Of a stretch of DNA of 64,000 nucleotides, positions 1 through 64,000 are shown one piece after another. The translations under genes were made by a program, and so were the position numbers. A model generated the notes under the pieces. The model was not told the DNA's origin, did not search any database, and worked only from the letters and a program-made list of their open reading frames with translations. Within the stretch, counting starts at the first letter, position 1. Every line of letters starts with the position of its first letter. Source of the stretch: Stentor roeselii (lineage: Eukaryota > Ciliophora > Heterotrichea > Heterotrichida > Stentoridae); NCBI GenBank assembly GCA_006503475.1, contig RSEH01000172.1, positions 1 to 64,000 on the forward strand. The letters run 5' to 3'.

Positions 1-1229
1 TTAAGTACGAAAGAGAAATGTATTTCAAATGTATAACATATATTTTTAAAAGTTGAAATATATTCTTGAATAATTGATTAATTTTTTTATTTTTTGTAAT
101 TCAATTAATTCTAAAATTCAGTTCTATTTCTCGTAGTTAATACGGTGAATTACTAATTATTATGAATTTGTGTTAAATTTCACAAAAAATTTAGTAAATG
201 TGCATTATAGTAAATATTTGATGATATGCCTATCAGAAATTATATTGTTAATAAATAAATTATTTAGAATTTCTGAGATACTTAATAAGGTTTAAAATAG
301 CATTATTTATCTATTACAAAAAATTAAATTTTAAATAAGTAAATAATTTAGCATTTTTGCCATAGTTTGTAGGTTTAAATGAGTATTATTAACCTATTAC
401 ACATTAATTAGATTATCATAATTTTTTTCTAGTGATAAAATATAATCTTAATTTTTAGTAATTAAAAAAAAATTATAATTATTGACAAATGAAATATATA
501 TCCAAATTAATTTTAAAATTTAATATAAACTATTTTTCTAAGATATTTATGTATTCTTAATATATATTCTAAATTTTTTTTTCCATACCCTAATTATAAT
601 TTTTTAATTAATTATCTAAAACTAAAATAAAACTGGATGATCTTTACTTATTAATGATTTCCTCAGTAAAATGATATATAATTTTTTTAAAAAGAATTAT
701 ATAATTAAAAATTTAATCATAAAAAAAATTATTTAATAAAATAAAAATCATAATTCTTATTTTAAATTAAGTAAAGATTTAACTCTATAATTGGAAGGAT
801 TTTTAAGATATAATTATTATTCAAATAAAATAAATTGATCAACATTAGAATATCAGAAATTTAATTTCTGCTTTTTTAATTTTATAAAATCACTGAATAT
901 CTTGAAAAAATCATTTATAAGAATCTTAAAAATATTTATTGGTTAATGCTTGTAAATAAAAATTATATAGAATGACTTTAGAATCTCTTACTTCTATGTT
1001 TTATCTGTTTTATATATAAAAAATTATTTAAAACTTTTATTATAATTGAACTATCGATGCTATGTTTATCAAAGTTATATAAATAAGAGAACTTTATATC
1101 AGCATTAGTAAGATTTTTAAGTAATCATGAAATTATTCTAGTAAGTATTTTAACTGCTGATAAAAGCTTATATAATACATTAAAATATGCAACAGTAAAC
1201 AACAGCTGATTATTACTCTAACTAAAATT
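1..1229. other. AT-rich gene-free stretch
   Basis: This stretch is extremely AT-rich, with homopolymer A and T runs and no open frame longer than a few dozen codons on either strand. I see no RNA gene, terminal telomeric tract or repeat array. It may be a large spacer or promoter region for a gene lying further left. Confidence 0.6.
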
Positions 1230-1652
1230 TCACCAAATTTTACAATTATTATAAACCTCTTCTTTTCTTATCCTTTTCTTTTTCATTTCTTTCCTCAGTT
1301 CAAGATCTTGAACACGTTCAATTAAATCTCGGTTCCTTTTCAGATTAATTTCCAGAAAATTCATGTTTTTGTCAAACTTTCGCTGAATTTCGTTTATCTC
1401 AGCTTCCAGCCAAGCCAAGGATTCGGTCTTGTTCTCGATTTCTCCTAAAGTCAAGACTTCAATGTTTGTCAGCAGCGGCTCAGAAATAAAACTTTTTTCT
1501 TTTACTCTGAAATTTTCTGACGTTTCTTGGGTATCTGAATGAATCAAGATCTTTTTTTTTATACTACCAACAATTGGTGAAAACTCTTTCAAGTTTTCGA
1601 TTAAAAGAGAGTCTTTAGTTGATTGCTGGCAGTAATTTTTAATACTTGACAT
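1230..1652 (-). CDS. Small coiled-coil protein with CaaX-like end (paralogue A)
   Basis: This 140-residue protein has no recognised domain. The N-terminal half is polar. Residues of about 72-132 are heptad-like and rich in E, K, L and I, so they are predicted to form a coiled coil. The last residues are NNCKIW, so the C-terminus fits a Cys-a-a-X prenylation box (CKIW) with an unusual aromatic X. It is a paralogue of the next gene on the same strand (2138-2629): both share an alternating I/L/N pattern, a VQ-L-E/L-R-E-KK stretch and the Cys-plus-Trp ending. The ATG is directly preceded by TAA, the common start context here. The stop is TGA. Prenyl anchoring is an inference. Confidence 0.7.
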   Translation of the reverse strand: MSSIKNYCQQSTKDSLLIENLKEFSPIVGSIKKKILIHSDTQETSENFRVKEKSFISEPLLTNIEVLTLGEIENKTESLAWLEAEINEIQRKFDKNMNFLEINLKRNRDLIERVQDLELRKEMKKKRIRKEEVYNNCKIW

Positions 1653-2137
1653 TTATATCTGATCGATTAAATATAACTCACTAGAAAATGACAGTTTTTT
1701 GCGATTTTTGAAGATTCTTAAGTTGAAAAAAACCAATATTGAAAGAAGTTTCTAGGATTTAGTGCATAAATAAAGGATTGGATTCTATGGAAATCATAAT
1801 TAATGAATCTGGTGAGAAATAAGTTTGATGATAAAGTAATCTTTTTATCTAAATCTTATAATTTATTGTTTTAATCTTAAATAAAAAAGTATACCTAACC
1901 CTAGTTTACCTAAATCTCAATTTCTCAATATTATACAATTCGATTAAAAGTGAAAATTAGTTCAATTAAACCATTGTGATAAAAAACTCCCGGTTTTTTT
2001 ATTCAAAGTTAACATACCAAAAACCAAAATTTCTTAATAAGTAATCATTAAAAAATATCAACCTCACAAGTTCAATTTCCTTCTAACTCTTCTAATCTTA
2101 AATAATAATGTAAATTAAAAATTACTCCAGGAAAAGC
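1653..2137. other. Intergenic spacer
   Basis: This is an AT-rich spacer of about 485 nt between the two small paralogous genes. It presumably carries the promoter of the 1230-1652 gene. No ORF or RNA gene is visible. One CCTAACCCTA sequence near 1897 is too short to call telomeric. Confidence 0.4.
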
Positions 2138-2629
2138 TTACCACAAAACACAAGAGTCCTGACATTTGCAGTTAACTCTTGAAATGCTCAAGCGATTACT
2201 TTTCTTCAGTTCAACCCTTTTTTCAAGAACTTGAACCAAACTTTTGAGTTTTGTGTTTTTTTCCATTTTTTCTTCCATGATGTTCAAGTTTCGATGGATT
2301 CTTAAATCGATCTCTTGTATTCGAACTTTAAGCTTTTGAACATCGTTGCCTGATACTGAATCCAAGCATTCATCATCAGAGAAAAACGATTTTACTGAAG
2401 TATTTGGTCGAGTGGGAAGTGTTTCAGGTGCCTGAGAATCTAAATTAATGTTCTTGGAATGAAGTTTACCTGACTGAAGGTCGAAGTCCTTACGAATGGG
2501 GGAAAAGTTCTTGAGTTTCAAAGAAAAAATGAGTTCTCTTTGTGAAGGGGAGTCACTGGGTACGACTAATTCTCTCATAATTATTAAGAATTCCTGTTCA
2601 TTGATACCTGGTTTTAAGTGGTGGAACAT
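2138..2629 (-). CDS. Small coiled-coil protein with CaaX-like end (paralogue B)
   Basis: This 163-residue protein has a Ser/Asp-rich N-terminal two thirds and a coiled-coil segment at about 97-145. It ends in CQDSCVLW, a possible CaaX box (CVLW), with two more Cys just upstream that could be palmitoylated. It resembles the 1230-1652 protein over the coil and the tail, so the two look like a tandem duplication that has diverged strongly outside the coil. The ATG is preceded directly by TAA, and the stop is TAA. It lies head-to-head with the NOL10 homologue, with 228 nt between starts. Function is unknown; a membrane-tethered structural or adaptor role is a guess. Confidence 0.7.
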   Translation of the reverse strand: MFHHLKPGINEQEFLIIMRELVVPSDSPSQRELIFSLKLKNFSPIRKDFDLQSGKLHSKNINLDSQAPETLPTRPNTSVKSFFSDDECLDSVSGNDVQKLKVRIQEIDLRIHRNLNIMEEKMEKNTKLKSLVQVLEKRVELKKSNRLSISRVNCKCQDSCVLW

Positions 2630-2857
2630 TTAAATAGACTTATATGGCTGACCAATCAAGTATTTCTATTTATTGGAACTGGTTACTAGCTTTTGTTTAA
2701 TATTATGTTTTCCACCCCAGATGAGATCTTGAGAAGGGTTTGAATAAATAACTACTTTTCAGGGTATCAGACTTTTCCTGTTTTTCGACTGGTCTTTAGA
2801 GTTTACCTAAATGAAAATTCCATCATTAAATTCCCCAGGTCACTGCTAATTACTCAA

Positions 2858-4642
2858 ATGTCAGTCCTGGAGTTGAACAACGTGAAAGTCTTTAACCTGT
2901 CAAGTGGCAAGTCTCTCTCGCAGTTCATCTCCGAGTCATCAAAGACCAAAAAATCCCTTCGTTACAACGAAGAATACCGAAACCGTTTAGAGCTAATCCA
3001 AGACTTCGAGTTTCCAACCGCATCATCACGAGTCCACATTTCAGATGACCAAAACTTCATCGCAAGTTCCGGTGTGTACCCATCACAGCTTCGTCTATTC
3101 GAGACATCAGAGCTTGCGATGAAGTTCCAAAGAAACTTAGATTCGGAAATCGTCGAGTTCTGTTTTTTGACGAGCGACTACAGAAAACTCGCCCTTCTTT
3201 GCGCGGATCGTTCAATTGAACTACATGCTCAGTACGGAAAACACTACAAAACTCGCATTCCTCGCTTTGGAAGAGACATGATTTACCACAAATACACTTC
3301 TGAATTACTTATCGCAGGAGCTACCAACGAAGTCTATCGACTCAACTTGGAACAGGGAAGGTTCATGGCGAGTCTTGAAAGTAATGTTTGTGAAGAGATG
3401 AATTCCGTTGAAGTCATCAATGAACTTCCGTGGGTCTTCATCGCTGCTGGCCCTGATGGACTTATTGAATGTTGGGATTTAAGAAAACGATCAAGGGCTG
3501 CTCTTGTTGATACTTTTATGGGAGAGATCAATGTTCTTGCAAGTGAAAAGCTGATGATGGCCTCGGGGCATACGAATGGCCAGGTTAAACTTTTTGATAT
3601 ACGATTTCCTAAACCTCTTCAGACCATCACCCACAAAAATCGCTTGGAAATCAAAAGTCTTGGTTTTCATGGAGACTTTATCTTGACTGCTGATCCCAAA
3701 GCTCTTAAAATTTCAAATAAAAATAATGCGGAATTAATGACAACTGTTGAAACTGTTAATAATATCAATCAAGTTGAATGTGTTTCAGATTCAGGAATGG
3801 TTTTTACTGCAAATGAAACTCAAAGAGTAGGAAGTTATTATATACCACTTTTGGGACCTGCTCCTCGATGGTGCTCGTTTATTGATGCTTTGAATGATGA
3901 GATTGAAGAAGAAAAAGTGACGATTAATGAAAATAAACAGTTTGTTACTGTTGAAGAACTTGAGAAAATATCTGCGAGTGAATTGATTGGGACTGAAGAA
4001 CTTGTGGGATATATGCATGGATACCTGATGGACAGCAAACTTTACTATAAACTTAAAGCACTTGCTGAACCATTCGATTATAAAGAGTACCGAAAAGAAA
4101 GAATCGCGAAAAAACTTGAAGAAAAGACTAAAGAAAGAATCACGGTTCAGAAAAAAACTCCGAAAGTTAATAAAATGTTTGCTGCTCAAGTCTTGTCTGA
4201 AGACCCTAAAGGAAAAAATGCGAAAAATAAGGAACTTTTGAATGATTCGAGGTTTAATTTGATGTTTGAAGATAAGAACTTCGAAATTAATCAAGAGTCT
4301 GAAGAGTTTAAAAGGATTTATAGGAAAAGAGATGTTTTACCTGATTTAGAGAATAGATTAATGGATGATCAATCTAGTGAAGAACAGGAAGATGAGGAGA
4401 TTGTTCCTAATATTCCTAAAAAAAGGAAAAAAGAGAAGAATATTATTCAGGAATCAGAAGAAAGTGATGAAAATCTTCCTTTTGTTGAAAAAATCGACAA
4501 AGTTGTCAAGATTCCGAAGGTTAAAAAGGTGAAAAAATCGAAAATACTCAATGAAAAACCTGACTTGGAAGGAAGAAGAACCGTTGTACCTATGCAGAAA
4601 ATGCTCAATGCAAAGAGTAAAGATTACAGAAAGTTTCATTAA
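2858..4642 (+). CDS. NOL10: NOL10/Enp2 homologue, nucleolar WD40 protein
   Basis: This 594-residue protein matches the NOL10/Enp2 family, a nucleolar factor of small-subunit (18S) ribosome assembly. The start MSVLELNNVKVFNLSSG is the typical family opening. The family motif LIQDFEFPT follows, and then TRIPRFGRDM and VYRLNLEQGRF. The N-terminal half (about 1-340) forms WD40-type blades, for example IECWDLRKR and GQVKLFDIRFP. An NUC153-like motif (DSRFNLMFEDKNFEI) lies near residue 465. The tail from about 500 is acidic and then lysine-rich, as expected for a nucleolar protein. Length is close to that of yeast and animal members. The gene appears intronless and complete. Confidence 0.93.
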   Translation: MSVLELNNVKVFNLSSGKSLSQFISESSKTKKSLRYNEEYRNRLELIQDFEFPTASSRVHISDDQNFIASSGVYPSQLRLFETSELAMKFQRNLDSEIVEFCFLTSDYRKLALLCADRSIELHAQYGKHYKTRIPRFGRDMIYHKYTSELLIAGATNEVYRLNLEQGRFMASLESNVCEEMNSVEVINELPWVFIAAGPDGLIECWDLRKRSRAALVDTFMGEINVLASEKLMMASGHTNGQVKLFDIRFPKPLQTITHKNRLEIKSLGFHGDFILTADPKALKISNKNNAELMTTVETVNNINQVECVSDSGMVFTANETQRVGSYYIPLLGPAPRWCSFIDALNDEIEEEKVTINENKQFVTVEELEKISASELIGTEELVGYMHGYLMDSKLYYKLKALAEPFDYKEYRKERIAKKLEEKTKERITVQKKTPKVNKMFAAQVLSEDPKGKNAKNKELLNDSRFNLMFEDKNFEINQESEEFKRIYRKRDVLPDLENRLMDDQSSEEQEDEEIVPNIPKKRKKEKNIIQESEESDENLPFVEKIDKVVKIPKVKKVKKSKILNEKPDLEGRRTVVPMQKMLNAKSKDYRKFH

Positions 4643-5039
4643 ATAGTTTGGAGAGATTAAATTTTAGATAATATTGGTTGAGAACATCTGATGATTAAAT
4701 TTGATTTTTTGATATAAACGAGTTTTATTTCTCTTAGTTCATCAGAAATAATTGAAAGAGTTTCATTTTAACCACAGTCTTCTACCACAACATAACAAAG
4801 CTGATAAAATCAAAAAATAACTAAAACTTAAAAAATATCATCAATCAACGACTCTCTATTCTTTCTATTTACTTGATATTCACTCTCCCTTTCTAAAGAT
4901 TCCCATAAATTTCCTAAAACCTTTAAAAAATATAATCTCATCAAGTTTAAATAAATTAATCCTCTTATCCTCATCATTCATCAAAACAACTGTCTCAACA
5001 ACTTAAAACCATTATTTCTCATCATGAAAAAAACTTTAA
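4643..5039. other. Intergenic spacer
   Basis: This is an AT-rich spacer of about 400 nt. Its right half is C-rich and G-poor, as upstream of many genes in this window. A short ATG-initiated frame at 5024 runs into the next gene out of frame and looks incidental. Confidence 0.4.
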
Positions 5040-5672
5040 ATGGAGCCAAACCGAAGATTCGAAACAATCCAAAAATCCACTAAAACTCTTCAAATCCCTT
5101 CAGAAGATTCAGGGTCATCAAAATCTCGAAAGTCCTCATTTTCCGACTGCTCAAGCCCGATGCATCTCTCCAGTTTTTCACCAAATTCTCAAAAAATCCT
5201 TGAAACCCAAGGAAAAATGCTGAAAATCCTCCAGGCGCAAGTAGACGAGCTTCAAGCGATAGTCTTCGAAGGCCGCTCAAGAAACGACACAAAAAATGCA
5301 AATTTTGGGTTCGTGACTCCGAAGAAAACAATTTGCCCTTTTCAAGTCGTTCAGAAAGACTTTAGTGGTTCCAACTATGAAGAAAATATTGAGGGTCATG
5401 AATGGGTTGAGGAAAAAGAAGACTTTGTGAAAAGTCACACAAAGGTTTGTGACTTGCAAGATGAAAATAAGGGAAAAGGGAAAAATGAATTTTTGGAAAA
5501 CTTTGAGAAATCTTCTAATGTTTGGAAGGCAGGGAATCTTGGAAATTTTTACTTTGATCTGCCGAAAATTGAGTATCAATCACTCAGTGAAAGTGAATCT
5601 GATGATGAAATTGATGCTGTTGAAAGGAGGTATTTATGTAAATTTTTAGATTTTAATCATACTTTAAAGTAA
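5040..5672 (+). CDS. Ser-rich protein with STIL/Ana2-like short coiled coil
   Basis: This 210-residue protein is mostly low-complexity. Residues 10-50 are Ser-rich. Residues 51-77 form a short amphipathic coil (QKILETQGKMLKILQAQVDE and on). The spacing and the LLQAQ-type core resemble the central coiled coil of the centriole assembly factors STIL/Ana2/SAS-5, but no STAN domain is recognisable, so the link is tentative. The remainder is acidic and polar. The ATG follows TAA directly. Its last 16 nt overlap the 3' end of the convergent gene 5657-6556. Other coiled-coil proteins could look similar, so treat it as unknown with a lead. Confidence 0.65.
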   Translation: MEPNRRFETIQKSTKTLQIPSEDSGSSKSRKSSFSDCSSPMHLSSFSPNSQKILETQGKMLKILQAQVDELQAIVFEGRSRNDTKNANFGFVTPKKTICPFQVVQKDFSGSNYEENIEGHEWVEEKEDFVKSHTKVCDLQDENKGKGKNEFLENFEKSSNVWKAGNLGNFYFDLPKIEYQSLSESESDDEIDAVERRYLCKFLDFNHTLK

Positions 5673-6556
5673 ACCATGATCATTGAGACTACTAAACATG
5701 TCAAAAAAAGGGTGAAAACGCAGATGAATATTTTTAATCTTTTTGAACAGAAGCAAGTTAACTTTTTTTTTCGATTTGATAATATTTCTGTTTCATCGAT
5801 AGTTTTTATAAGATCATATTCTATCTTTTCTTTACATCGATGAGAATGTTTCATTGGTTTGAATTGATCTTCTTCAGATAATTCTTCATTCTTGTATTTT
5901 TTTGGGAGATTGTCAATTCTTGATTCTTTTTCAATATCATCTTCGTAGTTAAGATAGTTTTTATTTCTGATAACCTCTCCTTGTCGATCATTTCTTTCAA
6001 GTTTAACATTTTCATGGCTACTGTATTTCTTATCAACACATTCAGAATCAAATAAAATAAATTCATTATCTTTCGAAAAAGTCTTAAATTTGACTGTGTT
6101 ATATCCACCTCGATTTTTTACCTGAAAATCAGTGTTGCTTAGACCCAAAGGCTCTTCAATATTAATCTGTTCTTCAAATTTCTCTACCTTTTGAATTATT
6201 TCCATCGATAATTGTTTTTTTGTATCACAAGAACTGTTTAAAGATTTTAATTGACTTGAACAGGATGAGATTCCAGGAAGTGTCAAATAATTATTTTGGC
6301 AGCTGATCAAGGATAGAGACTTATTTTGTAGTTGATTAATTTTTTCTATATTTTCTGGGTTTTTCAAGAGTTGATAATTCGAGGGGTTATTGTTGTTCGG
6401 ATTCTGCATTATTAAAACTATTGACTTACAATGAATGCAAGGAAAAATTGTATTTGGACTGAAGGTTTCTTTCTGGCAGATTCCATGATGTTTTGAAAAG
6501 TTTACAAAGTGGACTTTTTGAAGCATGCAGTTCATGCAAAGAGATGAACACAACAT
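5657..6556 (-). CDS. Cys/His N-module membrane protein (family member 1)
   Basis: This 299-residue protein begins with a compact Cys/His module: C7, C10, H24, C27, C40, C43, including SKHHGIC and CIHCKS. The six positions match exactly, counted from the Met, in two other genes of this window (6625-7875 and 15881-16624). The spacing suggests a zinc-binding module. A long polar, Asn/Glu/Lys-rich region follows. Residues of about 276-297 are strongly hydrophobic, preceded by KKKLTCFCSKR, and end almost at the C-terminus, so the protein looks tail-anchored with its zinc module in the cytosol. I do not recognise the family. The stop is TGA and overlaps the convergent 5040-5672 gene. Confidence 0.75.
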   Translation of the reverse strand: MLCSSLCMNCMLQKVHFVNFSKHHGICQKETFSPNTIFPCIHCKSIVLIMQNPNNNNPSNYQLLKNPENIEKINQLQNKSLSLISCQNNYLTLPGISSCSSQLKSLNSSCDTKKQLSMEIIQKVEKFEEQINIEEPLGLSNTDFQVKNRGGYNTVKFKTFSKDNEFILFDSECVDKKYSSHENVKLERNDRQGEVIRNKNYLNYEDDIEKESRIDNLPKKYKNEELSEEDQFKPMKHSHRCKEKIEYDLIKTIDETEILSNRKKKLTCFCSKRLKIFICVFTLFLTCLVVSMIMVYFKV

Positions 6557-6624
6557 TTTTTGTAATTTATTAAAGTTTATTAGCTTTGGGATTTGGACTT
6601 AGAATAAATTTTGAATTTTTTATC

Positions 6625-7875
6625 CTAAAAAACTTTTAATGATAAAGCTATTAAGAGGATTAGAATCCCAAAAAATATATAAAGTTTGAAAGACTTTTTT
6701 GGTCATTGTTTAACCTTTTCTCAACTTTTTCGGGTTCTTTGAAATTAGGGTTTTTTTCGGCTTGTTCTTTGGGTTTTTCGTTTTCATTTTCAAATTCGTA
6801 ATTTTTATTTTGTATTGGATTTCCTGTCAAACTATTGATCGAAATGTGATCATCGTTTAACCTTTTCTCAACTTTTTCGGGTTCTTTAAAATTAGGGTTT
6901 TTTTTTGGCTTGTTCTTTGGGTTTTTCGTTTTCATTTTCAAATTCGTAATTTTTATGTTGTATTGGATTTCCTGTCAAACTATTGATCGAAATGTGATCA
7001 TTGTTTGACCTTTTCTCAACTTTTTCGGGTTCTTTAAAATTAGGGTTTTTTTCGGCTTGTTCTTTGGGTTTTTCGTTTTCAATTTCAAATTCGTAATTTT
7101 TATGTTGTATTGGATTTCCTGTCAAACTATCGATAAAAATGTGATCATCTTTATTTTTTTCTATTGTTCCAGGCAGTTTGTCGATTTTAGTTTCTATTGC
7201 CGAATAGTTTTCAAGTATTACTGGTTTTCTTTGGACAATCTTGACATTTAAGGCATGTTCTGTATCAACTATAAAATTAATGGAATTTTTATTAGAATTA
7301 ATCGAATTTTGATCAATATCAGGAAATATTTCAATTTTTTCGCTATTTTCAGGGATATTCTTTATATTTTTTTCCTTTAAATCATCTTTTTCTAGTTCTT
7401 TGTTGAAATTTGAAGTCTCAGTCTTTTCTATTTCAAAAATATTTAAATGGTTCACTATCGGTGTTCCTTTATTGATTTGTTTAAAATCAAAGTGATTTTC
7501 AATTCTTTCTACATTTTGAGGAAATTTTTCAATATTTTCCCCAGCCTTAAAATGACAGGGCTCAAGTATTTTCAATTTTAACTTCCTATTATCAACTCCT
7601 ACAGTTTTCTTTGCCCCAATCAAGAAATCATCGACACTTTTATTTGAAATAATTGTAATATCTTCATTTTCATTAGACTTTGAAACAAGTTCATTTTTGC
7701 TAGGCTTTGAAAGATCAAGATTCTTCGTCACAAGAATGAATGAAGCACAATGAATACATTTTACACAATTCAAACCCGAAATATCTTCCATTTCACAAAT
7801 CCCATGAAACTTTGAAAAATTCACAAAACTTTTCTTTGGATTTCTGCAAAATAGACATAATATCTCGCAATTCAT
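6625..7875 (-). CDS. Cys/His N-module repeat protein with two frame breaks (family member 2)
   Basis: The N-terminus has C7, C10, H24, C27, C40 and C43 in the same register as member 1, with SKFHGIC and CIHCAS. After a polar region come three copies of a 49-residue (147-nt) repeat containing SLTGNPIQ, KNYEFE and FKEPEKVEKR. As printed, the frame stops at 6892 because the second repeat carries a run of nine A (coding strand) where the other copies have G plus seven A. The repeat continues in another frame. A short A-run near 6700 would have to gain one base to return to the original frame. That frame then encodes a hydrophobic tail (FFGILILLIALSLKVF) and stops at 6625. With both shifts the protein is tail-anchored like member 1. 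The breaks may be assembly errors or real decay. Confidence 0.65.
6700..7150 (-). repeat. Tandem coding repeat, 147-nt unit, three copies
   Basis: Three nearly identical copies lie inside the 6625-7875 gene. The marker GTGATC recurs at 6846, 6994 and 7141 on the + strand. The distances are 148 and 147 nt, so one interval carries a single extra base, in a T run (A run on the coding strand). The copies are similar enough to suggest recent expansion. Confidence 0.9.
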
Positions 7876-7989
7876 TTTTATAAACTTCTTTAAAATTTAA
7901 CTTCAACACTAAAAAATCAACTTTTCATCAATTCCTTCTTTTTTCTTACTTTCTTCAATTTTTCTCTCAACAAACTGACATATAAAGAA

Positions 7990-8733
7990 ATGTCGGCCCC
8001 TAAGAGAATAAAATCAACTCGGTTTGAAATGGATCAAATAAAAATAGAATCTCTTGAAAGGGAAGTCGAAAAACTAAAACTCGACCTCGAAAAATCTCAG
8101 CGAAAAAAAGATGAACTTTTTAAGATTTCAATTGAATACAAGAAAATCTGTGAAGAAGAAATTGAAAAAAGCCAGTTGTTAATTCAAGAGATTGATAGAC
8201 TTAATGTTGCACTTTTGAGAAAAGATTCGAAAATCGCCAGAAATGAAGAATTTTCGCAAGGGTCTTCGAAAAGATTAGAAAATTTGATGAAAATTATGAA
8301 AGTTTATAGAGAAAAATTTGAGAATCATCAAGTTTTTGAACAAGTTTTCGATGAAGAACTTATGAAAAAGAAGCTGCTGTGGACTGACTTGGATAAAATC
8401 ATTATTAAACTCTTGAAAATCGTTGATGAGTGGGTACCTGTTGTTACTCACTCTAATCATAAAAAAACATGTAGTTATGATGAAAATGCTAATAATCCCT
8501 TGTTTGCGAAATTAAAACCTAAAATTATAATAAAGAGGCCACCAAGTCTAGCTGAAATTAGCAGAGATATACAAGAAAATGTGAAAAATAGCAAAGAAAT
8601 CATTAAAAGCTGCATAACTTCTCTTGAATCCGGCTGCTTATCAACCAGAAGCAATCCAAGTTCCAACTCAAGCATGACAAAAGGAAAAGTGCGAGTATAC
8701 CGTCGTGAAAAATCAACATCTCAACTTGTATAA
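7990..8733 (+). CDS. Coiled-coil protein, unknown
   Basis: This 247-residue protein starts with a basic stretch (MSAPKRIKSTRF). It then forms a predicted coiled coil from about 17 to 80, rich in E, K and L. The second half is basic and Ser-rich, ending in KVRVYRREKSTSQLV. No enzyme motif is visible. It is divergent from the Cys/His N-module gene at 7875, with 114 nt between starts, and convergent with 8752-9915, with 18 nt between stops. Function is unknown; a cytoskeletal role would fit the composition but is not shown. Confidence 0.7.
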   Translation: MSAPKRIKSTRFEMDQIKIESLEREVEKLKLDLEKSQRKKDELFKISIEYKKICEEEIEKSQLLIQEIDRLNVALLRKDSKIARNEEFSQGSSKRLENLMKIMKVYREKFENHQVFEQVFDEELMKKKLLWTDLDKIIIKLLKIVDEWVPVVTHSNHKKTCSYDENANNPLFAKLKPKIIIKRPPSLAEISRDIQENVKNSKEIIKSCITSLESGCLSTRSNPSSNSSMTKGKVRVYRREKSTSQLV

Positions 8734-8751
8734 GATTCTAATTGAAAATTA

Positions 8752-9915
8752 TCATCTAAAGCTCGAATCTAATTCACTCAACTCAACTTTCTGAGTTTTT
8801 TCCATTTGTTCTTCCGACTCATCTCCACTGACCCTCTGCAATTTAAAGATTTTGCGAATTCCGACTTCAGTTCTAGAAGCTTTCAACATAGGAGTAGGAT
8901 TAAGACTTGCATTAGCAAAGTACTTCATTCTAACAGTATCAGGTCTATCAACTCCCGATTCATTTTCACTGAAATCTTGATTTGCCCTGTTCAATGTGAG
9001 TCTTTTCGGAGAAGTTGAAGAATGTCCATATCTAAAGTTTTCTTTCATGTTTTTTGAAGTTTGAGGTTGAAAAAGCGAAAGATCTTTTGAAGTTTGACCT
9101 TGGTTCAGAGAGTTTTCTTTTTTTAGAAGTTTTGAAGTACTTCTAGAGCTAAAAGTTTTGTTTTTCAGAAGTTCATTCATTTTTTTGTCTTGATTTTCGA
9201 ATAAATCGACTCGTTTTTTCGCCTTTTCGAGTTTTTGCGTGTTTAGAGAGTTCTGGTAACGCATTCCGAAGAGATAAGATTTATCTCGAAAAAAAGAAGC
9301 ATCGAAAAGACGGTTTCCACAGAGTTGCTTGCAGTTAAAGTTAAATTCTTCAATAGTGACAACAGGTTTATTTCCCCTGAGCTTTCTGCTGAGTTCTTCT
9401 AAAACAAAGTGTTTTCCTGTTCTAAGAACATTTTCGTAGTTGATAAGTTCAAAGTTGTCCTTATTTCTTCCAGTTAAAAATGCACAGATGTAATCAACAG
9501 ACACTTTTATCAGATTTTCTAACATTTCATCGACTTTAATCTTTGACAATGACTTGTTTTTAGTCTCGTAAAGACTTACCCAGTATCTTAGTTTCGGTTT
9601 TAACTCGTCTTTTGAAAGAAGTAAGAAAAGAGAATTCAGTTTCAGTGATGAGTACTTTTTTGTGGAGTTCCCTTTCGAGTTACCTCGCTCGAAAAGGTCG
9701 TAAAATTCGGAAAACTCTTGAAAAGGGACTGAACAACTTTTTAATAAGTGGTTCAACTCGGGGTAGTGGATGTAAGAAGATGTATTCAAGGTTGGAAGCT
9801 TCTTGAGAAGGTGCTTGTAGGAAAGACTTGAGTAACCTAAACGAGACTCGAATGGAACTAACAGGTTTTCTTCTATTTTTAGTTCTGTTTCTTTTCGGGA
9901 TGTGCAGCAGCCCAT
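8752..9915 (-). CDS. Putatively myristoylated and palmitoylated EF-hand-like protein
   Basis: This 387-residue protein starts MGCCTSRKE: Gly2 and Ser6 fit N-myristoylation, and Cys3 and Cys4 are candidate palmitoylation sites, so membrane attachment is likely. Residues of about 45-210 are helical, with a spacing reminiscent of degenerate EF-hand scaffolds (for example LKLNSLFLLLSKDELKPKL), but I see no intact calcium loop. The rest is basic, Ser/Lys-rich and probably disordered, with a small acidic C-terminus. The ATG is directly preceded by TAA. The stop is TGA followed at once by in-frame TAA. The EF-hand relation is weak, while the acylation signal is clear. Confidence 0.75.
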   Translation of the reverse strand: MGCCTSRKETELKIEENLLVPFESRLGYSSLSYKHLLKKLPTLNTSSYIHYPELNHLLKSCSVPFQEFSEFYDLFERGNSKGNSTKKYSSLKLNSLFLLLSKDELKPKLRYWVSLYETKNKSLSKIKVDEMLENLIKVSVDYICAFLTGRNKDNFELINYENVLRTGKHFVLEELSRKLRGNKPVVTIEEFNFNCKQLCGNRLFDASFFRDKSYLFGMRYQNSLNTQKLEKAKKRVDLFENQDKKMNELLKNKTFSSRSTSKLLKKENSLNQGQTSKDLSLFQPQTSKNMKENFRYGHSSTSPKRLTLNRANQDFSENESGVDRPDTVRMKYFANASLNPTPMLKASRTEVGIRKIFKLQRVSGDESEEQMEKTQKVELSELDSSFR

Positions 9916-10151
9916 TTATTATTTGTGGTTTGGATGATAAGCTTTTAGGTTGTGGACTCAAGGAAATTGGGATCATGCCGAAAATTAATTTTTTTTACGT
10001 TTTTTCGAATATTTAAGGTTTTTAGAATTTCGTCATGAATCGAGTAAATTTTTATGATTAAAAATCGAGTTTCTTTTAAGGTCATCGATTTTCTTGATAA
10101 ATCAGGATTCAACTTGTGATAAGAAACTAATTACCATACAATCTAAACTAA
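9916..10151. other. Short intergenic spacer
   Basis: This is a T-rich spacer of about 236 nt between two minus-strand genes. It should hold the promoter of 8752-9915. I see no other feature in it. Confidence 0.4.
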
Positions 10152-11012
10152 TTAAAAGACTAAACAAGCTTCACAACATGTTTCCCTAGCTTTTCTCTTT
10201 CGTATAGAAGACTTAAACGTTTGTTCATCATCATTAAAATTTACCATGAGGCTACTTTGCATATCTTTATAAACAACAGCATTTTTATCATTTTCCCCGA
10301 TGATGTTGTTGACCTCATGATATTTTTTATTAAGAATTTTCTTCCGATCATCAATGCTCATGACAAGCTTGAAATTGACTTTCACTTCAAATTCTGCTCC
10401 TTTTTTATTCATCTGGTACTCAAGTTCTTGCTTTTCAGCAGCTTTCATATAATAAATCTCGTCAATAATCTTTGCAATAGGAAGACTTTCAGAGTGAATA
10501 ATGAACTGACTTCCATCATCATCAACAATAAAATCAATCTTAACAATATCCGTTATTTTCACATCAAGAGATTTCACATCACTTTCTTCTAATTTCAACT
10601 CTTTTCCACCAAGCTTTACTTTTAATGTGATGGGTCCTTTATAGCTTTGGCTTTTCTGAACTTTTATATTGAGACTAGTTGAAGTTATTTCAAGTTTGCT
10701 GATTTCCTGCAACAATGTCGAGATGTCAATCACTTCTTTCAAATGAGAGGCTTTTTTCATTTGAAACTCGCATTCAAGTTCTTTGAATTTCAAAAGGCGC
10801 TTCGATGCAAGCATTGAAAAAAGTTTATGGTCGTAGCTTGATTCAACGAGTATTGCCCGTAACAAGTCACTTGCTTCGTTCGGGGTATCGAGGAAGAAAG
10901 GAATCTCAGGAAGTGGAGGTTTTGGGTAATACGTGTAAAGATTTCTTTCGATAGTCTCTGCGATTTCTTTTAATTCAGCTTTTTGAGTATCAACCTGTTC
11001 GTCTTTGCCCAT
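10152..11012 (-). CDS. Unknown protein ending in a CLVF prenylation-like box
   Basis: This 286-residue protein has an N-terminal helical part (about 1-110). The middle (about 112-230) has alternating hydrophobic strands (ITLKVKLGGKELKLEESDV and a segment with KIDFIVDDDGS) that suggest a beta-sandwich, possibly C2-like. The C-terminus reads RKARETCCEACLVF. CLVF fits a CaaX box with X = Phe, a preferred GGTase-I substrate type, and CC plus C upstream could be palmitoylated. It shares an 85-nt divergent promoter region with the HOOK homologue. The ATG is preceded by TAA. I do not recognise the family; membrane anchoring through the tail is inferred. Confidence 0.72.
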   Translation of the reverse strand: MGKDEQVDTQKAELKEIAETIERNLYTYYPKPPLPEIPFFLDTPNEASDLLRAILVESSYDHKLFSMLASKRLLKFKELECEFQMKKASHLKEVIDISTLLQEISKLEITSTSLNIKVQKSQSYKGPITLKVKLGGKELKLEESDVKSLDVKITDIVKIDFIVDDDGSQFIIHSESLPIAKIIDEIYYMKAAEKQELEYQMNKKGAEFEVKVNFKLVMSIDDRKKILNKKYHEVNNIIGENDKNAVVYKDMQSSLMVNFNDDEQTFKSSIRKRKARETCCEACLVF

Positions 11013-11097
11013 TTATTACTTTAAGAAGATATTTATTCGTTTTCAGGTACAGTGAGTCTTTGACTGCGAAAGTAATTTCCATTATAAGAAATACTGA

Positions 11098-13377
11098 ATG
11101 GCTGACCTAGGTCAAAGCCTTATGACATGGGTAAGGTTCACTCAGCTTAACTCGAATGAACTTCGCTCGCATTGTGAAAGTCTTGAAGACCTTGCAGACG
11201 GTCTTCATTTTTACTACCTTCTTAACTTAATGTATTAGAAATTCAGATCGATTGACTACTTCGACTTGGAAAGCATCACAAAAGATGTGAAAAACAACTG
11301 GGCGTTAAAACTAGGAAACTTAAGAAGACTGAAGAAAAGTATGGACCGATATACTTTAAATGAACTTAAACTTGATATCTCCAAGTATGATAAAATCGAC
11401 CTGCCACTCATCGCGCGGACCAGTAGTTCAGTGGAAATTCTAAAACTCTTTGAATACATCGTCTTAATCATCGTCAGTTGTCCTCTAAAGCCAGTTTTCA
11501 TCAAAAGAATCATGGAACTCGATGAAGAAGACCAAATGCAAATGATGTTCTTTATACAAAAAGTCATGGCAAATGAAGAAGAACCGAATCAACAACAAGA
11601 AATTGATAAAAAAGAAATAGACTCTTTAAGAGCTGAAAAAAAAAAACTTTCTGATAAACTTTTGAACCTTGAACAAGAACTCACTCTTGCACATGAAGAA
11701 TACGCTGCGCTTCATTCAGAACTGCAACATTTCAAGGTTGAAAATGAAAGACTTTCTCATGACATTGGGCGAAAGTCGGTCTCGGAAGTTAAGGAAAGAA
11801 AAGCTGCTGACCTTGAAATGATGGTCAGAATTGGAGAAAAAGATGAAGTTATTTCTGATCTTAAGAAATTGTTGGAAAGAAATAGAAAAAAATATGAAAG
11901 TGATATTAATCAGGTTAGAGATGAACTTGATATTGCTAATAATAAACTTGTTGAAGCCGCTGGGCATGAAAAATTACTTGTTCAGTATAAAAAAAGATTG
12001 GAAAGTTGTAACTCTTTTAAAGCGCAGGTTGATGAACTGCAGAAACAAAATGAAATCTTGAGTGCTCAGGTCTCCAACCAAAGAATTGATATCGAAAATC
12101 TTATCGTATGTAAAAAACAATTTGAAACCTTTCAAGAAAAATACGAACAAGAAAGAGTCAGATCTGAAACCTTGCTTTTCAGCATCGAAAATAAGGAAAA
12201 TTCCATAAAAAAACTCGAAAAAAACTTAAAAGACTCCAGTGAAAATGTTATTTTCCTAAGAAAAAGACTAGAAGAGCTCGAAACCGACCATCGTTTCGAA
12301 AATTCAGCAATGAGTGAAGAATCTTTCAACAACGAGCACCTTCCAGTAAGCCGAGACCGACTGAAACCTTCAGAACAAAGCGAGCTTCACACAAAAGAAC
12401 TTTTAAAACTAACTGAAAAGCTCTTAAAAAAAACCGAAAAAACTCGAATTTTAAAAGAAACCTTAAAAATGACAACTGAAGACTTTTCAGTTCTTTTAAT
12501 CCAAAACAGTTACAACATGTCTTCCCAGCAAGAATTCATCGACGAGATCCAAAACAACAACCTTTACCTCAGCGAAGAGATCCAAAAGTTAAGCGATTCA
12601 ATAAAAGCAAAAGATTCTGAACTTTTCATCCACAACCAGACCTTGGAAGACTTGGAAGACGTGAAAAATTCTAAACAAAATCTTCAAAACAGCTACAAAT
12701 CTCTTTTAAACGAAAAAGAAGAACTAGTGAAAAGACTCTCAGACCTGACCTCAGACCTACTCGACCTCAAGTCAGGCTTAAACTTAAAAGAAAACCTTAT
12801 AAAAGACCTGAATTTCAAGGTAAAAGACCTGGAAGACAAAATCACTGCAATTCAATTTGAAAGTGGACCAAAGTCAGCAACTAAACAAAACGCTTTAGCT
12901 GAACAAAGAATCAGCGACTTGCAGCAAAGGATCAAAGAACTTGGGAATGAAAACGTTAAAATCATTGAAGACAGCAGGGAACAGATAAAAAATGCGAAGG
13001 AGGACTATGAAAATGAACTCAGGAAAAAAGATGAAGAAATGATTAGACTTACTGAAGAGGCTACTAGTGAATTGATGAAACATCGGGAACAACTTGTCAT
13101 GCAACTGCAAAGTGAAAGAAGAAACTCGATTATGAACTTTCAGAGGGCCATGTCTATCAGAGAAAGCCCTTTGGCTTGCAGTAATAATAAAGAAGTCTTC
13201 AAGTTGAGAGAAGTTCTTATGGAAAAAGAAAAGGAAATTCATAAGTTAAACAAAAATAACAGAGAACTCAAAAAGTGCTGGAAACAAAATGCTAAGTTGT
13301 TGAAAGCTGTTTGGAAGGAACTTGAAAAGGAAACTGGGAAAATACAGGATGCTGTTAAAGATTCGATTATTGTTTAA
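11098..13377 (+). CDS. HOOK-family dynein adaptor, one 15-nt intron
   Basis: Joined across the intron at 11232-11246 the protein has 754 residues. The first 165 or so match the HOOK N-terminal calponin-homology-like domain. A W-x-x-F segment and LEDLADGLHFYYLLNLI come first. ITKDVKNNWALKLGNLRRLKK follows in place of the family's I-DV-NW-K-NLKK. A P-L/VE-L-I block and LDEEDQMQMMFFIQKVM come next. Residues 170-740 form a long coiled coil, as in HOOK proteins, which link cargo to dynein and dynactin on microtubules. The start ATG lies upstream of the intron; without splicing a TAG follows at once. The cargo-binding C-terminus cannot be assigned. Basal-body or phagosome transport are plausible roles. 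Confidence 0.88.
11232..11246 (+). other. 15-nt spliceosomal intron in the HOOK gene
   Basis: The sequence GTATTAGAAATTCAG has GT-AG ends and an A at position 10. Removing it joins the upstream calponin-like segment to the rest of the HOOK domain in frame (phase 2). Retention gives an immediate TAG. Confidence 0.93.
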
Positions 13378-13689
13378 ATGTTTTGGAGGAGATTGATGTT
13401 GGAATGTTGAAGATTTTAAGGTTTTAATAATTTTTGTTGATTGTTAAGATTGTTGGATTTTGGGGTTATTGAGAATTGGTTGAAGGGTTTTTCTTTGAGA
13501 GTCATTTTATTGTTAAAATTTGAAATTTTTATCAAAAAGTTCAAATTTAATACCAAGCCTGGCTAGTCTTATAAAATCCAAAAATTTTAATTCCTTTAAA
13601 TGTCTTTTGTAACTGACAACCCAACTTCCTGCAAAGGCTTTTCTTTTCAGTCGTTAATTTTTAAGTTCTCTAATCCTTATCTTATCTAA
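13378..13689. other. Intergenic spacer between convergent genes
   Basis: This spacer of about 312 nt lies between the 3' ends of HOOK (+) and a GST gene (-). Its left part is G/T-rich on the + strand, typical of 3' flanks in this window. No ORF or RNA gene is visible. Confidence 0.4.
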
Positions 13690-14358
13690 CTAAAGACCTA
13701 AGCTTGCGACCGTTTTGTTCAAGACTTCATGAACTTTCACTACAGCAGGAATGGCACCGATTCGATCATACCATGACTGGACTTCAGGATAGGGTGAAAG
13801 ACTGAACCTGATGAATCTAGTCTGAGCAATCTCACAATAAACGAAGACATCAGCGATGCTAGCTTGTCTAGTCCTAGCAACATATCCAGTTTCGCTGATA
13901 AGCCATTTAAGAGTTTCAAAAAACTCAAGAAACTTGCTTCTTAGAGGAGCTTCTTCAGCTGGTGTCAATTCAGGAGCGCCCATGAATCGAGGTCTGACGA
14001 ACTTAGGACCAACGTACCCAGAGATGGCTTCTCGAGTATTCTTGTGATGCCAATGCATGTAAGAATCAACTCTTACTCTCACCTTCGGGTCTTTGGGGTA
14101 CCATTGGTTGTCTACTCGAAATGCGTCAGCCAGGTAGGAAATTATTGAACCACTTTCCCAGACGTTGAAGTTGTTGTGGACAATTGCTGGAATCGACTGG
14201 AAAGGATTGATCCGGGCGTATTCTGGAGTAAGGTGCGCTCCTTTCGTTAAGTCTACTAAATGGAACTCGTGTGGAATGTTTGATAGCTCACAGTAGGCTA
14301 AAATTGTACGAGAAGGCTGGGAAAGCATATGACCGTGGACTTGGACTGTATTTGACAT
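13690..14358 (-). CDS. Glutathione S-transferase, theta-like (copy 1)
   Basis: This 222-residue protein has the usual cytosolic GST length and layout. A thioredoxin-like N-terminal domain carries SQPSRTILAYCEL near residue 14 (catalytic Ser/Arg region of theta-type enzymes). It also carries NPFQSIPAI with the cis-Pro loop, and ESGSIISYLAD, the Glu-Ser pair that binds the glutathione gamma-glutamyl group. A helical C-terminal domain follows, with SIADVFVYCEIAQ. It would conjugate glutathione to electrophiles in the cytosol. A paralogue sits next to it at 15049-15717 on the same strand. The ATG is preceded by TAA. The class call (theta or related) is less certain than the family. Confidence 0.9.
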   Translation of the reverse strand: MSNTVQVHGHMLSQPSRTILAYCELSNIPHEFHLVDLTKGAHLTPEYARINPFQSIPAIVHNNFNVWESGSIISYLADAFRVDNQWYPKDPKVRVRVDSYMHWHHKNTREAISGYVGPKFVRPRFMGAPELTPAEEAPLRSKFLEFFETLKWLISETGYVARTRQASIADVFVYCEIAQTRFIRFSLSPYPEVQSWYDRIGAIPAVVKVHEVLNKTVASLGL

Positions 14359-15048
14359 TTATTTTGATGATCTAAAATGATTCAGATGTAAGACCAGAGT
14401 CAGAGATATATAATTATATTATAAGTTTAGATTATTGTTATACAAATACTAATAATTTACAAATGAATTCTTTGTATGGGTTCAAGTAATTTTACTTGGT
14501 TTAAGGTTTTGTAACTGGCAGTTATTTCATAATTTAAATAGTTAATTTTATATTAAAATTTTTCTAGTTGAAATAAATGTCTTTTGAACAAAATGATAAT
14601 CCAATCACATAAATCAGCAATCAACTTGTTTGTTTAAATAATAAGATTTTTCATATAACCAGTTCAGAGCTAAATTTTAATAATATAAATATAAGTAATA
14701 ATCGGCACTAAAATCATTATAGTTAATAAGATTCTGATTTCTTTTTTAGAGAGGTGGCTAATCAAAGGCATCATACGTGTTTTGTCGGATAGATTGAAAA
14801 ACTGTTAAAGTGCTTCAAATTAACGATACTTAAAATATATGATTGAAATTAATTATCAGTTTGAATGTTTTTCCAGCTAATCAAAACAAATTCAGAAACC
14901 TCTCTGATCACCAAATCAAAAAAAATCCAACTCTCACGGTAAAACTTTCCTAGCATAAAAACCCCTTTATTTCCCCAAACACTCCATCTAAATTATATTA
15001 AAATTTCTAAAACTAAATCATTTCCTCTAACTTTCTAACCTAAATAAC
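14359..15048. other. Intergenic spacer between tandem GST genes
   Basis: This AT-rich spacer of about 690 nt is long for this window. It must contain the promoter of the downstream GST copy. I find no remnant of a third GST and no RNA gene. Confidence 0.4.
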
Positions 15049-15717
15049 TTAAGGGTAATACTGCCTAACGATCTGATTCATCATTTCATGAGCTGCCACA
15101 ATTGGCTGATGAGCTCCGATTCGATTGAACCAATCATAAATTTCCCTATGAGGTCTCAAGTCAAACCCAAGAAATCCAGTCTGAGCAATTTCAGAATAAG
15201 CAAAAATATCAGCAACCGTTGCATGGCTAGTCCTCGCAACGAATCCAGTTTCACTTATAAGCCACTTCAAAGTTTCCAGTCCATTAAAAAACTTCTCTCT
15301 AAGAGGGGCTTCGGCTTCAGGGGTCAATTCAGGAGTCCCCATAAGTTTCGGGTACATTCCTTTAGGCCCGGAGTACCCTGCGATAGGTCCTTTAATATTT
15401 CCTCCATGATAGTGAAGGTAAGAGTCGACCCTTACTCTTACCTTCGGGTCTTTCGGGTACCAAGAGTTGTTCACTCGAAAAGCATCGGCTAAATAAGGAA
15501 CAATTGCGCAACTTTCCCAAGCGTTGAAGTCTCCCACGACGCAAGCTGGAATTGTTTGGAAAGGGTTGATTTTTGTGAAGTCTTCTGTTAGGTGATCGCC
15601 TTTACCGAGGTCTATTACGTGGAACTCGTAAGGAATGTTGCTGAGATCACAAAAGGCTTTTATTGTTCGAGATGGAGGAGAAAGTAAATGACCGTAGATG
15701 TGGGCCTTGTTTGACAT
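15049..15717 (-). CDS. Glutathione S-transferase, theta-like (copy 2)
   Basis: This 222-residue protein has exactly the same length as copy 1 and is clearly homologous throughout. It has SPPSRTIKAFCDL, NPFQTIPACV, ESCAIVPYLAD, and the shared block NSWYPKDPKVRVRVDSYLH. In the Glu-Ser loop, Gly-Ser-Ile-Ile is replaced by Cys-Ala-Ile-Val. The shared WYPKDPKVRVRVDSY block is the best-conserved piece and can identify this subfamily. The two copies form a tandem, same-strand duplication and may differ in substrate range or expression. The start is divergent from the RING gene at 15881. Confidence 0.9.
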   Translation of the reverse strand: MSNKAHIYGHLLSPPSRTIKAFCDLSNIPYEFHVIDLGKGDHLTEDFTKINPFQTIPACVVGDFNAWESCAIVPYLADAFRVNNSWYPKDPKVRVRVDSYLHYHGGNIKGPIAGYSGPKGMYPKLMGTPELTPEAEAPLREKFFNGLETLKWLISETGFVARTSHATVADIFAYSEIAQTGFLGFDLRPHREIYDWFNRIGAHQPIVAAHEMMNQIVRQYYP

Positions 15718-15880
15718 TTTTTATGGATTTGTGGAAGGTAGGTTAAGTTTTTTAATCATTAGAGTTATATTTGGAAATTTATTTATGGATTATAAAAATT
15801 TTGATTTTTGGATGTTAGGAGGAATTTTTTTGGAGGTTTGGGTTTTTTTTAGAATGAATTTTATAATTAAGTGTTATTTA

Positions 15881-16624
15881 ATGATTTGTACTACTTCTTG
15901 CATGCTTTGCATGGAACTTTCTGTTAAGAAAGTTAACTATGCGAAACACCACGGAATATGTGAAAAATGTTTATATCCTTCTACATCTCTAGTGAAATGT
16001 ATTCATTGCAGATCAATAGTTCCAATTTTATTCAAAAACCAACATTCTGTAGAAAACGATTTATCAAAACCTGAATTCAAAGCATGCTTCTACTGCTTAA
16101 CAATTTCGACCAATTCCACAAAACTTCAAGAATGCGATCACATAATCTGCGTAAGTTGTCTTAAAGAAGGCCTATGCCCGATATGTTCAAATAAATCTGA
16201 ATACACGACGATTAACCAGAATAAAATAGAGGTTGAATTGAAACAATCTGATATAAAAATAATCATACCCAACGAAAAAGTCTTATCACGTTCAGCCAAA
16301 GTAAGTCCTATGAAAGACCTGATAGAAAAATCAGACGATTTAGAAGGAATGATGACAGATAGACCCAATGTTAGCATCCATGACACAAACAACATAAAAC
16401 CAAAGTCCCCCAAAAAAAAGCTAAAAAACGACGACACAATATTAATCGAAAGTAAGCCAAAACTCAATATTTTTTCTGATCAGGACTTTGAACTTATCGG
16501 GATTAATCCAAACCCAAAACTTTCCTGCCTTCGAAAGTTTCTAGACAAGTGTCAATTCTTATGTAAGAAAAAAAAATCATTACAATATTCAGAAACTGAA
16601 GGAATTAATAATATTAATTTATAA
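15881..16624 (+). CDS. Cys/His N-module plus RING finger protein (family member 3)
   Basis: This protein has 247 residues when started at the ATG at 15881. That start puts C7, C10, H24, C27, C40 and C43 in the same register as the genes at 5657 and 6625 (AKHHGIC, CIHCRS). Upstream codons in the open frame overlap the GST start and are probably not used. A short C3HC4 RING follows: C70, C73, C86, H88, C91, C94, C100 and C103. RING domains usually act as E3 ubiquitin ligases, so this member may ubiquitinate targets. The C-terminal 140 residues are polar and Lys-rich with no membrane tail, unlike the other two. Its stop is one base from the stop of the next, convergent gene. Confidence 0.78.
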   Translation: MICTTSCMLCMELSVKKVNYAKHHGICEKCLYPSTSLVKCIHCRSIVPILFKNQHSVENDLSKPEFKACFYCLTISTNSTKLQECDHIICVSCLKEGLCPICSNKSEYTTINQNKIEVELKQSDIKIIIPNEKVLSRSAKVSPMKDLIEKSDDLEGMMTDRPNVSIHDTNNIKPKSPKKKLKNDDTILIESKPKLNIFSDQDFELIGINPNPKLSCLRKFLDKCQFLCKKKKSLQYSETEGINNINL

Positions 16625-16625
16625 G

Positions 16626-17345
16626 CTAGAACAGTAATTCAGTATGAGGAGGCTTTAATTTCCTTTCAGCCCTATTCGGGAAGTAACGGTAGTTCGTCAT
16701 TGTATGAAAGTTAAATTGCAGGGATTTCACGAGACCTTTAATGGAAAAGTAAAGTTTTGAACTAAAATCATCAGCATACATTTTCTGATGATTTTGAAAT
16801 TGAGACTTTTTCCAATGATCGACAAACTCCTGGTAAAAAGTTGAATATTTTACGCTGTAACTTTTCCAAGCGTCTTTTGAATCGAATTCGCTTTTTTTTA
16901 TTATCTCGAAGCCTTTCCTGTCAGCGTATTCTTTAAAACTCTCAACGAAGTTCACCCATTTTTCCTCGGTTAAGTCGATGTTTGATAAAGGATTTGGCTT
17001 TTGGGACTTTTTTAGAGTATTTGCTTTATTCGCCATTGGAAAATATGGAACGAAGGGTCTTTGAACAAATTTAGGGATGTATGATGTTGGCTGTTGGCTG
17101 AAGGCTTCAGAGTTTTTTATTTGGATGATGCGTTCGTTGCTTTTTCTCATTCTGAATTTGAGTAGAGTAATTTCAAGTGCAGGCACTGAATCAATCGTCA
17201 TTTTAAGTAAGAAAGAGACTTGATAGACCTGATACAGGTCTTGTCCTTCCAAGTATTGTAGAATATGAATCATTAGATATTTGTCACTGAAGATCTTATG
17301 AGAAGATCTGATCCTCGAAAGAAATCTATTGAAAATACCTAACAT
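16626..17345 (-). CDS. F-box-like protein
   Basis: In this 239-residue protein, residues of about 18-60 (SDKYLMIHILQYLEGQDLYQ, then a Val-Ser pair and Leu-rich helix) fit an F-box, the motif that docks on SKP1 in SCF ubiquitin ligases. The remainder is basic and aromatic with no repeat (WD40 or LRR) that would define the substrate side. The ATG is preceded by TAA. The gene is convergent with the RING gene, with one base between stops. The F-box call rests on pattern only and is moderate. Confidence 0.6.
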   Translation of the reverse strand: MLGIFNRFLSRIRSSHKIFSDKYLMIHILQYLEGQDLYQVYQVSFLLKMTIDSVPALEITLLKFRMRKSNERIIQIKNSEAFSQQPTSYIPKFVQRPFVPYFPMANKANTLKKSQKPNPLSNIDLTEEKWVNFVESFKEYADRKGFEIIKKSEFDSKDAWKSYSVKYSTFYQEFVDHWKKSQFQNHQKMYADDFSSKLYFSIKGLVKSLQFNFHTMTNYRYFPNRAERKLKPPHTELLF

Positions 17346-17420
17346 TTATATAAATGGATTGCTATCAGAAGGATTTCTAACAAATTTAGGTTACTTTAGA
17401 AATTTCTGGAAAATCACTTT

Positions 17421-17894
17421 TTAAGCTTCGAATCCAAAACTTTCAATCCATTGCTGAAAACCTTTTTCTAATTCGTTTATTTCATTCATTTCAAACGACC
17501 TTAGCTGAAGTTTTGCTTCGAATGGGAAACAGCTGTGTACATTTGTTATCTGATAGTTGTGATATTGATCTTCCATTCTTCCGCACCTACATTTAAATGA
17601 ACTTGCGAGACGATAATAATAATAAGCTTTTTCTTCATCTTTTTTGAGTTTTTTCCCTTTGGAATAAAGCTTTCCGAGCAGGAAACTTGCTTCAGGACTT
17701 GAAAAAGCAGCTTTTTGCAACCAAAAAATAGCTTGAACTATATCAGGTTTACAGTTACTTGATCCATTTACTAAAAGTTTGGCATAAATAATCATCGCAT
17801 CTATTTTTCCATTAAGGGCTTCTTGTTTGTATTCTTCGGTCCATCTCTCAAGATATTGGTCCATACAATTTTTCAGTGAAAGCCCATTATCCAT
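17421..17894 (-). CDS. Sel1-like repeat protein, small
   Basis: This 157-residue protein contains Sel1/TPR-like helical repeats at about 28-100: ALNGKIDAMIIYAKLLVNGS, then DIVQAIFWLQKAAFSSPEA, then a SFLLGKLYSKG segment and KAYYYYRLASS. These follow the A-x-x-x-LG-x-x-Y-x-x-G and AxxxxxxAA spacing. Such repeats are protein-interaction scaffolds. The second half has C-R-C and H residues of unknown use. Immediately upstream, in the same frame and separated by a single TAG, is a 56-codon open frame (17904-18074). The true protein could therefore start there if a stop-containing intron is removed. Confidence 0.7.
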   Translation of the reverse strand: MDNGLSLKNCMDQYLERWTEEYKQEALNGKIDAMIIYAKLLVNGSSNCKPDIVQAIFWLQKAAFSSPEASFLLGKLYSKGKKLKKDEEKAYYYYRLASSFKCRCGRMEDQYHNYQITNVHSCFPFEAKLQLRSFEMNEINELEKGFQQWIESFGFEA

Positions 17895-17903
17895 GAAAAA
17901 TAA

Positions 17904-18074
17904 CTATAAGCTTATCTTTAACAATAAATTTACAATATTCTTCTTATAATGCTGTAAAATGTCTTTGCTTCTTAATTGTTTCTCATTATCTACACCTAGT
18001 TCAACAAAAGTCATTGTTGAGATTTTTTTAGGAGAATTCGCTGAATTATCAAAAGATTCTGCTGATGAAAGCAT
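17904..18074 (-). CDS. Possible upstream exon or small ORF
   Basis: This 56-codon frame starts with ATG at 18074 and ends with TAG at 17904. It is in the same frame as the Sel1-like gene whose ATG is 9 nt downstream. The peptide (MLSSAESFDNSANSPKK and on) looks like ordinary coding sequence. A GT-AG span of 30 nt covering the TAG would fuse the two in frame, but 30 nt is not the usual intron size here. It may instead be an independent small gene or chance. Confidence 0.3.
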   Translation of the reverse strand: MLSSAESFDNSANSPKKISTMTFVELGVDNEKQLRSKDILQHYKKNIVNLLLKISL

Positions 18075-18125
18075 AAAATAAATAATTCCTCATTAACAAC
18101 CTAGCTACTTAAATAATCTTGAAAA

Positions 18126-19595
18126 ATGAGTAAAAAACAAGAAGCAGTAAAAGAGCTATTCGACGGTTTAATCTCTCGATACGGTGACACTCCAATAAAC
18201 AGAAAAGCGATAAAAGTCCACATAAAGCACATGGTCCGTAGCAAAAGTCGAATAACAGTAAGAGACATCGACAACCTCGAAAAAAACATCAAAGCAACAG
18301 TGCAAAGTCCTCGACTCTTCAACGCAGAAGATTTTTCTCCTCGTCAAAACAGGCCAAAAGACGAGCCAATTCTGAAACACTCGAAAACTCCAAAAGTTTA
18401 CAGAATGACTCCTCTTGACAAGAGCAAAAAACTGGTCAACGTTAGAGACCTTTCAATTCCAGGCAATACTTTCGAGACCTCGCCCAGAGGAGACTTGTCT
18501 CTTCGAAGCGACTTTTTAAATAAAGTTAAACTCAAGCATCAAAATGACGAGTGGGGAAAAATCATTAAAAATGACTCAGTCAAATTTAGACAAGAACAGG
18601 AATTCTTGAGAACTCAGGCAAGACTTCAACAGATGAACTATTTTAATGATTTGTTTAAACAAATTTGCTTGAAAAAACAGAAAAATGTGGTGAGTAAAAG
18701 AGAACAGGAGATGATTGAGAAGGAATTTGTGGAAAAGATTTCGAATGATGTGGAAAGTAAATATAAAGAAAGTCAGCAGATGAAGATGATGAAGACTAAT
18801 CAGGAGAAGTATGATATGGGCAACTATTTAAAAACAAAAACAAGCCAAAAACTCAAAAACAAAGAAATAAAAAACATTGATAAACAAAATATAAACAATG
18901 AAATCCTCAGGTTCTACTCAGAAGAATTCGAAAGCCGAGTCGAAAAGTTCAAAAAATTAAAAGAAGTGGCTTCAGACAACATCACAAGTTCAAGCAACCT
19001 AAAAAACCTGAAAACCACTGAAAAAAAAATCGAGCTTCAACAAGATCAAGAGCACATGTTCACAAATGCAAAAAATCTCAATGAAAGTGAATCAAAATAC
19101 AAGAAACTTGTGAAAGAAAAGAGAAAAAAAGCTCACAACATTGAAAGACTTGAAAAACTTTTGATTGTCAAACCGAAAAACTTGAAACAACTTCAAGAAG
19201 AAGATGAATTCAAGGAAAAATTAAGAATCAATGAAATAATTAATGAAGAAAAAATGTAAGAAAAAATTAGAATATCTCTAAAAAAACTGGAAAATAGAAA
19301 TAAAAGTAAAAAAACGATTTCGGGTGCTTTAGAGAGGCAAATCAGTGAAAAAAAACTAATTTCTGAAATCAATAAATCATTAGATATCGAACAGGGTATT
19401 CGAAATAAGCTGTCGGATGAAAAAACAGCACTGGAGGATATGCAGAAGCTGAAAAGAAAAAAACAGCTGCAAGCAGAAATGCATGATTTTTATACAAGAC
19501 AAGTGAAAGAAAAGCTAGAAACAGAGGTGTCAAGTTTCCATCTTTCAACAATAGAAAAAGACCTAAACCGTGAAATCTACAACGAGGTACTTTAA
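18126..19595 (+). CDS. Lys/Glu-rich coiled-coil protein, one 15-nt intron
   Basis: With the intron at 19256-19270 removed, the protein has 484 residues; without it the frame stops at a TAA inside the intron. The N-terminal 70 residues contain a helical block (KELFDGLISRYGDTPINRK) and may be folded. From about 150 on, it is a nearly continuous charged coiled coil. No family is recognised. The coding strand switches abruptly from G-rich to A/C-rich near 18820. The stop is 12 nt from that of the convergent carboxypeptidase gene. Confidence 0.78.
19256..19270 (+). other. 15-nt spliceosomal intron
   Basis: The sequence GTAAGAAAAAATTAG has GT-AG ends and an A at position 10. Removal opens 108 further codons ending at 19595. 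Retention produces ATG TAA. Confidence 0.92.
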
Positions 19596-19607
19596 GTACA
19601 TAAATTA

Positions 19608-21974
19608 TCAATTTATCTTTTCAGTTGACTGATACTTGCTGCTCCGTTTTATAACAACACTCATATCAAAGTGGTTTCTGATCGAGTCTCCTTCACTATT
19701 CGACTCATACCCAGGGTCAATTCCATCTAAAAACGCTCCAAGATTAATATTAGCATTAATCCTGTTTTCCAGTCTTATCGAAGGTTTCTTACTTTTCAAA
19801 ACACTTTTATCAAAAATCATATTTTTCCGAGGTTTCAACGCATAAAGTCCCCGTGAGTAGGAAAATTTTGAGATATTTTCTCGTGGCTTGCTCAGAGGTT
19901 TCACTGTTTTTTTCTCTGGTTCGACTGGCCTTTTAGTGCTTTCTGCTCGGTACTTGAACTTGGACCTGTTGTCAGTAGAAGCCCTGGAAAAGTACTTGGC
20001 GAGAGTGCTCTTTGCCTGGCCTTCAATTTCTTCAGCTTTTTTTGACTGTCGGGTGTTAACTTTAGGTGCTTGTGAATGACTGTTTCTCTTGCAGAAGGCA
20101 GGGTTTAATACCATTTTACTCACTTGTTTCATGATATTTAAAATCTTTTGATTCACTTTTTCTTCCTGCTCTTCTTTATCTGAATCACTGTTCGACCCAC
20201 CTGAGTCACTTTGGTCTTCATCTTTAATTTCACTTCGAATGACTTCTAAAATATCTTCCATTGTGCGTTTTTTTTCACTTTCTTTGATAAAAACTTTGTT
20301 TTTTCGACGCATCTCAGCTCGAAGTTCCTTTTGTCTGATCTCGTCATTGCGTAAGTCGATGAACTGAAGAACTGAAATTAAAATAGTGCTGCCTATTGAT
20401 AGAAGAATTGACTGGTCAAATGCCACTGTCACCCGATCTGAGTTAAAATAACCGTAAGCGGATGCTTCGATTGTGTAGCTGTATGGAAGGCACTGCTCTT
20501 TTGAAATCACTAGTCTTGCTGCTTTGCGCTTTGACCAGTCGTTACGAAATTTGCAGGAATAATATCGAAAGATTTCGGAGTTCTCGCTTAATAGCTTGGG
20601 AATCACTCGGATCTTACAATGGAATTCTGAGTGAAGGGGAAAGTAAGGACCGTAGAAAAATACTCCTTTTTTCTTGCTGTGGGAGTGGAAGTCGAGGTAG
20701 GTTAGAATGTCTTTGGTTGATTGGATCTGGGATTTTAAGTTGAAGATCTCTGGATGTAAACGACTGTCAGGTGTCTGGAACTGACGGTTCAGGTCTTGCC
20801 CATTGATAGAGCATCTAGAATTTCCTAAGATGACTCCATCCGGGTTAAGCATAGGAATAATTTTGAAAACACAGAAATTTCTCAATCGAACCGCATCATT
20901 ATTTTCCGAAATAATAAAATCAATAAAACCTTGCATCATCCAAGATCCATGAGTTTCTCCAGGATGAACCCTAGCAGTAGCAAAAATGACTTCTTTTTTC
21001 TCATAATTATCAAAGTTCGTGACAGTTAACATGGGAACCTCAACTCCACTAAGAGATTTACACATGACTTCCCTTCTAACACATGAAAACATTTCAACAC
21101 TTTCCAAATATTTCAACAAATCAGAGTAAGTATAAGGCAAAGAATAAGCAAACAACAAACTTTCCCCAGCAGGGAACAAAAAAGTGAAAGTTAAGCAAAA
21201 ATAAGGTCTTCGATTTTCAAGGTTTTTATTAATTTTCGAGTACCCGTACTTTACCTTGTCACATAAATAATGCCAACCCTTTTCCGGTGAATTTTCTCTA
21301 AAAATCCAAGGTTGTTGCCCTTGGGAGTAAAGACTGTCCTGTTTACAGAAGTTAACGATATTCATTTTTACGTGTTTTTCGCAGGAATTATTAGAAACTT
21401 TGAAGTAAAACCATTGATTCCGCCCGTAGGTGTTTGAATCGTTTCTGAGGTAAAGGTCGTATTCGAGGTCTTTTACTTTTGTTACTTTGTCTAAATTTCC
21501 TGATTCAAATTTGGAGTTAAAAACTAAGACATCGTCGTCCAGGTCAACTTTCATTCCGATGAATGGCCGGGTGTCTTTCTTGGAGGACTTTTTTTTTACT
21601 ATTCGGTAGGCTTGCTTCACTGGCTGACTCACTGAGAAAGGATAACTTGAACTACCTGAAAATGCATCGTGAAGCTCGAGGGAGTCTTCTGGGCGGAAAC
21701 CGTAGTAAATGCAACCTTTTGTTGGAATGCTTTCCATGGTAAAGTTGATAGGTATAGGTCCTCCATTAATCAAACTTTTAGGTTTCCAACCAAACAGCAT
21801 ATCAGGTTCAAGACTGATTCCACTTTGAACAAGTGGTATGAACTGAATAATTTCCGACTTTTTCAATTCACTCTGAACCACCACAGAAGACGACGAGCTC
21901 TGACTCCTGCCAGGATCAAAAACGACTCGATTTTCGTGGTCTTCTTCAAATCCTGAATCTTCACTATTATTCAT
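19608..21974 (-). CDS. Cytosolic carboxypeptidase (M14, CCP/AGBL), tubulin deglutamylase family
   Basis: This 788-residue protein belongs to the CCP family, zinc carboxypeptidases that remove glutamates from tubulin tails. A CCP N-domain occupies about 120-290 (YDLYLRNDSNTYGRNQWFYF). The M14 catalytic domain has ARVHPGETHGSW with zinc ligands H337 and E340, NPDGV, the substrate-binding NR pair in GQDLNRQ, zinc ligand H430 in DFHSHS, and the catalytic Glu at about 503 (YTIEAS). The tail from about 560 is charged and disordered. The first in-frame ATG is at 21974. The divergent C2-like gene begins 13 nt away. The gene for LRRC49, on the opposing (glutamylating) side, lies 1 kb off. Confidence 0.92.
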   Translation of the reverse strand: MNNSEDSGFEEDHENRVVFDPGRSQSSSSSVVVQSELKKSEIIQFIPLVQSGISLEPDMLFGWKPKSLINGGPIPINFTMESIPTKGCIYYGFRPEDSLELHDAFSGSSSYPFSVSQPVKQAYRIVKKKSSKKDTRPFIGMKVDLDDDVLVFNSKFESGNLDKVTKVKDLEYDLYLRNDSNTYGRNQWFYFKVSNNSCEKHVKMNIVNFCKQDSLYSQGQQPWIFRENSPEKGWHYLCDKVKYGYSKINKNLENRRPYFCLTFTFLFPAGESLLFAYSLPYTYSDLLKYLESVEMFSCVRREVMCKSLSGVEVPMLTVTNFDNYEKKEVIFATARVHPGETHGSWMMQGFIDFIISENNDAVRLRNFCVFKIIPMLNPDGVILGNSRCSINGQDLNRQFQTPDSRLHPEIFNLKSQIQSTKDILTYLDFHSHSKKKGVFFYGPYFPLHSEFHCKIRVIPKLLSENSEIFRYYSCKFRNDWSKRKAARLVISKEQCLPYSYTIEASAYGYFNSDRVTVAFDQSILLSIGSTILISVLQFIDLRNDEIRQKELRAEMRRKNKVFIKESEKKRTMEDILEVIRSEIKDEDQSDSGGSNSDSDKEEQEEKVNQKILNIMKQVSKMVLNPAFCKRNSHSQAPKVNTRQSKKAEEIEGQAKSTLAKYFSRASTDNRSKFKYRAESTKRPVEPEKKTVKPLSKPRENISKFSYSRGLYALKPRKNMIFDKSVLKSKKPSIRLENRINANINLGAFLDGIDPGYESNSEGDSIRNHFDMSVVIKRSSKYQSTEKIN

Positions 21975-21987
21975 ATTGTTTAATAAA
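21975..21987. promoter_or_regulatory. 13-nt gap between divergent start codons
   Basis: Only 13 bases (ATTGTTTAATAAA) separate the ATG of the carboxypeptidase gene (-) from the ATG of the C2-like gene (+). Promoter and 5' UTR elements must lie within the neighbouring coding sequence, unless one start is wrong. Confidence 0.6.
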
Positions 21988-22557
21988 ATGTTTCTAGCGA
22001 TACCTCCAGAACCTGCCAAAGGTATCCTGTTGACAGTCAGGATAATAAAAGTCTTACTTCCAGATCACGTAGCAAGTCATTCTCCATGTTTGACTATAAA
22101 AATCGGAGGCTTTACTTGGCAAGTTTACAAATCTCACGATTTTTCTCAATCAAGTCACTGGAACCAAAGCCACACTTTTGAATTACCAGAAACGCTTTCG
22201 ATGTATTTGGGAATTTCTTATAAGTCTGGATTGTTCAAAACTAAAGAGTACTGCAGTTGCACTGTTCATTCAGAGATTTTCTCGTCGAAAAAAGGAATCA
22301 GGTTCACTGAAATTGTGAATTCTAATGAAAAAGTTACAGTTGTTTGGGCTTTTTATACCGAGGAAAATAGGAAAGGACAGCAGCATGAGTTTCTGAAGTT
22401 AATTAATGAGATTGAAGCGGAAAGAGAGGAGGTCAAGTACTTTAAAAATAAGATCAAGGGGAAATTGATGAGGGTTAAGGAAAATAGCAGGAGTTATAAG
22501 GAACAGCTGAAGAACTTGCTTAACAACTTTGAAGGGGTTTTGGAATCTCATTGTTAG
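21988..22557 (+). CDS. C2-like domain plus coiled-coil protein
   Basis: This 189-residue protein starts at the ATG at 21988. Residues of about 12-125 have a beta-rich pattern resembling a C2 domain (ILLTVRIIKVLLPDH, then CLTIKIGGFTWQVYKS, HTFELPETLS and VTVVWAFYTEE). The Asp cluster of calcium-binding C2 domains is not evident, so membrane or protein binding without calcium is more likely. Residues 130-185 form a charged coiled coil. Small C2-plus-coil proteins are common at ciliary bases, but no ortholog is recognised. It is divergent from the CCP gene, and co-regulation is possible. Confidence 0.65.
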   Translation: MFLAIPPEPAKGILLTVRIIKVLLPDHVASHSPCLTIKIGGFTWQVYKSHDFSQSSHWNQSHTFELPETLSMYLGISYKSGLFKTKEYCSCTVHSEIFSSKKGIRFTEIVNSNEKVTVVWAFYTEENRKGQQHEFLKLINEIEAEREEVKYFKNKIKGKLMRVKENSRSYKEQLKNLLNNFEGVLESHC

Positions 22558-22993
22558 GAGTGGAAATAGTTATTTAATTAACAATTTAGATTGGTTTTAT
22601 ATGCGATTTGAGTAGTGTTCATTATTTATAGTCATTTTCTTAGGAAATTAAATTGTCAACTTGTACCTTCAAATAATGTAAAAAATTACGAAAATAAATC
22701 GATTAGTATCAGTTATTTTCATCTAAAAATCATGTAATTAAATCAATGCAAATTATCCATTCAACCTATTTAAAAACCTGAATAATTGAAATTAAATCTC
22801 AAAACTAAACTAAACATTCATAATCAACTTAATTAATAAATCCCAATAATTATAATCATCCAAATTCAACAAATGAAATATCCCAATAATAATAATAAAC
22901 CAAATTCAACAAAATAAAAATATCCAACAATTATAACATCTCAAATTCAAAAAATTAAAATATCCCAATAATTAAATACCCTTATCTATATAC
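22558..22993. other. Intergenic region between convergent genes
   Basis: This AT-rich spacer lies between the 3' ends of the C2-like gene and LRRC49. Its right half is occupied by the 40-nt degenerate tandem repeat listed separately. No gene is visible. Confidence 0.5.
22841..22980. repeat. Degenerate ~40-nt tandem repeat, about 3.5 copies
   Basis: Units start at 22841, 22881, 22921 and about 22963. Each has the order TCCCAATAAT, an AT stretch, then CCAAATTCAACAAA. The third unit is more diverged and 42 nt long. It lies in the 3' flank of the LRRC49 gene and encodes nothing evident. Confidence 0.75.
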
Positions 22994-24898
22994 TCAACAT
23001 TTTTTAGCAACCATCAAAATAGCATCATCAGTAATAATCTTCGGAACCGACAATTCCAAAGTGCAAGCCTTGACAGTATCCTCAACGACCCGATCCCAGC
23101 TTTTTCCAAGACACTCAATTTTCTGCACAACACCTAAAGAGAAACTAATGATTTTTTGAACGTAGTTAATAGAAAAAGCTAGATTGTTTTTAGCAGTGAT
23201 TCTAAATTGTTTTTGAGCTTCTTTATCCTCATGTTCATGAGTAACTTTCTGTTTATTTATTACTAGAAGATTTGTTGAGCAAAGGATTTTATCAAAATTG
23301 TGGAACTCTTCCCTTGCTTTGGTCTTGTCACTTTCTGTCACTTTTATGTTGTTGACTTCTGTTAAACTGGGAAATCGATAAACTATGAAACTTCTGCAAA
23401 GGACTGTATGGTTCACGTCGTTATTTTCTATGACGAGAGATGTCAGATATTGAAGACATTCCAGTTTACTTAGCTGGATAAATGAGTGTAGGTTATTATC
23501 GGATAAAACAACTTTGGTTAAGTGTTGGAACTTTTTTAGTTTAGCGACAGCCAAATTCTGTGAAATCAAATCAAACTTGGTAAACTGGCAAAAAACCTGA
23601 GAAACAGTTTCCTGAAACTCATTTTTCGCAATAACTTCCAAAGCATTTCCATAAATAAACAAATTGGAATCCCCTTCAATCTCCGCATGTCCTGACTGCA
23701 CAATACACTCATTATTGAGTTCTTTCCTCCTTCTAAAATAATTAAGTCCTTTCGTTCTAAGTCTTTCAATTTCCATTTTCCATTCCTGTGCAATTACTTT
23801 GATTAAGTTCTCAGGATGATTATTTTCTTCTTTCACGATTTTCGGAGTGACAGCTTTAAACTCCTCATTAATTTTCATATCTTCAGTGACTTTTTTCAAG
23901 TCCAAATGAACCAACTGAGGAATTTTCATTAAAACTCTATTCAAATACCCAGGAAGTAACTGAATCGGGTTTCCATCAAGTGCAAGTTCCGTCATCGCCG
24001 AGCAATTCGAAAGACAATCAAGACATTCAAACCTTTCCAGCCTGTTATTCGATAAAAACACTCTTTGAAGTTTAGGTAAAAAGTTAAGCACTTTAACACT
24101 TTCAATAGAATTCCTTCTTAAATTCAATTCAGTAAGTGCCTGCAAGCCTTCAAGTCCATCAACAACAAGAATCAAGTTATTCGCAAGATTTAACACCCTG
24201 AGTTCATTCAAATGTCCTAAATTTTCAATTTTACTGATGCGGTTGCTATGCAAGTCCAAAACATCCAACTTAGCCAAAGGGTTCAAATTTTTAATCTTTT
24301 CAATTTGGTTCTTTCCAAGCATTAAAACCCTTAAAGTAGGAACCGTATGCAAGCCGTTGATTTCTTTGATCTGGTTGCTATACAAGTCCAAAAAGATCAG
24401 ATTAGGCAAAGAAAGCAAATTTTCGATCTTGCCTATGAAGTTGTGCTGATAGTTTAACAGACGTAACTTCTCCTCTCCTTCTAAAAGTGGCATCTGGGTC
24501 AGTTCTCGTCGGTCAAGGTTCAGTCTTTCAGGGTTCGAGTTCCTTTCACTGGGCTTGCGGTAAACAACTAGCACCCCGGGCAGTCCTGGCAATTCCGCGA
24601 AAATGATTTTGTCGTCGTTTTCCACCCTGCGAATGATGGCTCGCTTCAAGAGGTATTGATATCGCTCGTCTGACTCGTTTGAGTTCAGCTTGCTTGGGTC
24701 GTACTTCACGGGACCTGGCGCTATTGGAAGCTTCTTCACTCCGATGTTTAATGACTTGCCTTGAGGCATCAGGTCTGGAGCTTGGGACTGTCTAATTAAA
24801 AAGTACTGCTTTCGAAGAGATGATGGACCTCCTGGCTCTGATTGAGAACGAACACCTGGCTTTACGAAGAAGGAAGCAAGCTTTGCTGCTGGTTTCAT
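22994..24898 (-). CDS. LRRC49: LRRC49 homologue, tubulin polyglutamylase complex subunit
   Basis: This 634-residue protein aligns along its length with animal LRRC49. The pre-LRR motif is RLNLDRRELTQMPLLEGE, and the first repeat is LRLLNYQHNFIGKIENL. About seven SDS22-type leucine-rich repeats (about 145-300) follow, with LDLYSNQIKEI, LMLGKNQIEKI, LDLHSNRISKI and LNLANNL. Then come the LRR cap, an RQW-like segment (AQEWKMEIERLR) and a C-terminal region with a GNALE block. In animals LRRC49 is part of the TTLL1 tubulin polyglutamylase complex that targets the enzyme to microtubules and basal bodies. The upstream flank carries telomere-like repeats. Confidence 0.88.
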   Translation of the reverse strand: MKPAAKLASFFVKPGVRSQSEPGGPSSLRKQYFLIRQSQAPDLMPQGKSLNIGVKKLPIAPGPVKYDPSKLNSNESDERYQYLLKRAIIRRVENDDKIIFAELPGLPGVLVVYRKPSERNSNPERLNLDRRELTQMPLLEGEEKLRLLNYQHNFIGKIENLLSLPNLIFLDLYSNQIKEINGLHTVPTLRVLMLGKNQIEKIKNLNPLAKLDVLDLHSNRISKIENLGHLNELRVLNLANNLILVVDGLEGLQALTELNLRRNSIESVKVLNFLPKLQRVFLSNNRLERFECLDCLSNCSAMTELALDGNPIQLLPGYLNRVLMKIPQLVHLDLKKVTEDMKINEEFKAVTPKIVKEENNHPENLIKVIAQEWKMEIERLRTKGLNYFRRRKELNNECIVQSGHAEIEGDSNLFIYGNALEVIAKNEFQETVSQVFCQFTKFDLISQNLAVAKLKKFQHLTKVVLSDNNLHSFIQLSKLECLQYLTSLVIENNDVNHTVLCRSFIVYRFPSLTEVNNIKVTESDKTKAREEFHNFDKILCSTNLLVINKQKVTHEHEDKEAQKQFRITAKNNLAFSINYVQKIISFSLGVVQKIECLGKSWDRVVEDTVKACTLELSVPKIITDDAILMVAKKC

Positions 24899-25222
24899 TA
24901 TTTAGAATTTGGAGATGTTTGAATTTGAATGAAGGAGTTGATTTTTTAAGTAGATTGGGTATGGGGGGAAAAGGGGTTGAGGGGTTTAGGGTGTTAGGGT
25001 GTTAGGGGGTTTTGGGGATTGGTTTCGGTTGGATGGAGAGGGTTTGGAAGTTGATGATTGGAGATTGAAGAAGGGATGATTTTGAGGTGAGGTTGAAAGT
25101 GGTTTTATAGTTCTTATGTATTATGTTTATTATAATAGTTCATAATTGTTATTTTTATAATTTTGGTAAGTCAAGCATGAAAATAAATATTACTAGTGCT
25201 AGAAATGCTAAGCCCTCATAAT
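24899..25222. other. Intergenic region, G-rich on + strand
   Basis: This is the upstream region of the LRRC49 gene and 3' flank of the zinc-finger gene. About 24940-25060 is strongly G-rich on the + strand, with G runs capable of quadruplex formation. It contains a short telomere-like tract. Confidence 0.55.
24986..25007 (+). repeat. Telomere-like TGTTAGGG tract
   Basis: The tract has two perfect TGTTAGGG octamers (24992-24999, 25000-25007) preceded by TTAGGG (24986-24991) and followed by further G runs. The complement is CCCTAACA, which I recall as the heterotrich telomere unit. It sits about 90 nt upstream of the LRRC49 start. Confidence 0.7.
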
Positions 25223-25624
25223 TTATTTAGTTAAGTCTAAGTCTTTGAATAAAGACGGTAACTTTGTAAAATCCTTCTGTTCAGTAATTGGTGGTAAAGA
25301 AACACTCTCTCTTTTTAAAGGCCTGCTAGGCACTTTAATAGGCAGTTTTTTTTCTGTATCGAGAGCCAATATGACTAGCTTAATGAAGTGCTTGAAGTCG
25401 TCGATTAACAAGGTTTGGTTTTCGTCATTTTTGGAATGAATGATTTTGTGGCTTGACAACTGACTTGCGTGTTTGTAAGAGCTGTCGCAGCCAGGATAAG
25501 TGCAGCAGTAGGGCTTGTCACCTGAGTGGATGTTTAGATGCTGCCTAAGATTCTGTTTCGATGAGAGTTTTTTTTGGCAAATGTTGCACACGTTGAGATT
25601 CCTTGCTGTAAAAGCTGGTTCCAT
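25223..25624 (-). CDS. C2H2 zinc-finger protein, two fingers
   Basis: This 133-residue protein starts at the ATG at 25624. Finger 1 uses C13, C16, H29 and H33. The linker HSGDKPY is close to the classic TGEKPY type. Finger 2 uses C41, C46, H59 and H63. Two fingers joined by this linker usually bind DNA, so a small transcription factor is likely. The remaining 70 residues are helical then basic, ending in a Leu/Lys-rich tail. C2H2 proteins are sparse in ciliates compared with animals. No specific ortholog is assigned. Confidence 0.85.
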   Translation of the reverse strand: MEPAFTARNLNVCNICQKKLSSKQNLRQHLNIHSGDKPYCCTYPGCDSSYKHASQLSSHKIIHSKNDENQTLLIDDFKHFIKLVILALDTEKKLPIKVPSRPLKRESVSLPPITEQKDFTKLPSLFKDLDLTK

Positions 25625-26066
25625 ATTTAGATTACCTAATTTTAAGTGAATTAGAATCACTTTTTATTGAGAAAGCTTCAGCTAAATGTAAATTTGTTAG
25701 TATTTCCAAAAATATGAGCTAAGAAAACCCTATTATAAAAGTTTAAGGATTTGTTTTAATTAAGCATTCAAAGATACTTCCATTAATTGAAAATTTACCA
25801 GACACCTCCGAATTGCTTTCATGATTCCAGAATTAAAGATTACTTATTTATATCCTCGAAAACTCTAATCTATGCTAAATATATTCGATAATCGCCTACT
25901 TAAGTAATGTGAATACCCAACAATTAATTCCAAACTTTGATAATCTTCCAGATTTCATTCATTACTCAAATGAAAGACCAGTAGTAAAAGTTACACAATC
26001 CACCATTTATCCAACAAATAAATCAATTATCTAAAAGAATTCATTAATTTATTACATACCTGCTGT
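25625..26066. other. Intergenic spacer
   Basis: This AT-rich spacer of about 440 nt lies between two minus-strand genes and is expected to hold the promoter of the zinc-finger gene. No other feature is visible. Confidence 0.4.
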
Positions 26067-26822
26067 CTAAAAAACCTGACACTTGCTACAAGCCTGTTCA
26101 GAAGCTTCTGATTTTCTACCTTTTCCTTCAGCGACACTATTCAATACAGATCTTCCATTCAATCTATCCAGGCACTTTGGACAAAATAATAAATTTACCT
26201 TCTCTTGACTTATACTGTTACTTGCCTGGTCTTTTAAGGTCTTAATCGAAGTTTCAAGTTCTCTTATTTTTGTATGAAGTTGATTAACGTCCATTTGAGT
26301 TGCACTTACTTCTGACTTTACTTGAGCGAGTTTTTCATTCTCAGCAGCGAAATTTTTAGTGGAATTATCGATGGCCGCTTTTAAATTCGCCAGCATGTCA
26401 ATGTTGTTTTCTTTCAAATACTGTTCTTTTCGGATTTCTTCGAGTTTCAGGTCGTTTTTCGTGTTGTTGACGATTTCGAAATTTTCGTATTTTTGTTCTA
26501 GTTCTTTTATTCGCTGTTTATCTTGGAGAGCTTCATTGAATGCTTCAGAGTTTTTTTCTTCGACACTTTGAAGTTTTTCTAAGATTTGTTTTTTTTCTTT
26601 TTGGTTTTCTTGGTCGATTTGTTCTCTGATTTCGGCGTAGTTGCACTTGTCACAGATTTTTATCTTTTTTAGATTTTTTACTCGGGCACACATGTGGTAT
26701 TTGCAGGCAGGCTGAGCACATCTTTCACAAATATTGCTACTTCTCTGATCACACCTATCAGCATTACAATATTTTCCCTTTCCCTTAGCAAGTGCCTGTT
26801 TAATCGTGAGTCCTCTTTCCAT
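26067..26822 (-). CDS. Zinc-binding coiled-coil protein ending in CQVF
   Basis: This 251-residue protein starts at the ATG at 26822. The first 60 residues hold a Cys/His-rich module (CNADRC, then CERCAQPACKYHMC, then CDKC) similar in spacing to B-box or FYVE-like double zinc sites. Residues 65-205 form a coiled coil. Near the end CPKC and CSKC form another possible zinc site. The last four residues are CQVF, a CaaX-like box with X = Phe, though its Cys could equally be a zinc ligand. It is divergent from the SFI1-like gene, with only 35 nt between starts. Function is unknown; a TRIM-like or membrane-tethering scaffold is possible. Confidence 0.7.
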   Translation of the reverse strand: MERGLTIKQALAKGKGKYCNADRCDQRSSNICERCAQPACKYHMCARVKNLKKIKICDKCNYAEIREQIDQENQKEKKQILEKLQSVEEKNSEAFNEALQDKQRIKELEQKYENFEIVNNTKNDLKLEEIRKEQYLKENNIDMLANLKAAIDNSTKNFAAENEKLAQVKSEVSATQMDVNQLHTKIRELETSIKTLKDQASNSISQEKVNLLFCPKCLDRLNGRSVLNSVAEGKGRKSEASEQACSKCQVF

Positions 26823-26857
26823 CACTTTATATTAAAATCAAACCCAAAATCCTAATA

Positions 26858-29173
26858 ATGAGTTTAATCAAATCATCCCGGAACTCAAAAGACAATCAAG
26901 CCGACTTTCACTTGAAACTCTGCCTCGAGTCAAAAGCCTTTTTAGCGTAATCCTTAAAAAGCTTAAAAAAGTACTCAACTGCTCACAAAAACAAGTTCCT
27001 TTACTACCACCTTGCCCAACAGTTCTACTCAGCCCGGCTTTGCACTAAAATTTTTTCATCATTTACGCGAAACTCTCGACAAAACTTCGGAATTTATCGA
27101 CTCAGTTCAGTTCTACACCTTAAAGTAAAGGAAAAGTTTCAAGATTTTGCGAATTCTGCTTTAAAATACCAGCCTCTCATTACTTTTTATTCAGAACATC
27201 GTGATTTTAGCTTTGTTGATAAAGATTTTTCTGATGTTTTAACGAATTTCGTGGAATTGATGGAAAAGAAAGCGAAATTAGATGGATTTAGGAAAATTAG
27301 GAGGTATTTTGAAGGGCTTAGCACTTCCAGGGCTTTACAGAGGACTTATTCTAGCTACTCTGAGGGAATAGCTGAAAAAACTGAGAGTATTAGCAGGAGA
27401 ATTAGTGGAATTGTGGGGAAACTCACTCAAAGAAGCAGGATTCAGAAGGAAATCAAAGAAAAAGAAGAGAAAATGTTAGTTCCTAAGTTGAAAATATCGA
27501 AAATTATTATGAAAGACCCGAAAAAGAAAAAAGAATTCATCATTGAAAATCGGTGCAAGGAATTGCTTGACGACATGAATGATATCAACGAGTCAGAAGT
27601 CAAAAGAAAAGTCATAAAAGGCTGGAAAAAGTTCATTTTCTTCAGAAAAGAAAAAAAACTAAAAATCATATCACTTCAAAAAATCCGTTTTTTGAGATTT
27701 TCTAAAAATTTTTTCATGAAAACCTGGGCTTGGGTTAAAGAAAAACAGCTTCTTAAAGCTAAAAAGCAGGTCGCTTTAAGTTTTTTAGCAGTAAACTACC
27801 TGAGAAAGGGAATGATTGCTCTTCATTCCTTTAAAGTGAAGCAAATTGAAAGAAAATCTCTAATAACAAGAAAATTTCAAATCTTTCAAACCAAAATTTT
27901 CAAGGCCTGGAAGATTTTCATTCGAAATTTCAATCAAAAAAGAGAAAAAATTCTTAAATCTCGCCATTTTTATGAATCAAAACAACTAGGAAAGTATTTC
28001 AAGTCGTTAAAAGTACGAGCAAAAGAAATTCAATTATCAAAAAACCAAGACGAGCTGGTGAGAGTCTTTCGCGAGGACAAACTCCTTCGTTCAACCTTCG
28101 ATCTCCTAAAAAAAGGCTGTGCACTTCTTTCAAGGATTCGAAAATCATCAGAAAAAGCCGAAACCCTTTACAATAAAAAACTTTCCCTAAACTTTCTTCA
28201 AATCTTGAAAGCTGGTTGTTTACTATCCCTGAAGCATCACCATATAAAAACTTTATCTTTTCTTCACTTTTCAAGTAAAAACAAGCAAAAGTTTCTATCA
28301 AAACTTAAAAGTCAAGTCGAAGCTCGTCATGAACTCGAGTCGCAGATTCAAAAAGCTGAAGAGTTTCGATTCGATCGACTGACCCGCAAACCTTTGTTGA
28401 ACTGGTTTCTTTTTACTCAGAATAATCAAACTAACCAGGTAGAAAATTATAAAAGTTTCCTCATTCACTGCAAAAGTCTCATTGAAAAAGCTTTTTATGG
28501 ATGGAAAAAACAGTTTCCGAAAGAAAGATATAAAAGGTTGAGAACTTTAAGACTTCAGAATAAAATTGAATGGAATATTGTTGATAGCCTTTTTTGTGAC
28601 TGGCTTAAACTCACTGTGCAAAGAGTTCAGTTCTCGAATAGTCTTGTGAAGAAAAAAAAATTGAAAGTTCTGAAAAAATATTTTTTAGGTTTAAAAAGTT
28701 TTTACTTGAAAAAAAGAGAAAAAAACGATTTTCGATGGGAAAAAATTCAAAAAATCATGATAAAAAAACAGAAGAAGTACTTTCAAGCTTTAAAGAGTTA
28801 CTTTTTTATGAGAATGAAAAAAAACCTAGAAAAAACCAACGCGGTTCATGTGTATATTGGGAAGATCTTTAAGAAATGGAATAAATTAGGGAAAATCAAG
28901 GCGTATTTAAAGTACCTGTCAAGTTACCACTACGCCAAGTATTTATTCCAAAGATGGAAAAACTATTCCTACTCTGTTATTAAACTAAACTACGCACAAG
29001 AGCATCACGAGCTGAAACTAATGAAAAAAACTCTTCTTTTCTTCAAACAAACCCTTTTGAAGGCGAAAGATCTGGAGGTCAAGCTAAACAGCTACCTTTA
29101 CTACAAAGACCTGAAAGTAGCAGGAGCCTGTCTTGATAAATGGCTTGTTAGTCTTTCATCTCTTTCTAATTAG
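26858..29173 (+). CDS. SFI1-like centrin-binding repeat protein, one 15-nt intron
   Basis: With the intron at 26947-26961 removed the protein has 766 residues. It is very basic and helical, with recurring aromatic/Trp motifs at irregular 20-40 residue spacing: FKAWKIFIRNF, FYGWKKQF, FCDWLKLTV, FKKWNKLGK, FQRWKNYSY and LDKWLVSL. This A-x-x-x-W pattern with hydrophobic and Lys flanks is that of SFI1 repeats, each of which binds a centrin. Ciliates use such proteins in basal bodies and contractile centrin lattices. A centrin gene lies at 56045. The first exon (30 codons) is recovered only by splicing. Repeat number is uncertain by eye. Confidence 0.78.
26947..26961 (+). other. 15-nt spliceosomal intron
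   Basis: The sequence GTAATCCTTAAAAAG has GT-AG ends and an A at position 10. It joins a 30-codon first exon starting at 26858 to the long frame that runs to 29173. Retention gives GCG TAA. Confidence 0.93.
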
Positions 29174-29183
29174 AATTTTTAAT

Positions 29184-31229
29184 ATGAGCCCATTTCAGCT
29201 ACTTTTAGTGGCTCTCTTCGCACTTTTTGGCACTTTTTTATCTTTTCGGCTCATCTCTGCACGAGTGCCTAAATCTCAAAGGTTCAACCCTTGGACGTCT
29301 TCGTTTTCCGCTGTCTTGAAATACAATCTTACTGATTATGACTGTCCAAATTGCTCTTGGAATGTCTACTCTTCAGTTGGAAAACAGGACTGGAGACCTC
29401 CTATTGGTTTATTAGATGATGAAGCTATTTCACAAGAAAATCCTCCGATTCTTTGCATTCCTGAATCGTTTGGGTATAATACTGAAGAAGCTAATCAACT
29501 CTTTCCTTACAAATTTTTTCCTAATTGCTCTGAATTGGTGAGTCCTTCGAAAAAAATAGCTAGCTTTGATAGATCTGGTATGTTCACCATGTCATGCGAC
29601 AAACCAACAAAAGGAAAATTCTTCATCGGTGAAAAAGCGGATTCAGAAGTCTTAGGCCTAAGAACCTACGAAAAATCCCCTGAAACCTACCAAAAGCCAA
29701 CAAATCTCTCAGAAGTAGAATACATTTTCGCAACCTGCAACCAAGAAAAAGAAAAATTCCTAGAAAACGCTTTATATCGTCACCGTGTAAAATCAAAAGT
29801 CCTCTCTCGACCATCATCATCAGACCCAATAAAAATCCTAATGATAACTCTCGATTCAGTAAGTCGTCGAAGTTTTTTCCGTAAAATGCCAGAAACAGTG
29901 AAATATTTAAACAAATTAAATCATTTCCAAACATTCGACTTAAAAATCCACAACGTGATGGGAGAATACTCCGCAAACAACATAATGCCTCAGCTTCTCG
30001 GAGACATTCCTTACAAGCTTCACTGGGAAATCCCTAATTCCGACATATTTAAAGAAAGAGCGATTTGGACTTATGCGAAGTCCAAAAATTTTTCAACGTT
30101 GTTCATCGAAGAAGGCTGCACAAATGACCTTGCGCGGTACTTGGGAAAAGAAATCAATGTGGACCACATCGGGACATCCTTCTGGTGCGCAGCTCGAAGG
30201 TTCAACGACTTTGAAAACAATTCCCAGAATCAAAGATGCATCGGTTTAAACAACTCTCACTCTTACGTTTACAACTATATCCAAGAATTCTCAGAAAATT
30301 ACTCAAAATACCATCAATGGATCTTCACTCATATCAACACAGCTCATGAGTCAAGTGGTTTACTTATTTCTACTTTGGATTTAGACACTGTCGACTTTTT
30401 GAAGGGTTTTCTGGAAAAAGAGAAAAATTCGAGGACTGTGATTTTTATCACAGGGGATCATGGAATGAGGTATGGAGAATGGTTTAAAAAAATGGATGGG
30501 TCACATGAACATCGCCTTCCACTTGGACTTGTTGTGGCTTCTGACAGGTTGCTTCAAAGTATTGACTTTAGTTCTGAAGTTTTAGATCATAATAGTCGTA
30601 GACTTACTTCGAAGCTTGATCTTTACGCAAGTCAATTACATCTTATTGGACTTACTGATGGAAAGATTTCGAGGGAATCACAAGAGTATCAAGAGATTAA
30701 AAGGAAAACTTCAGAAAAGTATAAAGTTATCAGTTTGTTTATGGAAAAAGCACCGAATAATAGAACTTGTGAAGATGTTGGAGTACCTGCCTTTTGGTGC
30801 TCTTGTCTTAAGTTTGTGGAAGTTAAGGAAAGGTTTGATCAGGTGGTGTTTAAAATCACTCAGGCTTTGATTGATAGTATTAATGAAGAGGCTTTTAGAC
30901 ATCGAGGAAATAATCTTGGAGCTGTTTGCAAGAAACTTAATTTAAAGAAAATTGTTAAGGTCTGGGTGTTAACTACTGATGAAGAGTTTTATAAAATTCA
31001 GTTTGAAGTCAGGGAAAAGGAAGGGGTTTTGTTTGAAAGTGTCGCTGTTTTAACTTGGAAAAATTATCGGCAGAGGAATCCGAGTGACTCTTATCAGCAG
31101 GTACCGTTTTTTGATCATGGGAAAAGAACTCTTAATATTATGTTTGTTAGGAGAGTTGATAGTTATGCTGGAAAATGTGAAGATTTAGCGAAACGGTTTA
31201 GTATTAGACCTGAAATTTGTATATGCTAG
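29184..31229 (+). CDS. DUF229 family protein (alkaline-phosphatase/sulfatase fold), secreted or membrane
   Basis: This 681-residue protein starts at the ATG at 29184, 10 nt after the SFI1-like stop. The N-terminus is a hydrophobic signal or anchor (LLLVALFALFGTFLSFRLIS). DUF229 hallmarks follow: ILMITLDSVSRRSFFRKMPE, then HNVMGEYSANNIMPQLLGD, WTYAKSKNF, and FITGDHGMRYGEW with the DHG metal-binding motif of the alkaline phosphatase superfamily. Cys pairs and NxS/T sites suggest an extracellular or lumenal domain. The C-terminal 130 residues are Cys-containing and less conserved. DUF229 proteins are thought to be hydrolases, but the substrate is unknown. Confidence 0.88.
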   Translation: MSPFQLLLVALFALFGTFLSFRLISARVPKSQRFNPWTSSFSAVLKYNLTDYDCPNCSWNVYSSVGKQDWRPPIGLLDDEAISQENPPILCIPESFGYNTEEANQLFPYKFFPNCSELVSPSKKIASFDRSGMFTMSCDKPTKGKFFIGEKADSEVLGLRTYEKSPETYQKPTNLSEVEYIFATCNQEKEKFLENALYRHRVKSKVLSRPSSSDPIKILMITLDSVSRRSFFRKMPETVKYLNKLNHFQTFDLKIHNVMGEYSANNIMPQLLGDIPYKLHWEIPNSDIFKERAIWTYAKSKNFSTLFIEEGCTNDLARYLGKEINVDHIGTSFWCAARRFNDFENNSQNQRCIGLNNSHSYVYNYIQEFSENYSKYHQWIFTHINTAHESSGLLISTLDLDTVDFLKGFLEKEKNSRTVIFITGDHGMRYGEWFKKMDGSHEHRLPLGLVVASDRLLQSIDFSSEVLDHNSRRLTSKLDLYASQLHLIGLTDGKISRESQEYQEIKRKTSEKYKVISLFMEKAPNNRTCEDVGVPAFWCSCLKFVEVKERFDQVVFKITQALIDSINEEAFRHRGNNLGAVCKKLNLKKIVKVWVLTTDEEFYKIQFEVREKEGVLFESVAVLTWKNYRQRNPSDSYQQVPFFDHGKRTLNIMFVRRVDSYAGKCEDLAKRFSIRPEICIC

Positions 31230-31576
31230 AAAATTAGAATGGTAGGTAGATGATTATTTAAGATGAATAGAGTTATTAGGGGTTTGGAGTGAATGGTTTA
31301 TTTTAAGATTTTAATTTATTTTAAGATTCTGAGGGATTGGAATTGTTTTTATGGGTGATTTGAATTCATTAGTTATCGAATAAGTATCAATGCTGTCTAT
31401 AAAATGATAATAAAGACGATCTTCAATAAAAATAATTCTTTTTAATGTTTTCAATCAAAAAATTAAATAATCAACAAAATATTGAAATTTTACTCAAACT
31501 ATTGAAAACATTCCACGATAAATCTTTTTGATAGATTTTTACTTACTTATTACTCGAATTCATCATCTAATAATAA
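31230..31576. other. Intergenic spacer
   Basis: This spacer of about 347 nt is G/T-rich on the left (3' flank) and A/C-rich on the right (5' flank of the next gene). No other feature is visible. Confidence 0.4.
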
Positions 31577-32806
31577 ATGAACACATTCTGGATAATATTC
31601 AGTTCAATCACATTTTCATATAGTCTAATCAGTTTCTTCCTGTATCTTCGAACAAACTATCGCTGCGTGGCTTCGAGATCACCACTTTTACTCCAAATAA
31701 CCCACTGGGCGAACTATTTCGAAATCCTTGGAACCCTTCTAATAATCTACTCAACACCTCTGAAAATTCCATCAAGCAACCTGATAAACTGGGTGTTAAA
31801 ATCCATTCTAAACATATCAAACTGCACAATGATTTTCGCATACCTGATCAGAGCATACCGTCTTTTCCTAGTATTCAACCTTCAGAAATCAAACGATTCA
31901 GAAAATCCTCCATCTCGAGTCTCTGAATACAAAATGTCTCAACGTTGGGCTTTGACATTACTTTTTTCCCTGATATTTTCAGTCTTTTTAATCAGTTTTG
32001 GAATTTTTCTCTACATCCTAATCAGTAAAAATGACTTTGGACTATTTTCCCGAGGTGAACGTTCGAATGACTTGGCAATGGCTGACAATTTCATAACATT
32101 TCTCCTTCAAATTTCAATGCTTGTTATGATAAGTAAAATTTCACATGTGACGAACGAGTACCAGATGTTAAAAGAAATGATAACAGTGACTATTCTCTTG
32201 TTTTTTACTCCTCTTTTTTCCTTAATGGTTCGATTTTTCCAAAAGACCTGGCTTTTTATGTATGTCGGGAGAAATTTATTGCTGATGTTTGTGTCGTCGT
32301 TAACACCTGTTATTATGTCTTTTTTTCAAAAGGACACTTTTGGCATAGTGACTGTTGATATGCTTAATAGTCTGGAACTTGTCCTTCAACACAGGTTTTG
32401 TTATAACTATTTTGAAAGGTTTTTAAGAAAAGTAGACGGAGCCCAAGGTGTTATTTTTCTTGACTTGTTCATTTCTTGTCAGTGCTACTTTTACAACCAT
32501 GATAAAAGAACTGAAGATTACATCTTTCGCAAGGTTAAAAACAACAGAGAAACCCTGCAAAATGAAATGTTTGAAGAATGTTCGAATAACCTCGAAAAAA
32601 TTTGGAATATTTTCAATCACTGCAAAGAAGTCCTTGAAAACAACTACTTCGAGTCGTTTAAAACAAGCAAGTACTTTAAAAGTCTAAAAGCTTTTTTATA
32701 TCGACAAGAACTTCTCAACTACCGTCTTTCTCAAACATCTCTCCTTCCATCAAACCCTCAAAAGCAACGTCTGATAAGTCTTATGACAGTTTTCCCAGAT
32801 GATTAA
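31577..32806 (+). CDS. 7TM-RGS protein (receptor-like membrane protein with C-terminal RGS domain)
   Basis: This 409-residue protein has about seven hydrophobic segments in the first 250 residues, beginning FWIIFSSITFSYSLISFFLYL. A C-terminal domain at about 260-390 fits RGS: LNSLELVLQHRFCYNYFERF, an LDLFISCQCYF helix, IWNIFNHCKEVLENNYFESF, then SKYFKSLKAFLYRQEL. RGS domains speed GTP hydrolysis by G-alpha subunits. The combination is known from plant AtRGS1 and some protists. A G-alpha or ligand is not identified. The ATG is preceded by TAA. The next gene follows after 17 nt. Confidence 0.75.
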   Translation: MNTFWIIFSSITFSYSLISFFLYLRTNYRCVASRSPLLLQITHWANYFEILGTLLIIYSTPLKIPSSNLINWVLKSILNISNCTMIFAYLIRAYRLFLVFNLQKSNDSENPPSRVSEYKMSQRWALTLLFSLIFSVFLISFGIFLYILISKNDFGLFSRGERSNDLAMADNFITFLLQISMLVMISKISHVTNEYQMLKEMITVTILLFFTPLFSLMVRFFQKTWLFMYVGRNLLLMFVSSLTPVIMSFFQKDTFGIVTVDMLNSLELVLQHRFCYNYFERFLRKVDGAQGVIFLDLFISCQCYFYNHDKRTEDYIFRKVKNNRETLQNEMFEECSNNLEKIWNIFNHCKEVLENNYFESFKTSKYFKSLKAFLYRQELLNYRLSQTSLLPSNPQKQRLISLMTVFPDD

Positions 32807-32823
32807 TTTCTAAATATTCAATA

Positions 32824-34240
32824 ATGCAAAAACCCCCTAATTCATTACTATCCCAGCTTCGATCACGTAAAAGCACAAAACAAGAAATAACAGCTGCTTC
32901 AGCAACAAGTGTAATAAAGTCTTACATCCAGCCAAGACTGACAAGAGACTACGTCATTTCAACCCGCTCTTCAATGACCCGCTCGTACTGCTCGACTCCA
33001 GTGAGCTCGACGTTGACCTCCACCCTGGCCTCTCCGACAAGCATCTCATCGCAACTCAGTCAAGAGCTCTTCGCAAGCCAGTCTTCTTTATACTCGACTC
33101 AAATCAAGCTGGACTCAACTGAAACTCAAAAAGATTCCTTATTAAAAAATCTTTCAGAATATCATGAAGCTATCTTCAAAGCTCGAATCACAAAATCAAC
33201 TCTGACCTTTTGTATGAAAACTTTTAAAAAAGAAGAGAAAAAGACAGAGGAAATCAGTGGATATGCGAAACTTGTGAAAATCAATAGAAATTTAAGAGAA
33301 CAGGTGGAAAATGAACAGAGTGTTAATAATATCCGATTTTTTTTGTATTTTCTTTAACTTTTTACTGAGTCTTCAGCAGAAAAATATCTTGTCGAGGAAT
33401 CAAAACAGTATTCTTTTAAAAAATAACTTGATTTTAGGGGATAAACTCAGGTTCACGTATCAATGCTATCAAGACCTTCTTTGCTCGAAACTGCTGGAGA
33501 AATATGTGTTTATTGTGAAAAAAACTACTGAAAGAAACGCGAAGGATTTGGTAAGTCGAGAAAATCTTTATGAAATCATGGACGCTTTGCTTGATTCTAA
33601 TAGGATTATAGATTCTAGCTTGTTTTTCGCAGAACAAATGCAAGTATTTTCATCTGAAAAACAGAAATTGAAGGTTTATGTGAAGGAAAAGGTAAGATAT
33701 TACTGTGTGGAAATCGAGAAGTGTGAAGAAGATGCATTTAACTTAGCTAAAAAGTACGAAAATCAACTGAGTGTCAATAGAAACTTGTGGGATGAACATG
33801 AAAAAATTCATAAAACTGTGAAAAGAATAGAAGATAATAAAAACAAAGACAAAGAAAGATTCTGCAAAAATTGCTTTAAATGGTATCAAGACAAATCAAA
33901 TTTCGCATGGTCCTGTAAACGGCACGTTGGTGAATGGAACCAGGTAAGTTACTGGTGCTGTGGAAACCTGATACGAAGTTCACCAGGATGCGTGATTTCC
34001 TACCACATTTCAGATGAATCCTCTCATATAAAAGTAGTAGATATCAGCAAAGAAGTCTGTCTTACCTGCGGAGTCATTGGCCATCCTTTCACAAAATGTC
34101 CAAAAGATCCAAATATTCTACAAAATTTCACCGACACCAAATGCGAGCTAGAGCGAGTCTTCAAAGTCCGAAACAAAGGAAGAATGAACACCGAAAAGTT
34201 CATCCGTGCCTTCAAGATCGAAAAAACTCAATTCGAATAA
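32824..34240 (+). CDS. Coiled-coil protein with Cys/His zinc-binding C-terminus, frame break near 33.35 kb
   Basis: Two frames are likely one gene. The N-terminal part (from 32824) is Ser/Thr-rich then coiled-coil, and it runs to a stop at 33357. The second frame, open from 33311, carries a coiled coil and zinc modules. These are CKNCFKWYQDKSNFAWSCKR with H, a YWCCG segment and a GC-x4-YH segment, then a knuckle-like CLTCGVIGHPFTKC. Junctions that restore the frame are a 55-nt T-rich GT-AG span (33322-33376), a 25-nt one starting near 33345, or a one-base error in the T8 run. None is a 15-nt intron. Function is unknown; RNA or protein binding through zinc is plausible. Confidence 0.6.
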
Positions 34241-34346
34241 AACTAGTTATTTTCATTAATCATCTGATTTTTCTAATTAAAACTTCTTCTATTGAAAAAT
34301 TTCTGCATTAAAACTTCGAACCTCTTTTGTCTCCCATACTTTTCTA

Positions 34347-34904
34347 ATGCAAGAAAAAAAGACTTACACCCGAGTGTTCGTAGGAAACATTCCTTATTCT
34401 TTCAATGAAAAAAAAGTCAAGGAACATATGTCCAAGGCTGGGGAAGTCGCAAGTGTCGAGCTTTTCTTGGATGAAGTCGGAGTTTCTCGTGGGTGCGGAA
34501 TTATTGAGTATGTCAACCCGAGTGACTGCATCAGGGCCATTGAACTTCTGCATCTTTCGAAAATTGAAGGACGGTCTATCACGGTAAAGGAGGATGATAG
34601 TCATTCTTATGTTAAGAGAAGAAGTCAAAATACTTTTCTTAAGCTGAGAAACCTTCCACAGTCGGTCACTTCTGGGCAGTTAAGGGATCTTGGACTTTAT
34701 TTTGGAAATGTTGTTAAGGCTGAGGTCTATCTTGATGTCACTGGAAGGTCTAAAGGTGCTGGAATTGTTGTGTATCAGAAATCAGAAGATGCTTTCAATG
34801 CCTATTCCAAACTCAATAAGGCGATTTTGAATGATAGACAGATAATGGCTTTCATAGATAGTTGTAGTATCAGTTGGACTGATAATGAAAGGTTTTCTAT
34901 TTAG
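34347..34904 (+). CDS. Protein with two RRM RNA-binding domains
   Basis: This 185-residue protein has two RRMs. The first has RNP2 VFVGNI and RNP1 GCGIIEYV (about 8-80), and the second has RNP2 LKLRNL and RNP1 SKGAGIVVY (about 95-170). The aromatic at the third RNP1 position is replaced by Cys or Ala in both, while hydrophobic positions are kept. The layout resembles hnRNP-type or Gbp2/Npl3-like splicing and mRNA-export proteins. No RS tail is present. It would bind single-stranded RNA in the nucleus or cytoplasm. No ortholog is assigned. Confidence 0.88.
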   Translation: MQEKKTYTRVFVGNIPYSFNEKKVKEHMSKAGEVASVELFLDEVGVSRGCGIIEYVNPSDCIRAIELLHLSKIEGRSITVKEDDSHSYVKRRSQNTFLKLRNLPQSVTSGQLRDLGLYFGNVVKAEVYLDVTGRSKGAGIVVYQKSEDAFNAYSKLNKAILNDRQIMAFIDSCSISWTDNERFSI

Positions 34905-35095
34905 TAGGAGCTTTTAATTTACTGATTAATCCTTAGGTTCAAAGTTTGAATATAACCCACTCTAAAATCAATCAACAATAAAAACATAATCCTCCAGCCT
35001 AAAAACCATCTAAAAAAACCAAGACTCACTAAATCTTAAAAATAAAACACCCATCCCAAAAATTCCCAAAATTAATGAATTCATCCTAATACTAA

Positions 35096-36460
35096 ATGGA
35101 AGGTAAAGGTCTACTCGAGCAAAGTCTAGAAAGTCTCGACATTTCCCGATTAAACCCTTTGACTCCTGAAGTGATATCACGACAGGCGACAATAAACATC
35201 GGTACAATCGGTCACGTATCACATGGCAAATCCACCTTAGTGAACGCGATAACCGGAGTGCGAACTCAGCGCCACAGTCTCGAGCGTATCCGAAACATCA
35301 CAATAAAGTTAGGTTACGCAAATGCAAAAATCTACAAGTGCACCTGTGCAGAGCCTGACTGTTACCGATCATTCGGTTCAGACTGGTCCGAGAGCACGGT
35401 ATGTGAAAAATGTTCATCACCACGAGAGCTAGTCCGGCACATCAGCTTCGTTGACTGCCCAGGCCACGACATTCTGATGGCGACGATGTTGAACGGCGCT
35501 GCAGTGATGGACGCTGCGCTTCTCCTCGTGGCAGGGAACGAGTCCTGCCCACAGCCTCAGACCTCTGAGCACATCGCTGCGCTGGAAATCATGAACCTTG
35601 ACAAAATCATCATCCTTCAAAATAAAGTCGACTTGATTCCTAGCGTTGAGGAGGCTAAACAGCACTACGAGCAGATAAAAGCTTATATCACCAGGACTAA
35701 AGCGGCAAGTTCACCGATTATCCCGATATCAGCGCAGCTTAAATATGGAATCAACTATGTCTTGAAACATATCTGCAACTTGCCCGTACCTGTTAGAGAC
35801 TTCTCTAGCTCACCGAGACTTATCGTCATTAGAAGCTTTGATGTCAATGTACCTGGACAGGAAATTGAAAAGTTGATCGGAGGAGTCGCAGGAGGAAGTA
35901 TCTTGAGAGGAGTGCTTAAAGTCGGATATGAAGTGGAAATTCGACCTGGAATCATCAACAAGACTAGTTCGGATGTTACTGTTTGTATACCTATTCGCTC
36001 GAAAATCGTGTCGCTTAAAGCGGAAAATAACCCTCTACAGTTCGCTGTACCTGGAGGACTCATTGGAGTTGGACTTAAAGTCGACCCGTCTCTTACTCGG
36101 CAGGACTTTTTAGTTGGGCATGTCTTGGGACTACCTGGAGAATTACCTGAAATTTACATTGAACTGGAAATTTGTGTTTATTTACTTCGAAGACTTTTAG
36201 GTGTTAAAAATGATGCTACTCGAGGAAGAAGTGATAAAATACCGAAACTTAAAAAGGAAGAGTATCTTATGGTTAATGTTGGAAGCACTTCAACTGGAGG
36301 AAGGGTTTTGGGCATTAAACCGAATAAGGCGAAAGTCGCTTTGACGAAACCTGTTTGTTGTATTCTGGGAGAAAAAGTCGCGCTCAGTAGAAGAGTTGGA
36401 AAACATTGGAGACTCATTGGATGGGGAGTGATTGAAGCTGGACAGACTTTAAGTGTCTAA
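35096..36460 (+). CDS. EIF2S3: Translation initiation factor eIF2 subunit gamma
   Basis: This 454-residue protein is a complete eIF2 gamma, the GTPase that carries initiator Met-tRNA to the 40S subunit. G1 is [12 protein letters not shown] near residue 40. The zinc-knuckle insert has [15 protein letters not shown] and CEKC. G3 is DCPGHD followed by [21 protein letters not shown]4 is NKVDLI and G5 falls in [12 protein letters not shown]. The beta-barrel domains II and III follow, with SFDVN and [11 protein letters not shown], ending at the usual length. The ATG is preceded by TAA. Coding sequence is C-rich at the 5' end and G/T-rich toward the 3' end. Confidence 0.97.
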
Positions 36461-36500
36461 TTTAGGTTATCACTACATTTTGATTAATTCTAAAATTAAC

Positions 36501-37541
36501 ATGAGAAAAAGACTTGTCACCTTATCAGCTCAAAAACTACGGAAAGAGTTCCAAGACTTCGACTCTTATGCATTGCAGGAGAAGTTTCGATCGAATAATA
36601 CTTCTCTTATAGTTCACTCACAGACAAGTATCAACAAGTCATCAGAAATGAAACCTCGCAAGATCTCACTGATAGCAAGTGTGAAAAAAATTGATTCAGT
36701 GACCCCGACTGTTAAAAAGTCGAAGTCAATACTACAGTCATCTTCAGTATCACGTCTTTACAATAACGAGTACCACAAAAGCTTCCACCCAAGCCAAACC
36801 CGCAAAACGCTAGCAATAATAAACCCAAGTAACCCCCCATCCTACTCAGACCGTGAAGACTTCGACCATTTCCGCAATTCTCTAATCCAATGCAAGTCAT
36901 TACAAGCCGACCTGGAATTAAACCACGACACTTGCAAGAATTTTCAAGGTTCTTCATCTCTCTGTCCTGGGCTTTACCTTCAAATAGAAGACGAGTTAAA
37001 AAAGCACTCAACAGTGAGTCACTTTAAAGTAAACCCGTCTTATCTCCTTCAAAGTCTTTTAACTCTTACTCAACTCCTACGAGAGCTTCTTCGTGCTTTA
37101 AAAAGCAAGAAATGCGATGACGAGGCTGAGGTTTTAGAAGTTCTTTGGAGGGCTAATGTCAAAGTCTTTGATGCGGCTCTTGTCGCGCATGAGGCTCGCA
37201 CTGTGCAAGTTTTAGATCAAATGCGTGAAAATACAAGAACCACTTTAGAGAGGATTCGCGCTGAAACTGAAAAAGCTCTTGTTGATAGTGAAAGACAAAG
37301 GGAAAAAATACAGAATAGGCTTGAGGAGTGTCAGATAAAATTCAAAAGTTTGAGGAAAGAGTACAGGGTGCTTGAAGAGAAACTTAACCAGAAGGAAGGC
37401 ATCATGCAGGAACTTGCGGAAATCGACAAATTTGATATTTTAAAAAATACGAAAAAGACTTTAGATGACTTGACTGAGACTTTGACTAGGGTCACTGATG
37501 AGAGGAAGTTTCAGGTGAAGCTCGTGTCGAAATTAACTTAA
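36501..37541 (+). CDS. Coiled-coil protein, unknown
   Basis: This 346-residue protein starts at the ATG at 36501, 40 nt after the eIF2 gamma stop. The first 130 residues are basic and Ser/Thr-rich. Residues 130-225 are helical with Cys and Leu-rich stretches (YLLQSLLTLTQLLRELLRAL). The last 115 form a strong coiled coil (RTTLERIRAETEKALVDSER and on). I do not recognise a family. Its TAA stop overlaps the stop of the opposite-strand gene 37538-38629, sharing the bases TTAA. Confidence 0.72.
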   Translation: MRKRLVTLSAQKLRKEFQDFDSYALQEKFRSNNTSLIVHSQTSINKSSEMKPRKISLIASVKKIDSVTPTVKKSKSILQSSSVSRLYNNEYHKSFHPSQTRKTLAIINPSNPPSYSDREDFDHFRNSLIQCKSLQADLELNHDTCKNFQGSSSLCPGLYLQIEDELKKHSTVSHFKVNPSYLLQSLLTLTQLLRELLRALKSKKCDDEAEVLEVLWRANVKVFDAALVAHEARTVQVLDQMRENTRTTLERIRAETEKALVDSERQREKIQNRLEECQIKFKSLRKEYRVLEEKLNQKEGIMQELAEIDKFDILKNTKKTLDDLTETLTRVTDERKFQVKLVSKLT

Positions 37542-38629
37542 GAATAACTATAGTATAATGGAGTTCCGTAGAGCTTCTTGTCAACTAGTTCTCGGTATGA
37601 ATAACCTGAATTATGTTTGTAAAATCCGAATTCTAAGATTTTACAGCAGGCTTCATTTTGGATTTTAAACCTGTCTAAATCATTTTCTATTAACTTTTCA
37701 TCCTTCTCTCCTAGTTCTCTAATAATTCTTTGTACCAACAAGTGCAGGTCTTTATAGCTAGTCACTGAACTCATTTCAGGGTAGTCTATAAATTTGATAA
37801 AAACTGTCTGAAGGTATTCTTTAATACTTTCTTCACTCATTTTCGGCTCAGCTTCACTCCAGATGTCTTCAGGTATCGACTCCTGCGGTTTAGATTTCAA
37901 GATTCCAGGGAATCCCTGATTACCAGAACTGAAATTACTCGGTTTTAATTGACCTGTGTTGTTAAAACTTGAAGAAATTGTATTCGGTTTGGCATCTGGG
38001 GTTTGAATATAATAAGAATTTGAACTAAATCCTTGATTTTTCACCATCTTCGAAGAATCTGCTTGAATTCCTGGACTGTTCGAAGCTAAAGGGTTAGAAG
38101 ATCCGTAGTGACCTTTAGGCTGGTTATTAAAACTCTGAGGGTTCAAGATTCGACTACCTGAAAGTCCTTCGCTCGTTGAAGACCTTTGAGGAGCTTTCGG
38201 TTCATTTCGAACTTGTAAGGGAAGAGCCACTTGAGGACTTGGAACTTCTGAAAACTCGTTAAGAGCTGGAGGACCGACTAGAGTTGATCCTTCGATTTTT
38301 AAATATGATTCAAAAGTGTTCGGCCAAGACTCGATTTTTGCATCGGGAAGATATTTGAGAAGCACTTCTGGCCTTGATGAGTAAATCAGGAGCTTGGGGA
38401 ACTTTTCTGTTAGTTTTCCTAACACAAGTCCTCGTAAACAGTCGTCTGAAGTGCGGAAAATGAAATTGCCTTGGTGAAGTTGACTGTCTAGGTCTTTTAG
38501 CTCTTTGTATTTGTGGTTTGAGTCTTCGGGGAGATGACAGGTCGGAGGGATCAGTAGGATTGTGTTGGTTAGTGAAAGGATTTCATCGGAAAGAGCACTG
38601 CCCAGGAAGTCAATTATTAGTTTTACCAT
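37538..38629 (-). CDS. Unknown protein with conserved-looking ends and a disordered centre
   Basis: This 363-residue protein starts MVKLIIDFLGSALSDEILSL. The first 110 residues look folded (IYSSRPEVLLKYLP). The centre, about 115-260, is Pro/Ser/Asn-rich. The last 100 residues are helical (SIKEYLQTVFIKFIDYPEMS, then LHLLVQRIIRELGEKDEKL) and end KLYGTPLYYSYS. No motif is recognised. The start is 55 nt from that of the divergent ABCC transporter gene, and the ATG is preceded by TAA. The 3' end overlaps the convergent neighbour by four bases. Confidence 0.7.
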   Translation of the reverse strand: MVKLIIDFLGSALSDEILSLTNTILLIPPTCHLPEDSNHKYKELKDLDSQLHQGNFIFRTSDDCLRGLVLGKLTEKFPKLLIYSSRPEVLLKYLPDAKIESWPNTFESYLKIEGSTLVGPPALNEFSEVPSPQVALPLQVRNEPKAPQRSSTSEGLSGSRILNPQSFNNQPKGHYGSSNPLASNSPGIQADSSKMVKNQGFSSNSYYIQTPDAKPNTISSSFNNTGQLKPSNFSSGNQGFPGILKSKPQESIPEDIWSEAEPKMSEESIKEYLQTVFIKFIDYPEMSSVTSYKDLHLLVQRIIRELGEKDEKLIENDLDRFKIQNEACCKILEFGFYKHNSGYSYRELVDKKLYGTPLYYSYS

Positions 38630-38683
38630 TTATTAGGTATTTTCCGAATCTTACATCTTCAATATGAGGAAGGCTTGTTGATA

Positions 38684-41600
38684 ATGGAAGAGTTTTGTAG
38701 TCCGCATAGCTCGAGTGGGTCTTTTGAATCGATTTGCACTGTCAATCTTTTACCTAATGCGGTTGATTCTTTGGTTTTTATCGTGTGGGTACTCATCGAC
38801 CAAATTTTATCAAAAGCCCCGAAATCATCAAATCTAGACCCTCTAATGATATTTCTCCAATCCCTTCATTTTATCCTGCAATTCCTTCACCTGACCCTAG
38901 TCCTCTTTATGATCCCAGTAGAAGAAGTATCAGCAAGTCAAGTCCTTTCATCTTCCCTTCAAAGTCTTTTAAGCCTCCTAATTCTCTTTTCCTACTCCTG
39001 CTACTCATCAAGCGATTCACTAGGTCGAACTTCTCTAATCTCAGTAAAATTTTTCACAGTAACCCGTCTTTTCTCATCAGTTTACAATTTCCTAACATTT
39101 TACCTAATCTCTGATTCAGTAATTTCAAGTAAATTAGTGAATTCCTTGCAATACTTGATTTTTTTCCAGACTTTTCTAGTTTTTCTAGTTGGCGCCAGCA
39201 TCCGAGAAGAGAGTCCAACTGAGTCTCTATTAAATCCTAATGAAAATGAAAAAGAAAGTCAAGCTTCATACCAAACTCAAAACTTTTACATGAAACTTTC
39301 CATGCTCTGGGTTTATCCAATTTTAAAACTTGGAACCATTCGGAGTATAGACTTTAAAGATATTGAAAAAATCGGGAAAAGTGACCAATGTCATGTCCAA
39401 AATCAGAAATTACAGAATTTTATGCCGCAGGTCTATGAAACAATGAAAAAAAATGCCTTGTTGATGGCGATATTTAAATGTTATAGAAGAGAGATCCTGA
39501 TAATTACCTTTTTAGGTGTTATTTTAATGATTTTCGACTTTACAGTGCCGATTTTCATTGAGTTGCTGGAAAACTTCTTAGCGAGTTCTCAGCCGACATG
39601 GCGAGGGATCGCATTAGTTTTTTACCTGCTGCTTTCAAAGCTAACCCAAACAATTCTCCGATCTTTTCATACCTTCGTATTCAACCTGCTTCATTACAAC
39701 ATCCAAACAGCAGTGACTTCCGAGATCTACCAGAAGTTGATGAGAGTCTCTACAAGTGTGATGTCATCAGAATCGCTCTCATTCGGAACAGTTCTAAACC
39801 TGGCCAATGTCGACTCAGGCCAGATAACAACAGGAATAACTGACGGGATGAAACTTGCTGTCCTTCCCTTCACCTTCACCCTTGGCTTCTACCTCATGTT
39901 TCATACAATCGGCTCGTCTTCAGGCCTGACAGGAAGTGTCATTGTTTTCATTCTACTCGCTCTCAACACCTTCATCGGCCGTCAGTCAACAAAAGCTCAG
40001 AAGTCTCTGATGTCGGCAAAGGACTCAAGAATCAAAACTTGCAATGAAATGTTAGCAAATATAAGAATGCTTAAAATTTTTGCATGGGAAGGAAAACTCT
40101 CAGAAAAAGTCCTTCAAGAAAGAGAAGTTGAGGTCAAAGCACAGGAGAAAATTTTACTTTGGTTTATTTTTTCTATATTTTTGAATTGGGGGACTCAGGA
40201 TTATATGTCAGCTGGGGTCATCAGCACCATGGCTCTTAGTGGAACGGTTTTGACCCCGGGGAAAGTTTATGCAGGACTTGCTGTGATGAAAGTTTTGAAT
40301 TCTTCGATATTTGTACTGCCGCCTATTATTAATTGTCTTGTGCAAACTCGGGTCAGTGTTGATAGAATTCAAGGGTTTTTAAGGGCAAAGGATCAGAAAT
40401 CTTTTGTTCGATCTACTTTGCATCAGAATCACTCGATTTTTATCAGGAATGCTAGTTTTTCGTGGAATTTAACACCTGATGGCAAGGAAAATGAGTTGAA
40501 GGAGTTTAAGGTTGCACTTAGGAATATTAATTTGGTTGTTGGAAAAGGTGAACTTGTGGCTATTGTTGGAAAAGTCGCTGCTGGGAAATCGGCGTTGTTG
40601 CAGGCTATTGCTCAGAATATGGAAATTGTTGAGGGTGATGATTCTTTGGTTGAGGTAAATGGAAGTCTTGCTTTTTGCAATCAGGAACCCTGGATTCAAA
40701 ATAAAACTATAAAGGAAAACATTCTTTTTGGAAAAAACTTAGACACAAACTTATATCAAGAAGTTCTTAGAGTCACTATGCTTAGTAATGACCTGGCTTC
40801 ACTTCCAGGTGGTGATATGACTGAAATTGGTGAAAAAGGGATCAATTTAAGTGGAGGCCAAAAAGCTAGAGTTTGCATTGCAAGAGCTGTTTATTCAAAT
40901 TCAGATATTTTACTACTCGATGATCCTTTAGCTGCTCTTGATCAATATGTTGGTAGGGCTGTCTTTGAAGAATGCATCAAGAAACACTTAAAAAATAAAA
41001 CACGGTTGCTAGTTACAAACAATCAGCAGTACCTTGGTCTTTGTGATCGTATTTTAGTGATTCGAAAAGGAATGCTTGTTCAAAACGGTAGATTTGATGA
41101 GTTGATTTCTATACCTGGCCATTTCAGAGATAAGTTCATGGTTAGCATCCAGCAGAAGGAGATGTCACAGAAATCCTTGAATGAGGATCCCACTCAAAGC
41201 CTATCAAAAGAAATTTCACCAGAAATAAAACTAAACGATTCTGAAGACAGAGTAATCGGTAAAGTAGATGTATCAGTCTATAAACAATACTTCCGTCACT
41301 ACGGTCATAAATCCCTAGCTTCAGTCTTCGCTTTATTATTAATTTGGCAAGGTTTACGCATGTTCACAGATTTTTACCTAGCTTATTGGACCTCAGAGTC
41401 CAAATCGACCCAAGATTCCAACCTAATCCAAAACGTAGCAATCTTCATCACAGGTTCCCTTTTTGTGAACTTTGCAGTTCTAATAACAAACCTGACCTCA
41501 TTTTCTTCAGGTTTAAAAGCCTCAAGATCATTATTCATTTCATTGATCCAGAGCCTTTCAAACGCCTCAATCTCCTTATTTTACGACACAAACCCAATGG

Positions 41601-42970
41601 GCAGGGTGTTAAACCGTCTTTCTCGAGACATGAACGAACTGGACTCTTCTCTAGTCTACCGAGTTTTCTGGGCATTGACCCAAATCTTCGCTGTTTTAAT
41701 GAGCATAACCTTCTGCCTCTTCACAGTTCCTATAATCATATTCTGCATTCCATTAACAGCTTTTCTCGGCATGAAAGTTCAGAAGTTTTACCTGAGCACC
41801 TCTCGAGAAGTGATTCGTTTAGCAAGTATCAGTAAAAGTCCCATCAGTCAACATTTCTCTGAAAGTCTTTCAGGCCTTTCAACAATTCGAGCTTTTAACA
41901 CCCAGAAACGATTCACATCTGAATACTGTGAATTTGTAGATCAAAGCACAGTTTTAGGAATTTATGAAACTGGATGTTCTGGTTGGATAAGTATTACTTT
42001 AGAAGGGATTTTTGACTTGGTACTCGCAGGAAGTGCCTTGGCGATTGTTTTAACTCGAGGAGAGATCGACCCTGGCCTTGCTGGAGCTTGTTTGATTTAC
42101 GCGATGAGTCTCCCTGCAAGTGTTTCTTATATGATTATTTCAATGGCCTCTCTTGAAAACTCGATGGTTTCAGTCGAAAGGGTCTTGACTATGGCTGAAA
42201 CTCCTTCAGAAGGCTTCAGGGTCCAGAAAAATGATAAAAGACTTGAAAACTGGCCTTCTCATGGAAAGGTCATTTTTCAGAACTTTTCTGCAAGGTATCG
42301 GCCAGGACTTCAAAATGTTTTAAATTCTGTCAACTTTGAATTAAAACCTGCAGAAAAAATTGGAATTATGGGAAGGACTGGATCTGGAAAAAGCACTATC
42401 GTTAAAGCTATTCTTAGAATCGTTCAAAGAGTTGGTGGAAATATTTTTATTGATGGAGTTGATGTTGAAAGTGTTGGACTTGACTTGTTAAGGCAGAAAA
42501 TTTGTGTTATTGTTCAAGAACCTGCACTTTTTCATGGAAGTTTAAGGGAAAATATTGACTTGTTAGGGGTTTTTAATGATCTTGATATTTTAAAGGCTTT
42601 GGAAATTGTTGGATTTAGTCAGAATGGCTTTGGACTTGATTCTATTATTGGGGAAAACGCGAATAATTTGTCTTTAGGGCAAAAACAACTGCTGTGTATT
42701 GCCAGGGCTTTGCTGAAGAGGTCGAAACTTGCTATTTTAGATGAAGCTACTGCTAGTATTGATTTTCAAACTGATTTACTTGTGCAGAAGGTTGTTATGG
42801 AAAGTATGAAAGAATCTACTGTTATTATTATTGCTCATCGCGTTGCTAGTGTTGAAAATTGCGATAAGGTCATGGTTTTGGACCATGGAGAAATTGCTGA
42901 ATTTGGAACTGTGAAAATGCTGAGGGAATGTAATGGAGCTTTTTGTAGACTGGTTCAGGGTGAACGTTAA
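38684..42970 (+). CDS. ABCC-type (MRP) full ABC transporter
   Basis: This 1428-residue protein starts at the ATG at 38684. An N-terminal block of four or five hydrophobic helices (about 20-175) resembles TMD0. TMD1, NBD1, TMD2 and NBD2 follow. NBD1 has Walker A IVGKVAAGKSALL near 629, signature LSGGQKARVCIARA near 722 and Walker B ILLLDDPLAALD, with Asp where the catalytic Glu would be, as is typical for ABCC. NBD2 has GRTGSGKSTIV near 1230, signature LSLGQKQLLCIARA near 1329 and LAILDEATASID with the Glu. Such pumps export organic anions and glutathione conjugates, so partnership with the GSTs is possible. The substrate cannot be inferred. No intron was noticed. Confidence 0.94.
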   Translation: MEEFCSPHSSSGSFESICTVNLLPNAVDSLVFIVWVLIDQILSKAPKSSNLDPLMIFLQSLHFILQFLHLTLVLFMIPVEEVSASQVLSSSLQSLLSLLILFSYSCYSSSDSLGRTSLISVKFFTVTRLFSSVYNFLTFYLISDSVISSKLVNSLQYLIFFQTFLVFLVGASIREESPTESLLNPNENEKESQASYQTQNFYMKLSMLWVYPILKLGTIRSIDFKDIEKIGKSDQCHVQNQKLQNFMPQVYETMKKNALLMAIFKCYRREILIITFLGVILMIFDFTVPIFIELLENFLASSQPTWRGIALVFYLLLSKLTQTILRSFHTFVFNLLHYNIQTAVTSEIYQKLMRVSTSVMSSESLSFGTVLNLANVDSGQITTGITDGMKLAVLPFTFTLGFYLMFHTIGSSSGLTGSVIVFILLALNTFIGRQSTKAQKSLMSAKDSRIKTCNEMLANIRMLKIFAWEGKLSEKVLQEREVEVKAQEKILLWFIFSIFLNWGTQDYMSAGVISTMALSGTVLTPGKVYAGLAVMKVLNSSIFVLPPIINCLVQTRVSVDRIQGFLRAKDQKSFVRSTLHQNHSIFIRNASFSWNLTPDGKENELKEFKVALRNINLVVGKGELVAIVGKVAAGKSALLQAIAQNMEIVEGDDSLVEVNGSLAFCNQEPWIQNKTIKENILFGKNLDTNLYQEVLRVTMLSNDLASLPGGDMTEIGEKGINLSGGQKARVCIARAVYSNSDILLLDDPLAALDQYVGRAVFEECIKKHLKNKTRLLVTNNQQYLGLCDRILVIRKGMLVQNGRFDELISIPGHFRDKFMVSIQQKEMSQKSLNEDPTQSLSKEISPEIKLNDSEDRVIGKVDVSVYKQYFRHYGHKSLASVFALLLIWQGLRMFTDFYLAYWTSESKSTQDSNLIQNVAIFITGSLFVNFAVLITNLTSFSSGLKASRSLFISLIQSLSNASISLFYDTNPMGRVLNRLSRDMNELDSSLVYRVFWALTQIFAVLMSITFCLFTVPIIIFCIPLTAFLGMKVQKFYLSTSREVIRLASISKSPISQHFSESLSGLSTIRAFNTQKRFTSEYCEFVDQSTVLGIYETGCSGWISITLEGIFDLVLAGSALAIVLTRGEIDPGLAGACLIYAMSLPASVSYMIISMASLENSMVSVERVLTMAETPSEGFRVQKNDKRLENWPSHGKVIFQNFSARYRPGLQNVLNSVNFELKPAEKIGIMGRTGSGKSTIVKAILRIVQRVGGNIFIDGVDVESVGLDLLRQKICVIVQEPALFHGSLRENIDLLGVFNDLDILKALEIVGFSQNGFGLDSIIGENANNLSLGQKQLLCIARALLKRSKLAILDEATASIDFQTDLLVQKVVMESMKESTVIIIAHRVASVENCDKVMVLDHGEIAEFGTVKMLRECNGAFCRLVQGER

Positions 42971-43175
42971 ATTTAATTTACTAGATTGTTTTGGAGGTTG
43001 AACAAGATATTTTGTATATTTGTAGGGGAATATATAAGTAAAGAGAATTAGTATTTAGATATTCATTGAAACATAAAAAAATCTAAACTCACACAAAGAA
43101 TACTCATTTCAATAAAAATCTTCCCATCCTTCACTTAAAAACAATTTACTAATTCGAACAAACCCACAAATCTAG

Positions 43176-44555
<1,380 letters not shown>

Positions 44556-44582
44556 TTAGCTTCCAAAACCAAGTAAGATTAA

Positions 44583-44849
44583 CTAAACTAGTCTAAAATC
44601 AGAAACAGCTTCCAAGCCAATCCCAAGTCTCTGTTCATTATAACTCGGAAAAGGCAATCGTGAGTCTCTTCCAAGCGAAATGTCAAGTCCCAAGTTCACA
44701 TTTTGAATGCTTTTCGGTTTTTGCGCCAGAAGATTGCGTTCCATGAGCAGCTGAAAGGGAAGAGCAGATCCATAAGTAACCGAGAGCCACTTCATCTTTT
44801 CCTGTTCTTTTCTTAAAATTGCAGGCCTTGAGTCGAAGAAGTCTTCCAT
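44583..44849 (-). CDS. POMP/UMP1-like proteasome maturation factor (candidate)
   Basis: This 88-residue protein has a core (YGSALPFQLLMERNLLAQ, then NVNLGLDISLGRDSRL) that follows the UMP1/POMP pattern of G-x-P-x-x-L-x-ME, then a Leu-Asp-x-L-x-G-x-D block. UMP1 assists assembly of the 20S proteasome and is its first substrate. The protein is shorter than yeast UMP1 or human POMP (about 140), mainly at the N-terminus. The ATG is directly preceded by TAA and lies 14 nt after the stop of the upstream same-strand gene. It is too short for a firm call by eye. Confidence 0.55.
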   Translation of the reverse strand: MEDFFDSRPAILRKEQEKMKWLSVTYGSALPFQLLMERNLLAQKPKSIQNVNLGLDISLGRDSRLPFPSYNEQRLGIGLEAVSDFRLV

Positions 44850-44863
44850 TTATATTTACAAGA

Positions 44864-46621
44864 CTAGGTTTTCACTATATTGCACTTTTTTAGTGTAAGA
44901 GTCGCTCCTTTTTCTTTATATCGAATTTGCATCGCCCGCTTTAAATGTTCGCAATCTGCTCCACATCGTTCTTTGTGCTCGAAAAGACACTCGAATAACT
45001 CGAGTCTTGCCTTTTTAGATAAGGATAAAAATTCAGCTTTTGACATTTTGAGGACTGAAAGAAGGTTTACTGATTTAGGAAGTCTTTTAAAGCGGATTTT
45101 TGATGAGGAGATGCTTTCGTTTATTAAGAGGTGAGGACGGGGCTTTTCTCGTGATGGAGTCTTTGAGAGGAAATAAGGCTCTGGGCTTGGGGTTATCAGT
45201 GGAAACTCTTCGGCATGTTTCATTGCTGATGGACGGGTGAGTGATGTGTTTTTTACTGGAAATTTATGTAAAAAGTTATCACTTTGGTCTTGTTGCTCTG
45301 AAGGAAAGGAAAGCATGTTTGTCTGGTGCCTGGAAAGAGATTCTGTTTTACTTTGCTCCGATTTTAACTTGTTTTCTAACAGGCTTCTCAACTTTTCCTC
45401 TTCAGAAAGTCGTTCTTCTAGTTTTATTCTTTGTCTTTTGGCTTCTTCATACATTTTCTGCAGTTCTTCTAAGTTTTCTGTGAGGTTTAGAATTTTTTTA
45501 TTACTTTCACCGATGATTTGAATGGACTGTTGTAGTTTTATTTTGGTTATGTCGAGTTCTTCTTTTACTTTTCCAGTTTTATTTAAAGAGTTTTGCATTT
45601 CACTGATTTTTGACTTGTCCTTTTTCGCCATTTCGAATCGATCCAAACAATTTTTGCATTCTTTTTGTTGCTCGAATTTTAAGGCTCTTTGAGTGGCTTC
45701 CAGTTCTTTTTTTAAGACTTCGAATTTTATTTCAATGTTTTTTAGCCTGGATAGGTCTTCCATCATTTGGAACATTTCTTTGTCTTTTTCTTTGATTAAG
45801 GAAAGAAGAACTTCGTATGGAGGGCCGGAGTGTTCTGCGGTTGTTTGCTCTGCTCTTGAAATTTGAATGTATCCTAAGCGGCTTCGGCCGATTGTTATTT
45901 TTTCATTACCGTCTAGACTCAAAGGAATAGGATTCATTAAACTTTCAATTTTTGACCTAAAAAAAGAATTTTGAAGTTCTTCAGGCTCATCAGGTACCTC
46001 AATCGGAGTAAGTGACTTAAGTAATGCTTTCAACTTTTTAATAAGTTTATCATGATTCATTCCACCGATTCGATAAATAGCCCGATTGAGTAAATTGATA
46101 TAATCATCATATTCTTCTTCAGGGTTCGACTCATTATCATGAAAAACCTGCACAGCGACATCCCTGAAAGAAACATGCGTATTAGTAAAACTCGTAAAAC
46201 AAGGCTTTATATGATTTTTTCCGTCTTTTTGCGACTTTTGCATAACTTTTTGGTATCCCATCCAAGCCCGGTTGAATACTTTCGAAATTTTCACATCAAC
46301 ATATTGCATAATCTGAACAAGTCCATCAATACATCTTTCATACAATTTTTTTTCTTTCTTTATCCTGATGCTTACCTCGTCATATTGACTTTTATTAAGC
46401 TTCATAAGTTTAAAGTCAAGTTCTTCTTCAAGTCTTTCAAGTTCCTTGAACAACATTTTCGACCTTCCGTGGTTTGGACTTGAAGGAGTCCGAGGAGGGG
46501 GGGTCAATTCAGAAGTAGGTATCGAGAGAAAGCGACTGTTAGGATTCGGAGACGATTTTCGCAGAGAGGAATAATGAGAGTTGAACTTCGGACTTTGGCT
46601 TTTAAAATGAAAAGACTCCAT
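44864..46621 (-). CDS. Coiled-coil protein, unknown
   Basis: In this 585-residue protein, residues 1-50 are Ser/Pro-rich. Residues 55-235 are helical and may fold (IGGMNHDKLIKKLKALLKSL). Residues 280-450 form a long coiled coil with KQR/KEE heptads. The C-terminal 90 residues (LSVLKMSKAEFLSLSKKARL, then a CEHLKRAMQIRY segment) look conserved and helical. Membrane segments are absent. Cytoskeletal proteins of this form abound in ciliates, but no ortholog is recognised. The gene is divergent from the coiled-coil gene at 46703. Confidence 0.75.
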   Translation of the reverse strand: MESFHFKSQSPKFNSHYSSLRKSSPNPNSRFLSIPTSELTPPPRTPSSPNHGRSKMLFKELERLEEELDFKLMKLNKSQYDEVSIRIKKEKKLYERCIDGLVQIMQYVDVKISKVFNRAWMGYQKVMQKSQKDGKNHIKPCFTSFTNTHVSFRDVAVQVFHDNESNPEEEYDDYINLLNRAIYRIGGMNHDKLIKKLKALLKSLTPIEVPDEPEELQNSFFRSKIESLMNPIPLSLDGNEKITIGRSRLGYIQISRAEQTTAEHSGPPYEVLLSLIKEKDKEMFQMMEDLSRLKNIEIKFEVLKKELEATQRALKFEQQKECKNCLDRFEMAKKDKSKISEMQNSLNKTGKVKEELDITKIKLQQSIQIIGESNKKILNLTENLEELQKMYEEAKRQRIKLEERLSEEEKLRSLLENKLKSEQSKTESLSRHQTNMLSFPSEQQDQSDNFLHKFPVKNTSLTRPSAMKHAEEFPLITPSPEPYFLSKTPSREKPRPHLLINESISSSKIRFKRLPKSVNLLSVLKMSKAEFLSLSKKARLELFECLFEHKERCGADCEHLKRAMQIRYKEKGATLTLKKCNIVKT

Positions 46622-46702
46622 TAGTGGGAAATTATTGGAGACTTGTTGAGATCAAGCTTAGCGACTAGTTGTTAATTGGTAAGAATAAGTCTTTCATATT
46701 TA

Positions 46703-48931
46703 ATGCTAAGTGAAAAACACCTTGATTCACTTGTATTGAAACTTTCTGATAACTTAAAAGCTCTGCAGTCAACTTGCAGTGAATTCTCTTCGAAATGTTC
46801 TTCTAACAAAAATTATGAAGATTACCCGGATTCTGCTGAAAAATTCAAAGAAATACAAAATTTCATTATTAACTTGAAACAGTCTCTTAGACTTTGTCCT
46901 GATATTATTTCTGCTGCTAAGGAAAGTTTCATGAAACTTAGAATCACTATCAAGGACTTTCCTGCCTGTCGTAAAGTTGAGACTGTTCAACAACAACTCA
47001 CTGAGACTGCTAGGCATTTGATTAATCTTGAACAGTCTCATATTGCTTCCATTGACTATCGACTTGATGAACTTTTAGAAATGTGTTTGAATAAGCAAAG
47101 ATTTGATATGGTTTATATCAAAAAATTAGAAGATCAGATTTATTTGAAGGAACAGAAAGGTAGCCCGAAACATTTCGCTTTTAAAAAAGTTGGGAATGAG
47201 GTTAGTGCAAGAGGCTGTACACGATGTGCTCAAGTCTCCGAAGAAGTCCAGTCAATCACTTCAAAAATGCAAAGGATGATGGGAAATTTCCACTCAACAG
47301 TAAAAACCTTAAATCTAAGCCCGCCAGCAAGTTCAAGTTCAAGTCTTTCCATGAGCTCCCCTCACGACCGAGAAAAGAACCTAAAAAAGCTCTCATCTCT
47401 TCAATTAGAAATAAAAAGACTACGTCTTCGAGTAAAAGATTTAGAAGAAAAAGAACTTCAAAGCATTCAAACAATGTCAAACCTGACCAGTTCACTCGAA
47501 GAAGCCAGTAAATTCCAGATAAAAGTCGAAGAATCTCAGGAAAAACTCAAAGAAAAAGACCTGAAAATAAAAAAACTTCTGAAAATCGTTGAAGAACTTT
47601 CAGACCAGAAGAAAAAAATGTTTGAATCTGCTGCAATGTTAAAAGAACAACTTGAAATAAAAGTCACTGAACAAGACGAGCAGATAAAAAATTTAGAAGA
47701 AGAAAACATTTCACAAATTCAGACTTTGAAACAAAAACTTCTGAAAAATGCTGAAGTTGAAAAAATTAATAAAGACCTGCAAAAGGAAGTGGCAAAGCTG
47801 AGGAATGACTATGAAGTTGCTATCAAAAATCTTCAGGAAAATGAAACGAAACTCTTGCAGAAGTCACTCCAAGTTGAAAAATCCTCTCATTTGTCTAACT
47901 TTTTATCTGAAAAAGACCTGCAGATTAAGTCATTAGAAGAAAAAAACGACTGTCTTCAGAATAGGGTAAATGAAAAAGACTTGGAAAATGAAAATCTAGC
48001 GAAAAGTCTTTTAAGCACGAAAAAGGCGCTGGAAGAAGCAAGAAAAAATTTGACTAATTTGTTTAATGAGTATGATTTGTTGAAAAACACTTCGAAACAA
48101 GAGATTGATGCTTTAAAATCATCTGTTAAGTCACCACGATCATCATTTTCACATTCTTTATCACGAGAAAAAAGCAAGGAAATTGACTCGATGAATAATT
48201 TTTATATTTCACAGATTAATGACCTGCAAAATTCTCTTACTGAGCAAAAAGATGACCTCAATATTCTTCATGGAAAGATTGAAGAACGGTAAAATGTATA
48301 CAGAGATGAGTATATCAAAGAGCTTGAAAGCAAAATTGCTTCTTTTTCGACACTTGCTGTTTCTAGCAAGGCACTCGGCGAGGATAATAAGTCATTGATA
48401 GAGTCTCAGACTGTGATTTCAGACTTCTTAAGTCAGTCACAAAATGAGTATACAAGCCAACTCAATTCCCTAAAGCACGAACTTTCAACAGCCCTAGAAA
48501 AAAACGAGGAACTAACCCGTCTTCTAAGTTGCCAGCACTACCTCTACTCCAACTTCGACAAACAAAGAAATTCATTTCCATCACCAGGAATGACCACCCG
48601 AGTTCTAACAAGACAAAACACGAGTCCAGCAGTAGCAGGGACCCAATTCAAGACAGTCGAAGCCTTCAAAAAACTATTCGAATCCCAAGATTTCGACCCA
48701 GACATAATGATAAAAATCGGCATCGAGCTGGACGAAGAAGACCCCAGCAAGTTCATCGACCGAATCGCTGAAATCAAGCGAGACAGAGACAGTCTTTACC
48801 TGGCAGCGGAGAAATATGAAGATTTAATCAATGAACTCAAGGAAGAACTGGAAGAAGACAACGAAAACCAGCTACTTGCATGTGTTATTCGGTTAAAAGG
48901 ACGAGGTAGTGATAATGATTCAATTAATTAA
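46703..48931 (+). CDS. Long coiled-coil protein, one 15-nt intron
   Basis: With the intron at 48289-48303 removed the protein has 737 residues, running from an N-terminal helical region through a CTRCAQ motif near 175 and a Ser-rich linker near 210-225. An almost continuous coiled coil follows from 230 to about 620. The C-terminal part after the intron contains a Ser/Thr/Pro-rich linker. It ends with an acidic helical segment (IMIKIGIELDEEDPSKFIDR). That end may be a small folded module. No family is recognised. Its last 12 nt overlap the convergent gene 48920-49279. Confidence 0.82.
48289..48303 (+). other. 15-nt spliceosomal intron
   Basis: The sequence GTAAAATGTATACAG has GT-AG ends and an A at position 10. 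Removal joins EER to DEYIKELE in an unbroken coiled-coil register. Retention gives CGG TAA. Confidence 0.95.
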
Positions 48932-49279
48932 TGATGGCTTGATATTCTCTTTGCCAATCGCATCTTGTAAAAGGTTATTTAGCGAATTCGTGTCGATAAA
49001 TGAGTTAAATAAAGCGTCGTATAAGGATTTTGACTGCAGGATTTTGTTAATTTCTTCGCTGACTTCTTTTTCGAAGTCAAAAGATGTGATCAAAGTTTCC
49101 AACTTGCATTCAGGTGACAGTTGATTTTGTTTTAAGTAGCTGGTTATCCGACTTTCTGATCTTTTGGAACTTGATCGAAGAGTTGATAAGTCGCATAGGT
49201 CGTATTCTAAGGCTTCCTCTATCAGTGAATAGGGAAGGTAGTTCATCAGTTCGAATCTTGGGATTTCTAATGTGTCCAT
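48920..49279 (-). CDS. Small acidic helical protein, unknown
   Basis: This 119-residue protein is mostly helical and Leu/Glu/Ser-rich (PYSLIEEALEYDLCDLSTLR, then FEKEVSEEINKILQSKSLYD). It starts MDTLEIPRFELM after an in-frame TAA. There is no recognisable domain. The TGA stop lies inside the last codons of the convergent coiled-coil gene, so the two transcripts must overlap. A short conserved-looking core and good codon structure argue that it is real. Confidence 0.62.
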   Translation of the reverse strand: MDTLEIPRFELMNYLPYSLIEEALEYDLCDLSTLRSSSKRSESRITSYLKQNQLSPECKLETLITSFDFEKEVSEEINKILQSKSLYDALFNSFIDTNSLNNLLQDAIGKENIKPSLIN

Positions 49280-49922
49280 TTAAATATTATAAACCGCCAT
49301 TAAAAATATAGTCGTTTCTAACTCTTTTTAAATAAGTATGGATATTCAAGATTTTAGACACGGTTTAAAGAAGAGACTTGTGAAGGGTTTTTAATGATTT
49401 TGCAGATTTCATTTAGGGTTTATGTAGAGAATTTTTTTATTGTTTCTTGTGGGCTGTGGAATTTTAGTTTTTGAGGAAATGAATGAGCAGGGGTTTTAAC
49501 GGGATTTGATAGAAATTTAAGAAAATGGAAGGATTTATCGGGGATTTGTTAATTTAGGGAAAAGTTGGGACTTTTTCAAGTTTTCAAAAAAAATTCTTAA
49601 ACTCATTTTTATATTTGGGTCAGTTTTGGGAGTTTTTAGAGAGATTGAAGAGAAAGTTTCAGCAGATGAGTTTTTTAGAATGAAAAGAGTGCAAGGGAAT
49701 CATCAAGGCAAAATCATAAAAACAAAAATTTTTCAGAATCTTAAAAATAATTCCAAATCCCTTAAAAAATTTAAATTTCTATTGAAAAATCAAGTTTTTT
49801 CCTAATTTTTCTTTGAATTTATCTAGTTTTTTTATAAGTTTTTTTATATCGAAACGCCATTTTCCGCCAAATTTCCCAAAAAAAAATGAAAAATTTCTAA
49901 GTCCTAAGGTAATTATTCTTAT
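49280..49922. other. Intergenic region
   Basis: This is one of the longer internal gaps, about 640 nt. The left two thirds are G/T-rich on the + strand, hence C-rich upstream of the 48920-49279 gene. The right third is A/T-rich. No ORF and no recognised RNA gene is present, although a small non-coding RNA cannot be excluded by eye. Confidence 0.4.
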
Positions 49923-50519
49923 CTACTCACTTTTACTCCTTCTAGTATGGTTAAAATAGCAAAAAACAACCCAAGCACAAGGCAAGGCTCCAGAAGCGAA
50001 AACAGAAAAGCCTATAAAATCTGCATCACGAGCCGCAACACCCATCCAAAAAGAGCAATTGACCAAATTGATCCCATATTCTAAAACATCACATTTCAAG
50101 CAAATCTCTCTCTTAACTGCCTGAATCGAGTCACCCCAAGCAGGTAAAAAGCATTTGAAAGTAATTCCACAAGCAGCAAAAAGAGTAAAATTCAAAGGCA
50201 TCAAGAAGCACCCAACACATGCAGTGAATCCAATAAAAAGATCATTTAAGACTCGAGTTTCATTTTTTTGGTTCGTTCCACAAAGAAACAAGTTGATTCC
50301 CGAAGCTACTGTCGGCAAGGCGTTTCCAATTATGCTAGTCAAGTCGGCTGACTGCAGAGCGAGACTAAGCCAAAGACACATGCTGAAAAAATTGAATTTT
50401 ATTGCCTGGTAAAGCGACTCATCTGAAGTCTTCGTGAAATAAGTGTGTCTCATAGGGTAGAGACAACAGCAGAAGTTGCAAAAACAAGCGAAAATAAAAG
50501 GCTCTAACAAAGCCTCCAT
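49923..50519 (-). CDS. Multi-pass membrane protein, Cys-rich N-terminus
   Basis: This 198-residue protein has about five hydrophobic segments. It starts with FIFACFCNFCCCLYPMRHTY, whose Cys cluster could be palmitoylated. Later segments include NDLFIGFTACVGCFLMPLNF, FTLFAACGITFKCFLP and a C-terminal helix before a basic tail (NHTRRSKSE). The family is unknown; a PLAC8-like relation was considered but the core motif is not convincing. The ATG is preceded by TAA. Confidence 0.7.
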   Translation of the reverse strand: MEALLEPFIFACFCNFCCCLYPMRHTYFTKTSDESLYQAIKFNFFSMCLWLSLALQSADLTSIIGNALPTVASGINLFLCGTNQKNETRVLNDLFIGFTACVGCFLMPLNFTLFAACGITFKCFLPAWGDSIQAVKREICLKCDVLEYGINLVNCSFWMGVAARDADFIGFSVFASGALPCAWVVFCYFNHTRRSKSE

Positions 50520-50569
50520 TTAGTTTATTTAGAATTGATTTACCTTATCTGGTTAGAAGTACTTATTTT

Positions 50570-51688
50570 TTACCTTTCAAAGAAGTTTGAAAATGCTATC
50601 ATCACTACTGTCAGGTTGTCGAGAGACTTTCGTGACATCGCTGCACTCATCACGTTATTCACACTTTGAGATGTGATGCTGTGGCTGTCTTGGCCTACTC
50701 GATTTCCTGTCCAGGCAGCTTGAAGGATTTCTTTATTAGCAAGTTTATCGAATATTCCGTCACTTCCAAGTAGAATAAAATCATGCTCTTTTAGGATCTT
50801 GAATGCTTTCACCTCTGGTATTGAGATTATTGTTCCTGGATTTCCACCTAATTCTGGAAGTTTTGCGTAAAAATCTCCGAATGTTCGACTTACGGAAAGT
50901 CTTCCAGGAAAGACCCTAAACGGTCCAGTATTCAAAGTACCATCCCCAGCTTCACTACAGCTTTGATAAACCTTCCCTCCACTTTCCAAGATCCTTTTCT
51001 TTTCCAATTCCTCTTCAGGTTTATGATCCTTACTAAGCAGGTACAATTTTTTCCCTCCCTGTCCACTAAGCAGTCCCCTAGAGTCTCCAAGATTAGCAAC
51101 AAAGCAAAGATCTCCAACAATAAGAACAACAAGTGCACAACTACCAGAGCGATCAATTCCATCAGATCCCCTTGCAGTGGCCATGAACTGAGCCTCAGCC
51201 TGGCGAAAGCCAGCTAAAATGGCTTCATTAGCATTAAAGGGAAAGTTAGAATTTGCAATAACGAACGAATGCAAGTTGTCCCTTAAAAAATCAGCACATT
51301 TTGACCCTCCATGCCCGTCATAGACCCCGAAAAACGAGCAATGCGGCCAAGTCTCATTTGCTCTGTTCTCTGGTTTCAAGATATTTAAAATAATGCTGAC
51401 TCTGTCTTCGTTGTAGTTCCTGACAAGGCCTTTGTCAGTGATCACTGAATATGCCTTGACGATGCCGTTTTCCTTGTTTGAGGATTTTAGGTTGAATGAT
51501 AAAAGTCTTGAAGATGATCGACGCTCGGTTTTTTGAGGCTGGTCTAATGTGACTGGAGGGGACAAAATGTTGGGACTGAACAGGAAATTTTTACGGACTT
51601 GAGGAGTTGATGCTAGTTGACTTAGGGAAAATTTCTGCTCTGTGTTTGAAAGGTTTTCTTTTGAACTTGGGGATTTCAAATGATACAT
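50570..51688 (-). CDS. PP2C-type Ser/Thr phosphatase
   Basis: In this 372-residue protein a Ser-rich N-terminal extension of about 75 residues precedes a complete PPM/PP2C domain. The domain has NYNEDRV near 91-97, GVYDGHGGSK at 121-130 with the metal-binding DG, ALVVLIVGDLCFVANLGDSR ending at 204, LSVSRTFGD near 264-272, LLGSDGIFD near 306-314 with a metal Asp, and SLDNLTVV near 355-362. It dephosphorylates Ser/Thr with Mn or Mg. The absence of a signal peptide indicates a cytosolic or nuclear enzyme. The gene is divergent from BBS8, 63 nt apart. Confidence 0.95.
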   Translation of the reverse strand: MYHLKSPSSKENLSNTEQKFSLSQLASTPQVRKNFLFSPNILSPPVTLDQPQKTERRSSSRLLSFNLKSSNKENGIVKAYSVITDKGLVRNYNEDRVSIILNILKPENRANETWPHCSFFGVYDGHGGSKCADFLRDNLHSFVIANSNFPFNANEAILAGFRQAEAQFMATARGSDGIDRSGSCALVVLIVGDLCFVANLGDSRGLLSGQGGKKLYLLSKDHKPEEELEKKRILESGGKVYQSCSEAGDGTLNTGPFRVFPGRLSVSRTFGDFYAKLPELGGNPGTIISIPEVKAFKILKEHDFILLGSDGIFDKLANKEILQAAWTGNRVGQDSHSITSQSVNNVMSAAMSRKSLDNLTVVMIAFSNFFER

Positions 51689-51751
51689 TTATGAAAATCG
51701 TTAGAATGTAATGCACCTTATTCAAGTTAAATATGAAAGGCAATACTTTTC

Positions 51752-53248
51752 ATGGACCCTTTTTTTGTGGCAGCTTCGAAGTTGAGGAGAAAACATTATG
51801 ATGAATGTATTGAGATTTGTAATGTTCTACTCAACAAAAACAGCTACGATCAAGCAGCCTGGTTCCTAAAATGCCGAGCCCTAACTCTAAAGTGCTGGAT
51901 AGACGACTTAGAAATAGACGAGGAAGGTATGGCAGATCTTCTTCTAGACGAGAACACAGTAGCATCTGTACCAAGGCCAGGAACATCTTTACAAAGGCCA
52001 ACAACTTCCTCTTCAGGTCCAAACCTTGCATTAAGACCAGTGACGCGAGGTGGTCGTCCAATCACAGGTTTCATGCGTCCCGGTTCCGCTCGTCCAACAT
52101 CCTCCTCAGGTTCAATCGAAGCAGCGATTCGATCCCAAACGGGACGAGTCGGAACTTCACGTCCAGTGACAAGCGCCGGCCGATTCCTCCGTCTTGGAAC
52201 AGCTTCTCTCCTCGGACAAGGCGACCAGTTCATAGTCTCCGAAAAGCTTGACATGAAAAAGCAGGCCTCAAGACCTTCAATCGCGAAAGCTCTATGCGAC
52301 TACTTAATTTACGTTGAACACAACCCAAAGCGCGCCCTTGAACTCTGCGCGGAAGCCACTGTTCAAACTGAGTATAAAGACTGGTGGTGGAAGGCAAGAC
52401 TTGGAAAATGCTATTTTCAACTTGGCCTCTTCCGTGATGCTCAAAAGCAATTTGAAAGCAGTTTAAAAATCGAAGACGTGATTCCAACACATGTGGAACT
52501 GGCGAAAGTCTTTTTAAGACTCGACCAGCCGAACTTCGCACAGAGTGAGTATCAAAAAGCTTTGGATAAACATGGAGAAGAAGAAACTTTGCAGTTGGCA
52601 CAGGCAAGGGTGCATGATTTGATGAATGAATCAGAAAAATCAGCAGGGCTTTATAAGGCGGTACTTCTGCTGAATCCGTGCAATGTAGAAGCGATCGCAT
52701 CACTGGCGGCTTATAATTTTTACACAGATCATCCAGAAGTGGCTTTAAGGTTTTATAGAAGATTGCTCCAACTGGGGATTAACAATTTGGAAATTTGGAA
52801 TAACTTGGGACTTGCTTGTTATTATGCAGGGCAGTATGACTTGAGTCTCAAGTGCGTTGAACGAGCGCTTGACTGTGAAGACTCGAATGGCGACCTTTGG
52901 TATAATTTAAGCATCATCGCTATTGGCATGGGAGAACTCGTTCTTGCCCAACAGGCACTTAAGATTGCGATTAGTGTTGATAATACTCATGCTGAGGCTT
53001 ATAATAACTTGGGAGTTCTCGAGTTGAGGAAAAATAATGTGGAACAAGCAAGGACTTATTATTCGACTGCTATTCGACTTGCTGATTGGCTTTATGAACC
53101 ACTTTATAATATGGCTTTACTCACTTTTAGAACTGGACAAATGCAGGAAAGCTTTGCTTTGGTTAATAAGGCTTTAGGAATTTTTCCTGATCATGCGGAT
53201 TCTAAGGAATTGTTGAAAACTTTAAAGAATCAGTTTGAGAGTTTATAG
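51752..53248 (+). CDS. TTC8: BBS8 / TTC8, BBSome subunit
   Basis: This 498-residue protein matches BBS8. The start DPFFVAASKLRRKHYDECIE with AAWFLKCRALT is family-typical. A low-complexity RPGTS/RPTTS/RPVT segment (about 76-150), also present in animal TTC8, follows. Then come SIAKALCDYLIYVEHNPKRA and about eight TPR repeats to the end (WWWKARLGKCYFQLG, NLGLACYYAGQYDLS, NNLGVLELRKN). The BBSome carries membrane proteins out of cilia together with IFT. The 5' part is C-rich and the 3' part G/T-rich on the coding strand. Confidence 0.95.
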   Translation: MDPFFVAASKLRRKHYDECIEICNVLLNKNSYDQAAWFLKCRALTLKCWIDDLEIDEEGMADLLLDENTVASVPRPGTSLQRPTTSSSGPNLALRPVTRGGRPITGFMRPGSARPTSSSGSIEAAIRSQTGRVGTSRPVTSAGRFLRLGTASLLGQGDQFIVSEKLDMKKQASRPSIAKALCDYLIYVEHNPKRALELCAEATVQTEYKDWWWKARLGKCYFQLGLFRDAQKQFESSLKIEDVIPTHVELAKVFLRLDQPNFAQSEYQKALDKHGEEETLQLAQARVHDLMNESEKSAGLYKAVLLLNPCNVEAIASLAAYNFYTDHPEVALRFYRRLLQLGINNLEIWNNLGLACYYAGQYDLSLKCVERALDCEDSNGDLWYNLSIIAIGMGELVLAQQALKIAISVDNTHAEAYNNLGVLELRKNNVEQARTYYSTAIRLADWLYEPLYNMALLTFRTGQMQESFALVNKALGIFPDHADSKELLKTLKNQFESL

Positions 53249-53546
53249 GTTATGAGTTTTTGTTGGGGGTGTTTATTAATTAGTTAATTTTTGGAGATGG
53301 GAAGAAATGGGTTTGGTTTTTTTGGATTTGGTTTACTTTTTGGGTTTTTTACAGAATTCCTTATTTAAGGATGCAGTTTCAGAAGAGTTTAATTTTAGGA
53401 GTTTTCTTTTCATCGGATAGGTTTTATGAATCTACCTAAACTTCACTGCATTCTATAAAATTCCTGGATCATATCTTTAGAAATTCCAGCCTTTGCTTTC
53501 CATTTAAATCCATTAATCCCTTCTTACCTCTACTCCACTAATAAAT
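53249..53546. other. Intergenic spacer with strong composition polarity
   Basis: This spacer of about 298 nt shows the typical pattern: the first half (3' flank of BBS8) is rich in G and poor in C, and the second half (5' flank of the ankyrin gene) is the reverse. No other feature is visible. Confidence 0.45.
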
Positions 53547-54566
53547 ATGAAGGTCAGTACAATATTGCCTTCAGACGCAAAGCAGGCGATTCTCATGAAC
53601 GACATGAGTTTACTAAGCAGCGTGCGTCTCTCCAAAGGGAAAGTCTACGGTTCAAAGGGAAAAACAGTTTTACATTACGTGGCGAAGTACTGTGATGACA
53701 GCCAAGTGGCAAGTTATTGTATAAATAAACTTAAAGTAAACCCCAGCGCATTGAGTAAGAAAGGAAAAACATCATCATTGCACGTGGCTTGTAAATACGG
53801 AAGAATTTCTTTAGTAAGGTTTCTGCTTGAACTTCCAATCAACAGAGACATGCAGGACTTGGAAGGGGAAACAGCTCTGAGTCAAGCGATTAAACATGAT
53901 CAGACCGATGTGGCTTTGCTTTTGATTAACTCCGGCGCGCAGGCCGGACTCAAGAATAAGATCGGCTGGACACCCCTACACTGGGCGAGCAAGAAAGGAA
54001 ATTTAATCGTTACCACCTTATTGGTCCAAATGGGTCAGAACCCTTCTCTCTTGACCAAGCTGAATGAAACTTGTCTTCATCTTGCAGTTGAAAGTGGCTG
54101 TATATACACCGTTGAGGCTTTGATCAAACTTGTCAGTCCTGTACAACTGTCAAATAAAGGCACTTTGATTCATCATTCGGCCAACTTGCCTGACGTAACT
54201 GATTACTTATTGACTAATACTTGCTGGAAAGACTTCCCCAAGTTGGGACTTTTGTTAGATATCAACGCACCTGTAAATATTTTCTTCAAACATGCATCTA
54301 ATGAACTTGTCGTTCAGGCTTTGGATGTTATTTTGAGATTCGATCGAGCTGATTTACTTCAAGAAATGTCTGCCAGACATTTCATTGATGAAAAAGTCAT
54401 TCAGCAGCTGGCAAGTAGAAAAGTTTTTACGAAATGTGAAGCGCTGCTGAAGAACTTGAATCGATGGCAAACTGTTAAGAAAGTCTTGTTTGTACAAATG
54501 TTTTCTATGAAAACCACTGTAAAACTTCCTCAAGGATTGTTGAGGGAACTTGTATTGTATTTTTAA
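53547..54566 (+). CDS. Ankyrin-repeat protein
   Basis: This 339-residue protein has five or six ankyrin repeats at about 30-215. They include KGKTVLHYVAKYCDD, KGKTSSLHVACKYGRISLVR, EGETALSQAIKHDQTDVALL, IGWTPLHWASKKGNLIVTTL and LNETCLHLAVESGCIYTVEA. The C-terminal 120 residues are helical without a recognised domain, so it lacks the membrane or effector part seen in many ankyrin proteins. It is a protein-interaction module, and the partner is unknown. The next gene also carries ankyrin repeats, but the repeats differ enough that recent duplication is not evident. Confidence 0.88.
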   Translation: MKVSTILPSDAKQAILMNDMSLLSSVRLSKGKVYGSKGKTVLHYVAKYCDDSQVASYCINKLKVNPSALSKKGKTSSLHVACKYGRISLVRFLLELPINRDMQDLEGETALSQAIKHDQTDVALLLINSGAQAGLKNKIGWTPLHWASKKGNLIVTTLLVQMGQNPSLLTKLNETCLHLAVESGCIYTVEALIKLVSPVQLSNKGTLIHHSANLPDVTDYLLTNTCWKDFPKLGLLLDINAPVNIFFKHASNELVVQALDVILRFDRADLLQEMSARHFIDEKVIQQLASRKVFTKCEALLKNLNRWQTVKKVLFVQMFSMKTTVKLPQGLLRELVLYF

Positions 54567-54835
54567 ATTGTAAGTAAAAAACTGTATATATATTGGATTA
54601 AATTGTTTAGATGGAGATTTAGAGATTTTGAGTTGAATTGTGGTTTTATGCATTGATTTAAAAATTTTGTATAACTGATTTGGTAAAGTAGAATTGTTTT
54701 CAGCCGTAAACTGAAAACTTAATAGAAGTAGAAACTATAACGAGTTTCTTGTCTTTTTAATCACAAAAGATTTAGGAAAAAACCTTCTTAACCAAGTACA
54801 TAAATCCTAAATCACCACTCTTATAATAAATAAAT

Positions 54836-56032
54836 ATGCAGGGGACCTACGACAGAACCAGATGGTTCGAACTATTAAAACACGGTACCGTGGACGAGAT
54901 CCAATCAGAACTCGACAAAGTTCCAAAGGCCTTTTTGCTCTCCCTGACCGATAACTCTCAATCACGTCACACATGCATATTTTTCGCAGTCCAAAGCGAG
55001 AGCATCGAGCGAGGTGACAAAATTCTAGAAATTCTATTAGTAGAAGGAGCAGACGCGAACTACAAAGACGCTTTATCCCAAACAGCTCTATTTTACTCCT
55101 GCAGATACGGTCACGACAAACAAGTGCGCATGTTAATCGAAGCAGGTGCAGAGCCAAATCAGCGAGACACATACGGACAGACCGCTCTTTACTACGCAGC
55201 GCGAGAAGGCCAGGCAGGGACCATTCGCCTTCTGCTTTCAATGAAGTCCGACGCGAATATTATTGACAACCTCGGCCAAACCGCTATTTTTTACTCAAGC
55301 CGCGAAGGAAAACTTGAGGCAACAAAAGCGCTGGTCGAGGCAGGAGTCAATATCAACCATTCAGATAAAACTCGTAATACACCGTTGTCTTGGGCGAAAA
55401 AATCTATGAATAATGACCTTATTGAATACCTTAAGTCAAAAGGAGCACTTGATAAACCGGGAAAGGCGAAAAAGGAGTCAGAAGCTCCGAAAAAGAAGGA
55501 AAATAAGAAAAAAGGAGAAAAAAGAACTTCTTGTGTTTTAATGGTTGTTGATGAAAAAGGGGAAAAAAGACAGGTTACTAAAGATGAGTTGGAAGAGTTT
55601 GAAAAAATGTTTCCGGAAATTGCAAGGTATTGGAATGACCCTTCTGCTGCTGAGGAACTTGATGGTATGAATTTAGAAAGTCTTGAAAATAAAAGACCTT
55701 GGGATAAACTTGGAAAAAAATTATTGAATACGCTTTGGAGGGCTAATCAAAGCTGGATTTTTCATGAACCTGTTGATCCTGGTAAACTTAATATACCGGA
55801 TTACTTTGATGTTGTCAAACACCCGATGGACTTTGGAACTATCAAGAAGAAGTTGAATAATAACTTCTACTCGAGTACTGATGAGTTGCTTTGTGACTTT
55901 GAACTTGTTTTTTCTAATTGCAAGCTTTATAATCCACCGGAGTCTGAAGTCACTAATATGTGTAATCAGGTCTTGGCATTGTATCAGGCGCAGATCCGGG
56001 CTTTGGGATTAGATACCTTGCGTTCGGGTTAA
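54836..56032 (+). CDS. Ankyrin-bromodomain protein
   Basis: This 398-residue protein has an N-terminal ankyrin block (about 50-205) with KDALSQTALFYSCRYGHDKQ, TYGQTALYYAAREGQAGTIR, LGQTAIFYSSREGKLEATKA and RNTPLSWAKKS. A Lys/Glu-rich linker (about 205-245) and an acidic segment follow. A C-terminal bromodomain (about 295-395) has FHEPVDPGKLNIPDYFDVVK, PMDFGTIKKKL, the acetyl-lysine Asn in FSNCKLYN, and NQVLALYQAQI. It should read acetylated histones. The same arrangement is known in apicomplexan BDP1, a transcription-linked factor. The repeats have an unusually uniform GQTA-FY/YY core. Confidence 0.93.
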   Translation: MQGTYDRTRWFELLKHGTVDEIQSELDKVPKAFLLSLTDNSQSRHTCIFFAVQSESIERGDKILEILLVEGADANYKDALSQTALFYSCRYGHDKQVRMLIEAGAEPNQRDTYGQTALYYAAREGQAGTIRLLLSMKSDANIIDNLGQTAIFYSSREGKLEATKALVEAGVNINHSDKTRNTPLSWAKKSMNNDLIEYLKSKGALDKPGKAKKESEAPKKKENKKKGEKRTSCVLMVVDEKGEKRQVTKDELEEFEKMFPEIARYWNDPSAAEELDGMNLESLENKRPWDKLGKKLLNTLWRANQSWIFHEPVDPGKLNIPDYFDVVKHPMDFGTIKKKLNNNFYSSTDELLCDFELVFSNCKLYNPPESEVTNMCNQVLALYQAQIRALGLDTLRSG

Positions 56033-56044
56033 TTATTACCTATA

Positions 56045-56587
56045 CTAGTTAAATCTCTTACTCATGATATTGTAGAAGTCCTCAAAACTCACCTGTCCAT
56101 CATTATCAGAGTCAGCTTTCCTAATAAGATCAAGAAGTTCATCTTCATCAACAGTTTCACCCAAATCTCTAGCAATTTTCCTAAGATTCTTGATATTGAT
56201 ATGGTTAGTTTTATCAACATCAAACATAGCGAAAATATTTCTCGCTTCTTCTCTTGTGACATGGTCAGACATCTGGCCACTCATCATATTGAGAAACTCT
56301 TCGAAGTCAATGGCTCCTGACCCATCTTTGTCAAGTTCAGAAACCATGTGAAACAAAGTCGCGTTTTTTGCTTCAAAGCCTAAACTCGTCATCGCGTTTT
56401 TCAACTCACGGGGCTCGACTGTTCCTGACCCGTCACTGTCAAACAAATCAAAAGCTTCTTTGATTTCTTCAATGTCGTCTTCAGTCAGTCCTGGTCTCAA
56501 GTAGTCAAGAGAGTTGAAAGGGCCGACTAATCTTCTCACTTTTGGTTCTGCTGCTGCCTTACCTGGAGGTCCTCTGCCTTTACTCAT
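56045..56587 (-). CDS. Centrin (EF-hand, basal-body/contractile)
   Basis: This 180-residue protein starts at the ATG at 56587. A basic N-terminal tail is followed by four EF-hands: EF1 at 50-61 ([12 protein letters not shown]), EF2 at 86-97 ([12 protein letters not shown]), EF3 at 123-134 ([12 protein letters not shown]) and EF4 at 159-170 ([12 protein letters not shown]). EF3 ends in Asn instead of Glu and has bulky residues, so it probably does not bind calcium. Centrins bind SFI1-type proteins in basal bodies and in ciliate contractile fibres. A gene for an SFI1-like partner is at 26858. The short extra N-terminal tail is typical of ciliate centrins. The stop is 12 nt from that of the convergent ankyrin-bromodomain gene. 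Confidence 0.95.
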
Positions 56588-57070
56588 TATAATTGTTTCT
56601 ATCAATTTCAGCCATGAAAAATTTAAATTGAAAGGATGTTTAGGTTAGTTGAATTTTATTCAAATATTTTGATTTTCTTGGGAATTGAATTGATTTTCAG
56701 GAATTTTAGAACTTTTTATGGATGATAGGGAGAGATGAGGATGTAAGAAGGAAAATTGTTGCCTATGAAGGATAGATTCTGAGAAAAAAACTCAATCTCT
56801 TAAAGGGATTCAAGAATTTAGCTTATAAGTCCAAGATCATTGAAATTTTCAAAGTATCTCATTATGAAAAAATTTACATATTATGGAAATATTTTTTTTC
56901 ATATGTTCCATTTCTTTATTCTTTTAGATAAAATTTAGAATTTTTAAACAAAAAGCTATCCAAACCAACATCATAACCAAAACAAAACCCTTCTTCCTCC
57001 ATCAACATCCAAAACTTTCCCTCCTCCTCTTCAATTCCAATCAAACCTTCTCTCAACCCACTCAGTATAA
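56588..57070. other. Divergent promoter region, centrin and PSMD2
   Basis: This region of about 480 nt lies between the starts of centrin (-) and PSMD2 (+). The last 120 nt before PSMD2 are nearly free of G on the + strand and C-rich, as is usual for 5' flanks here. The left part is G-rich on +, hence C-rich for centrin. No clear TATA-like element stands out from the AT background. Confidence 0.5.
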
Positions 57071-59614
57071 ATGGCTGAAATCCCTGAAAAATCGACGACT
57101 CAAGACCTGTCAGACGAAGACCAAGCCTTAAAAGACAAACTGACATCTCTAGTCTCCCAGTTGCAAGAAAAGTCTTCATCCGAGTCAGCTCTTTCCTCAC
57201 TCGAGTCAGAAGTGCGTAACTCGACCACTTCAATGACCTCGATTCCGAAGCCGCTGAAGTTTTTGAAGCCTCACTACTCAACAATCAAGTCCCTCTACTC
57301 AGATCTTCCATCTTCCATCTTCAAGACTCGTCTCGCGAACTTCATCTCAGTCCTGGCGACAACGATGGGCAGTGCTGAAGGCCGGGAAACTTACAACTTT
57401 TTACTTGAAGGCGACGTTTCAGCAGCTGTGAACTGGGGACATGAATATGTTCGGAATTTATGTGGCGAGCTTCAAGAAGAGTTCAATTCAAGTCCTGACT
57501 CTCACGGCAATATTGTGAAAATAGTTCAGATTATTCTGCCATTTTTAGTGAAAAGTTCAGGAGAAGTCGAAGCTGTTGACTTGCTGGGTGAAGTGGACAT
57601 GCTAGAGAAAATAATAGAGTATGTCGATGGGGATAATTACAAAAGGATCTGTGATTATATCTGTGCCACGTCGCTTTACGCTGTAGATCCTGATGATATG
57701 TATAAAACTCTTAGGGTCTGCTTCGAGTGCTACCTCAAAGTCGCGAAGTTCCCAGAGGCACTTCGAGTCGCTTTGAAGATCAACAGGCCTGAAGAGATTG
57801 AACTTGCAATTAGGTCCTGCAGTTGTGATACGACTTTAAAGCAGATGTGTTATCAACTCGCCAGGAATAAGTACAACTTTTCATTGGACAATGAAGATCT
57901 GGTTAAAATCGTTTCGAATGAGTTTCTGACTGGCGCCTTCTTGAAACTTGCCAGTGATCTCGATGTCAGGCCTCCAAAAGTACCTGAAGATATTTACAAG
58001 TCTCATCTTGAAGAAAGGCCTCGAGGCGCTCAGGGGAACGGAGAGAATGCAAAGCAAAACTTGGCAAATACTATCGTCAACGGCTTTCTCAACGCTGGGT
58101 ACTGCAAGGACAGCATCATGTTAAGTGAAACTAAGAGTTGGCTTGGAAAACACAAAGAATGGGGGAATATTACTGCTGCTGCTTCTTTAGGAATGATTCT
58201 TTTGTGGAATCTAGAAGAAGGAACTGGGGAAATCGACAAGTATCAGTACTCCAGAGATGAATACGTTAAATCCGGCGCTTTGATGGCCTTCGGGATTGCC
58301 AATGCCGGGATTTCAAATGAAAACGACCCTGTTTTCGCTTTACTTACTGACCACCTCGACACTGCAAGTGACAAACTAAGAATAGGAATCATTGCTGGAC
58401 TGTCCATCGCTTATGCAGGTGCTAGAAGAGAGGATGTCTTAGAAAGACTATCACCACTCGTAATTGACTCTTCAGTTTCACTTGAAAATTCCGCTCTTGC
58501 CGCTTTGGGACTGGGACTTGTCTTTGTCGGGACCTGCAATGACGACGTCGCCAATGTGATCATGCAAGCGATGATGGAAAGAAGTGAAAGTGAACTGAAA
58601 AGTTGCCATGCTCGATTTTTCGCTCTTGGACTTGGACTTATCTTCTTAGGACAACAGGACAGGGTTTCTACTAGTTTGTCGATTATTAAGGAATTGGTGA
58701 AACCTGAGATTAGGAATTATGCTTGCATCACTGTTGAAAGTTGTGCTTATGCTGGGTCTGGAAATGTTCTTAAGGTGCAGGAAATGCTGCATACTTGTGC
58801 GGAACATTTGGAGGAAAAGGACTGGCAGTATCAGATGGCAGCTGTACTTGGAGTTAGTCTTATTGCCATGGGGGAAAATATTGGAGTTGATATGGCGTTA
58901 AGGACTTTTGATCACTTGTTGCAGTATGGAACTATTAATATTAGAAGGGCTACTCCTCTTGCTATGGCACTTTTGTCTGTTAGTAATCCTCAGGTCAATG
59001 TTATTGATATTTTGTCGAAACTCTCACATGATCCTGATAATATTGTTGCACAGTGCGCGATATTCGCAATAGGTCTGGTCGGAGCAGGAACCAACAACTC
59101 TCGCTTAGCAGGAATTCTACGTCAACTAGCAGGTTTCTACTCCGCTGACGAGAACCAACTATTCATGGTAAGAATAGCTCAAGGTTTGCTTCACCTCGGA
59201 AAAGGACTAATGACTCTTGACCCTTACCATTCAGGTCGTTTCCTTTTATCTCCAGTGTCCTTAGGTGGTATTCTAACAGTTCTTCACATGATGTTAGACA
59301 TCGACAAGCTTCTTCACGACCACAGCCATTACCTTCTCTTTTACTTGGCCTGCGCGATTTACCCTCGAATGCTTGTCACAGTCGACGAGAACCTGAACCC
59401 TTTGCCAGTGCAGGTGAGGGTCGGCCAGGCAGTTGACACAGTGGGACAAGCGGGAAACCCTCGAGGAATAACAGGATTTCAGACACATACCACGCCAGTC
59501 CTTCTGTCGTATGGAGAGAAAGTCGAACTTGCAACGGAGGAGTTTGTTCCTTTCTATGAAGTACTTGAAAATTTCATTATTTTGAGGAAAAACCCGGATT
59601 ATCAGCCTGAATAA
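57071..59614 (+). CDS. PSMD2: 26S proteasome regulatory subunit RPN1/PSMD2
   Basis: This 847-residue protein aligns with RPN1. It has an N-terminal acidic lead, KPLKFLKPHYSTIKSLYSD, NFLLEGDVSAAVNWGHEYVR, a KLASDLDVRPPKVPEDIYK segment and proteasome/cyclosome repeats (about 400-700) with GALMAFGIANAG, RIGIIAGLSIAYAG and ALAALGLGLVFVG. It ends with LEKVELATEEF-type sequence and LENFIILRKNP as in other RPN1 proteins. RPN1 is the base scaffold that docks ubiquitin receptors and USP14. It is about 60 residues shorter than human PSMD2, mostly at the N-terminus. The coding strand switches from G/T-rich to C-rich abruptly near 59035. Confidence 0.96.
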   Translation: MAEIPEKSTTQDLSDEDQALKDKLTSLVSQLQEKSSSESALSSLESEVRNSTTSMTSIPKPLKFLKPHYSTIKSLYSDLPSSIFKTRLANFISVLATTMGSAEGRETYNFLLEGDVSAAVNWGHEYVRNLCGELQEEFNSSPDSHGNIVKIVQIILPFLVKSSGEVEAVDLLGEVDMLEKIIEYVDGDNYKRICDYICATSLYAVDPDDMYKTLRVCFECYLKVAKFPEALRVALKINRPEEIELAIRSCSCDTTLKQMCYQLARNKYNFSLDNEDLVKIVSNEFLTGAFLKLASDLDVRPPKVPEDIYKSHLEERPRGAQGNGENAKQNLANTIVNGFLNAGYCKDSIMLSETKSWLGKHKEWGNITAAASLGMILLWNLEEGTGEIDKYQYSRDEYVKSGALMAFGIANAGISNENDPVFALLTDHLDTASDKLRIGIIAGLSIAYAGARREDVLERLSPLVIDSSVSLENSALAALGLGLVFVGTCNDDVANVIMQAMMERSESELKSCHARFFALGLGLIFLGQQDRVSTSLSIIKELVKPEIRNYACITVESCAYAGSGNVLKVQEMLHTCAEHLEEKDWQYQMAAVLGVSLIAMGENIGVDMALRTFDHLLQYGTINIRRATPLAMALLSVSNPQVNVIDILSKLSHDPDNIVAQCAIFAIGLVGAGTNNSRLAGILRQLAGFYSADENQLFMVRIAQGLLHLGKGLMTLDPYHSGRFLLSPVSLGGILTVLHMMLDIDKLLHDHSHYLLFYLACAIYPRMLVTVDENLNPLPVQVRVGQAVDTVGQAGNPRGITGFQTHTTPVLLSYGEKVELATEEFVPFYEVLENFIILRKNPDYQPE

Positions 59615-59636
59615 TTTAGAATATTTTTAGGTTATA

Positions 59637-60611
59637 ATGGATATTTTACCTTATGAAGAATATGACTCTACTATTCTTGACCCTTATGGAAAAAGTGGAA
59701 GAAAAAGTAAAGGATTTGATGATAAATTAGATAAAACTACTTCAGTTACTGTTCCACTTTCTATTCAACCTCGGTTTGAAGCAGGTGAATTAAAAGCGAC
59801 TTTAAAAGCGACGATAAAAGGAATAAAAAAGTCACCGATTGAATTTGAAGAGATAAAACTTTACAAGTTGACTCAGTTTTTTCATGGGTATTTAGGAGGA
59901 CTTCCTTTTGACATCAGCTGCTTTGGCTGTATTCATCATTTAATTTCTCTGCAGAAAGTCAAGTACTCGATGACAGACTCTGAAGTTTCCCTACTCAACG
60001 AGCAACTTCATGAACTATCAACAGAAGACTCTTACATTTTCCATAAATACAAACTTCTCAGTAAAACTTTATCTCTTTGTGGAAGACTTCTTGTGAAGTG
60101 GGGCATTTTTTCCACTCAGAACTATGAGTTCAGGTATTCTGGAAGAAGTTTAAATGTCAGGCTTCTAGACCTAGAAAAAGTCAGCAGTTCTGCTTTGAGT
60201 CTCGATGTTTTTTGGTTTAGTTTCAGTGTTTTTGATAAACCCATTAATGAACTTGCTGAGCCGAGTGTTTTGGAAATGGCGAAAGTTTTAAGACATGCTG
60301 CAAGTGAGCTTTTTTTCTTTCTAGTTACTTTGAACACTCCGAATGAAGGGTATAAGATAAAGGAAGTAGTTGCTTTTAACAGCAAGAAATACAAAAAGTT
60401 CGATAATGAAGTAGTCCCACAGGTGAACCTCGGTGAGTTGAAACATCAGAAACTTGAATACAAAAGAGGATTTTTCACGAAATGCTTCAGTCGAGACCCT
60501 GTTCTCGACCAGCTTTACGGAATGCTCTGTGAATTCGAGTTGGCTTTCAGGAACTTCGAAAAAGAACTGATCATTACTTTGTTAGGAGCTTCAAAGTATG
60601 TTTATGTGTAG
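59637..60611 (+). CDS. Unknown protein 22 nt downstream of PSMD2
   Basis: In this 324-residue protein the N-terminal 45 residues are polar, followed by a mixed alpha/beta protein with SIQPRFEAGELKATLKATIK, YLGGLPFDISCFGCIHHLIS and GKLLVKWGIF-like segments. The C-terminal part (KCFSRDPVLDQLYGMLCEFE) is helical. It has no membrane segment and no catalytic motif I recognise. The sequence looks well folded and probably conserved. The gene lies close behind PSMD2 on the same strand, but close spacing is general here and does not imply a link. Confidence 0.75.
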   Translation: MDILPYEEYDSTILDPYGKSGRKSKGFDDKLDKTTSVTVPLSIQPRFEAGELKATLKATIKGIKKSPIEFEEIKLYKLTQFFHGYLGGLPFDISCFGCIHHLISLQKVKYSMTDSEVSLLNEQLHELSTEDSYIFHKYKLLSKTLSLCGRLLVKWGIFSTQNYEFRYSGRSLNVRLLDLEKVSSSALSLDVFWFSFSVFDKPINELAEPSVLEMAKVLRHAASELFFFLVTLNTPNEGYKIKEVVAFNSKKYKKFDNEVVPQVNLGELKHQKLEYKRGFFTKCFSRDPVLDQLYGMLCEFELAFRNFEKELIITLLGASKYVYV

Positions 60612-60663
60612 AATTAAAAACTTAATCTTTAGACTTGAATCATTCTAAACTATTATTCTTGAT

Positions 60664-61212
60664 CTAAGAGTCTTCCTCTTCACTTCCAGAAGCTTCATGA
60701 TGTTCATTCCCGACATGTTTAACCGCATTGTCCTTTTTGTTAAATTTCTTGTTGCAGATTTTGCATTGAAACTTACCTTCAGCCATTTCAATGTTTCTTT
60801 CAACGAACTCGTAAAATTCTTTCATCTCGTCGTCGTCCATTGACTCGCCACTGGAGCTTCCCTTGTGAATTTCCGCGAACATGCCCATTGCAAATAAAGG
60901 TCCTAAGAACTCCATTCCTGACTACATAAAAAATACAGGAAAACCCATTTCTCTGAAGAAGTCTGGGTCAAAGAAAGCCATTAAGTCGTCGAGGTCCATT
61001 TCACCTTCTTCTCCTATTCCGTTGTCGTAATTGTAGCGCTTTTTTGGGTCGATCAGAATTGAATATGCGTGAGTCAGGTCTTGAAATTTTGACTTTGCTT
61101 CTGGAGACGGGTTCTTGTCTGGGTGGTACTGAAGAGCGAGACGACGGTAAGATGATTTTATTTCTTGCTCTGTTGCGGACTTGCTTACACCCAGGACCTG
61201 GTAATAGTCCAT
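60664..61212 (-). CDS. J-domain plus C2H2 zinc-finger co-chaperone, one 15-nt intron
   Basis: Splicing the intron at 60922-60936 joins two short frames into one 177-residue protein. Residues 1-65 are a J domain (DYYQVLGVSKSATEQEIKSS, the HPD at 30-32, KSKFQDLTHAYSILIDP). Next is an acidic segment. The C-terminal part has a C2H2 finger (FQCKICNKKFNKKDNAVKHV, H at the end of NEH) and an acidic tail. The J-plus-C2H2 order recalls DNAJC21/JJJ1, which acts with HSP70 in 60S subunit maturation, but the present protein is much shorter. It would stimulate an HSP70. The ATG is preceded by TAA. Confidence 0.85.
60922..60936 (-). other. 15-nt spliceosomal intron
   Basis: On the coding strand the sequence is GTATTTTTTATGTAG, with GT-AG ends and an A at position 10. 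It contains the TAG that would otherwise separate the J domain from the zinc finger. Confidence 0.93.
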
Positions 61213-61331
61213 TTATGATGAGAAGGAGTTTGGAGGGATTGGAAGGGGTTGGTAGGGGTTTGAGGTTTAGGTTGATTTGAGGGTTTTAGAGGGTTTAAGG
61301 CTTTTTGGAGAACCCTTCAATAATCCTAATA

Positions 61332-62126
61332 ATGGAAGGAGATCTCCGCCTGCGAGTGATCGAAGCATTAAAGTACCTAGGCATGAGCCACACGACCCTA
61401 TCAAAAGAAACCAACACAAACCTTCAAGCCCTTTCGCTCTGGCTAGCAGGAAAGCTTCGAGGAAACAACTCAAAGCTAGAAAACGAGATGGAAAAGTGGA
61501 TCTCAAAGCAGCAAGTCCCTCGTTTCCGCGATTTATTCCCATCACGTACGGAGATATCCCAATTCCACCGAATAACAAAGCACTTAAACGACACAAAAGA
61601 AGGAAAATCAGAGCAAGTTCCAATCCGCCTCGACATCGAAATAGAAGGAAGACGTTTCCGAGACACAATCACCTGGGAAAGCCACGAGCCTCACTTCACT
61701 CCTCATTCATTTGCAGAGATCGTCTGCGAAGAACAGAAGCTTCCAAGTGCCTTCGCGAAAGAAATAACAAGAACAGTCGAGCAGAAGTTAAGTCGATATG
61801 AAAAATACCACCCTGGCGACTATGAATGTCTTCAAGTCCTTGAAATCGAGGTACGCGTTGATAATTTAGTTCTTAGGGACAGGTTTGTTTGGGATATTAA
61901 TTGTGTTGACAACTGTCCTGAAATATTCGCTCAGGCACTTTGTGCTGATCTTGGACTTGGAGGTGATATCGCTGTTAATATCTCTAATGCAATCAGGGAA
62001 AAAATCTGTTTTTTTCAGAAACAACAGCAAAAAATCATGACCACTCCTGAACCTATTGGAGAGATTTATCGGGAAAGACCTGAAGACTGGGAACCGAAGT
62101 TGAGGATTATGAATAAAGAGTTTTAA
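61332..62126 (+). CDS. SMARCB1: SNF5/SMARCB1 homologue, SWI/SNF subunit
   Basis: This 264-residue protein starts at the ATG at 61332. Residues 1-70 are helical (RLRVIEALKYLGMSHTTLSK, NLQALSLWLAGKL) and may form a small helix-turn-helix-like DNA-binding unit. The SNF5 domain (about 105-240) contains the paired repeats: VPIRLDIEIEGRRFRDTITW, a SFAEIVCEEQKLPSAF segment, LEIEVRVDNLVLRDRFVWD and FAQALCADLGLGGDIAVNIS. SNF5 contacts the nucleosome acidic patch and is a core remodeller subunit. The protein is shorter than animal SMARCB1 (about 385). It lies opposite the J-protein gene with a G-rich shared upstream region. Confidence 0.92.
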   Translation: MEGDLRLRVIEALKYLGMSHTTLSKETNTNLQALSLWLAGKLRGNNSKLENEMEKWISKQQVPRFRDLFPSRTEISQFHRITKHLNDTKEGKSEQVPIRLDIEIEGRRFRDTITWESHEPHFTPHSFAEIVCEEQKLPSAFAKEITRTVEQKLSRYEKYHPGDYECLQVLEIEVRVDNLVLRDRFVWDINCVDNCPEIFAQALCADLGLGGDIAVNISNAIREKICFFQKQQQKIMTTPEPIGEIYRERPEDWEPKLRIMNKEF

Positions 62127-62145
62127 TGTAAGATAATAGTCCTTT

Positions 62146-62976
62146 TCAGGGGTTATAAGTGGATATCAAGTATTCAATACTTTTATTGTAGCTTCCTTCG
62201 TTTTTAATCACTGTATTTTTTACTAGGTTTTCGTCAGTCCATCCTAAGCTGATGATTTTTTGAATCACGTTTTTGAACTTTTGGTCTAAGTCGATAAGAT
62301 TTCGAATTGACGGGTGTTCATGGGTGTTCTTGCAGTTTATGCAAAATAGCTTCGGGTTGCATTTGGGACAAGTGAAGTACTCAGCTTGAATGGTTTTTCC
62401 ACAGGAGCACTGAAGGTCCTCGACCAGTTCATCGAGTCTTCGAGTTTTATACTGAGGCTCGAATGAAGGGTAAATCATGATTGAAGGAAGTTTTTCATCG
62501 TTTAGTCTCTTTTTCTTGTCGATTCTAAGAGTTAAACTGTGAATGTCTATTGTTTTGTATGACCCGCTTTCGAACCCGATGTCTAGGTCGGCTAATGACT
62601 TGAGTTCTGTCTCTTTTCCTAATGATAACTCGCTTTCATCGTAGTCTTCCTTTGGAAAGCTTAACTCGAATATTCCGGATTTTTGCATTTCTAAAGAATT
62701 GTTTCTTTCGTGCTTTGTTGATGTCTTTGATTCAGACTTTCGGAGGGTGAAAAGCTTGTTGTTGATTTGGAAATAGTTCAAGGCTCGCTCGTATTCTTCT
62801 TGGGTTTTCACCTTGATGTCTTCGTTCTGATCGTTTTGGTAAAGAATTTCATAACTTTTTAAATCGTGGTCTGAGAGGTTAAAACGGGACTTTAGATCTT
62901 TGAGGAAACGTTCGAATTCGGTCACTTTTTTGAAGGACTTTTTGATTTTATCATTGCTTACAAAGATTTGACTCAT
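62146..62976 (-). CDS. PB1-ZZ-UBA protein, p62/NBR1-like autophagy receptor candidate
   Basis: In this 276-residue protein, residues 1-80 fit a PB1 domain, with an acidic OPCA-like motif (YQNDQNEDIKVKTQEEYERA). Residues 190-221 fit a compact ZZ zinc finger: C190, C192, C203, C206, C212, C215 and His 219/221. Residues 234-273 fit UBA (VIQKIISLGWTDENLVKNTV, then SIEYLI). This order is that of SQSTM1/p62 and NBR1, receptors for ubiquitinated cargo in selective autophagy. A YKTI at 140-143 could serve as an ATG8-interacting motif but is unproven. The Cys spacing at the ZZ start is C-x-C, one residue shorter than usual. Confidence 0.72.
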   Translation of the reverse strand: MSQIFVSNDKIKKSFKKVTEFERFLKDLKSRFNLSDHDLKSYEILYQNDQNEDIKVKTQEEYERALNYFQINNKLFTLRKSESKTSTKHERNNSLEMQKSGIFELSFPKEDYDESELSLGKETELKSLADLDIGFESGSYKTIDIHSLTLRIDKKKRLNDEKLPSIMIYPSFEPQYKTRRLDELVEDLQCSCGKTIQAEYFTCPKCNPKLFCINCKNTHEHPSIRNLIDLDQKFKNVIQKIISLGWTDENLVKNTVIKNEGSYNKSIEYLISTYNP

Positions 62977-64000
62977 TTTTATAGATTAATTTGCTAGAAA
63001 ACTGAATGATTTAATAAAATTTAGATATGATAATAGGCAGGGTATTGTTGGGAAAGGATTCAAGATGAAATTTTTAATGAATGATTATTGAGAAAGATTA
63101 CCTGAAGAAAATAGGAATTTCAAAGGATTTCCTTGGTAAAAATATAATCAGAAAATGAAAAAAATGTATTTTAAGTACTTTAAGTGTTTCTTATTCAAAT
63201 GTGCTGTTTGTTATTAAATTCTTAAAAATTTTTGCGGTAATCTTTCAAAATACCCTCTCTGTATTGATTGAAAATATTTCTAAAAATTTTATATTATTAT
63301 CGTATTTAATCTTTGAATTAGATGAAATTTGATGTTTGAATCAGAATTTAATATTAATCTGAAATCAGAGTTAATTCAATCACTGTAAAAATTTTATATG
63401 AAAAGAAAGATTTAAGGGGTGTATTAATGAAAAGATAGAATTATTTGATTTTAAACAATAGATTTTCATGCTTAAATACTATTATCGGATAATTCCCAAT
63501 CCAAAAACAAAAGTTGTATTATAATTCACGTAAAATCCTATAAATAATATAAGTATTCTAACCATCCAAAAAGAAAGGCTTGAATTAATAATTCAAATAA
63601 TCAATCAAGTGTTCTCAAATGATTTTCAAAAATGCATCACCTTATTATAACAAAATTATACTATCAGATAAGAGAATAATTAATTTTATTATCAATTATA
63701 TCAAAGTCATCACATTAATTTAGATGGGCTCAAACTCAGAAAACAGTAATAAGTTCGATGATCTGTTACTTCAGATGTGAAAATGTGATTAATTATTCAG
63801 TCATTCACCAAACTTCATCTCTTTCTATTTTTTACTCTTTATGCTACGGTAAAGGATCAGTCGAAAGAAAACTAGATTAAGGTTCTTCAAATCAGTTTAA
63901 ACATTTGATTGAATGAGTAAAAATATTTGAATAGTTAACTGACTGTTTTTTTACAGATATCTACGCGAATTTTCCAGTGCAAGATAAGTAAATAGCACAA
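62977..64000. other. AT-rich gene-free end
   Basis: This AT-rich kilobase has no open frame of note, telomeric tract or RNA gene that I can recognise. It probably contains the promoter of the p62-like gene on the minus strand. Confidence 0.5.

Follow-up and report, generated by a model that had tools for sequence, protein, structure and literature searches.

The described domains closest to the N-terminal module reported here are the RING finger of the C3HC4 type, as found in UHRF1, UHRF2, RNF123 and the TRIM proteins, and the SBP domain. In RING E3 ligases, the hallmarks of E2 binding are a hydrophobic residue after Cys1, a proline after Cys7 and a lysine or arginine after Cys8. The SBP domain (Pfam PF03110), to our knowledge described so far as plant-specific, has a first zinc site, Zn-1 (Cys3His), a second, Zn-2 (Cys2HisCys), and a basic C-terminal tail for nuclear localization. 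The fourth ligand of Zn-1 varies between His and Cys, SPL group 4 proteins having a C4 Zn-1 according to PMC10796333.

In the module, Cys1, Cys2, His4 and Cys5 to Cys8 of the RING finger recur in the same order and at roughly the same distances. The module differs from that finger as follows: Cys3 is missing from 45 of 45 copies, an additional Cys stands 4 to 6 residues ahead of Cys1 in all of them, and Pro follows Cys7 in only two. The other seven places are filled, that of Cys6 mostly by His (His in 38 copies, Cys in 5, Glu in 2). With SBP Zn-1, the module shares the His/Cys variation at the fourth ligand, and the pattern C-x4-C-x13-H-x2-C-x2-H is present in 7 of 7 longer-loop A4 modules, which were chosen for that pattern. 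However, 16 of the 45 modules have C-x2-C in place of the SBP C-x4-C, the linker to the CxxC is shorter than in SBP, no conserved His and Cys corresponding to Zn-2 follow C43 within the module alignment, and the basic tail is absent (the module has a net charge of +0.9 on average).

The N-module in the window and in the genome

The window, i.e., the whole stretch of 64,000 nucleotides of Stentor roeselii DNA that was analyzed, contains three genes that encode this module (Table 1). Counted from the Met, residues C3, C7, C10, H24, C27, C40 and C43 are common to genes a, b and c, as are the motifs K[HF]HGIC and CIHC[KAR]S. A search with the 51 N-terminal residues of gene a against the 44.4-Mb genome (522 contigs) found 17 places, with gene a itself first, gene c at rank 2 (E 7.0e-10) and gene b at rank 3 (E 1.8e-8). 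These E-values, together with the ligand conservation, rule out chance or composition as the source of the common register; judged by their sequences, the three modules are homologous. The register C7, C10, H24, C27, C40 and C43 and the motifs KxHGIC and CIHCxS, given for all three genes in a preliminary description, are thus borne out. Its count of six ligands was too low, as C3 and position 30 are conserved as well, the latter being Glu in genes a and b.

Table 1. Position of the N-module genes and of their parts in the window.
Feature	Position	Strand	Description
Gene a	5657..6556	-	299 aa: N-module, middle rich in Asn/Lys, hydrophobic tail at the C terminus
N-module, gene a	6404..6556	-	C3 C7 C10 H24 C27 E30 C40 C43
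Predicted tail-anchor membrane helix, gene a	5660..5743	-	hydropathy scan
Gene b as first drawn	6625..7875	-	uninterrupted only from 7875 to 6892, then frame changes
N-module, gene b	7726..7875	-	C3 C7 C10 H24 C27 E30 C40 C43
Gene c	15881..16624	+	247 aa: N-module followed by one C3HC4 RING-like finger
N-module, gene c	15881..16030	+	C3 C7 C10 H24 C27 C30 C40 C43
RING-like finger, gene c	16085..16186	+	C69 C72 C85 H87 C90 C93 C99 C102

A C-terminal membrane helix had been proposed for two of these genes. That of gene a was found by the hydropathy scan, at residues 286-313 of a 313-residue stop-to-stop frame. Gene b also has a hydrophobic tail, near 6625-6700, but it is not a single open frame. 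Its frame changes twice, at 6892 and at about 6700, and by eye a run of A adjoins both places; its repeat units (about 6720-7160, by eye) continue in another frame beyond 6892, and the tail is back in the first frame. These shifts may stem from mistakes in the assembly, or they may be genuine and compensate each other.

The reading frame of gene c remains open on the 5' side of 15881 (308 aa if read from 15698), and its Met was placed at 15881 because most other members start with M-x(1-2)-C. The finger behind the module, called a RING finger in the preliminary description, is C3HC4-like, and each of the 43 matches to it in PDB is a RING protein, although the best E is only 0.3 and the finger stays below the Pfam cutoff (zf-RING_5, 18.6 vs 27.9 bits). 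Among these matches are BIRC7, PML and CBL, which we take to be RING proteins. The finger has the first two E2-binding hallmarks only. Adjoining gene c, a tandem pair of similar 222-aa proteins (13690-14358 and 15049-15717) appears glutathione S-transferase-like by eye.

The family had been described as having three members and further copies were to be looked for; we found at least 45 full modules on 28 contigs, by searches of the same genome with members and then by applying a profile to the loci thus collected. Twenty-six of them sit on nine contigs that carry two or more. The figure of 45 is a lower bound, and two later searches yielded no true new member; it leaves out a second reading of C102:143566, the fragment at C102:137039 and the internal repeat of L019. 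The candidate C440:98173 (E 0.012) was rejected as a different Cys-rich protein with only 6.6 bits to the module profile. Around it (L050, C440:96600-99000) lie adjoining Cys-rich RING-like frames that have no N-module and are similar to each other by eye.

All 45 modules, which are homologous, possess C3, C7, C10, H24, C27, C40 and C43, with exactly 13 residues between C10 and H24. Position 22 is never Cys, and both Glu residues at position 30 are those of genes a and b, the remainder being His (38) or Cys (5). The C3-C7 spacing ranges from x3 to x5 and the C7-C10 spacing from x2 to x8; N19 occurs in 41 modules and S21 in 33. The module is N-terminal, with a Met 2 to 7 residues upstream of C3 in 44 of the 45 (2 in gene c, by eye). 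A tree of the modules has little resolution (6 of its 42 inner branches are starred).

Other features of this genome were noted. Repeats of CCCTAACA lie at contig starts (e.g., C40:4) and ends (C59, C69), and CCCTAACA is the telomere repeat of Blepharisma according to PMC9942806. Long frames of the window end in TAA (20), TAG (6) and TGA (5), and Stentor uses the standard genetic code according to PMC9505925. Judged by this repeat and this code, the DNA likely comes from a heterotrich-like ciliate. A likely intron at about 33300-33380 seems to measure some 50-67 nt by eye, vs 15-16 nt for introns in Stentor and Blepharisma. Also, proteins of the window outside the family, at 1230-1652, 2138-2629, 10152-11012 and 26067-26825, end in CKIW, CVLW, CLVF and CQVF, which in our view resemble CAAX prenylation signals.

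Comparison with RING fingers and library families

No Pfam model reached its cutoff over the module, wherever bits and cutoffs were given. The best Pfam E among the 45 members was 0.0036, for SBP; of the RING models, zf-RING_5 matched two members (best E 0.059) and the others one each. In the literature, no description of the module was found among the matches listed. The term "undescribed" used for it earlier therefore holds only within the scope of these Pfam and literature searches; a lack of any relation to known families is not supported, since alignments place the module in register with RING fingers and, for a part of it, with SBP Zn-1.

The profile of the 45 modules had 24 matches among PDB sequences up to E 10. 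Ten of these are named E3, TRIM, RNF or RING, three are Tfb3 chains, presumably RING as well, and the 11 others include ferredoxins, Npl4 and one SBP. The best match, TRIM56 (E 0.0081), covers the second half only, whereas UHRF1 (E 0.043) and UHRF2 (E 0.054) cover module positions 5-46. A LIM identity was rejected: 2dar, top PDB match of a 17-module profile (E 0.1), covers only positions 35-49.

Scores of hhalign were compared with those of 60 control versions of the modules, in which the ligands were kept and the loops permuted. Against five RINGs from PDB, the 45 modules reached a probability of 82 over 43 columns and none of the 60 controls scored as high, a comparison that is biased, since it was the module profile that had led, directly or at one remove, to these five RINGs; with the 16 C-x2-C modules, 6 of 60 controls scored as high. 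The RING repeats of the same proteins provided a second comparison, with 140 repeats aligned by their ligands (anchored). Here, all 45 modules gave a probability of 41 and the 16 C-x2-C modules one of 83, each with 0 of 60 controls as high and by a narrow margin, while 7 of 60 controls scored as high as the 29 longer-loop modules. A MAFFT alignment of 172 repeats, which is noisier and was compared by hhalign without realignment, showed no significant signal with the modules. In L019, one repeat combines the upstream Cys with Cys3; its match to the module profile has an E of 4e-4. Taken as sequence comparisons, and with their mixed controls, these data support a possible kinship of the module with RING fingers.

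C-terminal parts and downstream repeats

Behind the module, 36 of the 45 proteins carry at least one C3HC4-like repeat according to a pattern search, with 172 repeats in all; this pattern demands Cys3, whose presence is thus built in, and some repeats escape it (e.g., in L010, by eye). A hydrophobic residue follows Cys1 in 53 repeats, Pro follows Cys7 in 12 and K/R follows Cys8 in 20, and the three hallmarks occur together in none of the 172.

The remaining C-terminal parts are varied. A membrane helix acting as a tail anchor is predicted in four of the 45 proteins and a CAAX-like end, resembling a prenylation signal, is found in two; such numbers for C-terminal features are minima, as the frames of L036, L037, L011 and L020 run past the end of the stretch retrieved. 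In a Pfam scan of ten members, one kinase match (L016, 33.3 bits vs a cutoff of 31.7) and one WD40 match over the cutoff (L033, 29.9 bits vs 27) were obtained. The protein at L016:1043-2221 combines the module with a kinase-like domain in which HRD is present and NFS replaces the usual DFG (by eye); this part is perhaps a pseudokinase. At L033:561-4898, the module precedes eight RING-like repeats (pattern) and WD40-type repeats. The same order is seen at L037:435-5258, with 12 RING-like repeats (pattern) and WD40-type repeats below Pfam cutoffs. L028 looks coiled-coil-like by eye. The preliminary idea of a zinc-binding module reused with different effectors is supported as to reuse, by 45 copies with varied C-terminal parts, and as to zinc it relies on the conservation of the ligands.

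A possible RING-derived fold and its alternatives

We propose, and give this reading about an even chance, that the module is a docking cross-brace of about 50 residues derived from a RING finger and holding two zincs, in which an N-terminal Cys substitutes for Cys3. C7 and C10 would correspond to RING Cys1 and Cys2, H24 to His4, C27 and [H/C]30 to Cys5 and Cys6, and C40 and C43 to Cys7 and Cys8. Cys3, expected at position 22, would have been lost and C3 gained, most likely replacing it in the second zinc site. Two zincs are proposed because eight positions are conserved: the first site would consist of C7, C10, C27 and H30, and the second of C3, H24, C40 and C43. In genes a and b, the Glu at position 30 may thus weaken the first site. 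We infer zinc binding, cross-brace pairing and the ligand swap from this pattern of residues.

An independent small zinc fold is a doubtful explanation, although one with several points on its side. The likeness to RING and SBP would then come from C-x2-C and H-x2-C spacings that are common among small zinc fingers; RING and SBP both score, no library match lies below E 0.003, several RING comparisons fail their controls, and the fixed x13 spacing, N19 and S21 are the family's own. Nevertheless, no loop-permuted control out of 60 reached the RING score of the 45 modules, with either the PDB RINGs or the anchored repeats, even though the ligands had been kept.

A kinship with SBP Zn-1, the second site being rebuilt from C3, H24, C40 and C43, seems improbable to us. 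The C-x4-C modules do match plant SBP Zn-1 in Pfam and PDB searches, below threshold, and four of the five matches of the SBP model in the genome belong to the module family; none is over the cutoff (best 19.2 bits vs 27 bits). Of 14 control genomes, three likewise had matches to this model, all below the cutoff. The SBP likeness lies mainly in the first half, and the module was not assigned to SBP because RING scores better over the whole and nothing equivalent to the second SBP site is apparent. Slightly less probable is the wider proposal of an SBP Zn-1 homologue outside plants, with at least 45 ciliate copies in which the N-terminal Cys completes the second site, SBP and module both coming from one ancient, possibly RING-related finger.

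In the least probable reading, C3 is a lipid-modified residue and no zinc ligand, and the module is a membrane tether with a full zinc site and a second, incomplete one. The place of C3, 2 to 3 residues behind the Met in 39 of 45 modules, the tail anchors in four members and the CAAX-like ends in two might suggest this, but C3 is present in all 45 at x3 to x5 from C7, alongside the missing Cys at 22, and tail-anchored proteins would hardly need a lipid.

For the RING-derived cross-brace that we prefer, docking or scaffolding is favored over ubiquitin ligase catalysis because none of the 172 repeats has all three E2-binding hallmarks. With less confidence than for the fold, we suggest that the module serves in docking or dimerization rather than as an E2-binding ubiquitin ligase domain. 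Shared by the family, it could bring RING-like repeats, membrane anchors, WD40 and kinase-like parts to a common partner.

If this proposal is true, a very common zinc fold has shifted one ligand to its N-terminal tail, and in a single ciliate the altered fold has been multiplied into a large gene family, joined to many different partners. It would then offer a simple test of how freely the zinc sites of RING folds can be rebuilt. It would also give a name to a set of at least 45 uncharacterized proteins, most of them with RING-like repeats that do not have the usual E2-binding residues.
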